64,000 bases of DNA. It comes from Myxococcales bacterium (lineage in GTDB: Bacteria; Myxococcota_A; UBA9160; UBA4427). Below are positions 1 through 64,000 of this stretch, in pieces. Every line of letters starts with the position of its first letter. Position 1 is the stretch's first letter. The DNA lies in assembly GCA_012960035.1 (NCBI GenBank), contig DUBZ01000070.1:163102-227101 (forward strand). The letters run 5' to 3'. Both the position numbers and the translations under genes were made by a program. The notes beneath the pieces are model-generated. The model did no database searches. It was not told the DNA's origin and saw only the letters and a program-made list of their open reading frames with translations.

Positions 1-368
1 GTCAAACCCTGCTCGGGGCCGATCACGTGCACGATGCCTTGCTGGCCGCTCGCTACGTCGAACAACTCGATATCGTAGTCGCGGCAGTTGTTTTCGAGCT
101 CGCTCATCATGGCTTCGGCCATGGGGTCAGAAAGCGGGCGAATGCGGGTGTCGGTCGGGATGATGTGGTCCACGGTCGCAAAAGTTCGCTTCGGGAAGCG
201 CACGCCCAGGCCCAGCTCGCGAATCATCGCGAAGGCTTGCGGGCTCGTGACCTCGTGAATGAGGTGTGTGCCAATGAAGAGCTGGGTCTGGCCCGTCGTC
301 AGCTCGCGCACGGTGTGGGCGTCCCAGACTTTCTGGTAAAGGGTCTTCGGTGTTTTGCTGTCGCTCAT
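1..368 (-). CDS. leuC: 3-isopropylmalate dehydratase large subunit (N-terminal part, runs off window edge)
   Basis: Reverse-strand translation [53 protein letters not shown]...[11 protein letters not shown] is characteristic of LeuC; absent from the ORF track because it is truncated by the window edge. Confidence 0.93.
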
Positions 369-403
369 CGCGATTTCTCCGGGGCTACTCGGGCCCGCAG
401 TTC

Positions 404-451
404 GGGGTGTAGATCGGGGTGTAGATCGAGGTGTAGTTTGAGGTGTAGATC
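404..451. repeat. 12-bp tandem repeat (GGGGTGTAGATC x2, GAGGTGTAGTTT, GAGGTGTAGATC)
   Basis: Four consecutive 12-bp units read directly, located just upstream of the leuC start. Confidence 0.85.
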
Positions 452-763
452 GGGGCTTCGTGTCGATGTCATTCGATGTGTCTTTGTGTGCAGAGCCAGG
501 GGGCAGATCGAAACCTGGGTGCCCGGACCCGTGCGTCGCGTGCTGACGCGCCTAAGGTCCAGAATCACCCCCCATTGCACTGCCGCGATCTCGAATGCGG
601 CTTGAGTAGAGGGCTGATGAACGGGGGGCTTGATAGCACGCGAGGGGCCGTGCGGCATCGCGCGGGGCATTTTGCGAAACAGCGTTGTGGTACCCGCGGG
701 TGAATTGGGGGGCAACACAAAGGCAGTCGCGGGCGCAAAATCGCGTGTTAGGATTCGCCGCCT

Positions 764-840
764 CGGGGTGTAGCTCAGGTTGGTAGAGCGCGAGCTTTGG
801 GAGTTCGAAGTCGGGGGTTCGAATCCCTCCACCCCGACCA
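764..840 (+). tRNA. tRNA-Pro (anticodon TGG)
   Basis: Acceptor CGGGGTG/CACCCCG, anticodon stem CGAGC/GTTCG with loop TTTGGGA, T-loop GGTTCGAATCC, encoded CCA end. Confidence 0.95.
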
Positions 841-1122
841 AGTGGTCTCGCACTTGGCCCCGCGGCTGCGACGCCGTTCGTCTTGGCAGCGCCCCCCGTC
901 TCAAATCCCAACCGCCGTGTTCCATTGGCTTGGGCTCCGCGCGGCGCCTCCAATCGCGACATTTCTGTAGTAAGGTCAACGTGAATTGGGCCCCCCCAAA
1001 CCAACCGCGCACTCGCTTCACCCCATGTTCCGTTTGCGCACTGCCTGATACGTCAAAGACAGTCGCCGCTTGCGCCCCCACACGCCTGCGTCTCCATCGT
1101 CGACGACGCTTCGCGAGGATCC

Positions 1123-3156
1123 ATGCCGATCGATCTCACTCCCCAGCTCCGCGAGCAAATCGAAAACACAATCCGCTTTCTATCGGTTGATGCAGTGCAG
1201 AAGGCGAACAGTGGGCACCCCGGTGCACCCATGGCGCTCGCTGGCCCGGTGTTCGAACTGTGGAACTCGCAGATGCGCTTCGATCCCGGAGACCCCGACT
1301 GGCCACTGCGCGACCGCTTCGTTCTTTCGAACGGCCACGCTTCTATGCTTTTGTACTCGCTACTCCACTTGTGGGGTTACGAAGTTTCGCACGAAGACAT
1401 CGTCAACTTCAGACAGCTCGGTTCGAAGACACCGGGGCATCCTGAATACGGCGAAACCCCGGGCGTTGAAATTACGACGGGTCCGCTCGGGCAGGGCATC
1501 TCGCACGCAGTCGGCATGGCGCTCGCGGGTCGCATGACCGCAGCCCAGTTTGGCTCGACCCGTGGCGACGACGAAGGCGCTCCTGGCAGCCACATGATTT
1601 ACGGCGTGGTGGGCGACGGCGACTTGATGGAAGGCATATCGGGCGAAGCGAGTTCGCTGGCCGGGCACCTTGGCGTCGGCAACCTCGTCTTCATGTACGA
1701 CGACAACAAGATCACCATCGACGGCAAGACCGAAATCGCCTTTACCGAAAACGTAAAGATGCGATACGAGGCCTACGGCTGGCACGTGATCGACGGCATT
1801 GACGGCCGCGACTCCGCTGGCGTTCGCGCGGCTCTCGAACGCGGCAAGGCTGAAACCGACCGCCCCACGATGATCATCGTGAGCACGGTGATCGGCCTCG
1901 GCAGCAAGGCCATCGAAGGCACGAGCAAGGCCCACGGCAACCCGCTCGGCAACGTTGAGATCCCGCTCGCCAAAGCCAACATGGGTTGGCCGACCGAGCC
2001 CGAATTCTTGGTGCCCGACGAAGTGAAGGCGTTCTTCGCAGAACGCAGCCAGGCCAAGCGCAGCGAACGCAGTTCGCTCGATGCCGATATGGCGGCGTGG
2101 CGCGCAGCAGAACCGGAACGTGCTTCGGCATGGGATGCAGCACGGGCGCGAAGCTTGCCTTCCAATCTCGCGGATCAGCTCTGCGACGGTATGGACGGCG
2201 AGGCCGCAACGCGAAAGCACTCTGGCACCGTTTTGCAGAAGCTGTCTGAACTTGTTCCTTACATGGCCGGTGGCTCGGCGGATCTCGCAGGCTCTGCGGC
2301 ACCGCCGATCATCAAGGGTGTTGGCATCGTCGGGATCGACGAAGGCAACGGACGCTTCGGGGGCCGCAACATCCACTTCGGTGTTCGCGAACACGCGATG
2401 GGCGCGATCACCAACGGCATGGCGCTCGACGGGACCTTCATCCCGTACTCGGGCACGTTCATGATCTTCAGCGACTACCTGCGGCCGGCGATTCGACTCG
2501 CCGCGCTCATGAAGCTGCGATCGATCTTCGTCTTTACGCACGACTCGTTCTACGTCGGCGAAGACGGTCCGACCCATCAGCCGGTCGAACAAGTCGACTC
2601 GCTTCACTTGATCCCGGGGCTCACGGTCTTCCGACCGGCCGACGGGATAGAAACTGCGATGTCTTACGCGTGGATTCTGGAAAAGGCCGAAGGCCCGGCG
2701 ACGCTATCGCTTACGCGGCAAAACTTGCGTCCGCTTGAGCGGCCCGCAGACTTTGACCGCGAAGAGATCTACAAGGGTGGCTACATCGTGCGGCCGACCG
2801 AGGGCGAACCCGACGTGGTCGTGGTTGCGAGTGGTTCCGAAGTGGCGCTTGCCTGCGACACCGCGGCCAAGCTCGACGCGGACGGCATCAAGGCGCGGGT
2901 CGTTTCGGTTCCGTGTCTCGAACTTCTGAAAGAACAGCCCGCGAGTTACATCGATGCGCTGCTGCCTGAAAACACGCCGGCGGTTGCAGTTGAAGCGGGT
3001 ACCGCGATGGGCTTGGGGGGCTTGGTCGGCAGGCGAGGGCTTGTGTGCGGCATGGAGGGCTTCGGCGCTTCGGGCCCGGCCGGTACTTTGGCGGAGCACT
3101 TTGGCTTCACGCCCGACAAGCTGACCGCACGCATTCGCACTCACCTCGGGAAGTAA
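1123..3156 (+). CDS. tkt: Transketolase
   Basis: ANSGHPGAPMALA, GDGDLMEGISGEASSLAGHLGVGNLVFMYDDNKITIDG, and THDSFYVGEDGPTHQPVEQ motifs. Confidence 0.97.
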   Translation: MPIDLTPQLREQIENTIRFLSVDAVQKANSGHPGAPMALAGPVFELWNSQMRFDPGDPDWPLRDRFVLSNGHASMLLYSLLHLWGYEVSHEDIVNFRQLGSKTPGHPEYGETPGVEITTGPLGQGISHAVGMALAGRMTAAQFGSTRGDDEGAPGSHMIYGVVGDGDLMEGISGEASSLAGHLGVGNLVFMYDDNKITIDGKTEIAFTENVKMRYEAYGWHVIDGIDGRDSAGVRAALERGKAETDRPTMIIVSTVIGLGSKAIEGTSKAHGNPLGNVEIPLAKANMGWPTEPEFLVPDEVKAFFAERSQAKRSERSSLDADMAAWRAAEPERASAWDAARARSLPSNLADQLCDGMDGEAATRKHSGTVLQKLSELVPYMAGGSADLAGSAAPPIIKGVGIVGIDEGNGRFGGRNIHFGVREHAMGAITNGMALDGTFIPYSGTFMIFSDYLRPAIRLAALMKLRSIFVFTHDSFYVGEDGPTHQPVEQVDSLHLIPGLTVFRPADGIETAMSYAWILEKAEGPATLSLTRQNLRPLERPADFDREEIYKGGYIVRPTEGEPDVVVVASGSEVALACDTAAKLDADGIKARVVSVPCLELLKEQPASYIDALLPENTPAVAVEAGTAMGLGGLVGRRGLVCGMEGFGASGPAGTLAEHFGFTPDKLTARIRTHLGK

Positions 3157-3170
3157 CGCCGGGGGCGGCC

Positions 3171-3464
3171 ATGTCCGACAATTTCGACAGGACCGACGAC
3201 AGCACTGCGGACAACGATGACGACCCACGGTACCTCGTGCTCGAAGCCGAACAGCTGAGCGCGAAGGCCCTACGTGGCTTGGTGGAAGAGTTCGCGAGTC
3301 GAGACGGCACCGACTACGGGGCGAGCGAAAAGACCCTTGAACAGAAGGTCGCCATCGTGGTCAAGCAGCTCGAGTCGGGGGACGTGCGCATTGTCTTCGA
3401 CCGAGACGAAGAGCGCGCGAACCTTGTGCTCGCGCGGGAGCTTGACGACGACCTGCTCCTTTAG
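3171..3464 (+). CDS. YheU/UPF0270-like small protein
   Basis: LSAKALRGLVEEFASRDGTDYGASEKTLEQKVAIVVKQLESGDVRIVFD resembles the YheU core (REGTDYGxxExxLExKVxxVxxQL). Confidence 0.75.
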   Translation: MSDNFDRTDDSTADNDDDPRYLVLEAEQLSAKALRGLVEEFASRDGTDYGASEKTLEQKVAIVVKQLESGDVRIVFDRDEERANLVLARELDDDLLL

Positions 3465-3520
3465 GGCTGGGGCGCCGCGTTGGTGGAAAGGTCTTCGGCC
3501 GAGCCCCGCCAAGACCTTCT

Positions 3521-4885
3521 TCATCTTGTTTCTTCAGTTCTCGCCGCAACACTTTCTTGGATGTAGGTGCGTTCTTTGAAGCGCATCGCAAACGGGACGT
3601 AGATGACAGCGGTTGCGAACATCAAGCCCGCGAAGAACAGGAAGTAGCTTGAGCCCTCAAGAGATATGGTGCCGTCCGGGTTTTCGATGACCATGTTGAC
3701 GCCCGCCGTCACGAGGTTGCCCAGCGACACACTCATCAAATACAAGGACATCACGAACGACTTAATCTTGAGGGGCGCCTGGGTGTACGAAAACTCCAGG
3801 GCGGTCACAGAGACGAGCACTTCGGCGGCAGTCAGGATCGCGTAAGCGACGATCTGCCAGCCGATGTTCGGCGTCTGGCCCGCGGCGATCCAAGTTTCGA
3901 TCAACGCACTGATTAAGAATGAACTGCTCGTCATGAAGAGCCCCGCGCCGATCTTGCGTAGCGGGGTCAGCGGCACGATCCGCTCGACTGCGGGGTAAAT
4001 CACTTTCAGGTAAAGCGGGATAAAGGCCAGGATCAGAAGCGGGTTCAAGGCCTGGACCTGGGAAGGAAGCCACTCATGTCCGAGGAAGTTGCGGTCCATA
4101 CGACCTGCTTGATGGACCCACGTTGACCCCGTCTGGTCAAAGAGCGACCAGAAGATCGAAATGAAAACGTAAATGACGCCCAAACGAAGCAGCGCCGACA
4201 CGGCCTCCGCACTAAAGAGTTCCTTCAAGAACGCCTTGCCGCCGGGCGGGATGTGGATGAAGCGTTGCCGGCCCAGCCAGAAGACCCAGGTTGCAATGAT
4301 CATCAGCGCGCCCGGTAAACCAAACGCGAAGTGCGGGCCGTAGTGTTCCAGCAAGAGCGGTGTCGCGAGCGTCGAGATGAACGCGCCGAGGTTGATCGAA
4401 AAATAGAAATACGAATAGACCCGGGAGAGCAGGTTCGAGTTTTCGTCACCGAACTGGTCGCCGACGTGTGCCGACACGCACGGCTTGATCCCGCCCGAAC
4501 CCACGGAGATCAGCCCGAGGCCTAGGGTCAAGCCATAAAAAGTGTCGTCCATCGCCAAGGCGACGTGTCCCAGGCAATAAACGATCGAAAGGGTCACGAT
4601 CGTTCGATACTTGCCCAAGAAGACGTCCGCGAGCAGCGCGCCCGCAAGCGGCGTGAAGTAGACCGCGGCTGTAAACAGATGGTAGTACGTGGTCGCGTCG
4701 GTTTCGCTCAGTAACTCAAGCTCGCCGTTGGCGTCGCGCAGGTACTGGGTCATGTAGACGACCAAGATCGCGCGCATGCCGTAGTAACTGAAACGTTCCG
4801 CGGCTTCGTTCCCGATGATGTACGGGATGCCGCCGGGCATCTTTGAGGTGGCGTCCGGGGCGGTGCGGTAGCTGGCATCGGACAT
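3521..4885 (-). CDS. POT/PTR2-family proton-dependent oligopeptide transporter
   Basis: IGNEAAERFSYYGMRAILVVYMTQYL start and ALLADVFLGKYRTI; multi-TM. Confidence 0.93.
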   Translation of the reverse strand: MSDASYRTAPDATSKMPGGIPYIIGNEAAERFSYYGMRAILVVYMTQYLRDANGELELLSETDATTYYHLFTAAVYFTPLAGALLADVFLGKYRTIVTLSIVYCLGHVALAMDDTFYGLTLGLGLISVGSGGIKPCVSAHVGDQFGDENSNLLSRVYSYFYFSINLGAFISTLATPLLLEHYGPHFAFGLPGALMIIATWVFWLGRQRFIHIPPGGKAFLKELFSAEAVSALLRLGVIYVFISIFWSLFDQTGSTWVHQAGRMDRNFLGHEWLPSQVQALNPLLILAFIPLYLKVIYPAVERIVPLTPLRKIGAGLFMTSSSFLISALIETWIAAGQTPNIGWQIVAYAILTAAEVLVSVTALEFSYTQAPLKIKSFVMSLYLMSVSLGNLVTAGVNMVIENPDGTISLEGSSYFLFFAGLMFATAVIYVPFAMRFKERTYIQESVAARTEETR

Positions 4886-5095
4886 TTAGCTTGTGACCGC
4901 TCCTGTCTCTTCGATCACAAGCGCGTGCTCGGGACAACTCTCGACACCCTTTCGTGCTTGCTCGTGCAGTTCACTCGGCACAGCTGCGTGCTTCAAAACA
5001 CAGCGGCCTGCGTCGTCTTCGTCGAAGACTTCAGGCGCGAGTACGTAACAACGTCCGTGGCCGGTGCAGCGTTCAGGGTCGAGGCGAATTTTCAT
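4886..5095 (-). CDS. Ferredoxin, single-cluster P450-type
   Basis: MKIRLDPERCTGHGRCYVLAPEVFDEDDAGRC...ESCPEHAL cysteine pattern. Confidence 0.9.
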   Translation of the reverse strand: MKIRLDPERCTGHGRCYVLAPEVFDEDDAGRCVLKHAAVPSELHEQARKGVESCPEHALVIEETGAVTS

Positions 5096-5187
5096 GCAGT
5101 CCTCATCGCGGTTGCGCGTAGTGGGGGAGCGGGCGAATGATCCGCAATGTGTGCGGACGCGTCAAACTCGGGATTCGCATAAACCGG

Positions 5188-8100
5188 CTAGCGAAAATGT
5201 CGACCGGGAGGCAATTGTCCACGCGTAAGCGCCGTGCGTTGCTCGGTTTCATGGGCGGCTTTCGATGTCAGCGCAGCAACGTGGTTGGCCTTCACGTGGA
5301 TCACCCCCTGCGCGTTTTGCAGCGGCCCCGAAATTTCGATGATCGCACTTGCAGAGAGAGGCACACGGAAGCGGCGGAACATGTCCGGGGTCAAGATTGC
5401 GTTCGAGGTGCCGGTTTCGTCTTCCAAGGTTAAGAAGGTGAAGCCCTTTGCCGTGCTCGGGTGCTGGCGCACGATCACATGTCCCGCCGTGCGGACAAAA
5501 CGTCCGTCGGGCACCTTGCGCAGTTCCACCGCCGAAAGCACACCGCGCTTGCGCAAGCCTTCGCGCAAATAGGCGAGCAGTTGGGGGCCGGTGGTGAGGC
5601 CCGAAAGACGGTAGTCGGCAAGGGTGCGTTCGATGGGGGACATCTCGGGCAGAGGGGACGAAGTGCGTTTGCGCATCGCGCGCTTTCCGCGACCGCTTTG
5701 TCCGCGCGCTTCCGGAGGGAGGCCGGCAAAGAGCGAGCGCGGGTCGCGTTCAAGGGCCGCCACTTGCCAGAGTGCGGCACGGCGTTCTTCGGCCCCCGGT
5801 GCGCCCGGCAAGTTTGCAAGGGCACCGAGCTCGGCGAGTGCGGTGACTTCGTCTTGTTTGAGTATGACTCGTTTGGTGAGGTCGGGCATGCCGTGGAAGG
5901 GGGCGACCGATCGTTCGAGTGCGATCGCTTCCCCTGCTTTCTTCGAAAGGCCACCGACGTAACGCAAGCCGACGCGCACCGCGGGGCCGGTGTATCCGTT
6001 CGCCTCGACTCCGGGCTCCATCGTGCACAACCATTCAGAAGCAGCGACGTCCAAGTCGCGCACTTCGACCCCATGTCGTTGGGCATCTTTGACCAACGTG
6101 GCGGGGTTGTAGAAGCCAAGCGGGTAACTGTTCAAAAGCCCGGCGAGGAACGCTGCCGGGTGATGCCGTTTCAAGTAAGCCGACGCATAAGCAATCAACG
6201 CAAACGAAGCCGAATGGGATTCGGGAAACCCGTAAAGCGCAAAGGCCGAGATCTGATGCACGATCTCGTCTCGGGCTTCGGCGCTGACCCCACGCTCGGC
6301 CATGCCGGAGCGCAAGCGCGCTTCGATTTGCACCATCTTTTCTTCCGAGCGCTTGAACCCCATCGCGCGGCGCAGCTCTTCGGCTTCCCCGCCGCTGAAA
6401 CCCGCCGCGATCATCGCGATACGAAGGATCTGTTCTTGAAACAGAGGCACGCCGAGGGTGCGTTCGAGGACGGGCACGAGTGATGGATGGGGGTAAGTGA
6501 CAGGTTGTCGACCCGCCCGGCGTTCGAGGTAGGGGTTCACCATCTGGCCCACGATGGGGCCGGGGCGAATCAGCGCGATCTCGACGACGAGGTCGTAGAA
6601 GCAGCGGGGCTTCAAGCGTGGGAGCGTCGCCATCTGAGCGCGACTTTCGATCTGGAACACCCCGATGGTGTCTGCCGCGCACATCATCGCGTAGGTGTCG
6701 GGGTCGTCCGGGGGGAGCTGCGCGAGGTCGACCACTTTGCCTTCGTGCTTTTCGATCAGGTCAGTGGTGATTTCAAGCGCGGCCAACATGCCGAGCCCGA
6801 GCAGGTCGATCTTGATGATGCCCATCTCCGCGCAGTCGTCTTTGTCCCACTGCACGATGTGACGGTTTTCCATCGACGCGGGCTCAATCGGAACCACTTC
6901 GTCGAGGTGTCCAGCCGCGATCACAACGCCACCACTGTGCTGCCCGAGGTGTCGAGGTAACCCGCGAATCTGTTCAACGAGACCGAGCAACTTTTGAATG
7001 CGCGGTGCAGTCGGATCGACGCCGGCTTGCTTGAGCGTGGTTTCGAGTGGGTCGTGTTCGTCTCTGTGGTCGAGGCTCGCGATCAACTTGGCGAGGCGGT
7101 CGATCGTGTCGGGCCCCATGCCCAAGACCTTGCCCATCTCCCGCACCGCAAGCCTCGAGCGGTAAGTGATGACGTTGGCCGTCATCGCCGCACCGCGTTC
7201 GCCGTACTTATTGAAGACGTACTGAATGACGGCTTCGCGCTTGTCGCCGGAGGGCAAGTCGAGGTCGATGTCCGGCCATTCGCCGCGCTCTTCCGAAAGG
7301 AAGCGCTCGAACAAGAGCTTCATCCCAATGGGGTCGACGGCAGTGATGGCGAGGGAATAACAGACGGCACTGTTCGCAGCAGAACCCCGGCCTTGCACCA
7401 GGATGTTCTGGCTTTTCGCAAAACAGCTGATGTCGTGGACGATCAGGAAGTAACCCGCGAGCCCAAGGTTCGCGATGATGCCAAGCTCGTGTTCGAGTTG
7501 TTTGCGCACGTTGCCGGGCAGGGGCGAGCCGTAACGGCTGCGGGCGCCTTCGTAGCTGAGCCTGCGAAGGGCGTCGTCTTGGCTTTCGCCGACTTGAAGG
7601 GGATAGGTGGGGAAGTGGTATTCGAGCACGTCCATCCCGAATGAGCAGCGCTCGGCGATCATGCGGCTTGCGTAGATCCAGTCGGGGCGGTCGGCAAAGC
7701 GCTTCGCCACTTCGTGCCGTGCTTTCAAATAACGCTCGCCATTGCGGAGCAGCTTTGTGCCCGCGTAGTCGAGGGAGGTTTTCGCGTAGAGACATGTCAA
7801 TGCGTCGAGCAGGTTTCGTTCTTGGGCCCGAGCCGCGCGGACATCCCCCGTTGCCACGATGGGGACGCCCTGGCTTTCGGCCATTGCGACGGCGCGGCGC
7901 GTGGCGCGCTCGTGGTCGCGGTCGAGAAAACGCGAAACGTCGACCCACAAGCGCGTGTTTTCTTTCCGCGCTCTTTGGGCTGCGTTTGTTCCCGAAGCAA
8001 AGACCGAAAGACTTCGGTCGAGAAACGTGGGGTCGAGGCTCGCGTCTCCCCGCGCAATGGCGGTGAGCCCCTCGGCATATTCTTCGAGTTCATCGAACGT

Positions 8101-8547
8101 GACGAAGGGCGCGGTCAGTGCTCGGGCAATGTTTGGTTTGTCTCGACGTCTTCTCTTTTGCCCGATCGTCAAAAGCCTAGAAAGATTGCGCCAACCTTTG
8201 GGCGACTCGACGAGGAGCAAGAGTTCGCCAAGGATCGGCGTTGATTCACCGGTGGCGCGCAAGCGAACTTCGGCGCCATGAATTGCCCGCACTCCGTTGG
8301 CCGCGCAGGCGCGATGGAAACGAGGGCTTGCATAGACGCCGTCACGATCGGCGAGGGCAAGAGCGGGGTATTCGAGTTCGGCCGCGCGTTCGGCGAGCGC
8401 TTCGGGGAGCGACACGCCTTCGAGGAAGCAGAACGCGCTGCGGGCGCGCAGTTCGACGTATTGCTGGGCCATGTCTGCGGGCATGTCGCTTCGCAGACGG
8501 TTTCGGGTACGTGGGACGCGGCTGTGCTTGGGCATGCTGGGGGGCAT
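5188..8547 (-). CDS. dnaE2: Error-prone DNA polymerase DnaE2 (C-family, alpha-subunit-like)
   Basis: PHP domain (YVELRARSAFCFLEGVSLPEALAERAAELEYPALALADRDGVYG-like), VQGRGSAANSAVCY, PDIDLDLPSGDKREAVIQYVFNKYG. Start moved to ATG 8547 (MPPSMPKHS...); ATG 8484 (MPADMAQQ) is also possible. Confidence 0.95.
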   Translation of the reverse strand: MPPSMPKHSRVPRTRNRLRSDMPADMAQQYVELRARSAFCFLEGVSLPEALAERAAELEYPALALADRDGVYASPRFHRACAANGVRAIHGAEVRLRATGESTPILGELLLLVESPKGWRNLSRLLTIGQKRRRRDKPNIARALTAPFVTFDELEEYAEGLTAIARGDASLDPTFLDRSLSVFASGTNAAQRARKENTRLWVDVSRFLDRDHERATRRAVAMAESQGVPIVATGDVRAARAQERNLLDALTCLYAKTSLDYAGTKLLRNGERYLKARHEVAKRFADRPDWIYASRMIAERCSFGMDVLEYHFPTYPLQVGESQDDALRRLSYEGARSRYGSPLPGNVRKQLEHELGIIANLGLAGYFLIVHDISCFAKSQNILVQGRGSAANSAVCYSLAITAVDPIGMKLLFERFLSEERGEWPDIDLDLPSGDKREAVIQYVFNKYGERGAAMTANVITYRSRLAVREMGKVLGMGPDTIDRLAKLIASLDHRDEHDPLETTLKQAGVDPTAPRIQKLLGLVEQIRGLPRHLGQHSGGVVIAAGHLDEVVPIEPASMENRHIVQWDKDDCAEMGIIKIDLLGLGMLAALEITTDLIEKHEGKVVDLAQLPPDDPDTYAMMCAADTIGVFQIESRAQMATLPRLKPRCFYDLVVEIALIRPGPIVGQMVNPYLERRAGRQPVTYPHPSLVPVLERTLGVPLFQEQILRIAMIAAGFSGGEAEELRRAMGFKRSEEKMVQIEARLRSGMAERGVSAEARDEIVHQISAFALYGFPESHSASFALIAYASAYLKRHHPAAFLAGLLNSYPLGFYNPATLVKDAQRHGVEVRDLDVAASEWLCTMEPGVEANGYTGPAVRVGLRYVGGLSKKAGEAIALERSVAPFHGMPDLTKRVILKQDEVTALAELGALANLPGAPGAEERRAALWQVAALERDPRSLFAGLPPEARGQSGRGKRAMRKRTSSPLPEMSPIERTLADYRLSGLTTGPQLLAYLREGLRKRGVLSAVELRKVPDGRFVRTAGHVIVRQHPSTAKGFTFLTLEDETGTSNAILTPDMFRRFRVPLSASAIIEISGPLQNAQGVIHVKANHVAALTSKAAHETEQRTALTRGQLPPGRHFR

Positions 8548-8553
8548 GGCGCG

Positions 8554-8582
8554 ACTTTCGCTTTGTTTTCGCGTCTGGTCAA
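8554..8582 (-). promoter_or_regulatory. Putative promoter TTGACC-N17-GAAAGT upstream of dnaE2
   Basis: TTGACCAGACGCGAAAACAAAGCGAAAGT ends 6 nt before ATG 8547; near-identical copy upstream of imuA. Confidence 0.6.
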
Positions 8583-8749
8583 GCAACACTTTTCGCCGGG
8601 ACCGAGGGGGGACGCGAAATGCGCTGCATGACCGCCTGGAGTTGATCCGATCACTCCCAAACCTACACCCTGAAAGCCGTATCCTCGGTCTGCGCTTTCT
8701 GTTTCACGGCCCGATGTCGATCGAGACAATGTCGACACCAGACACCCAC

Positions 8750-8940
8750 GGTCGAGCACGCCTTCGAACTCATTGGTCGCGGGGGCGATCTTCTCGGCTC
8801 GGCCAACGGATGCGATCGCATCGGTGATCGCGTCCATCCACGCGGGATCGACCACGTTTTCGAGAATGGTGTAGCCGTCGCGGGCGATCGCTTGAAGGTG
8901 CTCGTCGCGCGACGAAACGGCGTTGGTTTGGGGGGTGTCG
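8750..8940 (-). pseudogene. Phytanoyl-CoA dioxygenase (PhyH)-like N-terminal remnant
   Basis: Translation DEHLQAIARDGYTILENVVDPAWMDAITDAIASVGRAEKIAPATNEFEG resembles the PhyH N-terminus, then similarity stops (VLDRGCLVSTLSRS...); no catalytic HxD region follows. Confidence 0.55.
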
Positions 8941-9054
8941 CGGTCATCGGCGAAGAGTCGTTGGCCAGCTTCGAACCTCAACCCACAATCGTAGTGTTGT
9001 CTAAATGACGCTTTGCTGGATTGCTGGATCCTATTCGGACTATGCTGAACCTCA

Positions 9055-9444
9055 ATGAACGCAACTGCTTCCGCAGCCACGATCCTTATCGTCGATGACG
9101 AACCGGCGCTCTTGCGCCTCGTCACCCGGGTGCTCGAAAGGGAGGGCTACACGACCTTGTCCGCAAAGACGGGCGACGAAGCGATCGTGACGTTCGACGA
9201 ACATCTCGACGAAATCGACGGCGTGATCCTCGACATCGTGATTCCACCGAACGGCGTCGAAGAAGTGCTCGATCACATGATGGCCGCGTGTCCGGGTCTG
9301 GTGGTGGTTTTCGTGAGTGGAGACGAGCCAGAGTACGCCCTGGCAGAAAAGATTAAGTTGCACGGGGGCGTGTTTCTCCGTAAGCCGTTTTTGCCAACGT
9401 CATTGCTCGAGTTGGTTGTACAGGGTCTGGCGGCGAGACGGTGA
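9055..9444 (+). CDS. Stand-alone response regulator receiver (REC) domain protein
   Basis: ATILIVDDEPALLRLVTRVLEREGY...GVILDIVIPPNG...VFVSGDEPE...FLRKPF: conserved DD, D and K positions, no output domain. Confidence 0.9.
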   Translation: MNATASAATILIVDDEPALLRLVTRVLEREGYTTLSAKTGDEAIVTFDEHLDEIDGVILDIVIPPNGVEEVLDHMMAACPGLVVVFVSGDEPEYALAEKIKLHGGVFLRKPFLPTSLLELVVQGLAARR

Positions 9445-9455
9445 TGTAATGCGGC

Positions 9456-10856
9456 TTGACTTCAAACGATTCGCGCGATGTGCGACAGCACAGGGAAGAT
9501 AACGGCGTGCCGTCTGTCGTCGTGGTCGGAGCGGGACTCGCAGGGCTTTGCTGCGCGTGGCGACTGCAGCGTGCAGGCTTTGATGTCGAGGTTCTCGAGG
9601 CGGCTCCGCACGTAGGCGGACGACTTCGAACTCAGCGGGTCGGTGGCTTCTTGGTCGAACCTGGCATCGCTTCATTTACCAGCCACGACCGCAGCCTTCA
9701 CTCGGTTGTCAATCATGTGGAACTTGCATCGAAGGTGCGTTCGGTGTCGCGTTTTCCCGACGCGGTAACCCATGCCGGCACCATCGCCGCATTGCGGCCT
9801 GTTGATGACCCGCTGCTGTTTCGATCTCAATCGTTGTCAGCCGTTGATGTGGTGCGCTTGCTAAGGCTTCGGATCGAATGGATGCGGTGGCGCAAGGAAC
9901 TCGCCTTTGCACCCGTTCATGGCCCGGTGGGCGCGGGGCGCCAAGCGCAGACTTCCAACGGTTATGCACGGCTCGAAGCCCAAAGCCTGTCGAGTTATCT
10001 CGATCAGATCATTGGGACTGCGCTACGAAAAAAAATTGTCGCTCCACTGGTCAGTCACGCGCTCGGCCTCGACGCTGAAAAGATTTCCGCGGCGTACTTA
10101 CTCGTCTTGATCAACCGCGTCGCAGGCGCCCGCCCGCAATATCTGGCCGGAGGGCTCGACCAAGTGACGACCCGACTTGCCGCGCAGCTGCCCGTGCGGA
10201 CGTGCTGCGAAGTGACCAGCCTTGAAACCCAAAGCGATGGTGCCCGCGTGCGTTATCGCGTCGGCGATCGCGAGGGCAGTGTCGTTGCGGACAGCGTCGT
10301 GGTCGCCCTTCCTGGCACCCGAGTCGCCGACATTTGCCCGAAGATCACCCCGAGTGAACGCGGGTTTTTTGAAGACGTTCGGTATGCCCGTTCCATCGAC
10401 GTACACCTCATGCTGCGCGAACCGACCAACATCCCGTATCGAAGTATTTGTTTTCCGAGGCGTCGAGGTCTTGGGCTCTATGGCGTTCAGGTTGCGGACG
10501 TAAAGTCTGGGGCAGTGCCTGTCGACGCGGGGATGTTGCGGGCAACGCTCGGCGAAGCGACGACCGAACGCGCATGGCAGGCCAGTGACGCGGAAATCGA
10601 AACTCTGGTTCGTGACGATTTGTCGATTACCCCGATTGGCCACGTTGCGTCCTCGCGGACCCTCGTAAACCGTCACAGTGCAATCGCTCCGGTCTTCTAC
10701 CCGAGCTATCTCGCAAGGCTCGCTCGCTTCAATGGACGTCTCGACCGAACGCCGCGGCTCGCCTTCTGCGGAGACTACTTGGTGGGCAATGGCGCCGAGG
10801 CCGCACTGACGAGTGGCATGCGAGCCGCGTCACAAATCGCGCACGGTCTCGCCTAA
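9456..10856 (+). CDS. FAD-dependent protoporphyrinogen oxidase/amine oxidase-like oxidoreductase
   Basis: VVVVGAGLAGLCCAWRLQRAGFDVEVLEAAPHVGGRLRT dinucleotide-binding motif; C-terminal FCGDYLVGNGAEAALTSGMRAA. The start may lie downstream (GTG near VPSVVVVGAG). Confidence 0.85.
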   Translation: MTSNDSRDVRQHREDNGVPSVVVVGAGLAGLCCAWRLQRAGFDVEVLEAAPHVGGRLRTQRVGGFLVEPGIASFTSHDRSLHSVVNHVELASKVRSVSRFPDAVTHAGTIAALRPVDDPLLFRSQSLSAVDVVRLLRLRIEWMRWRKELAFAPVHGPVGAGRQAQTSNGYARLEAQSLSSYLDQIIGTALRKKIVAPLVSHALGLDAEKISAAYLLVLINRVAGARPQYLAGGLDQVTTRLAAQLPVRTCCEVTSLETQSDGARVRYRVGDREGSVVADSVVVALPGTRVADICPKITPSERGFFEDVRYARSIDVHLMLREPTNIPYRSICFPRRRGLGLYGVQVADVKSGAVPVDAGMLRATLGEATTERAWQASDAEIETLVRDDLSITPIGHVASSRTLVNRHSAIAPVFYPSYLARLARFNGRLDRTPRLAFCGDYLVGNGAEAALTSGMRAASQIAHGLA

Positions 10857-10899
10857 CCCGCGCAGTCGCGTCGCCGACCGGTTAAACTCGAAGCTCGCT

Positions 10900-12321
10900 A
10901 TGTCAGACCGAAGCCACCCTCCCGAAATACCTCCTTTTCGCTCCGAATCCGACGAGAGAGAGTTTCCCCAGGTGATCTTGCACGCGGATATGGACGCATT
11001 CTACGCGTCGGTCGAGCAGCGCGATCGGCCGGAACTGCGCGGCAAGCCCGTTGTGGTGGGAGGCGAGGGTTCGCGCGGGGTTGTTGCGGCCGCGAGCTAT
11101 GAGGCGCGCAAGTTTGGAGTGCGCTCCGCCATGCCGTCGTTCGAAGCGCGAAGACTTTGTCCCGACTTGGTGTTCGTGCGCGGCAACATGGCGTTGTACG
11201 CTCGGGAATCACGACGCATTTTTGAAATCTTCGACGAGTTTTCTCCGCGGGTCGAAGGCCTGTCCCTCGACGAAGCGTTTCTCGACTTGACCGGTAGCGA
11301 GCGGTTGATGGGCCCAGCCCGAGACGTCGCAGCGCGTTTGCGCAAGCGTGTGCGTGAGGCTTCGGGCCTCGCGGTTTCGGTGGGCATCGGCCCGGTCAAG
11401 ATGGTGGCGAAGATCGCAAGCGCGGCGTCAAAGCCCGATGGCCTGTTGGAAGTCGCGCACGATGAAGTCGGTGCGTTCCTCGCGCCGCTACCCGTTCGGG
11501 CGGTTTGGGGCGTTGGGCCGGTCGGCGGCGAACGCTTGCGCGCGGCGGGGTTCGAAACCCTGGGTCAATTGGCGGCATGTGATACCGAGACCCTGCGTCG
11601 CGCAGTGGGCGACTGGGGCGTCGACATCGCGCGTCTCGCGGGAGGTGAAGACATACGCGAGGTCGAGGCATACCGAGAGCCCAAGTCATACAGCGAAGAA
11701 AATACGTTTGCTGGCGATGTGCTCGATCGCGAAACCCTCGAAGCCACGATCTTGACCCACGCAGAGTCGGTGGCCCGACGGCTGCGACGGGACAAGCTCA
11801 AGGCGCGCGTCGTCGTCCTGAAATGGAGACCTTCGGAACGCCAGGTGCCTGGACCTCGGGGCTACCCCGCTCGTTCGCGCCGCATTACGCTCACCGAAGC
11901 GACCGACGACGGTGACACCCTGGCCCGCGAGGCGCGCAAGCTTCTGGCCAAGGCCCGACTTCAAGAGGCCGTGCGTTTGATGGGTGTCGGAGCCGAAGGG
12001 CTTGAAAGCCGTGAAGCGCCGCAGCTGTCGTTGTTCGACGCACCGCCCGAAAAGAAACGACGAACCGATCTGAATCGCGCCCTCGACGAGATTTCCGATC
12101 GCTTCGGAAACGCGGCACTCCACCGGGCGAGCCAGGGGAGCGCCGAACGCGCGGGCCTTTCGATGCAGATCAAACGCGGCGAAAAGCTCGACGAGGAAAG
12201 GCCGAACGACGACGACGGCTTTGAAGGAAGTCCCGAAGACAGTCCCGAAGACAATCCTGAAGACAACCCTGAAGACAACTCCGAAGAGATCGAGGCCCAC
12301 GACGAGGACTATGACGACTAG
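10900..12321 (+). CDS. dinB: DNA polymerase IV (Y-family)
   Basis: VILHADMDAFYASVEQRDRPELRGKPVVVGG, YEARKFGVRSAMPS, SLDEAFLDLTGS; internal clamp-binding-like QLSLFD; acidic C-terminal extension. Confidence 0.96.
   Translation: MSDRSHPPEIPPFRSESDEREFPQVILHADMDAFYASVEQRDRPELRGKPVVVGGEGSRGVVAAASYEARKFGVRSAMPSFEARRLCPDLVFVRGNMALYARESRRIFEIFDEFSPRVEGLSLDEAFLDLTGSERLMGPARDVAARLRKRVREASGLAVSVGIGPVKMVAKIASAASKPDGLLEVAHDEVGAFLAPLPVRAVWGVGPVGGERLRAAGFETLGQLAACDTETLRRAVGDWGVDIARLAGGEDIREVEAYREPKSYSEENTFAGDVLDRETLEATILTHAESVARRLRRDKLKARVVVLKWRPSERQVPGPRGYPARSRRITLTEATDDGDTLAREARKLLAKARLQEAVRLMGVGAEGLESREAPQLSLFDAPPEKKRRTDLNRALDEISDRFGNAALHRASQGSAERAGLSMQIKRGEKLDEERPNDDDGFEGSPEDSPEDNPEDNPEDNSEEIEAHDEDYDD
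12229..12288 (+). repeat. Five 12-bp units encoding (S/N)(P/S)E(D/E) in the DinB C-terminal tail
   Basis: AGTCCCGAAGAC x2, AATCCTGAAGAC, AACCCTGAAGAC, AACTCCGAAGAG. Confidence 0.9.
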
Positions 12322-12355
12322 GCACCGCGCCTAGCCCTTGTCCCATGGATAGACA

Positions 12356-12397
12356 CGCATCGGTGTCATGTTGAGCAGTTCGGCCTAGACCGATGCG
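12356..12397. terminator. Inverted repeat CGCATCGGT...ACCGATGCG between convergent dinB and imuB
   Basis: Perfect 9-bp arms in a convergent intergenic region; no U-tract, so termination is only presumed. Confidence 0.45.
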
Positions 12398-12493
12398 GGT
12401 CGTTAATGCTTCGCTTGAGGAACTTTTTGGGTTTTGTAAGTGCCTCGGGTAGCCGCGGATACCATCCGGCTTTGAGTCACATGAGATGCGAAG

Positions 12494-14119
12494 TCAGTCA
12501 TAAATAGCGTCGACCTGCCAATTTCGCTGGGTCCAGTCAAAGCAAAGGCGAAGGATCGTGCCGTCGCTGACTTGGACGTCGAAATGGTCGAGGGCAAAGC
12601 GTCCTTCTTGAGACCACCATCGTCCGGTGGTGCGCCATGGCCCAGCCACGTTGACGATGTGCCCACAAGCCACTGCACTGCGGATGTTGGAAGGGTGGCC
12701 GTGGTGAAGTTTCACTTCGGCATGCACCGGGGGGCGTAGTGCCCGAACCACGAGTGGAGACCCGCCAAGGCCTACGTCCCCGGCTGACTTCGGCCCGAGC
12801 GTGCTGCTTGGCTGCGAACTCTTTGGAGCGGCAGACGTGTCACTCGAAAACGGTTTGAGTTCGAACGCACATGGATGATTGTCGTTGAGCACCGCGGGTG
12901 AGCCGACCTGACCTGGGCCGCAAAGAGATTCGAGTTCGGCGAGGGTGCGGTCCGTCTCGGCCGGGTCGGGCCCGGGCGTAATGAACAAGTCGAGTTGATC
13001 GCGACGAGGGCAGGTGCCCAAGGTGCTCAAGGCAATGCCTTCGACCGGCGCTTCGGGAGGTGTTGCTTCGAGCGTTTGAACCACGAGGCGCAACAGCACT
13101 CGGGGGTCGCGGGTAGGCGCCGCGATGCCAATGCGCCGATGGTCACGTCCGCCTTCGCAAAGGTTCAAGCTGAGATCGATAGGGCCACTCGCGAGCCCGC
13201 GCAGTGTCAAGCGTTCGGTGAGTCGCGAAAGCATGCCGCGCAACACGAAGGCGAGCGGTTCGAGCAATTGGATCGGGTAGTCGAGGTCGATCGCTTCGCG
13301 AAGGCTCGCGTCTCGGGGTTCGGGTAAGGGCGTTTCCACTTCGCGGCCTTCGGCGCGAGCGACGAGTTGCAAGACGTCGACGCCCAAGCGTTCGGCCAGC
13401 GCGCGCCGAGGGAGTGCGAGCAAGTCGCGCACGTTGTGGACGCCAAAGCGGGTGAGCTTTTGAGCGAGGTCGTCGCCGGGGTCGAGTAGATCAATGGGGA
13501 GTGGGGCGAGGGTTTTTGCTTCTTCGTCCGGAGAGAGGATGCAGCATTCGGGTTCGCCACCGTGTTCTTCCGTGGCGCGACCCGTGCTTTCGCGGGGAGG
13601 TTTGATGGCCGCGCGTGCGAGTTTCGGGACCGCCAACTTGCGCGCGACGATCTTTGCAATGCTGCGCGACGAAGCGATTGCGATGCTTCCCGGAAGCCCC
13701 GCCCGTTCGGCCCGTGCCGCAAGGGCCGCTGCAAAGCCCGCTTCGGAGCGGTACAGGGAATCGACCCCCGTGGCGTCAAGGAATACCGCCGCCTCGCAAA
13801 TGAAAATGCCGGGAGAACGAGGCGCCAAAGCGGCGCGCGGCGAAAGAGACAGCGCGACATCGAGCAACGCGTCCCGCGTGGTGCGTTCGAGCACAGGGGA
13901 GGCCACACGGACGATCAACTGGGAAGACAGGCTGCGGGCGTGGCTCACGCTGCAGGGGGGGCGAAGGCCTAGGGCCGCGGCTTCCGGGGAGCACGCAAGA
14001 ATTTCTGCGCGGGCGTCGGGGCCTGTGGCAATCGCGACCGGCTTGCCCAAAAGATCGGGACGCGCTCGGAGTTCGGCACACAAGGGCAGGTTGGGGATGA
14101 GGAGACAAGCAATGCGCAT
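12494..14119 (-). CDS. imuB: ImuB-type inactive Y-family polymerase homologue
   Basis: MRIACLLIPNLPLCAELRARPDLLGKPVAIATG...; Y-family-like fold but lacking the DinB DMDxFF/SLDE catalytic signature; neighbour of imuA; C-terminus FALDHFDVQVSDGTILRLCFDWTQRNWQVDAIYD. Confidence 0.9.
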   Translation of the reverse strand: MRIACLLIPNLPLCAELRARPDLLGKPVAIATGPDARAEILACSPEAAALGLRPPCSVSHARSLSSQLIVRVASPVLERTTRDALLDVALSLSPRAALAPRSPGIFICEAAVFLDATGVDSLYRSEAGFAAALAARAERAGLPGSIAIASSRSIAKIVARKLAVPKLARAAIKPPRESTGRATEEHGGEPECCILSPDEEAKTLAPLPIDLLDPGDDLAQKLTRFGVHNVRDLLALPRRALAERLGVDVLQLVARAEGREVETPLPEPRDASLREAIDLDYPIQLLEPLAFVLRGMLSRLTERLTLRGLASGPIDLSLNLCEGGRDHRRIGIAAPTRDPRVLLRLVVQTLEATPPEAPVEGIALSTLGTCPRRDQLDLFITPGPDPAETDRTLAELESLCGPGQVGSPAVLNDNHPCAFELKPFSSDTSAAPKSSQPSSTLGPKSAGDVGLGGSPLVVRALRPPVHAEVKLHHGHPSNIRSAVACGHIVNVAGPWRTTGRWWSQEGRFALDHFDVQVSDGTILRLCFDWTQRNWQVDAIYD

Positions 14120-14203
14120 GGGGGGACGCCGGGACGAGTTAGGGGTTGGGGGGTGTGTCTTGGTCTTGGTCTTTGTCTTGGTGTTCGTGTCTTGAGGTCG
14201 GCG

Positions 14204-15166
14204 CTATGCCGCGTTCGAAGTCACCTTCAACTTCACTTTTATTCCCGTGCTGGCCGCGGGGGGGTTGGACTGAACAGACGGACCAGGCTCTGCCCGTCGT
14301 CGGGTGAGCATGGGACGTGTTTCAAGCCCTTCGAGCAGGACGGGGGTTCCGGTGAAGTGTGCGAGTGCGGGTTGCATTTCGAGCGCCAACGCGGCCCGCG
14401 AGCCGGCGAGCCGTTCGCCTGAAAGCAACAAGAGAGTGTTCTGCTTTGCGGCGACGAGCCTTGTGAGTCGCAGCCAGACTGCGTGGGAAATGGTTTCTGG
14501 CTTGGTTTTGTTTCGCTTACCCACCCCCGACTGGGTCTGCCCCGTGAGGTCCAACACCGCGAGGGCGAAGCCTTCGGTTTCGAGAATGCGCTCGGTACAG
14601 CGCAGGGCGGCGAGGGTCTTGGGGGCGCGCGCCCAAAGCACGCGGTCGAGCACCACCCCCGCGGCCTCGGCCGAAGGCGGGTCGAATGCGTCGGCGAGAT
14701 CCACCCAGGCCACATAGGCGCCGGCGCGGGTCAGTTCGGCGAGCAGGCCAAAGGCCACGCTGGTGCGTCCCGAAGAAAGCGGGCCTGAGACCTCGCTCAA
14801 ACAACCCGCCGGGAAGCCACCTCCAAGTACGGCGTCGACCTCTTTGAGCCCGGTGGCATGACGCGTGCCGTGAGGCTGTTGCCCAGCGTGATCCGGCAGC
14901 GGCGCGCCGGGTTTGATTGATGGCGCGCCGGGTTTGAGCGGCGCGCCGGGTTTGATTGATGGTGCGCCGGGTTTTAGGTCTGAACCCGGACGCGAAGGGG
15001 TTTCCATGTTGTTCGAGGGAGAGGGCTCGGGGTACTTGGAGTGGCTCTGGGAGGAATGAGTAGGCCGGACCGTTCTGAGGAGTTCGGGGCCGAGTTCCTG
15101 GTGAAGCTCGTTGAGCAGGGCTTCAACTCGATTTTGTGCGGGGTAGGGGGACGATGCAGAAGGCAT
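14204..15166 (-). CDS. imuA: ImuA/RecA-like mutasome protein
   Basis: TGLKEVDAVLGGGFPAGCLSEVSGPLSSGRTSVAFGLLAELTRAGAYVAWVDLADAFDPPSAEAAGV; adjacent to imuB. Start placed at ATG 15166 (MPSASSPYPAQNRVEALL) because the longer ORF (15214) overlaps the promoter-like element. Confidence 0.88.
   Translation of the reverse strand: MPSASSPYPAQNRVEALLNELHQELGPELLRTVRPTHSSQSHSKYPEPSPSNNMETPSRPGSDLKPGAPSIKPGAPLKPGAPSIKPGAPLPDHAGQQPHGTRHATGLKEVDAVLGGGFPAGCLSEVSGPLSSGRTSVAFGLLAELTRAGAYVAWVDLADAFDPPSAEAAGVVLDRVLWARAPKTLAALRCTERILETEGFALAVLDLTGQTQSGVGKRNKTKPETISHAVWLRLTRLVAAKQNTLLLLSGERLAGSRAALALEMQPALAHFTGTPVLLEGLETRPMLTRRRAEPGPSVQSNPPAASTGIKVKLKVTSNAA
14903..14977. repeat. Four GGCGCGCCGGGTTT-type repeats (18/21-bp period) inside imuA
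   Basis: Encodes KPGAPSI KPGAPL KPGAPSI KPGAPL linker. Confidence 0.9.
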
Positions 15167-15172
15167 TTTTAC

Positions 15173-15201
15173 ACTTTCGTCTTTCTTTCGCCTCGGGTCA
15201 A
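15173..15201 (-). promoter_or_regulatory. Putative promoter TTGACC-N17-GAAAGT upstream of imuA
   Basis: TTGACCCGAGGCGAAAGAAAGACGAAAGT ends 6 nt before ATG 15166; matches the dnaE2 element. Confidence 0.6.
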
Positions 15202-15295
15202 CAAAAAATTTCACTCCCGAACTGAAAACGGAGGAGAGCTTCGCATGGGGTGACTCGGGTCACCTCGCTCCACATCGACCCTGCCGATCCCCCCA

Positions 15296-15649
15296 ATGGC
15301 TCAATCTGCTCAGGAGAATCGTCACCCAGACGGGATGAGTCGCAGCATCGTAAACGTCGAGGTGTTGCTGCACTTCTTTGCCAACGAATACCGCGACTGC
15401 AATTTGCTTCCCGGGCTCAAGAACATTGCATGTCCGACGCGGGGGCTCGGCGGCGAAGACGACCCGACCACGCCGATCGAAGACCAATCCGATATTGCCC
15501 CGGCAGTTCCGGCCAACCTCGTCACGTTTCATCGTTTCAAAGAGTGCGGGCACGGCGCCTATCGCGACTGCCCGGATGAGACGCTGCCGATTCTTCGAGA
15601 GTTTATTGCCCGGTGTCAGGCCGAAATCGGTGAAGGCGAGGGCAATTAG
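15296..15649 (+). pseudogene. Alpha/beta hydrolase (proline iminopeptidase-like) C-terminal remnant
   Basis: VLLHFFANEYRDCNLLPGLKNIACPTRGLGGEDDPTTPIEDQSDIAPAVPANLVTFHRFKECGHGAYRDCPDETLPILREFI has the acid/His region of alpha/beta hydrolases but no nucleophile half upstream. Confidence 0.65.
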
Positions 15650-15650
15650 A

Positions 15651-16298
15651 TCAGCGCGATATTTCGGTGCGCTGCCCTTTGATTTCGACGCGACTCTCGG
15701 CGATCAGTCGCACCGCTTCGGGGACCAGGCGGCGTTCCGCCGCGATCACGCGCGCCGCCAGACGGTCGGCCGTGTCCCCTTCAAGAACCGGCACCGCCTC
15801 TTGCAGGATGATCGGGCCTTTGTCGTATTCGTCGTCGACGAAGTGAACCGTCGCGCCCGATACCTTCACCCCCGACTCAAGCACCGCGCGATGCACCCGC
15901 TCACCGTAAAAACCGTGGCCCGCGAACGACGGAATCAGCGCGGGATGAACGTTGAGGGTGCGGCCTTCGTACTTGCCCCGCAGCTCGAACAACGAAAGGA
16001 AGCCGAGCAGAGCGACGAGGTCGACGTCGTGCTTTGCGAGTTCGGCGTGGATCGCGTCATTGAACGTGCCCACGTCTGGCATGTCTTTGCGCGGGACTGC
16101 GATCGCGGGAATGCCGCGCTTACGTGCGCGCGCGAGGCCGTACGCCGAGCGCTTGGACGAAATCACCACCGTGACCTGCGCGGGAAGTCCCGCGTCGATG
16201 TGGTCGAGCAAGTTTTCGAGGCTGGACCCGTTGCCCGAAAGCAAAACTGCAATTCGCAGCGGGCGCACGCTCTCGGTTTTAGTGTGATCTATTGACAC
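15651..16298 (-). CDS. purN: Phosphoribosylglycinamide formyltransferase
   Basis: IAVLLSGNGSSLENLLDHID, LNVHPALIPSFAGHGFYGERVHRAVLESGVKVSGATVHFVDDEYDKGPII. GTG start at 16298 avoids overlap with metF. Confidence 0.94.
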   Translation of the reverse strand: MSIDHTKTESVRPLRIAVLLSGNGSSLENLLDHIDAGLPAQVTVVISSKRSAYGLARARKRGIPAIAVPRKDMPDVGTFNDAIHAELAKHDVDLVALLGFLSLFELRGKYEGRTLNVHPALIPSFAGHGFYGERVHRAVLESGVKVSGATVHFVDDEYDKGPIILQEAVPVLEGDTADRLAARVIAAERRLVPEAVRLIAESRVEIKGQRTEISR

Positions 16299-16306
16299 GA
16301 CTCGGC

Positions 16307-17179
16307 TCAGTCCTTTGGGAAGAGGTTCTCGTAGATCTGGCGCGTCGCCGAACTTTTGTTCAGGGTGTAGAAGTGCAGACCGGGGGCACCGCTGTCGAGC
16401 AATTCGCGACACTGCATCGTGCCCCAGCGAACGCCGAGTTCCTGGGTTGCGGCTTCATCGTCGCCGACTGCTTCAAGTTGTGCGTTGAGTTCCGACGGGA
16501 TCTCGCACCCACACATGGACGTCATGCGCTTCACGCCCGCGCGACTCACGATCGGCATGATGCCCGGAACGACGGGCACAGTAATGCCGGCCGCGCGGAT
16601 GCGATCCATGAATGAAAAGAATCTCGCGTTCTCGAAGAACAGCTGTGTGATCAAAACGTCGGCGCCGGCGTCGACCTTGCGCTTGGCGTGGTCGAGGTCG
16701 TCTTGCGCACTGCGCGCTTCGGGATGGGTTTCTGGGTAGCAAGCCGCGACGATGCACAGTTCGGGGTTTTGTTTACGCGTATAGTCGATGAGGTCGTTTG
16801 CGAATCCGAAGCCGTTCTGTGGTTGCACAAAGTCGGCATTGTCGGCGGGCGGGTCGCCGCGCAGTGCGAGCACATTTTCGACGCCGCCCTCGGCCAGCTG
16901 GGTCAAGATCGTGCCGACTTGCTCTCGCTCGAAACCCGCGCAGGGCAGGTGGGCCATCGCGGTGAGTCCCGTCTCTCGCTGAATGCGGATGACGAGGTCG
17001 ACGGTCTTGCTTCGAGTTGAGCCCCCCGCGCCCATCGTCACCGAAACGAAGCCCGGGTCGAGGGCCTGAAGTTCGGCGATCGATCGAAACAACGGCGCGA
17101 AGCCGGCGTCGGTTTTGGGAGGAAAGAACTCGAAAGAAATTACTGGTTTACCGGTTTGGAAGCGTTTGCTGATCTTCAT
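16307..17179 (-). CDS. metF: 5,10-methylenetetrahydrofolate reductase
   Basis: MKISKRFQTGKPVISFEFFPPKTDAGFAPLF...FVSVTMGAGGSTRSKTVDLV; start at ATG 17179. Confidence 0.94.
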   Translation of the reverse strand: MKISKRFQTGKPVISFEFFPPKTDAGFAPLFRSIAELQALDPGFVSVTMGAGGSTRSKTVDLVIRIQRETGLTAMAHLPCAGFEREQVGTILTQLAEGGVENVLALRGDPPADNADFVQPQNGFGFANDLIDYTRKQNPELCIVAACYPETHPEARSAQDDLDHAKRKVDAGADVLITQLFFENARFFSFMDRIRAAGITVPVVPGIMPIVSRAGVKRMTSMCGCEIPSELNAQLEAVGDDEAATQELGVRWGTMQCRELLDSGAPGLHFYTLNKSSATRQIYENLFPKD

Positions 17180-17265
17180 CGCGCGTATTTTACACGTCCG
17201 GACGGCTGCACACCATTGACGCTTGGGGGTGGGGTCGCGAGACTGCTCGGCCCGGAGGCCCAAAC

Positions 17266-18228
17266 ATGTCGATATTGTGCACAGGATCGATTGCAATCGA
17301 TCAGATCATGGTCTTTCCCGACCATTTCAAAAACCACATCCTGCCCGAAAAAATTGACTCGGTGAACGTTTCGTTTTACGTGCCCAGCTTGGAAAAGCGT
17401 TACGGCGGCACGGGTGCGAACATTGCCTACCACGTCAAGATTCTCGGCATCGACCCGATCCTGCTCGCCACAGTGGGCAGTGATTTCGGGACCTATGCCC
17501 AATGGATGGACGACCACGGGATCCGTCGCAACTGGATCAAGACCTTCGATGACGTCTATACGTCCCAGTGCTTTATCACGACGGACCTCGATCACAATCA
17601 GATCAACTCGTTCTACCCGGGCGCGATGGAACGATCGCACGAAGCCACGCTCGCGAGCGTGGATGAAGACTTTTCAGTCGGCATCGTGTCCCCCAACGGC
17701 AAGCAGGGCATGATCGACTACGCCGCGGCTCTCAAGGCGGCGGGCAAGAAGTGCGTGATCGATCCGGGTCAAGCCATGGGCATCTTTGATGGTGAAGAAC
17801 TGACGGCGCTGCTCGACGGCGCGTCGGTCTACATCGTGAACGACTACGAATGGTCGATGACCCTTGAAAAGACCGGCCTTTCGGAAGACGAGATTGCCGC
17901 TCGCGTTGGCGCGATCGTCGTGACTCGCGGTGGTGAAGGTTCAAGGCTGCGCAAGGGAAGTGGCGCGGCCACGGTCAACATCGAAAACGACCAGACTGAC
18001 GTTCCCGTGATCGCGGCGGATGAAATCGTGGATCCGACGGGGTGCGGCGACGCCTATCGCTCGGGGATCCTGTACGCGCTGGCGAAAGACATCCCGCTCG
18101 AAACGGGCGCCCGCATTGGCAGCCTGATTGGCTCGCTCAAGGTTCGCGTCGCCGGACCTCAGGGGCTTGAACTCGACACTGCGGGTTTTAAGGCCGCTTA
18201 CCAAAAAGTGTACGGCGAAGGTTTTTAA
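17266..18228 (+). CDS. PfkB-family carbohydrate/nucleoside kinase (adenosine-kinase-like)
   Basis: GGTGANIAYHVKILGIDPILLATVGSDFG and DPTGCGDAYRSGILYALAKD motifs. Confidence 0.9.
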   Translation: MSILCTGSIAIDQIMVFPDHFKNHILPEKIDSVNVSFYVPSLEKRYGGTGANIAYHVKILGIDPILLATVGSDFGTYAQWMDDHGIRRNWIKTFDDVYTSQCFITTDLDHNQINSFYPGAMERSHEATLASVDEDFSVGIVSPNGKQGMIDYAAALKAAGKKCVIDPGQAMGIFDGEELTALLDGASVYIVNDYEWSMTLEKTGLSEDEIAARVGAIVVTRGGEGSRLRKGSGAATVNIENDQTDVPVIAADEIVDPTGCGDAYRSGILYALAKDIPLETGARIGSLIGSLKVRVAGPQGLELDTAGFKAAYQKVYGEGF

Positions 18229-19481
18229 TGCCCCAAGCCAACCGCCCGCTTGCGCGTAGACGAGACCTGCTCTGGTTTGTACTGGGTCTCGCCCTGCCGC
18301 TGCCTTGGGTGCTTGCCGAAGCACTTCATGGCCTCGGGATTCCGGCCGAAGTGGTTGCTTTGCTTGCCGGGCTCGCGATTCTCGGCGCCGCGTTCATGCT
18401 TGCTTGGTCTTGTGAGGTCGCCGAACGCGATATTCCGCAGTCGCTCGCGCTGCTCGTGTTGGCGCTTGTGGGTGTGTTGCCCGAGTACGCGATCGACTTG
18501 CACTTCGCTTGGCGGGCTGGCGTCGACCCGAGTTACGCCGCCTACGCGACGGCCAACATGACCGGCGCCAACCGAATCTTAATTGGCTTTGGCTGGGCCG
18601 CCGTGGTGTTGGTCGCCTGTCACAGCAGCGGTGCGAAGTACCTGGTGATCCATCCGAGACAGAACCTCGAACTGCGCTTTCTGATCTGGGCGACGCTCTA
18701 TTCGTTCCTCATTCCGCTCGGTGGCGAGATCAGCCTGTTCGATTCTGCTGTTCTGCTGATCCTGTTTGGCTGTTACGTACGCGCGGCGATGGGCGGTGAG
18801 TCGCCGGAAGTCGACCTTGAAGGCCCAGCGGCGCTGATCGATCGGGAATTCAACGATCTCGGGCGAAGGGTTTGGGCGGTCGTACTTTTTATATTTGCCG
18901 CGTATGCGATCTGGGTGTCCGCGGAGCCTTTCGCGGAAAGCCTTGTCTCCATGGGCCGTCGCTACGACATAGACGAGTTCTTGTTGGTGCAGTGGGTCGC
19001 GCCGCTTGCGTCGGAGTCACCCGAGTTCATTGTCGCCATCATGTTCGCCATGCGCTTGCGCGGGTCGATCGGGATTGGTGCGCTTGTTTCGTCCAAGGTC
19101 AATCAATGGACTCTCTTGGTCGGCGCACTTCCGATTGCGTTTGCGATTTCTTCCGGCGCCTTTGTCGGCCTCCCTCTCGACGAGCGACAAACCGAGGAGC
19201 TGTACTTGACGTCGGCACAGTCGATGTTTGCGGTGATCTTGCTCTCGACGTTGAAGGTGACGCGTACCCACGCGGTCTGGCTCGCCGCGCTCTTTGTGGG
19301 ACAACTCTTCTTTACGAGCGGGAGTGTGCGCATGGGGTTCACCGTGATGTATCTCGTCGCTTCGGTAGGCGTGCTTGCTTTTAGTGGCCCGGATCGTCGC
19401 CGCGCTTTCTTCGCACTCGCGCGCGGTAGCGAAGCCGACTTGTCGAATACAGGTGGCGCGTCTCGCACCGCGGGCGAATGA
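18228..19481 (+). CDS. Sodium/calcium exchanger (CaCA) family membrane protein
   Basis: Two alpha-repeat-like segments: LVGVLPEYAIDLHFAW...ATANMTGANRILIGFGW and ASESPEFIVAIMFAMRLRGSIGIGALVSSKVNQWTLLVG. Confidence 0.85.
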   Translation: MPQANRPLARRRDLLWFVLGLALPLPWVLAEALHGLGIPAEVVALLAGLAILGAAFMLAWSCEVAERDIPQSLALLVLALVGVLPEYAIDLHFAWRAGVDPSYAAYATANMTGANRILIGFGWAAVVLVACHSSGAKYLVIHPRQNLELRFLIWATLYSFLIPLGGEISLFDSAVLLILFGCYVRAAMGGESPEVDLEGPAALIDREFNDLGRRVWAVVLFIFAAYAIWVSAEPFAESLVSMGRRYDIDEFLLVQWVAPLASESPEFIVAIMFAMRLRGSIGIGALVSSKVNQWTLLVGALPIAFAISSGAFVGLPLDERQTEELYLTSAQSMFAVILLSTLKVTRTHAVWLAALFVGQLFFTSGSVRMGFTVMYLVASVGVLAFSGPDRRRAFFALARGSEADLSNTGGASRTAGE

Positions 19482-20620
19482 TCCCGGCGTCGTTAGACTT
19501 CGACACCGCGGTGGTCGGCGCTGGCGTCGTGGGGGTTGCCGCTGGGGCAGCTCTCGCAGCCACGGGTCGATCGGTGGTTGTCTTTGAGACGCGCGATGGG
19601 ATCGCTCAGATCGGAACAAGTCGTAACAGCGAAGTGATCCACGCCGGTATCTATTATCCGAAACAAAGCTTGAAGGCCACGTTGTGCCGTCGCGGTTCCG
19701 ACCTCTTGTACGCGCGGTGCGAAGCACGTCGCGTCGGGCACAAGCGCATCGGAAAACTGATCGTGGCGACTTGCGACGAAGAGATTCCGAAACTCGAAGC
19801 GTTGTTGAGCGCTGCCCGTGAGAACGACGTTCCCGACATCTCGATGATCGACGCGGCTGAAATCGCGCGTCTAGAACCTGATGTCGCAGGCGTTGCCGCG
19901 CTGCATTCGCGGGCAACGGGGATCGTCGATGCTCACGGTCTTTGTCTTTCGTATCTCGCAGAAATGGAAGAGCACGGCGGTACGCTGCTTGTCGATCACA
20001 AGGTGACGGTGCTCAATCGCGAACCAGACCACTGGCGAGTTGTCGTTCGAACCCGCGCCGGCGAGGGTGATGAGCAGACACTTCGTTGCCACGAAGTCGT
20101 GAATGCCGCGGGGCTTGAGGCGGACCAAGTCGCAAAGCGAGCGGGCGTCGACATCGACGCGGCGGGTTATCGCATCTATCTGTGCAAAGGGGATTATTTC
20201 GCGCTTGCCCCCGGTGCCGATGTGAAGCTGAAACAGCTGGTCTATCCGGTTGGCAGTGCGTCAGGTGCCGGGTTGGGGGTTCACGCGACACTCGACCTTG
20301 CGGGACGCGTTCGTTTTGGCCCGGACGCCCACTACGTGTCGGACATCGACTACCAGGTGGACGGCACGAAGGCGTCTGCATTTGCCGATGCGGCCGCGCG
20401 CTACTTGCCCGCGATGCGTGCAGAATGGCTGACTCCTGACTTCGCAGGCATTCGCAGCAAGCTCGCGGCGGAAGGCAGTGGCTTTCGAGACTTCGTCGTC
20501 GGCGAAGAAAGCGACAAGGGGCTGCCTGGCCTCGTGAGCTGTGTTGGGATCGAGTCTCCGGGGCTTACGGCGAGTGGGGCGATCGCCGAGCGCGTCGTGG
20601 GCCTGCTCGACGCGCGCTAA
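19478..20620 (+). CDS. L-2-hydroxyglutarate oxidase-like FAD-dependent oxidoreductase
   Basis: FDTAVVGAGVVGVAAGAALAATGRSVVVFE, NSEVIHAGIYYPKQSLKATLCRRG, GYRIYLCKGDYFAL. Confidence 0.88.
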   Translation: MIPASLDFDTAVVGAGVVGVAAGAALAATGRSVVVFETRDGIAQIGTSRNSEVIHAGIYYPKQSLKATLCRRGSDLLYARCEARRVGHKRIGKLIVATCDEEIPKLEALLSAARENDVPDISMIDAAEIARLEPDVAGVAALHSRATGIVDAHGLCLSYLAEMEEHGGTLLVDHKVTVLNREPDHWRVVVRTRAGEGDEQTLRCHEVVNAAGLEADQVAKRAGVDIDAAGYRIYLCKGDYFALAPGADVKLKQLVYPVGSASGAGLGVHATLDLAGRVRFGPDAHYVSDIDYQVDGTKASAFADAAARYLPAMRAEWLTPDFAGIRSKLAAEGSGFRDFVVGEESDKGLPGLVSCVGIESPGLTASGAIAERVVGLLDAR

Positions 20621-20629
20621 GAGCGCCGA

Positions 20630-21436
20630 TTAGTCCGCGATCCAAACCGCGCAGCCGAGGTTGTCTCCCGCGCGATGTTTGCGCTGAATTTGGTTCGCGC
20701 TCTGGGCCACGCCGCGACAGGTTTCGATCGGGCGCAGATCTGCGGCACAGCTCAAACTCTGTGATTGAATGGCGTGCAACTCGGTTTCTGGGTTGTCGTG
20801 TCCAATGCCGTGTTCCGAAAAGCCGTCGGTAACCAACACAACCGAACGGGTGCCTGCGAGGGGAAAGGTTCCGATGCCGCGCTTGGCTTCACGCTCAGCA
20901 CTGGGCGGATAGCCGAGGTAAGCGGGCCGCTCCGGAGACTGTGCGACCCATCCAATGTCAACGGGGGCGGCGTCCCGGGTCCAGAAAATATGGCTGTCTC
21001 CAGCCGAAGCGTGGACGAGGATGTCGTCTTCAGGACGGATGACGACGAGGCACAGCGTCGTGGGGGAGGGGGGCAAGCTAGAGCGCTCGGCTTCGTCGAG
21101 GATCGCGAGGTTGGCTGCGCTCACCGCGGCGGAGACTTCGCGTTCGAGTTCGTCCGGCGAGCCCGCCGACGGCGCAGTCCAATGCTCCGCGTTGTGCTCG
21201 AGTAGGTGACGCATCGCGATCTCTGCACCGATCGCGCCGTGATGCCCGTCCGCGACCGCGAGCACGGCGCCACCGGGACCGACGGCAAACAGGCATGCAT
21301 CTTCGTTCGGTTCAGTATGAGAATAGGTTTTGGCCGCGCCGCCTCGGGACAGCGCAACTGCACAGGCGCCCTCCGCCACGACTTCAATGGCGCCCAGCGT
21401 TGCGTGATCGCGACCCGCAAGGAGTGCCGATCGCAT
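20630..21436 (-). CDS. PP2C-like serine/threonine phosphatase domain protein
   Basis: SHTEPNEDACLFAVGPGGAVLAVADGHHGAIGAE and ASAGDSHIFW; VLVTDGFSEHG. Confidence 0.8.
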   Translation of the reverse strand: MRSALLAGRDHATLGAIEVVAEGACAVALSRGGAAKTYSHTEPNEDACLFAVGPGGAVLAVADGHHGAIGAEIAMRHLLEHNAEHWTAPSAGSPDELEREVSAAVSAANLAILDEAERSSLPPSPTTLCLVVIRPEDDILVHASAGDSHIFWTRDAAPVDIGWVAQSPERPAYLGYPPSAEREAKRGIGTFPLAGTRSVVLVTDGFSEHGIGHDNPETELHAIQSQSLSCAADLRPIETCRGVAQSANQIQRKHRAGDNLGCAVWIAD

Positions 21437-21442
21437 GCCCGC

Positions 21443-21892
21443 TTACTCGCGATCTGCATCGTCGACGTGGGGTGCCGAAGCGCTAGGAGCGTCTACATCG
21501 TCATTGTCGGGGCGACCCTCAGCGACATCATCGAAACGGAGCGTTGTGCGGCTGAACGACAGGTCTTCGACAGGAACGCCGCCGATGAGGTGTTCTTGAA
21601 TGATGCGTTCCAAGTTTTCCTGAGTGCACTGTCGGTACCAAGTCCCTTCCGGGTACACGAGGGCGATCGGGCCGTCGATACAGACGCGCAGACATTCGGC
21701 TTTGGAGCGGAACACGCCGCGTTCTACGTCGACGAGCCCCAACTCCTTGAGTCTCGCTTTTAGAAAGGCCCAGGACTCCGCTTGAGTAGCCGTTTCGGCG
21801 CAGGTTCCACCGACGCATAGAAAGATATGTCGCTCAATCGACTCGAGTTCGAGGCGCTTTGACATGCGCGAGAGTTGCTTGTCCAGATTCAC
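21443..21892 (-). CDS. Thioredoxin-like [2Fe-2S] ferredoxin ((2Fe-2S) ferredoxin domain)
   Basis: [16 protein letters not shown]...[24 protein letters not shown]. Confidence 0.88.
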
Positions 21893-22074
21893 ACAACCAA
21901 ATCTATCATGCGAGACGGTGCGGACAACTAGGAGTTTCTTGGATCAGCGCCCTATGTGCGGGTAATCGAAGTAATTCTGAGCCACAATTGGCAATGTAGG
22001 ACTGGGATGATGAGTCTGATGCGTTGATCGTTGTCACCAGTCAGACAAGCCAGACGAGAAAGAGAAGGGGGTCG

Positions 22075-22734
22075 ATGCCTACCGAGGCGTTTTCCAATCA
22101 GGCAAATGATCCATCACAATTGTTGTTTGCCGTGTGCCACGAAATTTCGAATCTCGTCGCGGCGATTCGACTGCAAGCGCATTTACTTGATGAAGATCTC
22201 GACGCGCGTGGTCTCGCCGTGGCTTCACTCGATATCGACGACCTGACGGCGCGGACTGCGTCGCTGCTCGCAATGGTGCGACCCATGATGAGCCCCGCTC
22301 CCGAATCTATTCCGCCAGTGAGTGCCGGGGTGATTGCGCAGGGAATCGAGCGCGCTTTGTCGGAATACGGTGGACGCGGTTTCGAAATCACTTTCAACAT
22401 CGAGCCCGATCTGCCCGACGTAACCGCCGAACCCGAATTGTTCCACTACCTGATGCTGTGCCACGCATACGGGGCGATGGAGGCGATGGAGGAGCTCGGC
22501 GAGCGCGGTCAAATTCGCATCGAGGTCACTTCTCGCGAAAAGGAAGTGGTCTTTGCGATCGAGGACGAAGCGCCGGAAGATGCCGAGCACTTGTCGTGGT
22601 GGAAGGCGAGCCTGCGAGGGCGGGCCCTCGAAAGTGCAGTTACACATTACATCCTCGATAAACGAGGCGCGCGCTTCGAAGTGCGCCGTGTTGGCGGGCT
22701 AAACCGCACGGAACTTGCCGCCCCCCGCGGTTGA
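22075..22734 (+). CDS. Histidine-kinase-like protein (short DHp-like plus divergent ATPase-like region)
   Basis: FAVCHEISNLVAAIRLQAHLL H-box-like segment; the C-terminal region lacks clear N/G boxes; RBS-like AGAAGGGGG before ATG 22075. Confidence 0.6.
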   Translation: MPTEAFSNQANDPSQLLFAVCHEISNLVAAIRLQAHLLDEDLDARGLAVASLDIDDLTARTASLLAMVRPMMSPAPESIPPVSAGVIAQGIERALSEYGGRGFEITFNIEPDLPDVTAEPELFHYLMLCHAYGAMEAMEELGERGQIRIEVTSREKEVVFAIEDEAPEDAEHLSWWKASLRGRALESAVTHYILDKRGARFEVRRVGGLNRTELAAPRG

Positions 22735-22745
22735 TTCCTGAGGCG

Positions 22746-22829
22746 GCTTCTATCGCCACCGCAACCGCCACCTCTATCACGGCTTCCATCGCGGTTTCTA
22801 CCACGGCTCCTCGCGCTGCTTCTGGGCGC
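22746..22829. repeat. Seven degenerate 12-bp tandem units in an intergenic region
   Basis: GCTTCTATCGCC/ACCGCAACCGCC/ACCTCTATCACG/GCTTCCATCGCG/GTTTCTACCACG/GCTCCTCGCGCT/GCTTCTGGGCGC. Confidence 0.7.
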
Positions 22830-23219
22830 GTCAGCTGGTGTGAAACCTCCCTCGTTCTGCTAGCCTGCGCGCGCCTAGACGCCCCCCGGTCCGGGAATCC
22901 CTCCTTAATTTTCGGTCTTGGTACCGATCCACTTATCGGCCCAGCCTGTCTAGCAGGTGCCGACACTTGGCTTCGGCCAGTTCTCATCAGAAGAGTCCCG
23001 TAGTTCCAACCGCGGCACGCATCACCAGATCGGCGAGCGACGCGCATGCTCTAGATGCGGGCCTTGAATCAACAAAACACTGTAAAGAGGCGTGCTGGAA
23101 TTGGCGAAGTGACGTCAACTCCCAATCTAAACCCCGATCTTGAATTCAACCGCTGAATCCTACATCTGACAACAGTCTCGCGTGGCTCGTACCGCGGGAC
23201 AGAAAGCGAAAGTATCACC

Positions 23220-25034
23220 GTGTCTAACGCCGCTCCTAGATCCGACCTTCGAAACCTCGCCATCATCGCCCACGTCGATCACGGCAAGACAACCCTCGTT
23301 GACGCCATGTTGCGCTTCGCGGGCTCGTTTCGCGAAAACCAAGTGATTGAAGAGCGGGTGATGGATTCCGACGATCTCGAAAAAGAGCGCGGCATCACGA
23401 TTTCATCGAAGAGCACATCGATCGAATTCGAGGGCGCACGGATTCAGCTTGTCGACACACCTGGACACGCCGATTTCGGCGGTGAAGTGGAACGTGTCCT
23501 CGGCATGGTTGACGCGGTGCTGTTGCTCGTAGACGCAGTCGAAGGCGTGATGCCCCAGACGCGCTTCGTTCTCCGCAAGGCCTTGGAACGCGGTCTCAAA
23601 CCGATCCTTGTGGTCAACAAAATTGATCGCCCGGAACAACGTTCCGAAGAAATCATCGACGAAGTGTTTGACCTTCTGGTTGAGCTGGGCGCCGACGACG
23701 AACAGCTCGATTTCCACACGGTCTTTGCTTCGGCGAAAGCCGGCCTAGCCACCCGCGACATGGCGGACGAGCCTGCTGATCTTCGCCCGCTCATGGAGGC
23801 GATACTCGAATGCACCGAGGCTCCGATGGTAGACCTCGAAGGACCGATGCAGTTCCAGGCGGTGACGTTTTCCTATGACGCTTACGTAGGCCGTCTCGTC
23901 ATTGGTCGTGTGAACCGCGGCGTTCTCAAGCGCGGGAGCAACGTCGTCTGCGTCAACAAGGAAGGCAAAAAGAGTTCCTTCAGGGTCACCAAGCTCTTCG
24001 GGACCCGGGGGATTGATCGCGTTGAAATGGAAGAAGCGCGTGCTGGAGACATCGCGATCCTTGCCGGGATCGACTCGATCGAGATCGGCGACACGATCTG
24101 CGACCCGTCATTCCCCGAAGCATTGCCCCGCATCGCAATCGACCCGCCGACCATCAGCGTTTACCTGCAGGTCAACACGTCTCCCTTCGCCGGACGCGAA
24201 GGCAAGTACGTGACCAGTCGCCAGATTGGGGATCGACTGCGCCGCGAAGGTCTAACCAATATCTCCGTCGCGATCGCCGAAACCGACCGACAAGATTCAT
24301 TCCAGGTGTCCGGCCGCGGTGAGCTGCAAATTGCCGTGCTGGTCGAAACCATGCGCCGCGAGGGGTTTGAGTTCGCGGTCTCGCGCCCCGAGATCATTCC
24401 TCGCGAGATTGACGGCAAGAAGTCTGAGCCGGTCGAAGACGTTGTGATCGACGCGCCAGAATGGGCCGCGGGCTCCGTGATGGAAAAACTGGCCACACGC
24501 AAAGGCCGCATGGTCAACATGAACCAGGAATCGGGACGCGTTTCGTTTTCGTTCATCGTTCCGAGTCGCGGTCTGTTCGGTTACCGAAGTGAGTTTCTAA
24601 CCGACACCCGGGGTGAGGGAGTCATGTGCGCAACGCTCAGGGGTTATGAACCTTGGGTGGGGGACATGGATCAGCGCCCCGTTGGTGCCATCGTGTCGAC
24701 CGATCAAGGTCAAACGACTCCGTTTGCGATTGTAAAGATTCAGGAGCGTGTCGCGCTGTTCGTGGATCCGGGGGTTCAGGTCTACGAGGGACAAGTGGTT
24801 GGCGAAAACCGAAGGCCAGGCGACATGCAAGTAAACATCTGCCGTGCCAAGAAACTCGACAATATGCGCGCCTCGGGCAAAGACGACACGCCTGTTATTA
24901 CGCCCGCTCGCAAAATGACGATCGAATCCGCACTCGAATGGATCGAAGACGACGAGCTGCTCGAAGTGACCCCTGAAAACCTGCGCTTGCGCAAGAGGTC
25001 GCTTTCACGCAGTTCGCGCAAGCGCGCGGTCTAG
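23220..25034 (+). CDS. typA: Ribosome-associated GTPase TypA/BipA
   Basis: [61 protein letters not shown] start. Confidence 0.97.
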
Positions 25035-25044
25035 CAGGCTGCGG

Positions 25045-25707
25045 CTAGCTGGCGGGGATGTCTCGCTCCGACGCCTTGGCGAACTCTGCCTGCAACTCCG
25101 CGTAGCTCTTGGCAACTGGGAATTGCGGGAACTCGTCGATCACGTTCTGCGGTGGGCAAAACAAAATGCCCGCATCGGCTTCTCCGAGCATCGTCGTGTC
25201 GTTGTAGGAGTCGCCCGTTGCGATGATGCGAAAGTTCAGCCCGTGAAACGCTTGCACGGCCTTTCGCTTCGGATCGGCCTGCCGCAAGTGGTAGTCAACG
25301 ATCATACCGGCGTCGTTCATTTCGAGCTTGTGACAGAAGAGGGTCGGGAAGCCGAGTTGTCGCATCAGCGGTTCGGCAAACTCGTAAAACGTGTCCGAAA
25401 GGATCACGACCTGAAAGTGATTGCGGAGCCAATCGAGGCAGTCTTTGGCTCCGGGGAGCGGCGACAGACCGCTGATCACATCTTGGATGTCTGCGAGGCC
25501 GAGCTTGTGCTGTTTGAGGATGCCGAGTCGCTGCTTCATCAGGACGTCGTAGTCGGGGATGTCACGAGTCGTCGCGCGTAGTTCATCAATGCCGGTGCGT
25601 TCTGCGAAGTTGATCCAAATTTCAGGGATCAACACACCTTCGAGATCTAGACACGCAAGCTCCACTTTCTTCTCCTCGGGTCGTGCTGGGTTCGCTCGGC
25701 GGTTCAA
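25045..25707 (-). CDS. thrH: ThrH-type bifunctional phosphoserine phosphatase/homoserine phosphotransferase (HAD)
   Basis: ACLDLEGVLIPEIWINFAERTGI, VVILSDTFYEFAEPLMRQLG, ATGDSYNDTTML. Confidence 0.93.
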   Translation of the reverse strand: MNRRANPARPEEKKVELACLDLEGVLIPEIWINFAERTGIDELRATTRDIPDYDVLMKQRLGILKQHKLGLADIQDVISGLSPLPGAKDCLDWLRNHFQVVILSDTFYEFAEPLMRQLGFPTLFCHKLEMNDAGMIVDYHLRQADPKRKAVQAFHGLNFRIIATGDSYNDTTMLGEADAGILFCPPQNVIDEFPQFPVAKSYAELQAEFAKASERDIPAS

Positions 25708-25817
25708 ATGCGGCGGGAGTCTCGCGCAGCCGGGGGTGGTGTGTCGAGGGCTCGTGGGCGCCCATTCACCGAGTCGCGTTTCGAGCAGGGATATGGGCCA
25801 TTCGGTAGGATACGAAA

Positions 25818-26936
25818 ATGCACCCCGTTATTAGACACCTCCGCGAGGTTTTCGTAACTCGCACGGCCTCATGTTGCACCGCGCTCGTTACGGCAGTCGT
25901 CCTTGGGTCCTGTTCTTCGGGTGCTCCGGAGGAAAGTTCTAGCCCTCCGGAGATGCCGGCCGTCACGGTGGAGGCCACACAAGTGTTCGCCGAAGACTTT
26001 GTCTACAAGGTGGCGCTCACCGGCCAGCTCGAAGCAGAACATTCTGTTGTCTTGAAGCCTGAAATCGAAGGCGTCGTCGAAGAGATCTTTGGAACCGAGG
26101 GGCAGCCAGTCAAGAAGGGCGAAACGCTCTTTCGCCTTCGTGCCGGAGAGCAGCGCGCACGGCTGGACGAGGCGCAGGCCGAGATGCGACTCGCAACGGA
26201 TGTCTACGACCGCACCCAACAGCTTTCGCGCAGCGACGTTTCTTCGGTCGCGCGCGAAGCCGAGTCCCTCGCCAGGCTAGACGTTGCAAAAGCCAAGGTC
26301 GCCCTCGCCAAGATTGAGCTTGAGCGAACCCGAATTCATGCGCCATTCGATGGCGTGTTGGGCATTCGAATGGTCTCGCCAGGAACGCGACTGCGCGAAG
26401 ACGAAGGGCTCATCTCGATCGATGCGATTGATCGGCTACAGCTGATCTTTACAACGGTTGAGTTTGCTGCAGCCCTCGCTCGCACGGGCGCAACGATTCA
26501 CGCTCGGGTTGCAGCGTTTCCCAACGAAAGGTTCCCGGGGATGATCTTCTTTGTTTCTCCAACGATCGACCCCGCAACGCGGCGTCTCGTGATGAAGGCT
26601 TGGGTGTCGAACGGCGATCACCGACTGAAACCGGGCATGTTTGCCAACGTCGACATTGGCTTGCCTGCGCGAAAGAACACGTTTCTCCTGCCGGACTCCG
26701 CCATGGTCTACGACCGCCACGGTATCTATATATGGAAGGCAGGGGAAGACGATCTCGCGGTCAAGGTTCCTGTTACGATCGGTCAACGACAAGATGGTCG
26801 TGTTGAAATTTTGTCCGGTGTTGCAGCGGGGGACTGGGTGGTGACCGCCGGCACGAATAAAGCGATGTCAGGTGTGAAGCTGCAGTTCGACCGAGACGCT
26901 GCCGCGCCCAACAAAGAGGTCGAGGTCGGAGCGTGA
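25818..26936 (+). CDS. RND efflux periplasmic adaptor (HlyD/MFP), probable lipoprotein
   Basis: VLGSC lipobox-like; VVLKPEIEGVVEEIFGTEGQPVKKGETLFRL; IHAPFDGVLGIRMVSPGTRL. Confidence 0.92.
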   Translation: MHPVIRHLREVFVTRTASCCTALVTAVVLGSCSSGAPEESSSPPEMPAVTVEATQVFAEDFVYKVALTGQLEAEHSVVLKPEIEGVVEEIFGTEGQPVKKGETLFRLRAGEQRARLDEAQAEMRLATDVYDRTQQLSRSDVSSVAREAESLARLDVAKAKVALAKIELERTRIHAPFDGVLGIRMVSPGTRLREDEGLISIDAIDRLQLIFTTVEFAAALARTGATIHARVAAFPNERFPGMIFFVSPTIDPATRRLVMKAWVSNGDHRLKPGMFANVDIGLPARKNTFLLPDSAMVYDRHGIYIWKAGEDDLAVKVPVTIGQRQDGRVEILSGVAAGDWVVTAGTNKAMSGVKLQFDRDAAAPNKEVEVGA

Positions 26937-29900
26937 GGCTCTCCCAGATCTGCATCGAGCGGCCCGTCTTTACGACGGTGATGTCGCTCTTGATTATTCT
27001 GGTCGGCTTGATCGCGGCCCCGCGGTTGCAGAACCGCGAAGTGCCCGATGTCGATGCGCCAGAAGTTTCGATCGTCACCGTGTATCACGGTGCTGCGGCA
27101 GAGGTTGTCGAAACCTCGGTGACGCAGATCATCGAAGGTGCGGTCAACGGGATCGAAGGCGTCAAGCACATGACGTCGACGAGCCAGGAAGAGTCTTCGC
27201 GGATCACGATCGAATTCGAATTGGATCGGGATATCGAGGCCGCCGCGAACGACGTCCGCGACCGGATCGCGCGGGTTCGTGGCCGGCTGCCGATGGACGT
27301 CGAAGAGCCGGTGGTCGCAAAGTCGGACGCCGATGCCCAGCCCATCTTGTGGCTGGCGTTGCACGGCGAAAGCTATGACCCGATCGCGTTGACGCGGATC
27401 GCGGACGATGTCGTAAAAGATCGACTCGAAAAGCTGCCGGGTGTCGCCTCGATCGTGCTGGGTGGGGACCGTCGTCTCGCGATGCGGATCTGGATCCATA
27501 ATCGCAAACTCGGAGCACAGCAGTTTGCGATCTCGGACGTGATTGCGGCGCTGCGCCGGGAAAACGTGGATATCCCCTCTGGGCGAATCGAGGGCCGAGA
27601 CTCGGAGTTGACCGTTCGCAGCCTCGGCGAGATGCGGACCGCCGAAGAGTATCGGCAGCTTGTCATCAGCTCAGACAACGCAAAGCAAGTTCGCCTTGGA
27701 GATGTAGCGGACGTTGTCGAAGGGGCAGAAGACGATCGAAAGATCGTCAAGTTCGACGGCCGCCCCGCGATCGGGATCGGCATCGTCAAGCAGTCCAAGG
27801 CCAATACCCTCTCCGTGGTTGATGCGGTCAAAAAAACCATCGTTGAAATTCGGCGTGACCTCCCGGAAGACGTCGGGTTCGACGTCTCGTTTGATACGTC
27901 GATCTTCATCAGCGAATCGATTCGCGATGTTCAGCTCACAATTGCTGTCGCGGCGCTTCTCGTCGTTCTGGTGATTTACGTTTTCTTACGGAGCTTTCGC
28001 GCCACGATCATCCCGGCGGTTGCGATCCCGGTCTCAGTCATTGGCAGCCTCGGTGTTCTTTACTTCGTTGGCTACTCGATTAACACGATCACGTTGATGG
28101 GCATCACACTCGCGATCGGCCTCGTCGTCGACGACGCGATCGTGGTGCTCGAAAACATCACCCGTTGGGTCGAAAACGGAACGCCACCGATGGAGGCCGC
28201 GCGCCGCGGCATGAGTGAGATTTCATTTGCCGTTGTCGCGGCGACGATCAGTGCGGTTTCGGTTTTCCTCCCCCTGGTCTTCTTGACGGACACGACTGGG
28301 CGCCTTTTCCGAGAACTCGCCGTGACCGTGGCCTCGGCGGTCGCGATTTCTGGTTTCGTCGCGCTGACCCTCGTCCCCATGCTATGCGCTCGCATCCTGG
28401 GGCGAAGTAAGCCCGAGGGACCCGTGAAGCTGGCCTTTGGTCGCGGCATCGACGCTGTGACGTCTGCCTATGTTCGGATGCTCGAATTCTGCGTCGCAAA
28501 GCCGAGCCGGACCTTGGCCCTCGTGCTTCTTGGCGTGGTGTGGGTTGCAGGCGGTGGGTTGCTTTACGGCGGCATGAAGAAAGAACTCATGGCGGACTCC
28601 GACCGCGGCTTGTTCTACGTCATCACCATTGGTCCCGAAGGCGCGACCATTGACTACATGGCGCGCTATCACGACGAAGGCGATGAGATGGTTCGCGCGC
28701 TTCCCGAACACCATCGAAGCTTGTCGGTGGTGTCTCTGGGGATCGGAGCTCCAGGTGTTGTGACGCGCGGCATTATCTTTGCGCAGCTTTATGACGATCG
28801 AGAGCGGGATCTGAAAGCGGTGGTCGCTGATTTGTACGGTTCGCTCGCAACGATTCCCGGCATCAAGGCCTTCGCGTATAGCCCGACGGCGCTTGGGGAA
28901 TTCAGCTCCGCGCCCGTCGAAATTACAGTTGTGGGGCATGAACTCACCGAACTCGCGCGTATCGCCGACGAAATCGAACGGCGCGCGGGAGAAACCGGGA
29001 ACTTCAACCGCGTACAGACCGACCTCGTGCTCAACAAACCCCAGCTCGAAATCAGTGTTGATCGCGAGCGGTCAGGCGATCTGGGGATGTCGATGGAGAA
29101 CATCGCGACGACCTTGCGCGTGATGTTGGGCGGCCAGGCGATTTCAACGTTCAAGGTCGACGGCGAAACCTACGACGTGATGGCCCAGCTCAAGAAGGAC
29201 GAACGCACGCGGCCCGCCGACTTGCTCGAAATCTTCATCCACGGTCGTTCGGGCCTGATCCCATTGGCCGCCGTGGTGACGGCGAAGGAAACGATTGCCC
29301 CCCGCGAAGTGCCGCACTTCGACCGGCAACGATCGGTGACGGTGAGTGCTTACCTCGCGGACGGTTATTCGCAGGGCGCGGGCCTCGAGCAGTTCATGGA
29401 GATCGCCGAAGACGTGATCCCGGCGGACAGTGGCTATCGCGCTCGATTTAGCGGCGAGGGCGAGAAGTTCTTCGAGTCGGCGAACGCGATCGTTTTTGCC
29501 TACCTACTGGCCATCGTGGTTGTGTATTTAGTGCTCTGTGCGCAGTTCGAAAGTTTCTTACATCCGCTAACCATTCTGGTCGCTGTGTTTCTTTCTTTTA
29601 CCGGCGCGCTCGTGGGGCTTTCGTTGATGGATATGTTCGGTGTGCCGGGGATGACGATCAATCTGTTCAGTCAGATCGGCATTGTCATGCTCGTGGGGCT
29701 CGTGACGAAGAACTCGATCTTGATCGTCGAGTTTGCAAACCAGCTGCGTGGGCGCGGCGAGAGCTTGGTGAAGGCGACGGTCGATTCGGCGCGCTTCCGC
29801 TTTCGACCGATTCTGATGACGGCGCTGGCGACGGTCATGGGCATCCTGCCGATCGCCGCAGGACTCGGTGCAGGCGGCGAGTCTCGCGCGCCGCTCGGTG

Positions 29901-30067
29901 TCGCGGTCGTGTCCGGCATGGTGTTTTCGACCTTGCTTACATTCTTTGTTGTTCCCGCCACGTACATCACCATGGAGCGCATGCGTTCGCGCTTTGTCGG
30001 GGGGCCGGTCGACGCCCAAACCACCGTACCCGTGCAACCCATTGCACACACCGAAGGTGAGTCGTGA
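26933..30067 (+). CDS. RND efflux inner-membrane permease (HAE1/AcrB-like)
   Basis: MRLSQICIERPVFTTVMSLLIILVGLIA...; LAIGLVVDDAIVVLENITRWVE; 1044 aa. Confidence 0.96.
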   Translation: MRLSQICIERPVFTTVMSLLIILVGLIAAPRLQNREVPDVDAPEVSIVTVYHGAAAEVVETSVTQIIEGAVNGIEGVKHMTSTSQEESSRITIEFELDRDIEAAANDVRDRIARVRGRLPMDVEEPVVAKSDADAQPILWLALHGESYDPIALTRIADDVVKDRLEKLPGVASIVLGGDRRLAMRIWIHNRKLGAQQFAISDVIAALRRENVDIPSGRIEGRDSELTVRSLGEMRTAEEYRQLVISSDNAKQVRLGDVADVVEGAEDDRKIVKFDGRPAIGIGIVKQSKANTLSVVDAVKKTIVEIRRDLPEDVGFDVSFDTSIFISESIRDVQLTIAVAALLVVLVIYVFLRSFRATIIPAVAIPVSVIGSLGVLYFVGYSINTITLMGITLAIGLVVDDAIVVLENITRWVENGTPPMEAARRGMSEISFAVVAATISAVSVFLPLVFLTDTTGRLFRELAVTVASAVAISGFVALTLVPMLCARILGRSKPEGPVKLAFGRGIDAVTSAYVRMLEFCVAKPSRTLALVLLGVVWVAGGGLLYGGMKKELMADSDRGLFYVITIGPEGATIDYMARYHDEGDEMVRALPEHHRSLSVVSLGIGAPGVVTRGIIFAQLYDDRERDLKAVVADLYGSLATIPGIKAFAYSPTALGEFSSAPVEITVVGHELTELARIADEIERRAGETGNFNRVQTDLVLNKPQLEISVDRERSGDLGMSMENIATTLRVMLGGQAISTFKVDGETYDVMAQLKKDERTRPADLLEIFIHGRSGLIPLAAVVTAKETIAPREVPHFDRQRSVTVSAYLADGYSQGAGLEQFMEIAEDVIPADSGYRARFSGEGEKFFESANAIVFAYLLAIVVVYLVLCAQFESFLHPLTILVAVFLSFTGALVGLSLMDMFGVPGMTINLFSQIGIVMLVGLVTKNSILIVEFANQLRGRGESLVKATVDSARFRFRPILMTALATVMGILPIAAGLGAGGESRAPLGVAVVSGMVFSTLLTFFVVPATYITMERMRSRFVGGPVDAQTTVPVQPIAHTEGES

Positions 30068-30849
30068 GCGACTACGAGGCGCTTCTTCTCGGTCTCGTGC
30101 AGGGGCTCACCGAATTTCTTCCGGTCTCGAGTTCGGGGCACCTTGTCGTGTATTCGACCCTCCTCGGCGTCGACACAGGAGGTGGGTTGCTGTTCGAAGT
30201 CGCGGTTCACGTTGCGACGCTCTTCGCGATCATGATTTACTATCGCGACAAGATTGGCCGACTCATCAAAGGTGTTTTCACGCGGGAGCAGGCCTCGACC
30301 CGCTACGTAGGAAAGCTCGCGGTCGCGACCCTGCCCACGATCGTCGCCGTCATTGCGTCGAGCCAGTTTCTCGAAGAGGTTCTTTCAAACCCCGCGGTCG
30401 CCGCCGGCGGTTTGATCGTCACGGGCGCCGTCTTGTGGACGACACGAACCACGCTTCCGGCCGCGAAGAACAATGAACCGACTTGGAAGGCTGCCCTCTA
30501 TATCGGCGTCGCCCAGGCTTTCGCAATCTTGCCCGGCATCTCGCGTAGTGGCTCGACGGTGGCGGTCGCTATGGCGATGGGTGTCGCTCCCGCGGCTGCG
30601 GCGCAGTTTTCGTTTTTGATGGGCATCATTGCCATTAGCAGTGCAGCGATCCTGATGATCCCCGACCTGGGCGCCGCGTCGCCCGAAGCGTTGACGTCGA
30701 TCGCGCTGGGCTCACTATCGGCATTGGTGTCGGGCATCGTTGCGATCTGGCTTTTCGTTTTCGTGCTCCGACGGGAATCGTTTCACCAGTTCGCCTACTA
30801 CACGGTGACGTTGGGGCTGGCATTCGGCCTCTACGTCTGGCTCGCGTAA
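30064..30849 (+). CDS. uppP: Undecaprenyl-diphosphatase
   Basis: LLLGLVQGLTEFLPVSSSGHLVV and LPGISRSGSTVAVAMAMG. Confidence 0.97.
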   Translation: MSDYEALLLGLVQGLTEFLPVSSSGHLVVYSTLLGVDTGGGLLFEVAVHVATLFAIMIYYRDKIGRLIKGVFTREQASTRYVGKLAVATLPTIVAVIASSQFLEEVLSNPAVAAGGLIVTGAVLWTTRTTLPAAKNNEPTWKAALYIGVAQAFAILPGISRSGSTVAVAMAMGVAPAAAAQFSFLMGIIAISSAAILMIPDLGAASPEALTSIALGSLSALVSGIVAIWLFVFVLRRESFHQFAYYTVTLGLAFGLYVWLA

Positions 30850-30903
30850 GACTGGCGACTCACCCGCTTCGCTTCGAAATATGCTGAATAAGAGGAAAAC
30901 ATC

Positions 30904-31704
30904 GTGGCCGCAAAAAAAATCCAATTGATTTCTTGGAACGTGAATGGGATCCGCGCTGCGACCAAGAAGGGGATGGTCGACTGGCTGAAGAAAACCAGTC
31001 CCGAGATCATCGGCTTGCAAGAAGTTCGCGCGTGGCCCCAAGACATGCCGGACGAAGTGACTTCGCTCCCGAAACTCCACCAGCATTACACCGAACCCGA
31101 ACGCAAGGGGTACAGCGGTGTGGGGTTGATCTCGAAGCGTAAGCCCGACTCCGTCGAAACGAGCCTTGGCGAAGGTCGGTTTGACAGCGAAGGCCGAATT
31201 CAAATTGCGCGCTTTGGCAAGTTGGTGGTGGCCAATGGTTATTTTCCCAATGGCAACGGGAAGAACCGCGATAACAGCCGCATTCCTTACAAACTCGACT
31301 GGTATCGGGCACTCTTCGACAAGGTGCAGCGACTTCGCAAAGGCGGATACCGGGTGCTGGTGATTGGCGACTTCAATACGGCGCATCGCGAAATCGACCT
31401 GGCGCGCCCGAAGGCCAACGCAAAGACCAGTGGCTTTTGTCCGGAAGAGCGAGCTGAAATCGATCGCTGGGTGGAAGCGGGTTGGGTGGACACGTTTCGC
31501 GCCTTCGAGGAAGGTCCCGACCACTACAGCTGGTGGAGCCAGCGCTTTGGTGTGCGCGAAAAAAATATCGGGTGGCGTCTCGACTATGTGATGGCCAGCC
31601 CGTCCGCGATGAAGTTCGTGAAAAACGGATTCATCTTAAAAGACGTCAAGGGCTCTGATCACTGTCCGGTTGGTGTAGACCTTGACCCTGGGATTTACGG
31701 CTGA
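30904..31704 (+). CDS. xthA: Exodeoxyribonuclease III
   Basis: ISWNVNGIRAATKKGMVDWL, IIGLQEVRAW, VIGDFNTAHREIDL, SDHCPVGVDL. Confidence 0.96.
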   Translation: MAAKKIQLISWNVNGIRAATKKGMVDWLKKTSPEIIGLQEVRAWPQDMPDEVTSLPKLHQHYTEPERKGYSGVGLISKRKPDSVETSLGEGRFDSEGRIQIARFGKLVVANGYFPNGNGKNRDNSRIPYKLDWYRALFDKVQRLRKGGYRVLVIGDFNTAHREIDLARPKANAKTSGFCPEERAEIDRWVEAGWVDTFRAFEEGPDHYSWWSQRFGVREKNIGWRLDYVMASPSAMKFVKNGFILKDVKGSDHCPVGVDLDPGIYG

Positions 31705-31770
31705 CGCGGCGCTGTAGGCACCGGCTGGCCCGCTTGCGGTTCGGATGGTCAGGCGGCAACTTCCCGGCGC

Positions 31771-32478
31771 ATGGAAAAAATCGCCGACGCATTTTCGACT
31801 GCATTGATGCTGCTCGTGACCTTCGACGCCGACATGGTTGAGATCGTCGTGCTGTCGCTCTCCGTGTCTTTTTCGGCAGTCATGCTCGCTGCTTTGGTGG
31901 GGCTTCCATTTGGGGCGTTCGTCGCGATTGCACGCTTCCCCGGCCGGGGGGCCGTGATCGCATTGTTGAACGCACTCATGGGGTTGCCACCCGTGGTTGT
32001 CGGTCTGGTTGTCTATCTCATGCTTTCGCGATCCGGGCCCCTTGGTTTCTTGGGCTGGCTCTTTACGCCAACGGCAATGGTGGTTGCGCAGTTCGCTCTG
32101 ATCACGCCATTGGTTGCGGCGCTGTCGCGCCAGGCGATTCAGGATCTTTGGGAGGAGTATCACGAACTTCTGCGTTCGCTTGACGTCCGGCTTGGGGCGA
32201 TGGTGGCCACACTCATTTGGGACGGCCGTTATCGCTTGCTCACTACACTGCTCGCTGGCTATGGCCGCGCCATTGCGGAAGTCGGAGCTGTGATCATTGT
32301 GGGCGGCAACATCGCGCACGTCACGAGAGTCATGACAACCGCCATTGCCCTTGAAACCAGCAAGGGCGATCTCGCACTGGCGTTGGGGCTGGGCATCGTG
32401 CTGCTGTTGATCAGCCTGCTCGTAAACACTGCGGCGGCTTTGTCTGGACGCAGTACACAGGGTGCACCGGTCCAGTGA
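31771..32478 (+). CDS. tupB: ABC transporter permease, tungstate-type
   Basis: Multi-TM; PPVVVGLVVYLMLSRSGPLGFLGWLFTPTAMVVAQF; EVGAVIIVGGNIAHVTRVMTTAIALETSKGD. Confidence 0.85.
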   Translation: MEKIADAFSTALMLLVTFDADMVEIVVLSLSVSFSAVMLAALVGLPFGAFVAIARFPGRGAVIALLNALMGLPPVVVGLVVYLMLSRSGPLGFLGWLFTPTAMVVAQFALITPLVAALSRQAIQDLWEEYHELLRSLDVRLGAMVATLIWDGRYRLLTTLLAGYGRAIAEVGAVIIVGGNIAHVTRVMTTAIALETSKGDLALALGLGIVLLLISLLVNTAAALSGRSTQGAPVQ

Positions 32479-33191
32479 CGTCGATCCTGCCGATGGCACT
32501 CGAAGGAATCGGCTTCGAGGCGGACAACAAGAAGCTCCTTGACGACATTTCCATTCGGTTCGAAGGGCCCGGACGCTGCTTTGTTCTGGGTCCAAACGGA
32601 GCGGGCAAGAGCTTGCTGTTGCGCATTGCGCACGGACTTCTGACTCCGACCTCCGGACGCGTCGTTTGGAACGGATCTACCGGGCGCGAATGCGCCAGAA
32701 AACAAGCGATGGTGTTTGAACGCCCGGTTTTGTTGCGACGAACCGTCCGGGCCAACGTGGAGTACGCGCTTGTTCAGCGTGGCTTCGAACGGGGCTTGGT
32801 GGGCGACAAGGCGAATGCGGCCCTCGAACGCACTGGCTTGCAAGGTCTGGCACAACGCGACGCCCGAGTGCTTTCTTCCGGCGAGCGTCAGCGCCTCGCC
32901 CTGGCGCGCGCCTGGGCGATCGAGCCCGAGGTCATGTTTCTCGACGAACCGACGGCAGCGTTGGATCCTTCGGCGACTCGCATCGTCGAAGAAGTCATCG
33001 AGGCCATCTCGGACGGCGGCACCAAGATCATCATGACGACCCACGACATGGGGCAAGCGCGGCGTCTTGCGAGTGGAGTCCATTTTTTGAACAAGGGGGT
33101 GCTCGTCGAAAGTGCATCCGCCAAATCATTTTTCGATTCGCCGCGAACCGAGGAAGCGCGAGCATTTATAAAGGGAGAGTTGTTGTGGTGA
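32475..33191 (+). CDS. tupC: ABC transporter ATP-binding protein, tungstate-type
   Basis: LGPNGAGKSLLLRIAHGLL Walker A, LSSGERQRLALARAWA signature, VMFLDEPTAALDP Walker B. Confidence 0.9.
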   Translation: MTSILPMALEGIGFEADNKKLLDDISIRFEGPGRCFVLGPNGAGKSLLLRIAHGLLTPTSGRVVWNGSTGRECARKQAMVFERPVLLRRTVRANVEYALVQRGFERGLVGDKANAALERTGLQGLAQRDARVLSSGERQRLALARAWAIEPEVMFLDEPTAALDPSATRIVEEVIEAISDGGTKIIMTTHDMGQARRLASGVHFLNKGVLVESASAKSFFDSPRTEEARAFIKGELLW

Positions 33192-34033
33192 TCGTTCCCT
33201 TGCACAGAACGCTCATCGGTGCGGTGAGGCGATTCGCTGTCCTCCTCGCCTTGATGGCCGGACTGTCCGCGACCGCAGAAGCGGGCGCGCCGTTTATTAC
33301 GGTTGCTTCGACAACGTCGACGGACAATTCAGGCCTCCTGGACGAAATTCTTCCGAAGTTCAGGGCTGCCAGTGGCGCCGACGTTCGCGTCGTTGCGGTG
33401 GGGACCGGGCAGGCGATCCGTCTGGCGCGCAGCGGTGACGCAGACGTGCTGATGGTGCATGACCGCGAATCCGAGGAGCGCTTCGTGGCCGACGGCTTCG
33501 GCGTCGAGCGTCACGCGTTGATGCACAACGACTTCATTATCGTGGGCCCGAAGGATGACCCCGCGAATCTTCGTGGGATGAACAACGTTGGAAATGCGCT
33601 CGCTGCCGTCGCCGACCGGGAGCAGCCCTTTGCATCCCGCGGCGACGATTCAGGTACCCACAAGGCTGAACTCCGCATGTGGGAATTGGCGGAGCGAGAC
33701 CCGCGCACATCGTCGGGCAAGTGGTACCGCGAAACGGGGTCGGGCATGGGCGCGACCCTCAACACCGCAGCAGCGATGGGCGCATACGCGTTTGTCGATC
33801 GCGGCACCTGGCTCGCGTTCAAAAACCGCGTCGATCTCGAACTGCTGGTGACCGGCGACCCACGGCTTCAGAATCCGTACAGCGTGATCCTGGTCAACCC
33901 CGAACAACACCCGCACGTCAAAGCCAAAGAAGGGCAGGCCTTCATCGACTGGCTTTTGTCGAAAGCAGGGCAGGCTGCAATTGGTGACTTTCGGGTCAAC
34001 GGGGAAGTGCTCTTTATCCCGGATGCGCTCTAG
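33185..34033 (+). CDS. tupA: Tungstate-binding protein-like ABC substrate-binding protein
   Basis: VASTTSTDNSGLLDEILPKFRAASGADVRVVAVGTGQAIRLARSGDADVLMVHDRESEERFVADGFG. Confidence 0.9.
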   Translation: MVIVPLHRTLIGAVRRFAVLLALMAGLSATAEAGAPFITVASTTSTDNSGLLDEILPKFRAASGADVRVVAVGTGQAIRLARSGDADVLMVHDRESEERFVADGFGVERHALMHNDFIIVGPKDDPANLRGMNNVGNALAAVADREQPFASRGDDSGTHKAELRMWELAERDPRTSSGKWYRETGSGMGATLNTAAAMGAYAFVDRGTWLAFKNRVDLELLVTGDPRLQNPYSVILVNPEQHPHVKAKEGQAFIDWLLSKAGQAAIGDFRVNGEVLFIPDAL

Positions 34034-34139
34034 GGCACGGCGAAGAAATTTGCGCGTCCCCCAAACGACCCGAAGCGACGCCAAGGCGTCGCTTCGGGTC
34101 GTACTTGATCTGTGCTCGATCGAGACTTTGTCTTGTCGA

Positions 34140-35669
34140 CTAGGGCTCGAGGATCGGGTGGAGCCGCAGAGCCGGCTGGGTTTCCCGCAACCGCTTGAGT
34201 GCCCTGGCTTCGAGCTGTCGAACGCGTTCGCGGCTTAGGCCGAGCGTTTGTCCGATCTGCTCGAGGGTGTGCTCCTCTTCACCGGCGAGGCCATAGCGCA
34301 AGCGCAGAATCAGCTGCTCACGGGGCGTGAGAGATCCGATCAAAGATCCAACGCCCGTGCGCATGCGATCGTTGTCCATGCCACCGTCCGGCTGTTCCGA
34401 ACCCTGGTCCGGAACAAAGTCTTCGAGGCGCTTCTCGGTGCCCGACACGTTCGATTCGAGCGAAATGGCTTCGCGCGACAGTCGGTCGAGTGCTTCGAGT
34501 GCTTCGGTGTCAGTACCCAATGCCGGTGCGAGTTCCGCCGGGGTGGGTTCGCGGCCGAGCTTGCCGGTCAACTCTGCGCGGACACGCTGGCTGCGCTGCA
34601 GCCGGTCGTGTACGTGCGAGGGAAGTCGGATCGTGCGCGAGTGATTCTGAATGGCGCGAACCAATGCCTGGCGAATCCACCAAACCGCGTAGGTCGAAAA
34701 TTTGAAGCCACGTCGATGATCGAACTTCTCAACGGCGCGGATCAAGCCAAGGTTACCTTCCTGAATGAGGTCGGGGAACGAAAGACCGAGGTTGCGATAG
34801 TCCTTCGCGATTGCGACAACCAGCTTCAGGTTGTGCTCGATGAAGCGGTTCTTCACCGCGGTCATGCGCTCGTGCGCGTCCTCGACTTCTTCGGCGAGCT
34901 TGAGCATGCGGGATTTCTGCACGCCTGATTCACGCTCGAGTTCGGCGAGTCGCTTGGTCCGGCGTCGCGTCTTGCGCAGTTCGCGGCCAATCGACAGCGC
35001 GTTTTCGCGCAGTTCGACGAGAAGCACCAACGACAAGCGCGCGTTGTGCATTTCTTTCGCGACCTTTATGTCGAGCTTCTTGAGCTCGGCGGTGTAGTCG
35101 CCCTCTGCTTTTTCGTATTCCTCGTCGCGGCTCACGAGCAGGGTGCGAAGTCGCTTGACTGCGGTTTCTACGCGCGCTGCGATTTCACCCGTCTCTTCGT
35201 CGCCCACGGATTCAGAAAGCTTTGCACCCGTGTGTGAGAGGGCGCGCAATGCATCCCAGCGCGCCACAACGTGTCGAGCTGAACTCGGTACGGCGTACAA
35301 AACGTCGCGCAGTGCGGCAGTGGCTGATTCGAGATCCTTTGCGAGGTAAACCTCTTCTTCGCGCTTCAGTGTCCGCGTGCCGCCAATTTCTTGGAAGTAC
35401 GACTCGAGCGGTCGACGTTCGCGACCGGGATCGAGCTCTTCGGCAGCAACGACAGGTGTCGCGCCCAGCACGTTTTCGCCGGTCTCTATCTTTTCGGTTG
35501 CCTCAACTTTCTTTTCGGCCTTCAATTTCTCACCCTTTCGGCTGTTCGGTGCACTTCCGACTTTCGAGTCGACCTTTGAACTGCTCTTAGAGGCCAAACC
35601 CTTCGCGCGCGCTAGCACGAGCTGCTCTCTTTTTGGGTTGTGGCTTTTGGAGTCTGGTCTTCTATTCAA
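34140..35669 (-). CDS. RpoD-like sigma-70 family RNA polymerase sigma factor
   Basis: [51 protein letters not shown] (region 2) and [15 protein letters not shown]...[28 protein letters not shown] (region 4). Confidence 0.95.
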
Positions 35670-36784
35670 GTCGGATACCGTGCGGTTGGAGCCGGTTCAT
35701 GGTCCAAAGTTGTGTGCTTGGTTTTGTGGTGTTGCTTGAGTGCGCTGTACTTGTAGCGATGGCTGTCGATTCGTAGATTCAATGTGTCGAACGATGACTT
35801 GGATCTTGGCGTTCTAATTGCGAATCGTCTATTGGGCGTCGAAGGTGCTGCTTTTCGCGTACTGCCGATTTATTTCAGATGCCGAAGGTGCGTTCGCATT
35901 TTTGCAACGCATGTGGAGCAGGGTCTCGGTTCAGCGTGTTTGATTGAAGTCGTTGGCTTAGGTTGCCGGTGACCAATTCTTGTTTGTGAACGGATCCTGA
36001 ACTGTCTTTCCTTCCGCAGGTCTGTGTAACGGGCTGAGTTCTATTTGGTTTTATCTACCCTATCTATGTACCCACCGATCAAATTGTCTGTGTAGATAGA
36101 AAGAGTGGTCTCAGTTTCCGTATTACGAACCGTATCTTCGATGCCTCCGTCGGCCTTGCCCACCTTCGCTTGGGGCGCATCAAGCGACCCAATATACTGA
36201 AGGTTTTTTCCCCATTTTGCTAGGACAAAATTCGCCGAAATGGGGCTGACTTCACTTCGATGTCACCCAGCGTCTGGCTGGGGTGCTCAACGGTCCGGTC
36301 GATCGCGGCTCTTCGTTGCCGATTTGACGGCAAGAGCGGCTTTGGATCGCTCGGGTTTGTCAGATTTGAGTGGGCAGACGCTCCTACGTAGATTGCTTTT
36401 ATACCCAAGGCGCTGTCGATCCTGCAAGTCACGTTCTAACTATTCGATTCTCCATTCGTATTCATTGTTTCTGATACTGGGGCTCTCTCGCTCCGGTGTG
36501 TGAAGTGAGCTGTGTCTATTTAGACACGGTCGCTTCTTCGGGTGGTTGCTGTCTAAGCACGAGGAAATCTTCGTCGCGTTTGTCAACCCCCTGGATTGAC
36601 TGGGAAACGTCTCAGGTTGCTTCCCGTCTCCTAAGTACGTGGCCTCGACACCGTTCCTGGTGACGAGAAAAGGATCCAGAAAGTCAATTCATCCTCCGAC
36701 GGGCAGGGTTCTCAAACTAGACCCCCGCGGGTGGATGGGATACGAACTCATTGAGACCGTGCAGCTCTCGCCGAATCCGCCACA

Positions 36785-37894
36785 ATGCGCGCCATGCCGG
36801 AGCGCCCCAAAAATCGAGCCCCCTTCTCGGAACGAGACTTTTATCTCGCCGAATTCCACGGGCGTACCCTCGCGATGGCGATGTCACAGCAGCCCGCCCT
36901 CGACGAACGGTCGAGCGCGGTGGTGACCAACGTGCTCCGCGATCTGGCAGACAACGGAACGCGCGTAATCTTGCTCGGCGAAGATTCCGATCTTTTGGCA
37001 AGTCTGACTTCATCTCCGACTCTCGAAGCTGTTGGACCCGGCTGGGTTGGAAGCGCATGGCGGCGGCTGCAAAGTCAACCGTTGATCGGTGTTGCGACCT
37101 CGACCGGTGAGACGCTTCCGACGCTCTGCTCAAGAGTGGCCCTCGAACTCAGGCTCGCGAAGTTGGTCTGGATCGGAAGCCGCGGCGTGTTGTGGTTGTC
37201 CGACAAACGACGCCAGTCGCTCGTGCATCTTGCGGGACTCGCGGCGCGAGCGGAAGAAGCCGAGCGCAATGTGGGCGGAGGCGAAGGCAAAGAGATTGCA
37301 TCCCTGCTGCGCGAAATCGAAAAGATGGTGCGCGGTGGCGTCGCGTCGGTTAGCGCCTGTATGCCCGAGGGCCTTTCAGACGAGCTGTTCACGTATGCGG
37401 GATCGGGAACATTCTATTCGCCCGAAGGTCACATCAAAGTCAGGTCGCTTGCCCTCGACGAATTCGACGCCGCTGAAAACTTGATGGCCAGAGGCGTAGA
37501 AGAAGGCTTTCTCCTTGCGCGGTCGCAGGCGGCATTGGAAATCACCTTGGCCCATGGCTTCGGTGCCTTTGTCGAGGGACGCTATTTGGCGGGCATTGGC
37601 GCGTTGTTGCCGCATCCTCAAGACGAGGCCGGAGAAATCGCCTCGCTCTACGCACTGACTCGCTTTGTGGGGGAGGGCGTTGGAAAACACCTGATCAAGT
37701 TCGCTGTCGAGCGCGGCCGCGCGCTTGGCATGCGGTACGTGTTCGCGTGCACAACCCTTGAACGCGTCGAAGCCTTCTTCAAGAACTCTGGCTTTCGCGT
37801 GGTTTCGCCCGACGAAGTTCCGCTGAATAAGTGGATTGACTACCGCGAGGACCGCATGAAGTCGGTGCGCTGTCTAAAGATTGATCTCGACTAG
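36785..37894 (+). CDS. N-acetylglutamate synthase-like GNAT acetyltransferase with degenerate AAK-like N-terminal part
   Basis: ASLYALTRFVGEGVGKHLIKFAVERGRALGMRYVFACTTLERVEAFFKNSGFRVVSPDEVPLNKW GNAT/ArgA-like C-terminus. Confidence 0.75.
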   Translation: MRAMPERPKNRAPFSERDFYLAEFHGRTLAMAMSQQPALDERSSAVVTNVLRDLADNGTRVILLGEDSDLLASLTSSPTLEAVGPGWVGSAWRRLQSQPLIGVATSTGETLPTLCSRVALELRLAKLVWIGSRGVLWLSDKRRQSLVHLAGLAARAEEAERNVGGGEGKEIASLLREIEKMVRGGVASVSACMPEGLSDELFTYAGSGTFYSPEGHIKVRSLALDEFDAAENLMARGVEEGFLLARSQAALEITLAHGFGAFVEGRYLAGIGALLPHPQDEAGEIASLYALTRFVGEGVGKHLIKFAVERGRALGMRYVFACTTLERVEAFFKNSGFRVVSPDEVPLNKWIDYREDRMKSVRCLKIDLD

Positions 37895-37999
37895 TCGCAC
37901 GCTGCATCGTTCGCAGCACGAACCAAGTGTGGGAGCGCCCCGGGGTGTGGCCGAAGCTTCTTCCCCGAGGCTCGGTTGTTCAGTTCTTTCGAACCGTAC

Positions 38000-38490
38000 T
38001 CCGATGTGGACTGTAAGCCGGGTTCTGTTCTGCTTTGGGCTCTCGCCCGCGCAGTGAGGATCATTCCTCTAGACGACACGTTGCCGTGTCGTTCAAGCAC
38101 TCTCACCCGGATACCCCGACCTGGCGAGCCAGATCAATCGGACGGGTCGTCCTGTGCGGTATCCCTATTCGAGCTTGCTCCGGGAAGGGCTTGCCTCGCC
38201 GCCGGTCACCCGGCTGTCGCGCGTGGGCTCTTACCCCACGATTTCAACCTTACCTGTGTGGGCTGGCGCTAGGCGCCAACCTGAGCTGAACATTCTTTCG
38301 AGTTTGCAGCTCCCCGACGCGGTCTTTTTCAAGCTCGCCTCGACACCATCGGCGGTGTGATTTCTGTTGCGCTTTCCCTCGAGTCACCTCGGGTCGCTGT
38401 TAGCGACTTCCCAACCCTACGGAGCCCGGACTTTCCTCCCGCGGACGGTTTGTGTCCGCCGGCGATCCTCCATCCACCTCCAACGGCCCG
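38000..38490 (-). ncRNA. rnpB: RNase P RNA (bacterial type A)
   Basis: Reverse strand contains GGAGGAAAGTCCGGGCTCC near the 5' end and ACAGAACCCGGCTTACAGTCCAC near the 3' end. Boundaries approximate. Confidence 0.94.
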
Positions 38491-38583
38491 GACCTTAACG
38501 CATGCCTGTGCGCGCTGCGCAGCAGCACGAGGAGCTTTGTGTCTCGCGAGTGTGAAACCCCGAAATTCCTTAGGAGATTCATC

Positions 38584-38604
38584 TGAGTATCTATTGAATA
38601 CTCA
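38584..38604. promoter_or_regulatory. Perfect inverted repeat TGAGTAT-N7-ATACTCA upstream of the HxlR-like gene
   Basis: TGAGTATCTATTGAATACTCA; extra half-site GTACTCA at 38620-38626. Confidence 0.5.
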
Positions 38605-38633
38605 TTTAGCGTTCGTTAGGTACTCACCCCGTT

Positions 38634-39377
38634 ATGGTGAGCACGATCCCAGCATTCAAGAGCGTTGCATCGAAACGGTCGGCCAAGAAGGAGCGGCCGA
38701 GCATTCCCGAGCCCGGGAAAATCTTCGATCCCGTCGCCCGTGCCCTCGAAATCATCGGGGACCGCTGGACATTGGTCCTGGTGCGTCAGCTTTTGGCGGG
38801 CAGCAAGGGCTTTCAGGAATTGCGCATGCGCACGGGGATCACGCCCCGAGTCCTGTCCAGCCGGCTGCGGCAACTCGCCAGTGAAGAATTCGTCGAACGC
38901 GAGGGCGAAAAAACTCGCGCGCAGTATCAGCTCACCGACCGCGGTCGCTCGCTGGAGCCGATCATTGCTTCGATCGCGGTGTGGTGGACAAGGCAGCCCA
39001 TCGAACGGCTCGCGATCGAGCCCGAACGGTTCACCGAAACTTCACCGCAATCGATCCTCGAATCGTTGCCCTTCTTGTTGCGCGACCGCGCGGGCAAAAA
39101 CGATTCGGTGATGTTCGAAATTCGCTTGACCGGAGAGGGCGGTGGCGTCTGGGCGGTCAAGATCGAGGGCGAACACTGCGACGTCATCCCGGGCTTCGCC
39201 GAGGGTGCAGACGTCCGTTACACCGCGGACGCAAAACTCTGGTGCGGTGTGGCGCTGGGTGTCGCAGACGCTCGGCAGGCCGTGAAGGACGGTGACATGA
39301 TCAAAGAAGGCGGTCCACAGGCGATGGATCAGTACTTCCACCAACTCTACCGACCACAAGACGGCGGGTCGGAGTAG
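38634..39377 (+). CDS. HxlR-family transcriptional regulator with C-terminal SCP2-like sterol-binding domain
   Basis: ALEIIGDRWTLVLVRQLLAGSKGFQELRMRTGITPRVLSSRLRQL; C-term FEIRLTGEGGGVWAVKIEGEHCDVIPGFAEGADVRYTADAKLWCGVALGV. Confidence 0.85.
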   Translation: MVSTIPAFKSVASKRSAKKERPSIPEPGKIFDPVARALEIIGDRWTLVLVRQLLAGSKGFQELRMRTGITPRVLSSRLRQLASEEFVEREGEKTRAQYQLTDRGRSLEPIIASIAVWWTRQPIERLAIEPERFTETSPQSILESLPFLLRDRAGKNDSVMFEIRLTGEGGGVWAVKIEGEHCDVIPGFAEGADVRYTADAKLWCGVALGVADARQAVKDGDMIKEGGPQAMDQYFHQLYRPQDGGSE

Positions 39378-39443
39378 GCAACACAATCTCGGGTCGCCAT
39401 GAACGCTCGGCGACAGAACAGAGACAAAGAAAAGGAGAACCAA

Positions 39444-40535
39444 GTGATTTCATTTCAACTGACAGAAGAACAAGAGGTCGTTCGCGAAGCCATGCGCGAA
39501 TTCGGCCAGCAAGCGATGGCGCCCATTGCTCGTGATTGCGACGAGAATTCAAGCATCCCCGAAGACTTCCTTGCCAGTGCATGGGATCTCGGTCTGGCGT
39601 TTACCCAGGTCCCCGAAGAATTTGGCGGCGCTGGTGAGCGCTCACCGATCACGAACGCGATCTTGCTCGAAGAACTCGCAGCGGGTGACGCAGCGCTCGC
39701 GGTTGCGGCGCTCGCTCCTTCAGCATTTGTGAACGCCATTGTGGATCAAGGCACCGAAGAACAGAAGGCCGAGTACCTGCCGGCGTTTTGCGGTGACACG
39801 TTCACCACCGCGTCGCTCGCTTGCATCGAGCCCGTAGCCCTTGGAGATCCGGCCAAACCGCGCGCCGTTGCGGAAGAGAAGGGCGAAACCTTCGTCATCT
39901 CGGGCCGCAAGAGCTTTGTCTTGTTTGGCGATCGCGCCACGCACTTCCTCGTTGTTGCACGAAACGGCGGCGGTGTGGATGCCTTCATTGTCCCGCGAGA
40001 CGCGAAGGGACTGACGATTTCTGACCCCGAGCTGAACATGGGGATGAAGGGGCTGACAACTTCGACCCTCGACCTTGAGCAAGTTGAAATTCCGGCGGCA
40101 AACCGTCTCGGCGGTGACGCGGGCTGCGATATTCGACGCATCCTCGACAGCTCACGCGTCGCACTTGCAGCCACGATGCTCGGGCTTTCGCGAACAGTGC
40201 TCGAGTTCTGTGTCCCTTACACGAAGGATCGTGTCGCCTTTGACGAGCCGATCAGTAAGAAGCAGAGCATCGCTTTCCGCATGTCCGAAATGCATATCGA
40301 GATCGAGTCGATGCGCTGGCTCACCTGGAAGGCGGCGAGTGAAATCGAGCAGGGCCTCGACGCGACGCGCTCCGCTTCGTTCGCGTTCAGTTACGCAGCC
40401 GAAAAGAGCATGTGGATCGCCGACAACGGCATCCAGATCCTCGGGGGCCACGGCTTCATCCGCGAGCATCCCGTCGAAATGTGGTTCCGACACGCGCGCA
40501 CGATCAGCGTGCTCGAAGGAACGATTTCCGCATAA
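39444..40535 (+). CDS. Acyl-CoA dehydrogenase (short C-terminus)
   Basis: GTG start after AAAGGAGAACCA; FQLTEEQEVVREAMREFGQQAMAPIARDCD; GIQILGGHGFIREHPVEMWFRHARTISVLEGT. Confidence 0.92.
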   Translation: MISFQLTEEQEVVREAMREFGQQAMAPIARDCDENSSIPEDFLASAWDLGLAFTQVPEEFGGAGERSPITNAILLEELAAGDAALAVAALAPSAFVNAIVDQGTEEQKAEYLPAFCGDTFTTASLACIEPVALGDPAKPRAVAEEKGETFVISGRKSFVLFGDRATHFLVVARNGGGVDAFIVPRDAKGLTISDPELNMGMKGLTTSTLDLEQVEIPAANRLGGDAGCDIRRILDSSRVALAATMLGLSRTVLEFCVPYTKDRVAFDEPISKKQSIAFRMSEMHIEIESMRWLTWKAASEIEQGLDATRSASFAFSYAAEKSMWIADNGIQILGGHGFIREHPVEMWFRHARTISVLEGTISA

Positions 40536-40597
40536 CGCACGGACGCCACGCAAACTTTTCCGTCACCGAGTGACGATTCAAAATAAGAGGAAACACC

Positions 40598-41776
40598 ATG
40601 GTTGATTTTCGACTGTCCGAACGAGATAAGTTGGTTCTCGCGCGCACCCGCGCAGAATCCGAAATTTGTCGCACCTACGCGCGCTTTTACGACGAAAACG
40701 AAGGCGACTTCCCGCCTGACGAACTCCCCGAAGCCGAAGAGTTCTACGCAAACGCGGCGCCGATTCCGGCCGAGGGACTTGGCGACTCGGGAGCTCCGGT
40801 CATGGGAGCGCTCACGCAAGCGGGTCAGAACTGGGGCGACTACTCGGTGCGCATGCGCCGGACCTCGACCGCAGGGCTTGGCAATGCAGCACTGGCTGCC
40901 GCGGGTACGCCCGAGCAAAACGAGAAGTGGCAAAAGCTGATTCTCTCGATGGCGATCACCGAGCCGGGTTGTGGCTCTGATCCGTCGCGGGTGCAGACGA
41001 CTGCCGAACTCGACGGTGACGAATGGGTGATCAACGGAGAGAAGATCTTTGTGACCACTGGCATCCGAGCGAAGGGTGTTGTGATCTGGGCGACGCTTGA
41101 TCGGTCCGCCGGTCGCGCGGGCATTAAGTCGTTCCTCGTCGAAAAGGAAACGCCCGGCTTCGAAGTACCACACAAAGAAAAGAAGCTCGGCATCCGCGCA
41201 GACGACACCGCGGTCTACGTCTTCAAGGACTGCCGCATTCCGCGCGGCAACTTGCTCGGTGGGAACGAAGAGATCCCGAAAGGCGGGGGCTCGGGTGGTT
41301 TCCGTGGCGTCATGAAGACGTTCAACATGACGCGTCCGATGACAGCCGCGTTCGGTCTCGGCATCGCCGAAGCTGCGCTCGACTTTACCCGAGAGCACTT
41401 GAACGAAGCGGATATTGAGGTCGACTACGGTGCGATGCCTTCGAGCGAAACTGGCGCCGCCACAAAATTCAAACAGCTTGAAGCGCTGTACGAAGCGTCC
41501 ATGCTCACGACACTGAGGGCCTGCTGGCTCGCCGGGGCCGCACTGCCGAACAACATGGAGTCGTCCGTGTGTAAGGCGCATGCGGGTAGTGCGGTGCGAC
41601 GCATCACCCAGGGCTGCATCGAGATCCTCGGTCCGATCGGGATCTCACGCGACCACTTGATCGAGAAGTGGATGCGTGACTGCCGGATCACCGACATCTA
41701 CGAAGGTACGGGTGAGATTCAGCGTCTCATCATCGCGCGGGGTTTGCTCGACTACACACGTGCCGATCTGAACTAG
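40598..41776 (+). CDS. Acyl-CoA dehydrogenase
   Basis: MAITEPGCGSDPSRVQTTAELDGDEWVINGEKIFVTTG; ITDIYEGTGEIQRLIIARGLL. Confidence 0.95.
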   Translation: MVDFRLSERDKLVLARTRAESEICRTYARFYDENEGDFPPDELPEAEEFYANAAPIPAEGLGDSGAPVMGALTQAGQNWGDYSVRMRRTSTAGLGNAALAAAGTPEQNEKWQKLILSMAITEPGCGSDPSRVQTTAELDGDEWVINGEKIFVTTGIRAKGVVIWATLDRSAGRAGIKSFLVEKETPGFEVPHKEKKLGIRADDTAVYVFKDCRIPRGNLLGGNEEIPKGGGSGGFRGVMKTFNMTRPMTAAFGLGIAEAALDFTREHLNEADIEVDYGAMPSSETGAATKFKQLEALYEASMLTTLRACWLAGAALPNNMESSVCKAHAGSAVRRITQGCIEILGPIGISRDHLIEKWMRDCRITDIYEGTGEIQRLIIARGLLDYTRADLN

Positions 41777-41816
41777 AGCCGGGTTCGCCCGACGCTGGGC
41801 AAATAGAACACAAGAG

Positions 41817-41852
41817 GGCCGTCGGATGTAGATCCGGCGGCCTTCATTATTT
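41817..41852 (+). terminator. Rho-independent-like terminator after the acyl-CoA dehydrogenase pair
   Basis: GGCCGTCGGAT GTAG ATCCGGCGGCC TTCATTATTT. Confidence 0.7.
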
Positions 41853-41869
41853 TGTGTACTTCATCGCGA

Positions 41870-42258
41870 TTACGAGTCGAGTAGAGCGGGTAGGACCAAC
41901 TCGAGACGCGTCCGCAGTGCTTCGAATGCGCGAAAGATTCTAAGAACGAGTTTTGCGGTCTCGACGGGCTCGTCTGCACCGGCGGTTTCCAGCACCGGTG
42001 CGAACTGTTCGATCAGGCGATGTGACCGCGCTCGGTACTCGCGGCCTAACTCATCGTTGCGCGCCGCGTACAAGATCAACTTGTACTCGGCCATGATCGC
42101 TCGGGGTCAAGAAAATCGCGCTGCTGAAAACGAACGAGAAATTCGATGATCGACTCCTCGCCGGTGCTTGCGAGGTCTTCGAACGTTGTCGTCAATGTCG
42201 CGTTCACGGTCCCGATGTAATGGCGGAATGCGCGGAGAACAATACACACCGCTGGCAT
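41870..42258 (-). pseudogene. Possible TetR-family regulator remnant split over two frames
   Basis: FRHYIGTVNATLTTTFEDLASTGEESIIEFLVRF then, in another frame, LILYAARNDELGREYRARSHRLIEQFAPVLETAGADEPVETAKLVLRIF; TetR-like order, N-terminal HTH missing. Confidence 0.35.
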
Positions 42259-42318
42259 ATGCGAATTTCCCGCTAGTCTTCCGGCCCTGAATCACAACCG
42301 CGCCGAGGGGAATCTGCC

Positions 42319-43299
42319 GTGAAAGCCATCGTAATCGAACAGCCGGGTGACGAGTCGTGCATGAAGCTCGGAGAAGCTGCATCTCCCGACATGCGCCCAG
42401 GTGCGATTCGCATTCGCGTCGCGGCCTGCGCGGTCAACCGCGCCGACTTGTTGCAGCGCCAGGGATTTTATCCGCCACCCCCCGGTGCTTCTGAAATCCT
42501 CGGGCTCGAGTGTGCCGGGGAAGTGGTTGAGGTTGCGAGCGACGTGACGAACTTTGCAGTCGGAGACCGTGCGATGGCCCTTCTCGCGGGCGGTGGATAT
42601 TCAGAAGACGTGGTTGTCTCTGCCGGCAGCGCGATGAAGGTTCCCGAACGTCTCAGTTACGAACAAGCCGCTGCCGTCCCCGAAGTCTTTCTGACGGTTT
42701 TCTTGAATGTGTTTCAACTCGCGGGACTCCAGGCAGGCGACACTGCACTGGTTCATGGCGGCGGCAGCGGGATCGGCACCGCGTTTATTCAGCTCGTCAA
42801 AGAAGCCGGCGCAAGGTGCATCATCACGGCCGGCAGCGAAGAGAAGTGTAAGCGCTGCCTTGAACTGGGCGCCGACGTCGCGGTGAACTATCGAGAGGGC
42901 GACTTCGTGGCCGAGGCCAAGGCCGCCACTGGAGGAGCCGGCGTCGACGTGATCCTCGATTCGATCGGAGGCTCATACCTCGCGCAAAATCTCGATGCCC
43001 TCGCGATCGGTGGACGGCTCGTGCTGATCGGTTTGATGGGCGGCGCCAAAGCCGAAATTCCCCTTGGTATGGTGCTCGCGAAGCGATTGCAGGTGCTCGG
43101 CTCCACCCTTCGCGCACGTCCCGACGCTGAAAAAGCTGCGATCGTAACGGGGCTGCTCGAACAGTTTGGGGCGGCGCTCGAAGCGGGCACGATCGGCCCC
43201 ATTGTCGATCGCGTCATGTCGCTGGCGGATGCCGGGGACGCACATCGCTTGATCAAGGCGAGCGAGCACTTCGGCAAGGTCGTCTTGTCCGTCCGCTGA
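42319..43299 (+). CDS. Zinc-independent NAD(P)H quinone oxidoreductase (PIG3-like)
   Basis: MKAIVIEQPGDESCMKLGEA...NRADLLQRQGFYPPPPGASEILGLECAGEV; GGGSGIGTAFIQLVKEAGA. Confidence 0.94.
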   Translation: MKAIVIEQPGDESCMKLGEAASPDMRPGAIRIRVAACAVNRADLLQRQGFYPPPPGASEILGLECAGEVVEVASDVTNFAVGDRAMALLAGGGYSEDVVVSAGSAMKVPERLSYEQAAAVPEVFLTVFLNVFQLAGLQAGDTALVHGGGSGIGTAFIQLVKEAGARCIITAGSEEKCKRCLELGADVAVNYREGDFVAEAKAATGGAGVDVILDSIGGSYLAQNLDALAIGGRLVLIGLMGGAKAEIPLGMVLAKRLQVLGSTLRARPDAEKAAIVTGLLEQFGAALEAGTIGPIVDRVMSLADAGDAHRLIKASEHFGKVVLSVR

Positions 43300-43425
43300 T
43301 TCTCAAGTCCGCTGCAATTCGGACGGCCTGAACACCGCGCATAACTCGCAGCGGCGAGGGTTCAATCCGCTACGTTACCGGCCCCCGAAACTTGGGCGAC
43401 CTCAAAACTTGGAGCAAGAAAACGA

Positions 43426-43866
43426 ATGGCAACGACACAACGAACTTTCGGAATCGTAAAGCCCGACGCGACCGCCGCAGGCAACGCGGGCAAGATTCTG
43501 GCCCGCATCGAAGAGAACGGACTCAAGATCATCGCGATGAAGCTCATGCACCTGAGCGAAGCTCAGGCCAAGGGCTTCTACGCCGTACACAAAGAGCGCC
43601 CGTTCTTCGGTGAACTCGTCACGTTCATGACTGAAGGCCCGATCGTCGCGGTCGTAATGGAAGGCGACAACGCGATCCAACGCTGGCGCGACCTGATGGG
43701 GCCGACCAACTCCGACGAAGCGCCCGCCGGCACCATCCGCGGTGACTTCGGCAGCGGCATCGAGCGCAATGCATCCCACGGTTCGGACGCCCCGGAAACC
43801 GCCGCACTCGAAATCGCGTACTTCTTCAACGCAACGGAAATCCAGGCACCGACCGAAGCGCTTTAA
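43426..43866 (+). CDS. ndk: Nucleoside diphosphate kinase
   Basis: [59 protein letters not shown] active-site region. Confidence 0.97.
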
Positions 43867-43881
43867 CGCTTCAGGCGCTGC

Positions 43882-43930
43882 GAAAAACGAAGGGCGAACT
43901 GGACATCAGTCTGGTTCGCCCTTTTTCGTT
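43882..43930 (+). terminator. Rho-independent-like terminator after ndk
   Basis: AACGAAGGGCGAAC ... GTTCGCCCTTTTTCGTT long stem with T-run. Confidence 0.85.
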
Positions 43931-44194
43931 GTGTCTGCGGAGTGCCGGTGCGGCGGCGATGATGTCTACGCAGGAGAAGGGGTCTCTGGCTAGGGGCGGT
44001 TTGTCGGGCTCAACGCAAAAGTAGGCACCGGCGGAACGTCGCGATCGGAGCAGGGGCCAAACGCGCTAGCGATGATTCGCAGGCGCTTGGGAACCGTGAG
44101 TTTTCGGAATCGGGAACGGGAGAACTTCGGCCAGGCGAAACCCTGAGTGGCTGAGTGCCCGGGTGATAGAGCGGGCCTCTCGGCCGAGTGGCGG

Positions 44195-44350
44195 TTACGC
44201 GTACGCTCGGGCCATCAGCAGAAGCAGGCCTACGTAGGTAACGGTCAACCACAAGTTGTGACTCTTGAGTGCGCGGCTCACTTCGACTTTCCCCTCAGAT
44301 TTTCGGTTGACTGCGGTCGTGGTGGCCACAGCTTGGTTGACTTGATTCAC
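44195..44350 (-). CDS. Possible 51-aa single-TM small protein (GTG start)
   Basis: MNQVNQAVATTTAVNRKSEGKVEVSRALKSHNLWLTVTYVGLLLLMARAYA; GGCGGA upstream; no homology assessed. Confidence 0.25.
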   Translation of the reverse strand: MNQVNQAVATTTAVNRKSEGKVEVSRALKSHNLWLTVTYVGLLLLMARAYA

Positions 44351-44558
44351 TTCATGGGTTCCGCCGCTGCGCAAGAGGTGCCTGCGGCGCGCGGTACCCT
44401 AGACTCTCTTTCGTGATTCATCCAATGTTCTTTAGATATCGGCGAAAGTTTTTTTGACGATGTGCGTAAAGTCACATGAAACGAGACAATTCGCGCAGGA
44501 GTGCGACCGGGTGTTGGAGTCTGAGGGGGCGGCGCTTGATGCCGATCGGTCGGGTGAC

Positions 44559-45368
44559 TCAGCTTCCGACGAACTTTGGCGCACGTCGTTCTTTGGCCGC
44601 GGCAATGCCTTCGAGCATGTCGTCGGTCTCGAAGCAGACGGCTTGCTCCGCCGCCTCAAAGTCGAGCTGTGACGACAAATCGACGTCCGGGGAGTGCGCG
44701 AGCCCCTTTTTGAGCGACCGGGTCGCTGCTGGAGAGCAACTGGCGATTTCGCGCGCTACGGCGATCGTGGCCGGAAGCACCTCTTCAGTGGGGAGGCAGC
44801 GGTTGGCGAGGCCTATGGCCGCGGCCTCTTCCCCACCCACGATGCGGCTGGTGTACATCAGCTCTGCGGCCATAGCGGGTCCGACAAGGCGGGGGAGGGT
44901 CCACGACGCGCCCATGCCAGGGTGAAGTCCCAACTTGGTGAAGTTCAGCCCAACCTTCGATTCGTGGGCGATGTATCGGATGTCACAACCCAGGGCGACG
45001 CACAGCCCCGCGCCGATCGCATGGCCGTTGATCGCGGCCAGGGTTGGGACCGGCAAGTTCCGTACGGACAGGAATAGACCGTAGAAGTCCCGCATAAAGT
45101 CGCGGACTTCGTCTCGAGCGTTTCCCGCGTGGGCCTTGTCGGCGAGTCCGCTGATCATGTCCAGGTCGCCACCGGCAGAAAACGCGGTGCCGCTTCCGGT
45201 CAGTACGACTGCCCGCATCTGGGTGTCGCCCTCGAGTTCAGCAATTTTGTCCCGAAATGCCTCGCCCATGGCTTTCGTCATGGCATTTCTCCGGGGCGGG
45301 TCGTTGAAGGTGAGGATCACGACCTCGTCTTCGCGGGTTTCGTCGATGAGCGGGGCAGTTTCGGACAC
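44559..45368 (-). CDS. Enoyl-CoA hydratase/isomerase family protein
   Basis: VVILTFNDPPRRNAMTKAMGEAF; AVVLTGSGTAFSAGGDLDMI; INGHAIGAGLCVALGCDIRYIA. Confidence 0.94.
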   Translation of the reverse strand: MSETAPLIDETREDEVVILTFNDPPRRNAMTKAMGEAFRDKIAELEGDTQMRAVVLTGSGTAFSAGGDLDMISGLADKAHAGNARDEVRDFMRDFYGLFLSVRNLPVPTLAAINGHAIGAGLCVALGCDIRYIAHESKVGLNFTKLGLHPGMGASWTLPRLVGPAMAAELMYTSRIVGGEEAAAIGLANRCLPTEEVLPATIAVAREIASCSPAATRSLKKGLAHSPDVDLSSQLDFEAAEQAVCFETDDMLEGIAAAKERRAPKFVGS

Positions 45369-45479
45369 GAGGGACTCCTGGCGAGGTTTGGGGGGCGCAA
45401 AGCAAAACGCACCGGAGGGTAGCGATCCCTCCGGTGCGTCAAGTGTTGCGAGTGCCGATTGGGCCTGGGTCTTGTGACC

Positions 45480-46859
45480 TCAGTCCTGGGCGCGGCGCAG
45501 AAACGCCGGTTCCTCTGTGTCTTCGTCTTCATCCTCGTTTCGGCGTCGCAAGAACGCCGGGGTGTCGAGTTCGTCTTCGAAAGGTGATGCGAAACCACCG
45601 GCATTCGCCGTAGCGTCGGCCAACTCGTCGTCGCTCACCGGGATTGGCTCGAGATCCAGGTCGATGATCTGCTGAACATCGGCTGCCGCCGCCGGTGCTG
45701 CGGCGCGAGCCGCGTTGGCTGCTGCTTCCCGCCGAAGCGACGTGACGTTGTCTTGGGGCAGTTGCGGTGCGCGCACTTCGTCTTCGAAGGTTTTTCGCCC
45801 GCGCGGAGGTCGGGTTCGACTTTCCTGACCTTCGAGGCCCGTCGCGATCACCGTCACCCGCACTTCGTCCTTGCCCATCGTTTCGTCGATGACGGCACCG
45901 AAGATGATGTTCGCATCTTCGTGCGCGGCTTCTTGCACGAGCGTCGAAGCTTCGTTCACTTCGAACAGCGTCATGCTGTCGCTTCCCGTGATGTTGATGA
46001 GCACGCCTCGTGCACCCTCGATCGAAAGATCTTCGAGGAGCGGACTCGAGATTGCCGACTGTGCTGCGTCGACGGCTCGCGAATCGCCGGTACCCACTCC
46101 GGTGCCCATCATTGCGACACCCGCTTCGTTCATCACGGTGCGAACGTCGGCGAAGTCGAGGTTGATGAGACCATGGATCGTGATCAAGTCCGAAATGCCG
46201 CGAACTGCGTTGAGCAACACATCATCAGCAAGAGTGAAGGCGTCTTTAATCGCCGTGCCCTTGCCTGCGAGTGCAAGCAGTCGTTGGTTGGGGATCGTGA
46301 TCAGTGTATCGACGACTTGGTGTAGTTCGCCGAGGCCACGCTCGCCGTGCTTCGAGCGAACCTTGCCTTCGAACATGAACGGCTTCGTCACAACACCAAC
46401 AGTGAGTGCGCCAATCTCTCGCGCAACTTCAGCAACGATGGGTGCTGCGCCAGTCCCCGTGCCCCCTCCCATGCCGGCAGTCACGAAGACCATGTCTGCA
46501 CCTTCGAGCACTTCGCGCAAACGCTCGCGTGCTTCGAGTGCCGACGCGCGTCCGCGGTCGGGGTTTGCACCGCAGCCGAGACCGCGGGTGACCTCGGCGC
46601 CGAGTTGAATCTTTGTCGGTGCCAGGTTGTGTTTGAGTGCTTGTGCGTCGGTGTTGGCCGCAATGAACTCGACCCCCTTGAGCCCGCAACGCATCATCGT
46701 GTTGAGCGCGTTACCGCCGCCGCCGCCAACGCCAATCACTTTGATGGTGGCCATCTGGCTTGCCGACTCTTCAAATTCGAGAAAATCGTCTGCCCCTTCG
46801 GGTCCGAGTTCCAGGAGATTGACGGATTCTTTGTTCTTGTTGCGATTCTTCTTACTCAT
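45480..46859 (-). CDS. ftsZ: Cell division protein FtsZ
   Basis: [46 protein letters not shown]-terminal PAFLRR peptides. Confidence 0.98.
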
Positions 46860-46993
46860 TGGTTGTCCTCTCGCGTGCGTTCAGGAAGGCTTAGGCGCCC
46901 CGAATGTAACACCAATTGTCGTTTATGTATCTCTTCTTTTGGGTTTTGCGACTGCGAGTCGGGACCAAAATCGGGCCGAATCGCAAGCCGCGG

Positions 46994-48229
46994 CTAGGCG
47001 AATTCGGCGTAGAACCAGTCGCGCATGCGCTGCTTTACCCGGCCAAAGATCGATTCGTCTCGGATCCGGAAGCCTCGGAACCGACTCGACTCCTGAGAAA
47101 ATCCGTAGTTCACGAGGCCGACACCGGTCGCATACATGGGGCTGCGAACAATCTCGAGGAGTCCTCCAACGTTCTCCGGAGAACCGAGTCGCACCGGTGC
47201 TTCGAAGATCTCTTCCGCGAGTTCCGAGATGCCCGCAAGTGCTGAGGCGCCACCTGTGAGCACGATACCCGACGGAATGCGGTCGGCGAGGCCAGATCGG
47301 ACGATCTCCTGACGCGCGAGCGACAGGATTTCTTCCGCACGGGGCTCGATGATTTCGCACAGAATCTTGCGCGAAACTTCCCGCGGCCGACGTCCACCGA
47401 CCGACGGCACGGTGAGCACATCGTCGCTCGCCAGGTACCGCGCGGACGCGACGCCGAACGTTTTTTTGATCCGCTCGGCTTCGTCGAACGGTGTTCGTAA
47501 ACCGATCGCGATGTCGTTGGTCAGGTGGTAGCCACCTAGGCTGAGAACGGCCGTATTTTTGATCGAGCCGTCGGCGAAAACCGCGATATCCGTGGTTCCG
47601 CCACCAATGTCGATCATGCACACGCCGAGATCACGCTCGTCACTTGAAAGCACCGCCTGCGCCGAAGCCAAAGGCTCGAGCACAATGTCGATCACGTTAA
47701 GGCCTGCCTTGTTGCAGGACTTCACGATGTTTTGGGCGCTGGTGACCGCCGCCGTCACGATGTGGATCTTCGACTCGAGTCGAACCCCACTCATGCCGAG
47801 CGGTTCGCGGATCCCGTCTTGATCATCAATCACGAATTCTTGGGGAATGACGTGAATGACTTCGCGGTCCATTGGGATGGCGACAGCTTTTGCCGCATCA
47901 ATTACCCGTCGGATGTCGCTCTGTCGCACTTCGCGATCTTTGAGCGCCACCACACCGTGCGAGTTGAAGCCGCGAATATGTCCGCCCGCGATGCCGGCGT
48001 AGACCGATGCAATTTCGCAGTCGGCCATCATTTCCGCTTCTTCAACCGCCATCTTGATTGACTGCACGGTGGCGTCGATGTCGACAACGACGCCCTTGCG
48101 CAAGCCCTTCGAGATGTGGGTTCCAGTGCCGATGATGTCGACGCTGTCCCCTTTCCGCTCTGCGACAATTGCGCAGATTTTCGTCGTGCCAATGTCCAAA
48201 CCTACAATGAGGTCGTCTTTCCGTGCCAT
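46994..48229 (-). CDS. ftsA: Cell division protein FtsA
   Basis: DDLIVGLDIGTTKICAIVAERKGDSVDIIGTG; CMIDIGGGTTDIAVFADGSI; IVLTGGASALAGISELAEEIF. Confidence 0.97.
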   Translation of the reverse strand: MARKDDLIVGLDIGTTKICAIVAERKGDSVDIIGTGTHISKGLRKGVVVDIDATVQSIKMAVEEAEMMADCEIASVYAGIAGGHIRGFNSHGVVALKDREVRQSDIRRVIDAAKAVAIPMDREVIHVIPQEFVIDDQDGIREPLGMSGVRLESKIHIVTAAVTSAQNIVKSCNKAGLNVIDIVLEPLASAQAVLSSDERDLGVCMIDIGGGTTDIAVFADGSIKNTAVLSLGGYHLTNDIAIGLRTPFDEAERIKKTFGVASARYLASDDVLTVPSVGGRRPREVSRKILCEIIEPRAEEILSLARQEIVRSGLADRIPSGIVLTGGASALAGISELAEEIFEAPVRLGSPENVGGLLEIVRSPMYATGVGLVNYGFSQESSRFRGFRIRDESIFGRVKQRMRDWFYAEFA

Positions 48230-48320
48230 TGTTCACCCCCCATGAACGGCCGCGGTTTCCCGAACGGCCAGCTTTGGACGAACGCGCGAATCCACGCGAG
48301 CCCGCCACTTTTGGTCTCCC

Positions 48321-49235
48321 TCATCTCGAGGGTGACCGACTTCGCAGAACCGCCTGGTTCGCAAAGCGAAGATCGATTTCCTCTGCAGCTCGTGCAGCCG
48401 GCATGTTCGAGGTGAGCAGCAGAGACAACTTTTCGAGGCGAGGTTCGAGTTCGTCCTCACCCAAGATCACGGTGCGCGGGAGCTCCTGTGAATGAAGCAC
48501 CCAACCCAGTCCCGCCTGTTGCGACGGCAATTCGATTTCCCGCGCCTCACGATCTGATCCATTCGTCTGCCGGATAAGTGCTGCAAGCCAAAGCGCGCGT
48601 AACAGCTGCGGGTCGGCCTGGTCCGTAGGAAGAACGGTGGCGCTTCGCAGTCGGGGCAAGCGACTCCAGTCGTTGGCCTGAGCGCGCGCGAACGGTGTGC
48701 CGGTCGTGTCGACGAGACGCAGCACATCGCCTCCGCCTTCGACTTCGGGTGCACGCACGATGGCGACGGGCTCTCGTTCTTCGACGCGCAGGATAAGTTT
48801 GCCGTGAGGGAGTGCTGCGACCGTTGCGCTGCGGATCATTTCGTGTGCGTTCAGTGCAGCGGCAACCTTCGCGGTGTCGATCTCGCTCGCGAGCATGCCA
48901 GGGGCAAGACCGCTCGCCGCGGCGACGCGGCCCGCACTCAAACGTTCATGACCCTGTACTGCCAACCCTCGAACGCGTACGGGAGCCTCGTTCGAGGCGT
49001 CCCCTTGCATCTCCGCGACCACGTACTGGCTCATCGCTGTCCCCGTAAACAGTGCGAGGAGAAACAAGGCTGCGAGGACCTGACGGAAGCTGACCCACCG
49101 GGCAAAGCGCTGAACACCGCCCGGATCTACGGAAACCCACCGGCGAGAAGTCAGCGGGTTGCGGGAACGCTTCTGCGCAAGCCGCGCTACGACCGAACTC
49201 TGACCCCGTGCACCGGCCCTACGTTTTGGGCTCAT
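48321..49235 (-). CDS. ftsQ: Cell division protein FtsQ/DivIB (POTRA)
   Basis: Position between murB and ftsA; single TM then VRVRGLAVQGHERLSAGRVAAASGLAPGMLASEIDTAKVAAALNAHEMIRSATVAALPHGKLILRVEEREPVAIV. Confidence 0.92.
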   Translation of the reverse strand: MSPKRRAGARGQSSVVARLAQKRSRNPLTSRRWVSVDPGGVQRFARWVSFRQVLAALFLLALFTGTAMSQYVVAEMQGDASNEAPVRVRGLAVQGHERLSAGRVAAASGLAPGMLASEIDTAKVAAALNAHEMIRSATVAALPHGKLILRVEEREPVAIVRAPEVEGGGDVLRLVDTTGTPFARAQANDWSRLPRLRSATVLPTDQADPQLLRALWLAALIRQTNGSDREAREIELPSQQAGLGWVLHSQELPRTVILGEDELEPRLEKLSLLLTSNMPAARAAEEIDLRFANQAVLRSRSPSR

Positions 49236-50152
49236 GCCGCCTCCCTTCCGAGGATCCGAACCTCGGGTTGCAACCGAATGCCGCTTTGTTGTTTCACGAT
49301 GCGCTGCGCTTCGGCGATGAGTGCGAGCACGTCGGATGCCGTGGCACCGCCGGTGTTCGCGATGAAGTTTGCGTGCACGGGTGAGATCTGCGCGCCGCCG
49401 TGAGACGTGCCCTTGAGGCCGGCTTCTTCAATCAATCGACCCGCGTAGTCGCCCGACGGATTTTTGAATACGGAGCCACATGACGGAACGTCGAGGGGCT
49501 GGGTCCCGGCGCGCTTGTCGAGCATGCGCTTGACCTCTTCTTTGACAGCGCTCGGTTCCGAAAGCTCGACTGCAAAGAGAGTGGAGACGATGACCGACCC
49601 GGGCGCCAGACCGCGCAAAGAGCGATACGAAAAGTGAAGGGCGTCGCGTCCCAGGTGCGAACGCTTGCGCCCGGTTGGGCTTACAACTTCTACGCCCAAC
49701 ACGACGTCCTTTGCTTCGCGCACGCCGATGCCCGCGTTCATCGCGACCCAACCGCCAACGGTGCCGGGAATGCCTGCACCAAACTCAAGACCGGCGAGTC
49801 CTTTGTCCCCACACAGCCGCATGAGGCTCGCATGAGAAACGCCCGCTTGTGCGCGGAGGCTTGAGTTGGGTCGTTCTTCGAGAAGTCTGAGCTTGTTGGT
49901 CAAAATCACGACGCCCTCGATACCGCCGTCGAGGACCAGGGTGTTGAAGCCGTTGCCAAGTACGGTGTGGGACAAACCGAAGCGCCGGCACGCACGGAGC
50001 AGCGCTTCGACTTCGAGCGGGCTGGCGGGTGACGCGATGGCGTCTGCTACACCACCGATGCGCAGTGAAGTGTGCCGGGACATTGGAGCGTCAAAGCGAA
50101 CGCGATCTTCAAGGAGTTGCGTGAGCGCGACTTTGGCTTCGTCGGTGATCAC
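49232..50152 (-). CDS. murB: UDP-N-acetylmuramate dehydrogenase
   Basis: TSLRIGGVADAIASP; VLGNGFNTLVLDGGIEGVVI; FGAGIPGTVGGWVAMNAG; CGSVFKNP. Confidence 0.96.
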   Translation of the reverse strand: MITDEAKVALTQLLEDRVRFDAPMSRHTSLRIGGVADAIASPASPLEVEALLRACRRFGLSHTVLGNGFNTLVLDGGIEGVVILTNKLRLLEERPNSSLRAQAGVSHASLMRLCGDKGLAGLEFGAGIPGTVGGWVAMNAGIGVREAKDVVLGVEVVSPTGRKRSHLGRDALHFSYRSLRGLAPGSVIVSTLFAVELSEPSAVKEEVKRMLDKRAGTQPLDVPSCGSVFKNPSGDYAGRLIEEAGLKGTSHGGAQISPVHANFIANTGGATASDVLALIAEAQRIVKQQSGIRLQPEVRILGREAA

Positions 50153-51540
50153 GTGCGCGCCCCTCCCGCGAGAAAGTCGAGCAGCTGCGGACCGAGACGT
50201 GTGACGTCGCCCGCACCGAGGGTGAGCACGAGGTCGCCGTCGCGAAGCAAGCCGCCAATCGCTTCGACGTTTTCACTCAGGGCCCCCACATAGCGCGCAT
50301 CGGTGTGGCCCGAGCTCTGAATGGCGGTTGTGAGATCTTCTGCACTTGCACCTTCGATCGGCGCTTCGCCTGCCGCGTAGGTGTCGCCCACGATCAGGAC
50401 GTCGCACGCAAAAAACGCAAGGCTGAACGCGGACATGCAGTCGCGGGTGCGCGAGAAACGATGGGGTTGGAAGATCGTGACGATGCGGCCCGTGTGTTGC
50501 GCTCGGGCCGCTTCGAGGGTGGCCTGTACTTCGATCGGATGATGTCCGTAGTCGTCGACGACGCGAACCCCGGCTTCGCTCCCCTTGAGTTCGAAGCGTC
50601 GCGCTACCCCGCGAAAACCTGCGATCGCTTCTGCGGTGACTTCGAAAGGAACGCCGACTTCGAGCACGACCGCGATTGCGGCGAGGGCGTTTTCGATGTT
50701 GTGGGTGCCCGGGAGCGGAAGCTCCACCGAGCCGACCTCCGTGCCTTCGTGCTCGACGGTAAACTTCATTCCCAGCGCACTCGTCTGAATGTTCTGTGCG
50801 CGAAGGTCCGCGTCGCTGTGGATGCCGTAACGCACCACCCGACCGTTGACCTTGTCGGCGAGCGTGCGAACCCGCGCATGGTCTGTGCAAAGAATTGCCG
50901 CACCCCAGAACGGCAAGTTGTTCGCGAAACGGAGGAACGCGTCTTCGAGGGCGCCCATCCCGCCGTAGTGGTCGAGGTGGTCGGCGTCGATGTTCGTCAC
51001 GACGGAAATGCTTGGGTGGAGATGAAGGAACGAGCCGTCGCTCTCGTCGGCTTCGGTAACCAGCCAGTCGCCTTCGCCGATCACGGCACCGCCCGATTGT
51101 CCTGCGCCGCGTTGTACCCAGCCGCCAACGAGTGCAGTGGGGTCGCGTCCCGCTTCGACGAGGATATGCGACACAAGCGCAGTCGTGGTCGTTTTGCCGT
51201 GGGTTCCAGAAATCGCGATGCCCTGTTTTCCGCGCATGGCTTCGGCGAGCATTTCCGCGCGCGAGATGACGGGGATACCTCGGCGCCCGGCTTCGATGAT
51301 CTCCGGATTTCCAGCGTCGATCGCGGTAGAGCGAACGACGACGTCGGCTTCTTGCAGATGGGCCGCGTCGTGTCCGATGCTGACTTGAATGCCCGACGCG
51401 CGCAGGTTGTCGATCATACGACTGTCGGCGAGGTCCGAACCACTGACCTCGAATCCACGGTGGTGCATCAGTTCAGCGATGCCGCTCATGCCGACGCCGC
51501 CGATTCCAACAAAGTGCAGATGCTTGATCCGGTTCTTCAA
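50149..51540 (-). CDS. murC: UDP-N-acetylmuramate--L-alanine ligase
   Basis: HLHFVGIGGVGMSGIAELMHHRGFEVSGSD; ISGTHGKTTTTALVSHIL; VVDDYGHHPIEVQATLEAAR. Confidence 0.98.
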   Translation of the reverse strand: MKNRIKHLHFVGIGGVGMSGIAELMHHRGFEVSGSDLADSRMIDNLRASGIQVSIGHDAAHLQEADVVVRSTAIDAGNPEIIEAGRRGIPVISRAEMLAEAMRGKQGIAISGTHGKTTTTALVSHILVEAGRDPTALVGGWVQRGAGQSGGAVIGEGDWLVTEADESDGSFLHLHPSISVVTNIDADHLDHYGGMGALEDAFLRFANNLPFWGAAILCTDHARVRTLADKVNGRVVRYGIHSDADLRAQNIQTSALGMKFTVEHEGTEVGSVELPLPGTHNIENALAAIAVVLEVGVPFEVTAEAIAGFRGVARRFELKGSEAGVRVVDDYGHHPIEVQATLEAARAQHTGRIVTIFQPHRFSRTRDCMSAFSLAFFACDVLIVGDTYAAGEAPIEGASAEDLTTAIQSSGHTDARYVGALSENVEAIGGLLRDGDLVLTLGAGDVTRLGPQLLDFLAGGART

Positions 51541-52667
51541 GATGCCGCACCTCCCGCAGCTGCGTGGCTGGGGCCCGCTTCAACGAGTTCCATGCACTTC
51601 ATGACGATGTCTTGGGCGGCATTGGGGTAGGCAACACTGCGCGCAGCATTTCCCATTGCGCTGAGTTCACCGGGAGCCGCAAAAATATCTCGAAGTGTTG
51701 TGACGATGCGCTCGCCACCCCGCGTGGCGTCATCGAGTCCCTCGAGTCGCCGCGCGGCACCGATTTTTTCGAGTTCGTCTGCGTTGGCCGCTTGATGGTT
51801 GTCCGCGGCAAACGGATAAGGGACTAGCAGCGACGGCATCCCAGCCAATGCGAGTTCTGCAATCGTAAGTGCGCCAGATCGGCAGATCGCGATGTCGGCC
51901 CATTGGTATCGCGCCGGGAGGTTACGTTCGAACACAACGACTTCTGCGGTGACCCCGGCCTTCTCGTAGGCGTCCGCGACGCGCGCGCGGTCTGCTTCTC
52001 CGGCGGCGTGAAAAACTTCGATGTCGAGTGACGCGAGCCCCGGTGCTGCAGCCATCATCGCTTCGTTGATCTGACGGGCGCCTTGGCTACCGCCAAAGAC
52101 AAGCAAACGAAATGGAGGAGCGAGTGTGCGTCGGGCGCCGCCAGACGCGAATGCTTCGACCAGTGCCTGGCGCAGGGGCACACCCAACAGGTGGCTTCGA
52201 TCTTCGGCGCCGAGTCGCGTCGCGGCGATTTCAAAACCGGGGAAAACCAGGCGTGCAAAGCGGGCACTGAGTCGATTGACCCGGCCCGGGATTGCGTTGG
52301 GTTCGATCAGTGCGATCGGGACCCGCGATACAACCGCGGCAAGCATCGCGGGCATCGCGGCATAGCCACCGACAGAGATGACGGCTTCCGCTCCGTGTTG
52401 CTTGATTGCGCGCCGCGCTCCAAACGCCGCGCGCAAAATCGCGAGAGCTCCGCCGATGCGTCCGAATACGCCGCGCCCCATGACCTGGCTGCTGTCGAGG
52501 GCCACGAGTTCGAAACCCGCGTCGGGAACGAGTTTCGTTTCAAGTCCGCGCTTCGATCCCAAAAACAAGACGCGCTGGTCCACTCGCCTGAGCGCTTCGC
52601 CTAGCGCGAGCGCGGGGGTCACATGGCCTCCGGTGCCACCGCCGGCGATGATGAACGAATGGTTCAC
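51537..52667 (-). CDS. murG: UDP-GlcNAc:lipid I GlcNAc transferase
   Basis: FIIAGGGTGGHVTPALALGEAL; FGGSQGARQINEAM; ICRSGALTIAELALAGMPSLLVPYPFAADNHQ. Confidence 0.97.
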   Translation of the reverse strand: MNHSFIIAGGGTGGHVTPALALGEALRRVDQRVLFLGSKRGLETKLVPDAGFELVALDSSQVMGRGVFGRIGGALAILRAAFGARRAIKQHGAEAVISVGGYAAMPAMLAAVVSRVPIALIEPNAIPGRVNRLSARFARLVFPGFEIAATRLGAEDRSHLLGVPLRQALVEAFASGGARRTLAPPFRLLVFGGSQGARQINEAMMAAAPGLASLDIEVFHAAGEADRARVADAYEKAGVTAEVVVFERNLPARYQWADIAICRSGALTIAELALAGMPSLLVPYPFAADNHQAANADELEKIGAARRLEGLDDATRGGERIVTTLRDIFAAPGELSAMGNAARSVAYPNAAQDIVMKCMELVEAGPSHAAAGGAAS

Positions 52668-53860
52668 CGCGACCCTCCGTCGCGCACCATGCGAACCGGG
52701 CGTGCGACCTTCGGATTGTTGTTCCTGGAAATTCCCAGCAGTGCGCCCAAGATCGTGCAGCAGAGCACGAGCGAAGTACCGCCATAAGAGAGGAATGGAA
52801 GCGTGAGCCCCTTGGTGGGCATGAGCCCCATCACGACCGCAGCGTTCAGAATTGCGGGGACCGTAAGCAGCGAAGTGGTTCCGAACGCCAACAAGAGTGC
52901 AAAGCGCGACGACGCGCGTCGTGCGATACGGGTGCCCGAGATCAGGAGCGCCGCGAACGCTCCGAGCACCAAGAGCGCACCGATCAAGCCCAACTCTTCG
53001 GCGACCAGCGAAAGAATGAAGTCGGTGTGGGCTTCGGGGAGGTAAAAGAGCTTTTGCTTTCCATTGCCGATCCCGACGCCCGACAGACCGCCCTGGCTAA
53101 ATGCGACGAAGGACTGCACGAGTTGAAAGCCGCTGCCGAGCGCGTCTTCCCAGGGATCGCGAAAGCCCGTGACCCGCCGCATCGCGTAGGGGTTGAAAAA
53201 GATGTAAGCGACGATGCCCGCGAGTGAGACTAGGCCCGGAATGACGAGGGTACGCACCGGTGTGCCTGCGACAATGAGGAGCAGCGCAACGAGCATTGCG
53301 AGCAGCACGGCGTTGCCGAGGTCGGGCTGGAGAAGCAGAAAGAGGATCGCGGGCAGCGCGACCGCGCCAGCCATGACGACGCGCCCGCGACTCAAAGCAG
53401 TGCGACCGTCCTGAGGAGCGATCACTGCTGCGACCGCGAGCACGGTTGCAAACTTCACCGGCTCTACAGGTTGGAAGCGAAAGCCTAGGCCGGGGATCGT
53501 GAGCCAACGCTGCGCTCCATTGACTTCCACGCCGAAGAGGAACGTGGCGAACAGAAGCAAGATGCCGAGAAACCAGACCGGAAGGGCGATGCGATGCCAG
53601 ACTTCAAGGGGAACGAACGCCGCGGCGGTCGCGGCGACTAGGCCCACAGCGAGGGCGCTCATGTGGTTGATGAACAAGGGCGGAATCGCCTGGTTGATTG
53701 AGAGCGGCGCCGTCGTGCTGTAACTCATCACGACTCCCATCCCCATCAACACGAGCGCGCTCAACAACAAACCACTGTCGATGCTTGCGTTCGACCCACT
53801 GAACTCGCGTTGTGCGGTTCCGATCCGGGACGTGGACGCGTTCGAATTGTGTCGATTCAT
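52664..53860 (-). CDS. ftsW: SEDS glycosyltransferase FtsW
   Basis: RWLTIPGLGFRFQPVEPVKFATV; GLSGVGIGNGKQKLFYLPEAHTDFILSLVAEELG; LPFLSYGGTSLV. Confidence 0.96.
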   Translation of the reverse strand: MNRHNSNASTSRIGTAQREFSGSNASIDSGLLLSALVLMGMGVVMSYSTTAPLSINQAIPPLFINHMSALAVGLVAATAAAFVPLEVWHRIALPVWFLGILLLFATFLFGVEVNGAQRWLTIPGLGFRFQPVEPVKFATVLAVAAVIAPQDGRTALSRGRVVMAGAVALPAILFLLLQPDLGNAVLLAMLVALLLIVAGTPVRTLVIPGLVSLAGIVAYIFFNPYAMRRVTGFRDPWEDALGSGFQLVQSFVAFSQGGLSGVGIGNGKQKLFYLPEAHTDFILSLVAEELGLIGALLVLGAFAALLISGTRIARRASSRFALLLAFGTTSLLTVPAILNAAVVMGLMPTKGLTLPFLSYGGTSLVLCCTILGALLGISRNNNPKVARPVRMVRDGGSR

Positions 53861-53866
53861 GTCAGA

Positions 53867-55225
53867 TCAACTCTCACGGTGGTGGGTTGATGAGTGGGAC
53901 GCGCGGTTCGAGTCGAGGTCCTGCACCGCGGCGCGAAAGTGATCCCCGCGGTCGGTAAAGCTTTTGAATTGGTCGAAGCTCGCGCACGCTGGCGCGAGCA
54001 ACACGACGTCGCCGGGTTCGGCACGCTGCCAAGCAGCCGTCACTGCGGCGCCGAGATCTTTTGCTCGATCGACGGGAACGCGGCCCGCGAGGGCATCTTC
54101 GAGCTGGGGCGCCGACTCGCCGTACAGGACCGCGGCTTTTACCCGTGTGGCAGCAACGTCTGCCAGCCGGTCAAACGCCAGTCCCTTGCCGCGACCGCCG
54201 GCTAACCAGACCACCGGTTCGTCAAAGCCTTCGATCGAACTTTGCGCCGCGCCAGGGTTTGTGGCCTTGGAGTCGTTGATAAAGCGAACGTCGGAAACAG
54301 TCGCGATGACCTCGCATCGATGGGGCAGGCCGGGGAAGTCGCGCAGGGCGCCGATGGCCGCCGTGGGATCGACGCCGAGGCTGTCGACGATGGCGACCGC
54401 GGCGAGCACGTTTTCGAGGTTGTGGACGCCGGCCAGCTGGAGCCCGTCGAGAGAAAGTCTCTGGGTCTCTGCGCCGTGGCGAACCACGATGGCGCCGCTG
54501 TCGAGAAACGCGCCGTCTTCGGTGGGACCGCGTCGGCTGGTGAAGATCACGCGTGCCGCACAGCTCGCTGCGAGGTCCCGACACTCGGCGTCGTCGGCGT
54601 TGAGCACCGCAACGTCGTCGGGGCGCTGGTTCGCGAAAATCGCTGCCTTTGCATCCCGGTAGGCTTCGAAGCTTCCATGTCGATCGAGGTGATCTGGGCT
54701 GATGTTCAGCACCGCTGCCACCCGGGGTGCAAAGTCACGCGTGGCCTCGAGTTGGAAGGAAGAGACTTCAAGCACGGCAACGTCGAGGGGCGCACCTACG
54801 AGTGTGAGCGCCGGCGTGCCGAGGTTGCCCGCGGCCTTCGCGCGTAGGCCCGCATGCTGGAGCATCACTTCGACGAGGCTTACGGTCGTCGACTTTCCGT
54901 TGGTCCCGGTGACAGCGACGATCGGAATTTGAAGGAATGCACCGGCAAGCTCGATGTCCCCAGCCACGTGCTTGGCGCGGCCCTCGTAGCGGGACGCCGC
55001 AATGCCAGGGCTTGGAACGACTAGATCAAAATCCGCGGGGTCGGGCCATTCGCACCCCACCGAAACCGCGATACCAGAAGCGAGCGAGTCGAGTTCAGAA
55101 AGGTCGCTGGCAGGGGCTTCGTCTGCGGCCGTCACCTTCGCACCGCGCGCGGCGCAAAAGTTCGCCGCACTGCGTCCCGACATTCCGAGACCCAAAACCA
55201 AAACACTTTTGTCCGACACATCCAT
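53867..55225 (-). CDS. murD: UDP-N-acetylmuramoyl-L-alanine--D-glutamate ligase
   Basis: VLVLGLGMSGRSAANFCAARGA; VTGTNGKSTTVSLVEVML; FINDSKATNPGAAQSSI. Confidence 0.97.
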   Translation of the reverse strand: MDVSDKSVLVLGLGMSGRSAANFCAARGAKVTAADEAPASDLSELDSLASGIAVSVGCEWPDPADFDLVVPSPGIAASRYEGRAKHVAGDIELAGAFLQIPIVAVTGTNGKSTTVSLVEVMLQHAGLRAKAAGNLGTPALTLVGAPLDVAVLEVSSFQLEATRDFAPRVAAVLNISPDHLDRHGSFEAYRDAKAAIFANQRPDDVAVLNADDAECRDLAASCAARVIFTSRRGPTEDGAFLDSGAIVVRHGAETQRLSLDGLQLAGVHNLENVLAAVAIVDSLGVDPTAAIGALRDFPGLPHRCEVIATVSDVRFINDSKATNPGAAQSSIEGFDEPVVWLAGGRGKGLAFDRLADVAATRVKAAVLYGESAPQLEDALAGRVPVDRAKDLGAAVTAAWQRAEPGDVVLLAPACASFDQFKSFTDRGDHFRAAVQDLDSNRASHSSTHHRES

Positions 55226-55324
55226 GTCGATGCGGTGCCCCTCAGCGCGCGCAAATGAACCTCGCTTTCAAACCCCTTCAATCAAATTCGGTGACGCAAC
55301 GTCGCTGCCAATGGCAGCCAACGC

Positions 55325-56398
55325 TCAGCGAAGCTTGAGCGACGACAATGCGACGAGCGCGAGGATGATCGAAACGATCCAGAAGCGAACAACGATTTTT
55401 TGTTCAGCCCAACCAAGCTTTTCAAAGTGGTGATGGATGGGCGCCATTAAAAACACTCTCTTTCCCGTAAGCTTGAAAGAGGCAACTTGAATGATCACGG
55501 ACACGGTCTCGACGACGAAAATGCCGCCGACTACGGCCAGCAAGATTTCTTGTCGAATCAAAACCGCGATGGTTCCAAGCGCGCCGCCGAGGGCGAGGCT
55601 GCCTACATCGCCCATGAAGAGCTCGGCAGGAGACGCGTTGAACCACAGAAAGCCAAGGCTGCCGCCCACCATTGCGCCGCAGAAGATCGCGAGCTGCCCG
55701 GAGCCTGGGACGTACTTGATGTTCAAATACTCGGCGATGCCGGTGTGGCCGGCGGCATAGGAAAGCAACAGGAATGTCGCGGCGGTAATCATCACTGGAC
55801 CAATCGCCAAGCCATCGAGGCCGTCCGTGAGGTTTACGCCGTTGCTCGCCGCGACAATGATGAATGCGGCCAGGGGCACGTAGAAGATGCCAATGTTCGG
55901 CGTGAAGTTCTTGAAGAACGGGACGGCAAGCTCTTTGTCAAAGGCGGGGTCGGTGTAGATCGCGATGGCGACGCCCAAAGCGAAGACGACCTGCCATACA
56001 AGCTTCGTGCGCGCCGAGATGCCCGCGCTGCTGCCTTGGGTGACCTTCTTATAGTCGTCGGTGAAGCCGAGCACGCCGTAGCCCGCCGTTAGCCCGACCA
56101 AGATCCAGACCATGCGTTGGTCAAGCTCGCTCCACAGCAACACCGAAACCAGCAGCGAGAACAGGATCAACAGGCCACCCATGGTCGGCGTGCCTTCTTT
56201 GGCTTGATGATCGGGGCCGATTTCACGAATCGGTTGGCCGATGCGCAACGCCGAAAGCTTGCGGATTAACCAAGGGCCCAAGACGAGACAGATGAACAGG
56301 GAAGTGAGTGTCGCGGCCGCGGTGCGAAAGGTGATGTACCGCACCACGTTAAAAACGCCGTATGTCTCGCTAAGCGGATAAAGGAGGTGGTAAAGCAT
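55325..56398 (-). CDS. mraY: Phospho-N-acetylmuramoyl-pentapeptide-transferase
   Basis: KEGTPTMGGLLIL; NGVNLTDGLDGLAIGPVM; FMGDVGSLALGGALG; APIHHHFEKLGWAEQKIVVRFWI. Confidence 0.98.
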   Translation of the reverse strand: MLYHLLYPLSETYGVFNVVRYITFRTAAATLTSLFICLVLGPWLIRKLSALRIGQPIREIGPDHQAKEGTPTMGGLLILFSLLVSVLLWSELDQRMVWILVGLTAGYGVLGFTDDYKKVTQGSSAGISARTKLVWQVVFALGVAIAIYTDPAFDKELAVPFFKNFTPNIGIFYVPLAAFIIVAASNGVNLTDGLDGLAIGPVMITAATFLLLSYAAGHTGIAEYLNIKYVPGSGQLAIFCGAMVGGSLGFLWFNASPAELFMGDVGSLALGGALGTIAVLIRQEILLAVVGGIFVVETVSVIIQVASFKLTGKRVFLMAPIHHHFEKLGWAEQKIVVRFWIVSIILALVALSSLKLR

Positions 56399-57825
56399 TA
56401 GTTGGACACCCCGTCGTTCTGTTCGTGCTTGTTGGCTTTCAACAGCTCTTCGACAACGCGTTCCATACGCGCGGCGCGTGAGCCTTTGACCAAGATCCAG
56501 TCGCCAGAAGCCAGAGTGGGCTGCACGGTCCTCGCCGCTTCTTCGTGTGTGTCACAGCGATGAATCTGCGCTGCAGCCATGCCAGCTTCACCTGCGCCCT
56601 GGGCGATGCCTTGCGCCGCGTCGCCCACGGTGACGAGGAGCGCAGCGCCGGCTTCAAAGACTTGCTTGCCCGCGTCCCGATGCGCCTGCGGTGCGTTGGC
56701 ACCGAGCTCGCCCATGCCACCAAGGATCGCGATACCGCGTCCTTTGGCTGCGAGGGATGCCAAGCTTGAAATCGCGGCGCCCATCGACTGTGGGTTCGCG
56801 TTGTAGGTGTCATCAATGAGAGAAACGCCGCCAGCAAGGGTGTGCCGACCCATCCTGCCCGCAATGCCCGCGTAGTTACCGAGCCCCGCGGCGATCGTTT
56901 CGACTGATAGGTCGCAAGCGACGCCGACTGCTGCCGCGGCAAGCGCATTGATCACGGTCGTGTCGCCCAGCGCTTTGATCCGTACTTGGGCTTCGCCCTT
57001 GGGCGTGAGCAGGGTGAAGTGATAAGCCCCGTCTTCTTCGAAGCGGGTGTTCTCCGCCCGCACATCAGCGTCCGGGTTGACACCAAACGAGGTGACGCGG
57101 CCCGCTGCGCGATCCGACTGGGCGCGCACATGTGGGTCATCCCAGTTGGCCACCGCGGTGCCACCCGCACCCAAGGCTGCGAAGAGGTCGCCTTTCTCGG
57201 CTGCAATCTCTTCTTGGCTGCCGAGGTATTCGATGTGTGCGGTTCCGACGTTGGTGACGAGCCCGATGTCAGGCAGCCCAATGTTTGCGAGAACGGCGAT
57301 TTCGCCGCGATGGTTCATCCCCATCTCGACCACCGCGCGAACATCCTCTGGCCTTCGCGACAACAACGTGAGCGGCACGCCGAAGTTGTTGTTGAGGTTG
57401 CCCTGGGTCTTGAGGCACGGGCCCGCGGTTTCGAGCACCGCGGAGATCATCTCTTTGGTCGTCGTTTTGCCGCAACTTCCGGTGAGTGCGATGACCGTTC
57501 CGGCGAAGCGCCCGCGGTGGCCGGTGGCGAGGTCGCCGATGCCTTTGGTCGTGTCGGCGACAGCGATTACCGCAATGTCGGCGAATGCGGTCAGGTCGAC
57601 ATCGCTGCCGGTCTGCATGAGCAACCCCGAAGCTCCCGCGTCTTTTGCTTGGGCGAGGAACTTGTGCGCGTCGTGGTTGGGGCCGACGATGGCGGCAAAC
57701 AAACAACCGGGCGTGACTTTGCGTGTGTCGATCGCGAGACCCAAAAGTTTTGTATCGGGCGAGCCCGACACGACTTCGCCGCCGCACCACTGCGCGACAT
57801 CTGCGGCGGTGTAACGGACGCTCAT
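56398..57825 (-). CDS. murF: UDP-N-acetylmuramoyl-tripeptide--D-alanyl-D-alanine ligase
   Basis: LTGSCGKTTTKEMISAVL; GNLNNNFGVPLTLL; DDTYNANPQSMGAAI. Confidence 0.97.
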   Translation of the reverse strand: MSVRYTAADVAQWCGGEVVSGSPDTKLLGLAIDTRKVTPGCLFAAIVGPNHDAHKFLAQAKDAGASGLLMQTGSDVDLTAFADIAVIAVADTTKGIGDLATGHRGRFAGTVIALTGSCGKTTTKEMISAVLETAGPCLKTQGNLNNNFGVPLTLLSRRPEDVRAVVEMGMNHRGEIAVLANIGLPDIGLVTNVGTAHIEYLGSQEEIAAEKGDLFAALGAGGTAVANWDDPHVRAQSDRAAGRVTSFGVNPDADVRAENTRFEEDGAYHFTLLTPKGEAQVRIKALGDTTVINALAAAAVGVACDLSVETIAAGLGNYAGIAGRMGRHTLAGGVSLIDDTYNANPQSMGAAISSLASLAAKGRGIAILGGMGELGANAPQAHRDAGKQVFEAGAALLVTVGDAAQGIAQGAGEAGMAAAQIHRCDTHEEAARTVQPTLASGDWILVKGSRAARMERVVEELLKANKHEQNDGVSN

Positions 57826-59369
57826 TCGCCCCCCCGTTGTCGCAGCGCGCGGCGTGCTTCATCGCGATCGTCGAAGGGAAGCTTTGTCGTTCCGACGATC
57901 TGGTAGTCCTCGTGGCCTTTGCCCGCGAGTACCACGGCGTCGTCTTTGCGCGCGATCGCGATCGCGTGTGCGACGGCTTCACGTCGATCGACGACGACGG
58001 AGTAAGCCCGTGCGCTGGCATCAAGCGCATCGATGTCGACGCGCTGCATGTCGTTCAAGCCCGCCTCGACGTCGACGAGGATGGCTACCGGATCTTCGGT
58101 TCGGGGGTTGTCGCTCGTCGCGAGAGCGAGGTCGCTTGATTGAGCGACAGCCTGGGCCATCAATGGCCGCTTCTTTCGGTCTCGGTCACCGCCGCAACCG
58201 AACACAGTAATGAGCCGGCCGGTCGAAAGAGCCCGCACCGCGGCGAGGAGCTTTTCGACAGCGTCGGGCGTGTGGGCATAGTCGACAATGATGGTCGGCG
58301 CGTCGGGGGCATCGTCTGCCACGACTTCCATGCGTCCTGGAACTTGCGGACAAGCACGCACGCCTTCAGCAATGGCTTCGGGTTCGAGGCCGAGGCCGAC
58401 ACAGATCCCGCAAGCGACCAGCAGATTCTCGAGGTTGAAGTCGCCGACGAGCGGTACGTCGAGATCGACGTTGCCCGTCGGCAGTTCGATGCAAACGCGG
58501 CTTCCGGACAAGGTGATATCTGCACTCACAAGGCGTATATCGGCGGGTGTGGTCGCATCCCGCGTAACCGTGATCACTCTAGCTCCGCGTGTTTTGGCGG
58601 CGTCGACAAACTGGCTTGCACACGAATCGTCGAGGTTCACGATCGCGCAACCCGATGCATCGAGATACTGGGTAAAGAGCAAGAGCTTTGAGGCCAGGTA
58701 GGCCTCCATGTTTCCATGAAAATCGAGGTGGTCCTGGGTGACGTTGGTCACAGCGGCAATGTTGAACTTGCAGCCCAATACGCGCCCCAACTCGAGGCCA
58801 TGGGACGAGACTTCCATCACGACATGGTCAACGTTCTGAGTTCGCATGTTGCGAAGGGTGCTCTGGAGTTCGAGGCTTTCGGGGGTCGTGTTTACCGATG
58901 GGGCTGCGTTTCCCGCATAGCGAACTTCGACCGTGCCGATGAGGCCCGTGCGTTTTCGCGCGTGACCGAGGATCGACTCCACCAAGTAGCTGGTGCTCGT
59001 CTTGCCATTGGTTCCGGTAATGCCGATTAGCGTGACTTCGTTCGCCGGCTCACCGTAAAAGCGGGTTGCGATGGCTGCGAGTGAACGGCGCGTGTCGGGC
59101 ACTTGGGCGATTGCAACGCCGAGATTCTGCGTATTTTCGGAGTTCGTCTGAACCAATAGCGCGACGGCGCCAAGTGTGATGGCACGTTCCAGGTAGTCGT
59201 GTCCATCGCTTGCACTTCCCACGAGGGCGACAAAGAGATCGCCCGGAGCAACCTTGCGCGAGTCGTAGGAAATGCCGCGGATGACAGGGTCGCTTCCGAG
59301 ATCGCAGTGCATCGATGCCGGGGGGGCGAGTTCTTTGGGGAGCGCGGCGAGCAAACTCGAAAACTGCAT
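57822..59369 (-). CDS. murE: UDP-N-acetylmuramoyl-L-alanyl-D-glutamate--diaminopimelate-type ligase
   Basis: GITGTNGKTSTSYLVESIL; VTQDHLDFHGNMEAYLASK; VDYAHTPDAVEKLLAAVR; SDNPRTEDP. Confidence 0.97.
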   Translation of the reverse strand: MQFSSLLAALPKELAPPASMHCDLGSDPVIRGISYDSRKVAPGDLFVALVGSASDGHDYLERAITLGAVALLVQTNSENTQNLGVAIAQVPDTRRSLAAIATRFYGEPANEVTLIGITGTNGKTSTSYLVESILGHARKRTGLIGTVEVRYAGNAAPSVNTTPESLELQSTLRNMRTQNVDHVVMEVSSHGLELGRVLGCKFNIAAVTNVTQDHLDFHGNMEAYLASKLLLFTQYLDASGCAIVNLDDSCASQFVDAAKTRGARVITVTRDATTPADIRLVSADITLSGSRVCIELPTGNVDLDVPLVGDFNLENLLVACGICVGLGLEPEAIAEGVRACPQVPGRMEVVADDAPDAPTIIVDYAHTPDAVEKLLAAVRALSTGRLITVFGCGGDRDRKKRPLMAQAVAQSSDLALATSDNPRTEDPVAILVDVEAGLNDMQRVDIDALDASARAYSVVVDRREAVAHAIAIARKDDAVVLAGKGHEDYQIVGTTKLPFDDRDEARRALRQRGGE

Positions 59370-61528
59370 CAGCCGCCTTGCCCCCCGTCGGCGCTAAACG
59401 AAACGCGCACGCGCTTATTCATGCCATATACGATCGTGCCCGGCGTGGGTGCTTGATGGATCGCAAGCCCTTCGCCACGAATCTCGAGTGAAATGGCTTC
59501 GCGCCTCGCCATATCGCGAACGGACTGCACTGTCTCGCCTCGGAAGTCCGGTATCAAGACAGGCTCGTTGTTGTTTTCGACAATCGATAGGACCGTAGAA
59601 GCGCGAGCAGAAGAGGGCGCAACGGGGGGCGCAGCGACATGGGGCAACTTCGTGACCGCTGTCTTCTTTGCACTCACGTTGGTCGCGGTGGGCTTGGCTT
59701 TTGTTCGCGGTTTGTTGAGCGCGGACGTTTTCTCAGCCGATTTGTTTGTGCCTGCGGCAAGCTTGATTGGCTTGGCCTTCTGTAGGCTCGGCTTTGCTTT
59801 GGCCAGCAATTCGGGTCGCTTCGATGCGGGGATCGGTTCGGCCTTGGTCAAGATGCCGAGATGCGCGAGTTGTCCGGCAGCGACTTTGGCGAAGAGGGGG
59901 GCCGCAACGTCGCCACCGCCGTGTGCCCAGCCTTTCGGTTCGTCGAGCATGGCGACAATGACGAGCTTAGGGTCTTCGGCGGGTGCGGCGCCCATGAACC
60001 ACGCGCCGTAGCGCGTATTGGAATAGCGGCGGCGCTTCACATCGAGCTTTTGCGCCGTGCCGGTCTTGCCCGCAACCCGCAGCCCCTTGAGTGCGGCTTT
60101 GCGCCCGGTGCCGTCGGCACTGACGACGGTTTCGAGCATGCTCATCACGCTCGCCGCGACTTCTTGTTTTACGACTCGGCGCGGTTCGTCGACGGCGGTG
60201 GGTTCCCACTCGCCACCCACCCGGCGCCGTGCGCTGACGAGGCGCGGCGTTCGGAGTTGACCGTCGCTCGCGAGAGCACACATGGCAGCGGCCAGCTGAA
60301 CGGCTGTGACGCCGATGCCCTGGCCATAAGATACGGTCGCATGGTCGATCGGTTTCCAGTTCTTCCAACCGCGAAGGAGGCCGTTGGATTCGGACGGGAA
60401 GCCGCTTCCGGAATGACGTCCGAAGCCGAAGCGCACCAGAGCGTTGTAATGGGCTTCGGGCCCGAGCTTTTGGGCGATCATGACCGTGCCGATGTTGCTC
60501 GACACCTGCAGAATCTTCGACGGATCGATCACGCCGTATGGATGGTGGTCGCGAATTTTCTTGCCCGGCAGTTGCATCGTGCCGTCGCCGGTGTCGAACC
60601 GCTGATTGCTCTTGATGGCCCCGGCATCGAGCGCGGCTGCGACTAGGAAAGCCTTCATGACCGAGCCGGGTTCCAGCGCGTCGTGAAATGCTCGTGATCC
60701 GGTCTTCTTGTAATCGACCGTTCGAAACTGATTGGGGTTAAAGCCCGGAGACTCGGCGAGAGCAAGGATCTCACCTGTGCGCGGGTCCATCGTGACCACG
60801 AAACCCCCGAGCGCTCCGCGCTTCTTGATGGCGTCGCGCAGGGCGGTTTCGGCTTCGGCCTGCATCGCCATGTCGATCGTCAGTGCGACATCGCCGCCGC
60901 TCGACGAGACGGGCGCAACGAGTTCACGCGCAAGCAAGCGTCCGCGTGCGTCTCGCTCGACCGGCGTGCGAACCGGCGTGCCGGTGAGCCATTCATTTTC
61001 TTGGGCTTCGATGCCCCGAACCCCGATGCCGTCGATGTTTGCGAAGCCTAATAGCGAGCTCGCGAGTTCATCGGCGGGGTATGCGCGGCGGGGCTCAGAA
61101 ATGATTCCGACCCCGGGCAAGTCGAGCGCTTCGATGCGCGTCGCCACCTCATCGCTCACCCATCGGCGTACGAAGGTAAAGCGTTTGCGCCCGCGCAGGC
61201 GTTCCCTGAGCGCCTTCGGATTGATGTTCAGCGCGTTCGCGAGGGCGTCGAGATTCTTGGCGTTGCCGTCGAAGTCGCTCGGGAGCATGTACACCGACGA
61301 CGCCTGGGTGGAGAGCGCCATTTCGACACCATTGCGGTCGACGATCAAGCCACGCGTCGCGGGCAAGATCATGACGCCCTCAAGCTGTCCCTTGCCGCGG
61401 AACGCCCCGCGTTCGGAAACGACTGTGAGGTGAGCTGCGCGGGCGGCGAGTAGCAAGAACAAACAAACGAACAGCGCTCGAAGCAACGCGATACGACGAC
61501 CGGCGTCTGCGAGCGATTCCGACCTCAT
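59369..61528 (-). CDS. ftsI: FtsI/PBP2-type division transpeptidase with Lys/Ala-rich linker and C-terminal PASTA domain
   Basis: EPGSVMKAFLVAAALDAG (SxxK), SSNIGT, KTGTAQK; C-term VLIPDFRGETVQSVRDMARREAISLEIRGEGLAIHQAPTPGTIV. Confidence 0.95.
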   Translation of the reverse strand: MRSESLADAGRRIALLRALFVCLFLLLAARAAHLTVVSERGAFRGKGQLEGVMILPATRGLIVDRNGVEMALSTQASSVYMLPSDFDGNAKNLDALANALNINPKALRERLRGRKRFTFVRRWVSDEVATRIEALDLPGVGIISEPRRAYPADELASSLLGFANIDGIGVRGIEAQENEWLTGTPVRTPVERDARGRLLARELVAPVSSSGGDVALTIDMAMQAEAETALRDAIKKRGALGGFVVTMDPRTGEILALAESPGFNPNQFRTVDYKKTGSRAFHDALEPGSVMKAFLVAAALDAGAIKSNQRFDTGDGTMQLPGKKIRDHHPYGVIDPSKILQVSSNIGTVMIAQKLGPEAHYNALVRFGFGRHSGSGFPSESNGLLRGWKNWKPIDHATVSYGQGIGVTAVQLAAAMCALASDGQLRTPRLVSARRRVGGEWEPTAVDEPRRVVKQEVAASVMSMLETVVSADGTGRKAALKGLRVAGKTGTAQKLDVKRRRYSNTRYGAWFMGAAPAEDPKLVIVAMLDEPKGWAHGGGDVAAPLFAKVAAGQLAHLGILTKAEPIPASKRPELLAKAKPSLQKAKPIKLAAGTNKSAEKTSALNKPRTKAKPTATNVSAKKTAVTKLPHVAAPPVAPSSARASTVLSIVENNNEPVLIPDFRGETVQSVRDMARREAISLEIRGEGLAIHQAPTPGTIVYGMNKRVRVSFSADGGQGG

Positions 61529-61989
61529 GGGCGCGAACCTGCGACGACGGGCGCTGGTGCGCTCGCAACGTGAGGGTCGGGTTGGGCCGCAAACGGAGGC
61601 TTTGATTCCGCCGGAGCATGAAAGTTGATTACGCGCTCGGGCGCGTAAAAGCCGAGAGCCGCAGCTTGCACCGAAAGAAGCTTGGGCTCACGCAGGCGCA
61701 ACAGGTCAACCGTCATGTCGCGTTTTTCGGCTAGCAGTTCTTGCTCGACGGTGACGCCTTCGGCGACTGCGTAGCGCAAACGTACGATGTGCATGCGCAG
61801 ACCGGCGAGCAGGAGTGATGCAACGACGACGGCCGCAATCGCGGGAAGCCAGGTCTGACTGTCGATCTCACGGCGGCTCGGCGCCATGTCGAGGCCGATC
61901 AAATCGAGTGGGCCGCCCGGCTCGCGGTCGTCGTGATACGGGCCCGGGAGATCGCGCAGCCAGCTGTTCAAAGGGTTCGGAATGTTCAC
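61525..61989 (-). CDS. ftsL: Cell division protein FtsL
   Basis: Single TM, coiled-coil-like segment (VAEGVTVEQELLAEKRDMTVDLLRLREPKLLSVQAAALGFYAPE), located between rsmH and ftsI. Confidence 0.85.
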   Translation of the reverse strand: MNIPNPLNSWLRDLPGPYHDDREPGGPLDLIGLDMAPSRREIDSQTWLPAIAAVVVASLLLAGLRMHIVRLRYAVAEGVTVEQELLAEKRDMTVDLLRLREPKLLSVQAAALGFYAPERVINFHAPAESKPPFAAQPDPHVASAPAPVVAGSRP

Positions 61990-62945
61990 GCTGCAGCCTC
62001 CGTCCGCTCAAATGCTCGCAACTTGCCCGAACGCGCTCTCGGGTTGGCTTTGACTTCTTCGTCCTCAGGTTGGATGGGCCGCCTGGTGATGACACGCATC
62101 GTGATCGTTCCACCGCAGATGCAGACCGGTGTAGCCGGCGGGCATTTGCAGCCCTTCGCTGCCGCGCGAAGGGTGTGCTTGACGATGCGGTCTTCGAGTG
62201 AGTGGTAAGCGATCACCACCAGGCGGCCCCCAGGTCGGAGGACCCGTATTGCTGCGTCCAGGCCATCGCGCAGCGCACCCAACTCGTCGTTGACTGCGAT
62301 GCGTAGAGCCTGGAAGACCAGTGTTGCGGGGTTGTGCTTTCGGCCACGACCGATGCCTGCTTCTTGAATGACGCGGAGCAGGTCGGCAGTGGTGAGAATC
62401 GGTGCTTCTTTGCGCGTGTCGACGATCGCTTTCGCAAGACGTCTGCTGCCGGGAAGCTCGCCGTAGTTCTGAAACCAGTCTTGAAGTTGTTGGGCGGACG
62501 CGGCCTTGAGTAGATCCGCGGCAGCAAGCTTTGCTTCGGGATCCATGCGCATGTCGAGTGGCGTCTCGTCTGCGTCGGTTCCACCGAAGCGGAAGCCGCG
62601 ACTCGACTCGTCGAGCTGGTAAGAAGACACACCGAGATCGAGCAACACACCGTCGACCGACTCGATGCCAAGCTCTTCGAGAACCTTGTCGAGGTGGCGA
62701 AAGGAAGAGGGCACCGTTTGAAGCCGATCGCCATAGCGGATCAAGCGTTCGCGTGCCGCACGCCGTGCTTCGGGGTCGTGGTCGATCCCGACAACAACAC
62801 CATCAGGAGACGTGCGCTCGAGGATCGCTTCGGCGTGTCCACCCCCGCCGAGGGTTCCGTCTATAACAAGCGCACCGGGTTGTAGATTGAGGTGCTGCAG
62901 GCTTTCGGTAAGGAGGACAGGGCAGTGATCGAAGTCTTTAGTCAC
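61986..62945 (-). CDS. rsmH: 16S rRNA (cytosine1402-N4)-methyltransferase
   Basis: FDHCPVLLTESLQHLNLQPGALVIDGTLGGGGHAEAIL; LDLGVSSYQLDESSRGFRF; IAYHSLEDRIVKHTLR; GTG start at 62945 preferred to the 63128 ATG. Confidence 0.97.
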   Translation of the reverse strand: MTKDFDHCPVLLTESLQHLNLQPGALVIDGTLGGGGHAEAILERTSPDGVVVGIDHDPEARRAARERLIRYGDRLQTVPSSFRHLDKVLEELGIESVDGVLLDLGVSSYQLDESSRGFRFGGTDADETPLDMRMDPEAKLAAADLLKAASAQQLQDWFQNYGELPGSRRLAKAIVDTRKEAPILTTADLLRVIQEAGIGRGRKHNPATLVFQALRIAVNDELGALRDGLDAAIRVLRPGGRLVVIAYHSLEDRIVKHTLRAAAKGCKCPPATPVCICGGTITMRVITRRPIQPEDEEVKANPRARSGKLRAFERTEAAA

Positions 62946-63098
62946 GAGAGCCAGTCGTCTCCCGCCTACACAGGGAATGAGAGAGGTTGGGTTCCGATGG
63001 AGAGGTGCTGGGGGCCCTGGATTGCCTATGTCCCGACGTGTACCCCCCAGTAACCACGTCGAACCATAATTGGCGTCCCAGGACACCCCAGCCTCTCT

Positions 63099-63122
63099 AC
63101 AGGAAGAACGTTCTCTTCCTGT
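63099..63122 (-). promoter_or_regulatory. Perfect 9-bp-stem hairpin between mraZ and rsmH
   Basis: ACAGGAAGA-N6-TCTTCCTGT, 15 nt after the mraZ stop, no U-tract. Confidence 0.55.
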
Positions 63123-63136
63123 CCCCACCGTTCTTT

Positions 63137-63580
63137 CTAGCTCGTTGGACTACTGTCCACCGAAAGCTGAATCTCCTCGAGCCGGCTCATTGTTTCGAGC
63201 TTGGTCGTCTCAAAAATCGTGGTGTCCCAAATTTCTATGCAGTCGAGTACACCAGCGATCGTGACCTTGCTTTGAAGCTGCGCGTGCTCCCGAAGTGCGG
63301 GGGGCACGAGAATTCGTCCCTGGCTGTCGATCGGGCATTCGTCGGAACCGGAGATCACAAAGCGTGTATAGGCTTGGACGTCGGGTTGGAGCTTCGACTT
63401 GGCCATCAGGTTCTGCTCAATCACTTGCCAATCCTCGTAGGGATAGAGCGCCAGGTAGTTCTTGTAGTTCGTCAGGATCGGAGGGTGCTCGCTGCGTCTA
63501 AGAATCTCGTTTCGATATCCGGCGGGGATACTGAGCCTCCCCTTTTTGTCGATCGTATGATCGTGCCGGCCGCGAAACAT
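63137..63580 (-). CDS. mraZ: Transcriptional regulator MraZ
   Basis: MFRGRHDHTIDKKGRLSIPAGYR (AbrB-like); DSQGRILVPPALREHAQL second repeat. Confidence 0.97.
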   Translation of the reverse strand: MFRGRHDHTIDKKGRLSIPAGYRNEILRRSEHPPILTNYKNYLALYPYEDWQVIEQNLMAKSKLQPDVQAYTRFVISGSDECPIDSQGRILVPPALREHAQLQSKVTIAGVLDCIEIWDTTIFETTKLETMSRLEEIQLSVDSSPTS

Positions 63581-63607
63581 CAGTTGTGATTCCTATGGGT
63601 CAGTCCG

Positions 63608-63681
63608 CCACCTCCGTGCTACTCGATCCACCATATGCCACTTCAACCCACTTTGCACCCCAGGAAACCACTTTCTTCCAC
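63608..63681 (-). promoter_or_regulatory. 10-bp-phased GTGG (CCAC on +) array, probable MraZ operator
   Basis: CCAC at 63608, 63628, 63638, 63648, 63668 and 63678, with degenerate CCCC at 63658, all on one 10-bp register. Confidence 0.75.
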
Positions 63682-63727
63682 ATTTTTAATAAAATGCGCT
63701 AATTGCATGGGTCGGCGATCCCAGACA

Positions 63728-63761
63728 CACCAACTAACCAGACTTTTTGGGTCAGTTGGTG
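63728..63761. terminator. Inverted repeat CACCAACT...AGTTGGTG, possible terminator of the gene entering from the right edge
   Basis: Perfect 8-bp arms; lies between the partial right-edge ORF and mraZ. Confidence 0.4.
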
Positions 63762-63830
63762 CGCGAAAGGCGAAGGCTATGCCCGATTGGTGGGCGGGCT
63801 TCTAGTGGCGGATCGGTTGGTCAGGACGAC

Positions 63831-64000
63831 TCAACGGGACTTGATACAGGTGTAGTTCTGGCTGTGGACTGCACGGACGGCGTCCACGACTGCGGCGAGA
63901 TTGCTCCCGGCGTCGATGGCGAGTGGGGAGCCGAGTCGCGATTCGGGCTGTGGCTCAGACAGCGCAGCGAGCACCGAAGTCGTTCCCTCGATCAGTCCCT
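63831..64000 (-). CDS. Hypothetical protein, C-terminal fragment at window edge
   Basis: Open frame GLIEGTTSVLAALSEPQPESRLGSPLAIDAGSNLAAVVDAVRAVHSQNYTCIKSR* entering from the right edge. Confidence 0.35.
   Translation of the reverse strand, partial: GLIEGTTSVLAALSEPQPESRLGSPLAIDAGSNLAAVVDAVRAVHSQNYTCIKSR

Follow-up and report, generated by a model that had tools for sequence, protein, structure and literature searches.

A tandem element before dnaE2 and imuA is probably the LexA operator of an uncultured Myxococcota class

The dnaE2 and imuA genes in the window (the whole stretch of 64,000 nucleotides that was analysed) are preceded by a common element, and both copies are very probably SOS promoters under LexA repression through a class-specific tandem operator; we put the probability of this reading at about 92%. 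Computation established where the site lies, that it is conserved, that lexA promoters contain it and that it co-varies with the LexA recognition helix. A preliminary description of this DNA had proposed that the mutasome promoters have a damage-responsive control element in common, with a GCGAAA direct repeat as the operator. Sequence comparison supports both proposals.

The shared element and its conservation

The features of the window that are relevant to this analysis are as follows (all on the minus strand).

5188..8547, minus strand: dnaE2, error-prone DNA polymerase, predicted leaderless (NF004225, 1189 bits; ATG 8547-8545)
8554..8573, minus strand: predicted LexA operator of dnaE2, CGCGAAAACAAAGCGAAAGT (direct repeat, period 11; 26.7 bits)
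8554..8559, minus strand: inferred -10 GAAAGT of dnaE2, within the operator (17-bp spacing; conserved -11A and -7T)
8577..8582, minus strand: -35 element TTGACC of the dnaE2 promoter (from sequence)
12494..14119, minus strand: imuB, Y-family polymerase-like (PF00817/PF11799)
14204..15166, minus strand: imuA, predicted leaderless (NF033429 ImuA, 43.6 bits, below the curated cut-off, the assignment being backed by context and orthologs; RecA fold; ATG 15166-15164)
15173..15192, minus strand: predicted LexA operator of imuA-imuB, GGCGAAAGAAAGACGAAAGT (32.4 bits)
15173..15178, minus strand: inferred -10 GAAAGT of imuA, within the operator (same basis as for dnaE2)
15196..15201, minus strand: -35 element TTGACC of the imuA promoter (from sequence)

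Upstream of dnaE2, positions 8582-8554 read TTGACCAGACGCGAAAACAAAGCGAAAGT, followed by CGCGCC and the start codon; upstream of imuA, positions 15201-15173 read TTGACCCGAGGCGAAAGAAAGACGAAAGT, followed by GTAAAA and the start codon. The two near-identical 29-mers reported previously were thus found again at these positions; TTGACC and GAAAGT are indeed separated by a 17-nt spacer, and 6 nt lie between the element and ATG. GCGAAA and CGAAAGT, however, are 6 nt apart at both sites and not 7 nt as had been stated, which is why the N7 search pattern proposed earlier returned no match. The common pattern is therefore TTGACC-N4-GCGAAA-N6-CGAAAGT-N6-ATG.

The N6 pattern proved rare in the genome of this organism (5.5 Mb in 162 contigs, about 97% complete): the dnaE2 and imuA sites were its only two exact matches. 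Allowing up to three mismatches added two unrelated sites, and a reversed-pattern control added one. A matrix built from 52 sites of other genomes gave 26.7 bits for the dnaE2 site and 32.4 bits for the imuA site, and the next best score in the whole 64 kb was 10.9 bits. A second matrix, trained solely on lexA promoters, gave 32.1 and 23.4 bits for the two operators, respectively. The element is therefore far above chance expectation. The 52-site matrix scan showed no further box in the window, either before dinB or elsewhere.

A search for dnaE2 and imuA orthologs covered 60 relatives at the genus, family and order level; for each gene, 30 loci were read. The element was present at the gene start in almost every locus examined in the order, a phylogenetic footprint before each of the two genes in about 30 genomes. 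The profile of the 52 sites, which excludes the genome under study, is TTGAC-N4-GGCGAA-n-A-n-AA-R-R-CGAAA-v-T, and the operator core within it is GGCGAAnAnAARRCGAAAvT, a direct repeat with an 11-bp period. The invariant columns among these sites were C, G, A and A in the second half-site and G, A and A in the first. TTGAC occupied the -35 place in 27 of 54 sites, with near variants in most of the rest.

imuA and imuB are 84 bp apart on the same strand and presumably form one operon, and dnaE2 lies 6.6 kb from imuA. The interior of imuA (14898-14974) contains a tandem repeat of 21/39 bp encoding repeated KPGAPSI/KPGAPL in an N-terminal linker, and most relatives align only past this region.

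The box in lexA promoters and the LexA lineage

The genome has a single canonical lexA, located on another contig. Its product scored 206.6 bits against TIGR00498 (over the cut-off) and has a winged helix-turn-helix plus an S24 domain, an Ala-Gly cleavage site (VAAG) and a Ser/Lys dyad aligned to E. coli LexA. The promoter of this gene also carries the box: it reads TTGACTTTCGCCACATTTTCGTG, the reverse complement of CACGAAAATGTGGCGAAAGTCAA. We examined 79 named lexA loci, mostly from Myxococcota or Deltaproteobacteria metagenome-assembled genomes, with a matrix trained on dnaE2 and imuA sites of other genomes. A box of at least 10 bits was present in 63 of the 79 lexA promoters (0/395 shuffles and 0/79 intragenic controls), and the other 16 scored below 10 bits. 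Conversely, a matrix built on 22 lexA sites recovered 29 of 30 dnaE2 loci and 29 of 30 imuA loci, the imuA half being the weaker one since its windows were drawn around already-found sites; the controls gave 0/30 intragenic and 10/600 shuffled hits. At lexA the box lies in the orientation opposite to that at dnaE2 and imuA and overlaps the -35 element (TTGACT), which argues for an operator rather than a core promoter. A second box was often found about 30 bp beyond the first.

Box type co-varies with the LexA recognition helix and is gone where the helix changes. In the class studied here the helix is SSVATVHKH; a different order of the class has the same helix, and all three of its lexA promoters carried the box (19.0, 20.4 and 19.2 bits). 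In other Myxococcota classes the helix is STNGVNDHLK and many lexA promoters contain GTTCAGT; a box of at least 10 bits was detected in none of the lexA promoters scored from these classes. The SSVATVHKH helix and the box type of the class studied here were also found in Acidobacteriota (Polarisedimenticola and Mor1), Krumholzibacteriia and one Gemmatimonadales genome. In Gemmatimonadaceae the helix is NSLATVHEH and the lexA promoters carry TTCGG-N6-TTCGG, a direct repeat with a period of 11, and repeats of this type occurred at a similar place in four Gemmatimonadota lexA promoters (L200, L202, L203 and L204). This repeat is likely another direct-repeat LexA box, paired with a different helix.

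In the LexA tree, the class grouped with these lineages, and a branch with 98% SH-aLRT support separated it from other Myxococcota. Because the sequences in the tree were selected by similarity to the LexA of this organism, replacement of lexA in the class relative to other Myxococcota is suggested only. A broader scenario, to which we give slightly less than even odds, would be a distinct LexA lineage, with the SSVATVHKH helix and a head-to-tail CGAA-N7-CGAA operator, in this class, Acidobacteriota (Polarisedimenticola and Mor1 relatives), Krumholzibacteriota and part of Gemmatimonadota. The class would then stand apart from the other sampled Myxococcota classes as if lexA had been exchanged along with all of its operators, and the mutasome genes of the class would be transcribed as leaderless SOS mRNAs.

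Promoter architecture, regulation and alternative explanations

Self-similarity of the operator was 0.94 for the direct repeat at offset 11 versus 0.20 for the best inverted arrangement, which points to two LexA half-sites arranged head to tail. We infer that LexA of this class binds the tandem sequence through two CGAA(A/C) half-sites that face the same way and are offset by 11 bp, roughly a turn of the helix. In the dnaE2 and imuA promoters, the operator would fill most of the 17-bp spacer and run through the putative -10, so that bound LexA should exclude RNA polymerase; at lexA it spans the -35 element. RecA-stimulated self-cleavage is an established property of the LexA family, and the LexA of this organism has the residues that it requires. 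Upon DNA damage, such cleavage would lift repression, and dnaE2 and imuAB would be induced together despite their separation, error-prone repair genes having been kept off until then. That LexA binds and represses these promoters, that they are induced and where their transcription starts are all deduced from the sequence.

Of 54 sites, 35 have the start codon exactly 6 nt past the box and 48 have it 5-8 nt past, and the frame was always open. The inferred -10 (GAAAGT or GAAAAT) retains -11A and -7T (columns 15 and 19), and GAAAGT agrees with TATAAT at just three of six positions; a generic sigma-70 scan found nothing at threshold, the inferred -10 included. As the -10 ends 6 nt before ATG, transcription is expected to start on the start codon, 7 nt past the -10, and the dnaE2 and imuA mRNAs are therefore predicted to be leaderless. 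The two proteins (window positions 8547-8536 and 15166-15155) and their relatives mostly begin with Met-Pro-Pro or Met-Pro-Ser (ATG CCC CCC), right at the predicted transcription start, which is perhaps a feature of leaderless translation.

A sequence-model search of the genome with the operator ranked dnaE2 and imuA at the top, followed by a UvrD/PcrA-like helicase, a PA0069-family radical SAM gene, lexA and an Lhr-type helicase, with the weaker hits overlapping the chance level. The box was thus found before mutagenesis and repair genes and was rare elsewhere in the genome. recA is a usual LexA target; its promoters had no box in 20 genomes (this one, on contig C124, and 19 relatives), so RecA seems to be outside the SOS regulon. 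Two further species of the genus have a pair of strong boxes, spaced 28 bp apart, about 100 bp upstream of a tRNA-Lys(TTT) gene (L250:3055-3102 and L249:3142-3189). An endonuclease/exonuclease-like gene precedes the boxes, and an integrase-like gene comes next in L249.

The preliminary description favored a dedicated damage-responsive promoter class, perhaps activated in the manner of PafBC. In such a scheme, RNA polymerase would be recruited by a PafBC-like activator, or by some other LexA-independent damage regulator, bound to the GCGAAA repeat, and lexA would be just one of the targets. PafBC is an activator of another phylum, and its RecA-NDp promoter is likewise a damage-related promoter of repair genes. 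The site directly adjoining the -35 element, the weak -10 and the lack of a box at recA would fit activation. However, at lexA the box changes orientation and position and overlaps -35 or -10, as fits a repressor; it is found in lexA promoters across the order and class and co-varies with the LexA recognition helix between classes; and TTGACC with GAAAGT differs from the TTGTC...TAnnnT motif quoted for PafBC. We therefore regard an activator of this kind as improbable. Even less probable is that the element is merely a core promoter (-35, A-rich spacer and -10) shared for a particular sigma factor. TTGAC and the distance to the start codon are conserved as in many core promoters, but the invariant columns fall in the repeat units (CGAA...CGAA) rather than the hexamers, few genes in the genome have the 20-mer, and its sequence is kept when reversed and shifted in lexA promoters; the flipped lexA sites led us to reject a core promoter alone. 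Two sites in one window would by themselves be thin evidence, but the footprint refutes both a coincidental resemblance and a recently duplicated promoter, with independent conservation before both genes at 60 orthologous loci and flanks that differ between dnaE2 and imuA outside the box.

Comparison with known LexA boxes

If it is the LexA operator, as proposed here, the element allows the damage regulon of a large uncultured Myxococcota class to be predicted from its SOS box. It also appears to add a direct-repeat LexA box outside Alphaproteobacteria; as this box is tied to a recognisable recognition helix, switching of LexA between palindromic and tandem operators becomes testable. We found no published description of this box, or of its unusual head-to-tail form in this class, in a search that did not cover most subscription journals. 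The element had been noted earlier as none of the canonical LexA boxes, which holds for those considered there, yet in this lineage it very probably serves as the LexA box.

In Alphaproteobacteria (Caulobacter) the LexA box is the direct repeat GTTC-N7-GTTC (PMC12700426, PMC9578287, PMC8565304), and the Caulobacter imuAB-dnaE2 cassette is SOS-induced (PMC8072749). Compared by box rather than by LexA protein, the present element is similar in being a direct repeat with an 11-bp period. It differs in its core, CGAA(A/C)-N6-CGAAA, and does not have GAAC in both half-sites (9/52 in the first and 0/52 in the second). The Gram-positive box, CGAAC-N4-GTTCG (PMC9578287), has the CGAA half-site in common, whereas its repeat is inverted and ours is direct. 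Within the same phylum, Myxococcus xanthus LexA recognizes CTRHAMRYBYGTTCAGS, an imperfect palindrome with GTTCAG, and dnaE2 is among the genes that it represses (PMC9705874). The present element resembles this box as a putative LexA operator with dnaE2 as a target; unlike it, the element has no GTTCAG and little inverted symmetry, and the LexA proteins of other Myxococcota, with STNGVNDHLK-type helices, occupy a separate branch of the tree. The box of this class could not have been guessed from M. xanthus. Direct-repeat LexA boxes are already known, and judged by its sequence the present box corresponds in full to neither the alphaproteobacterial nor the M. xanthus one.
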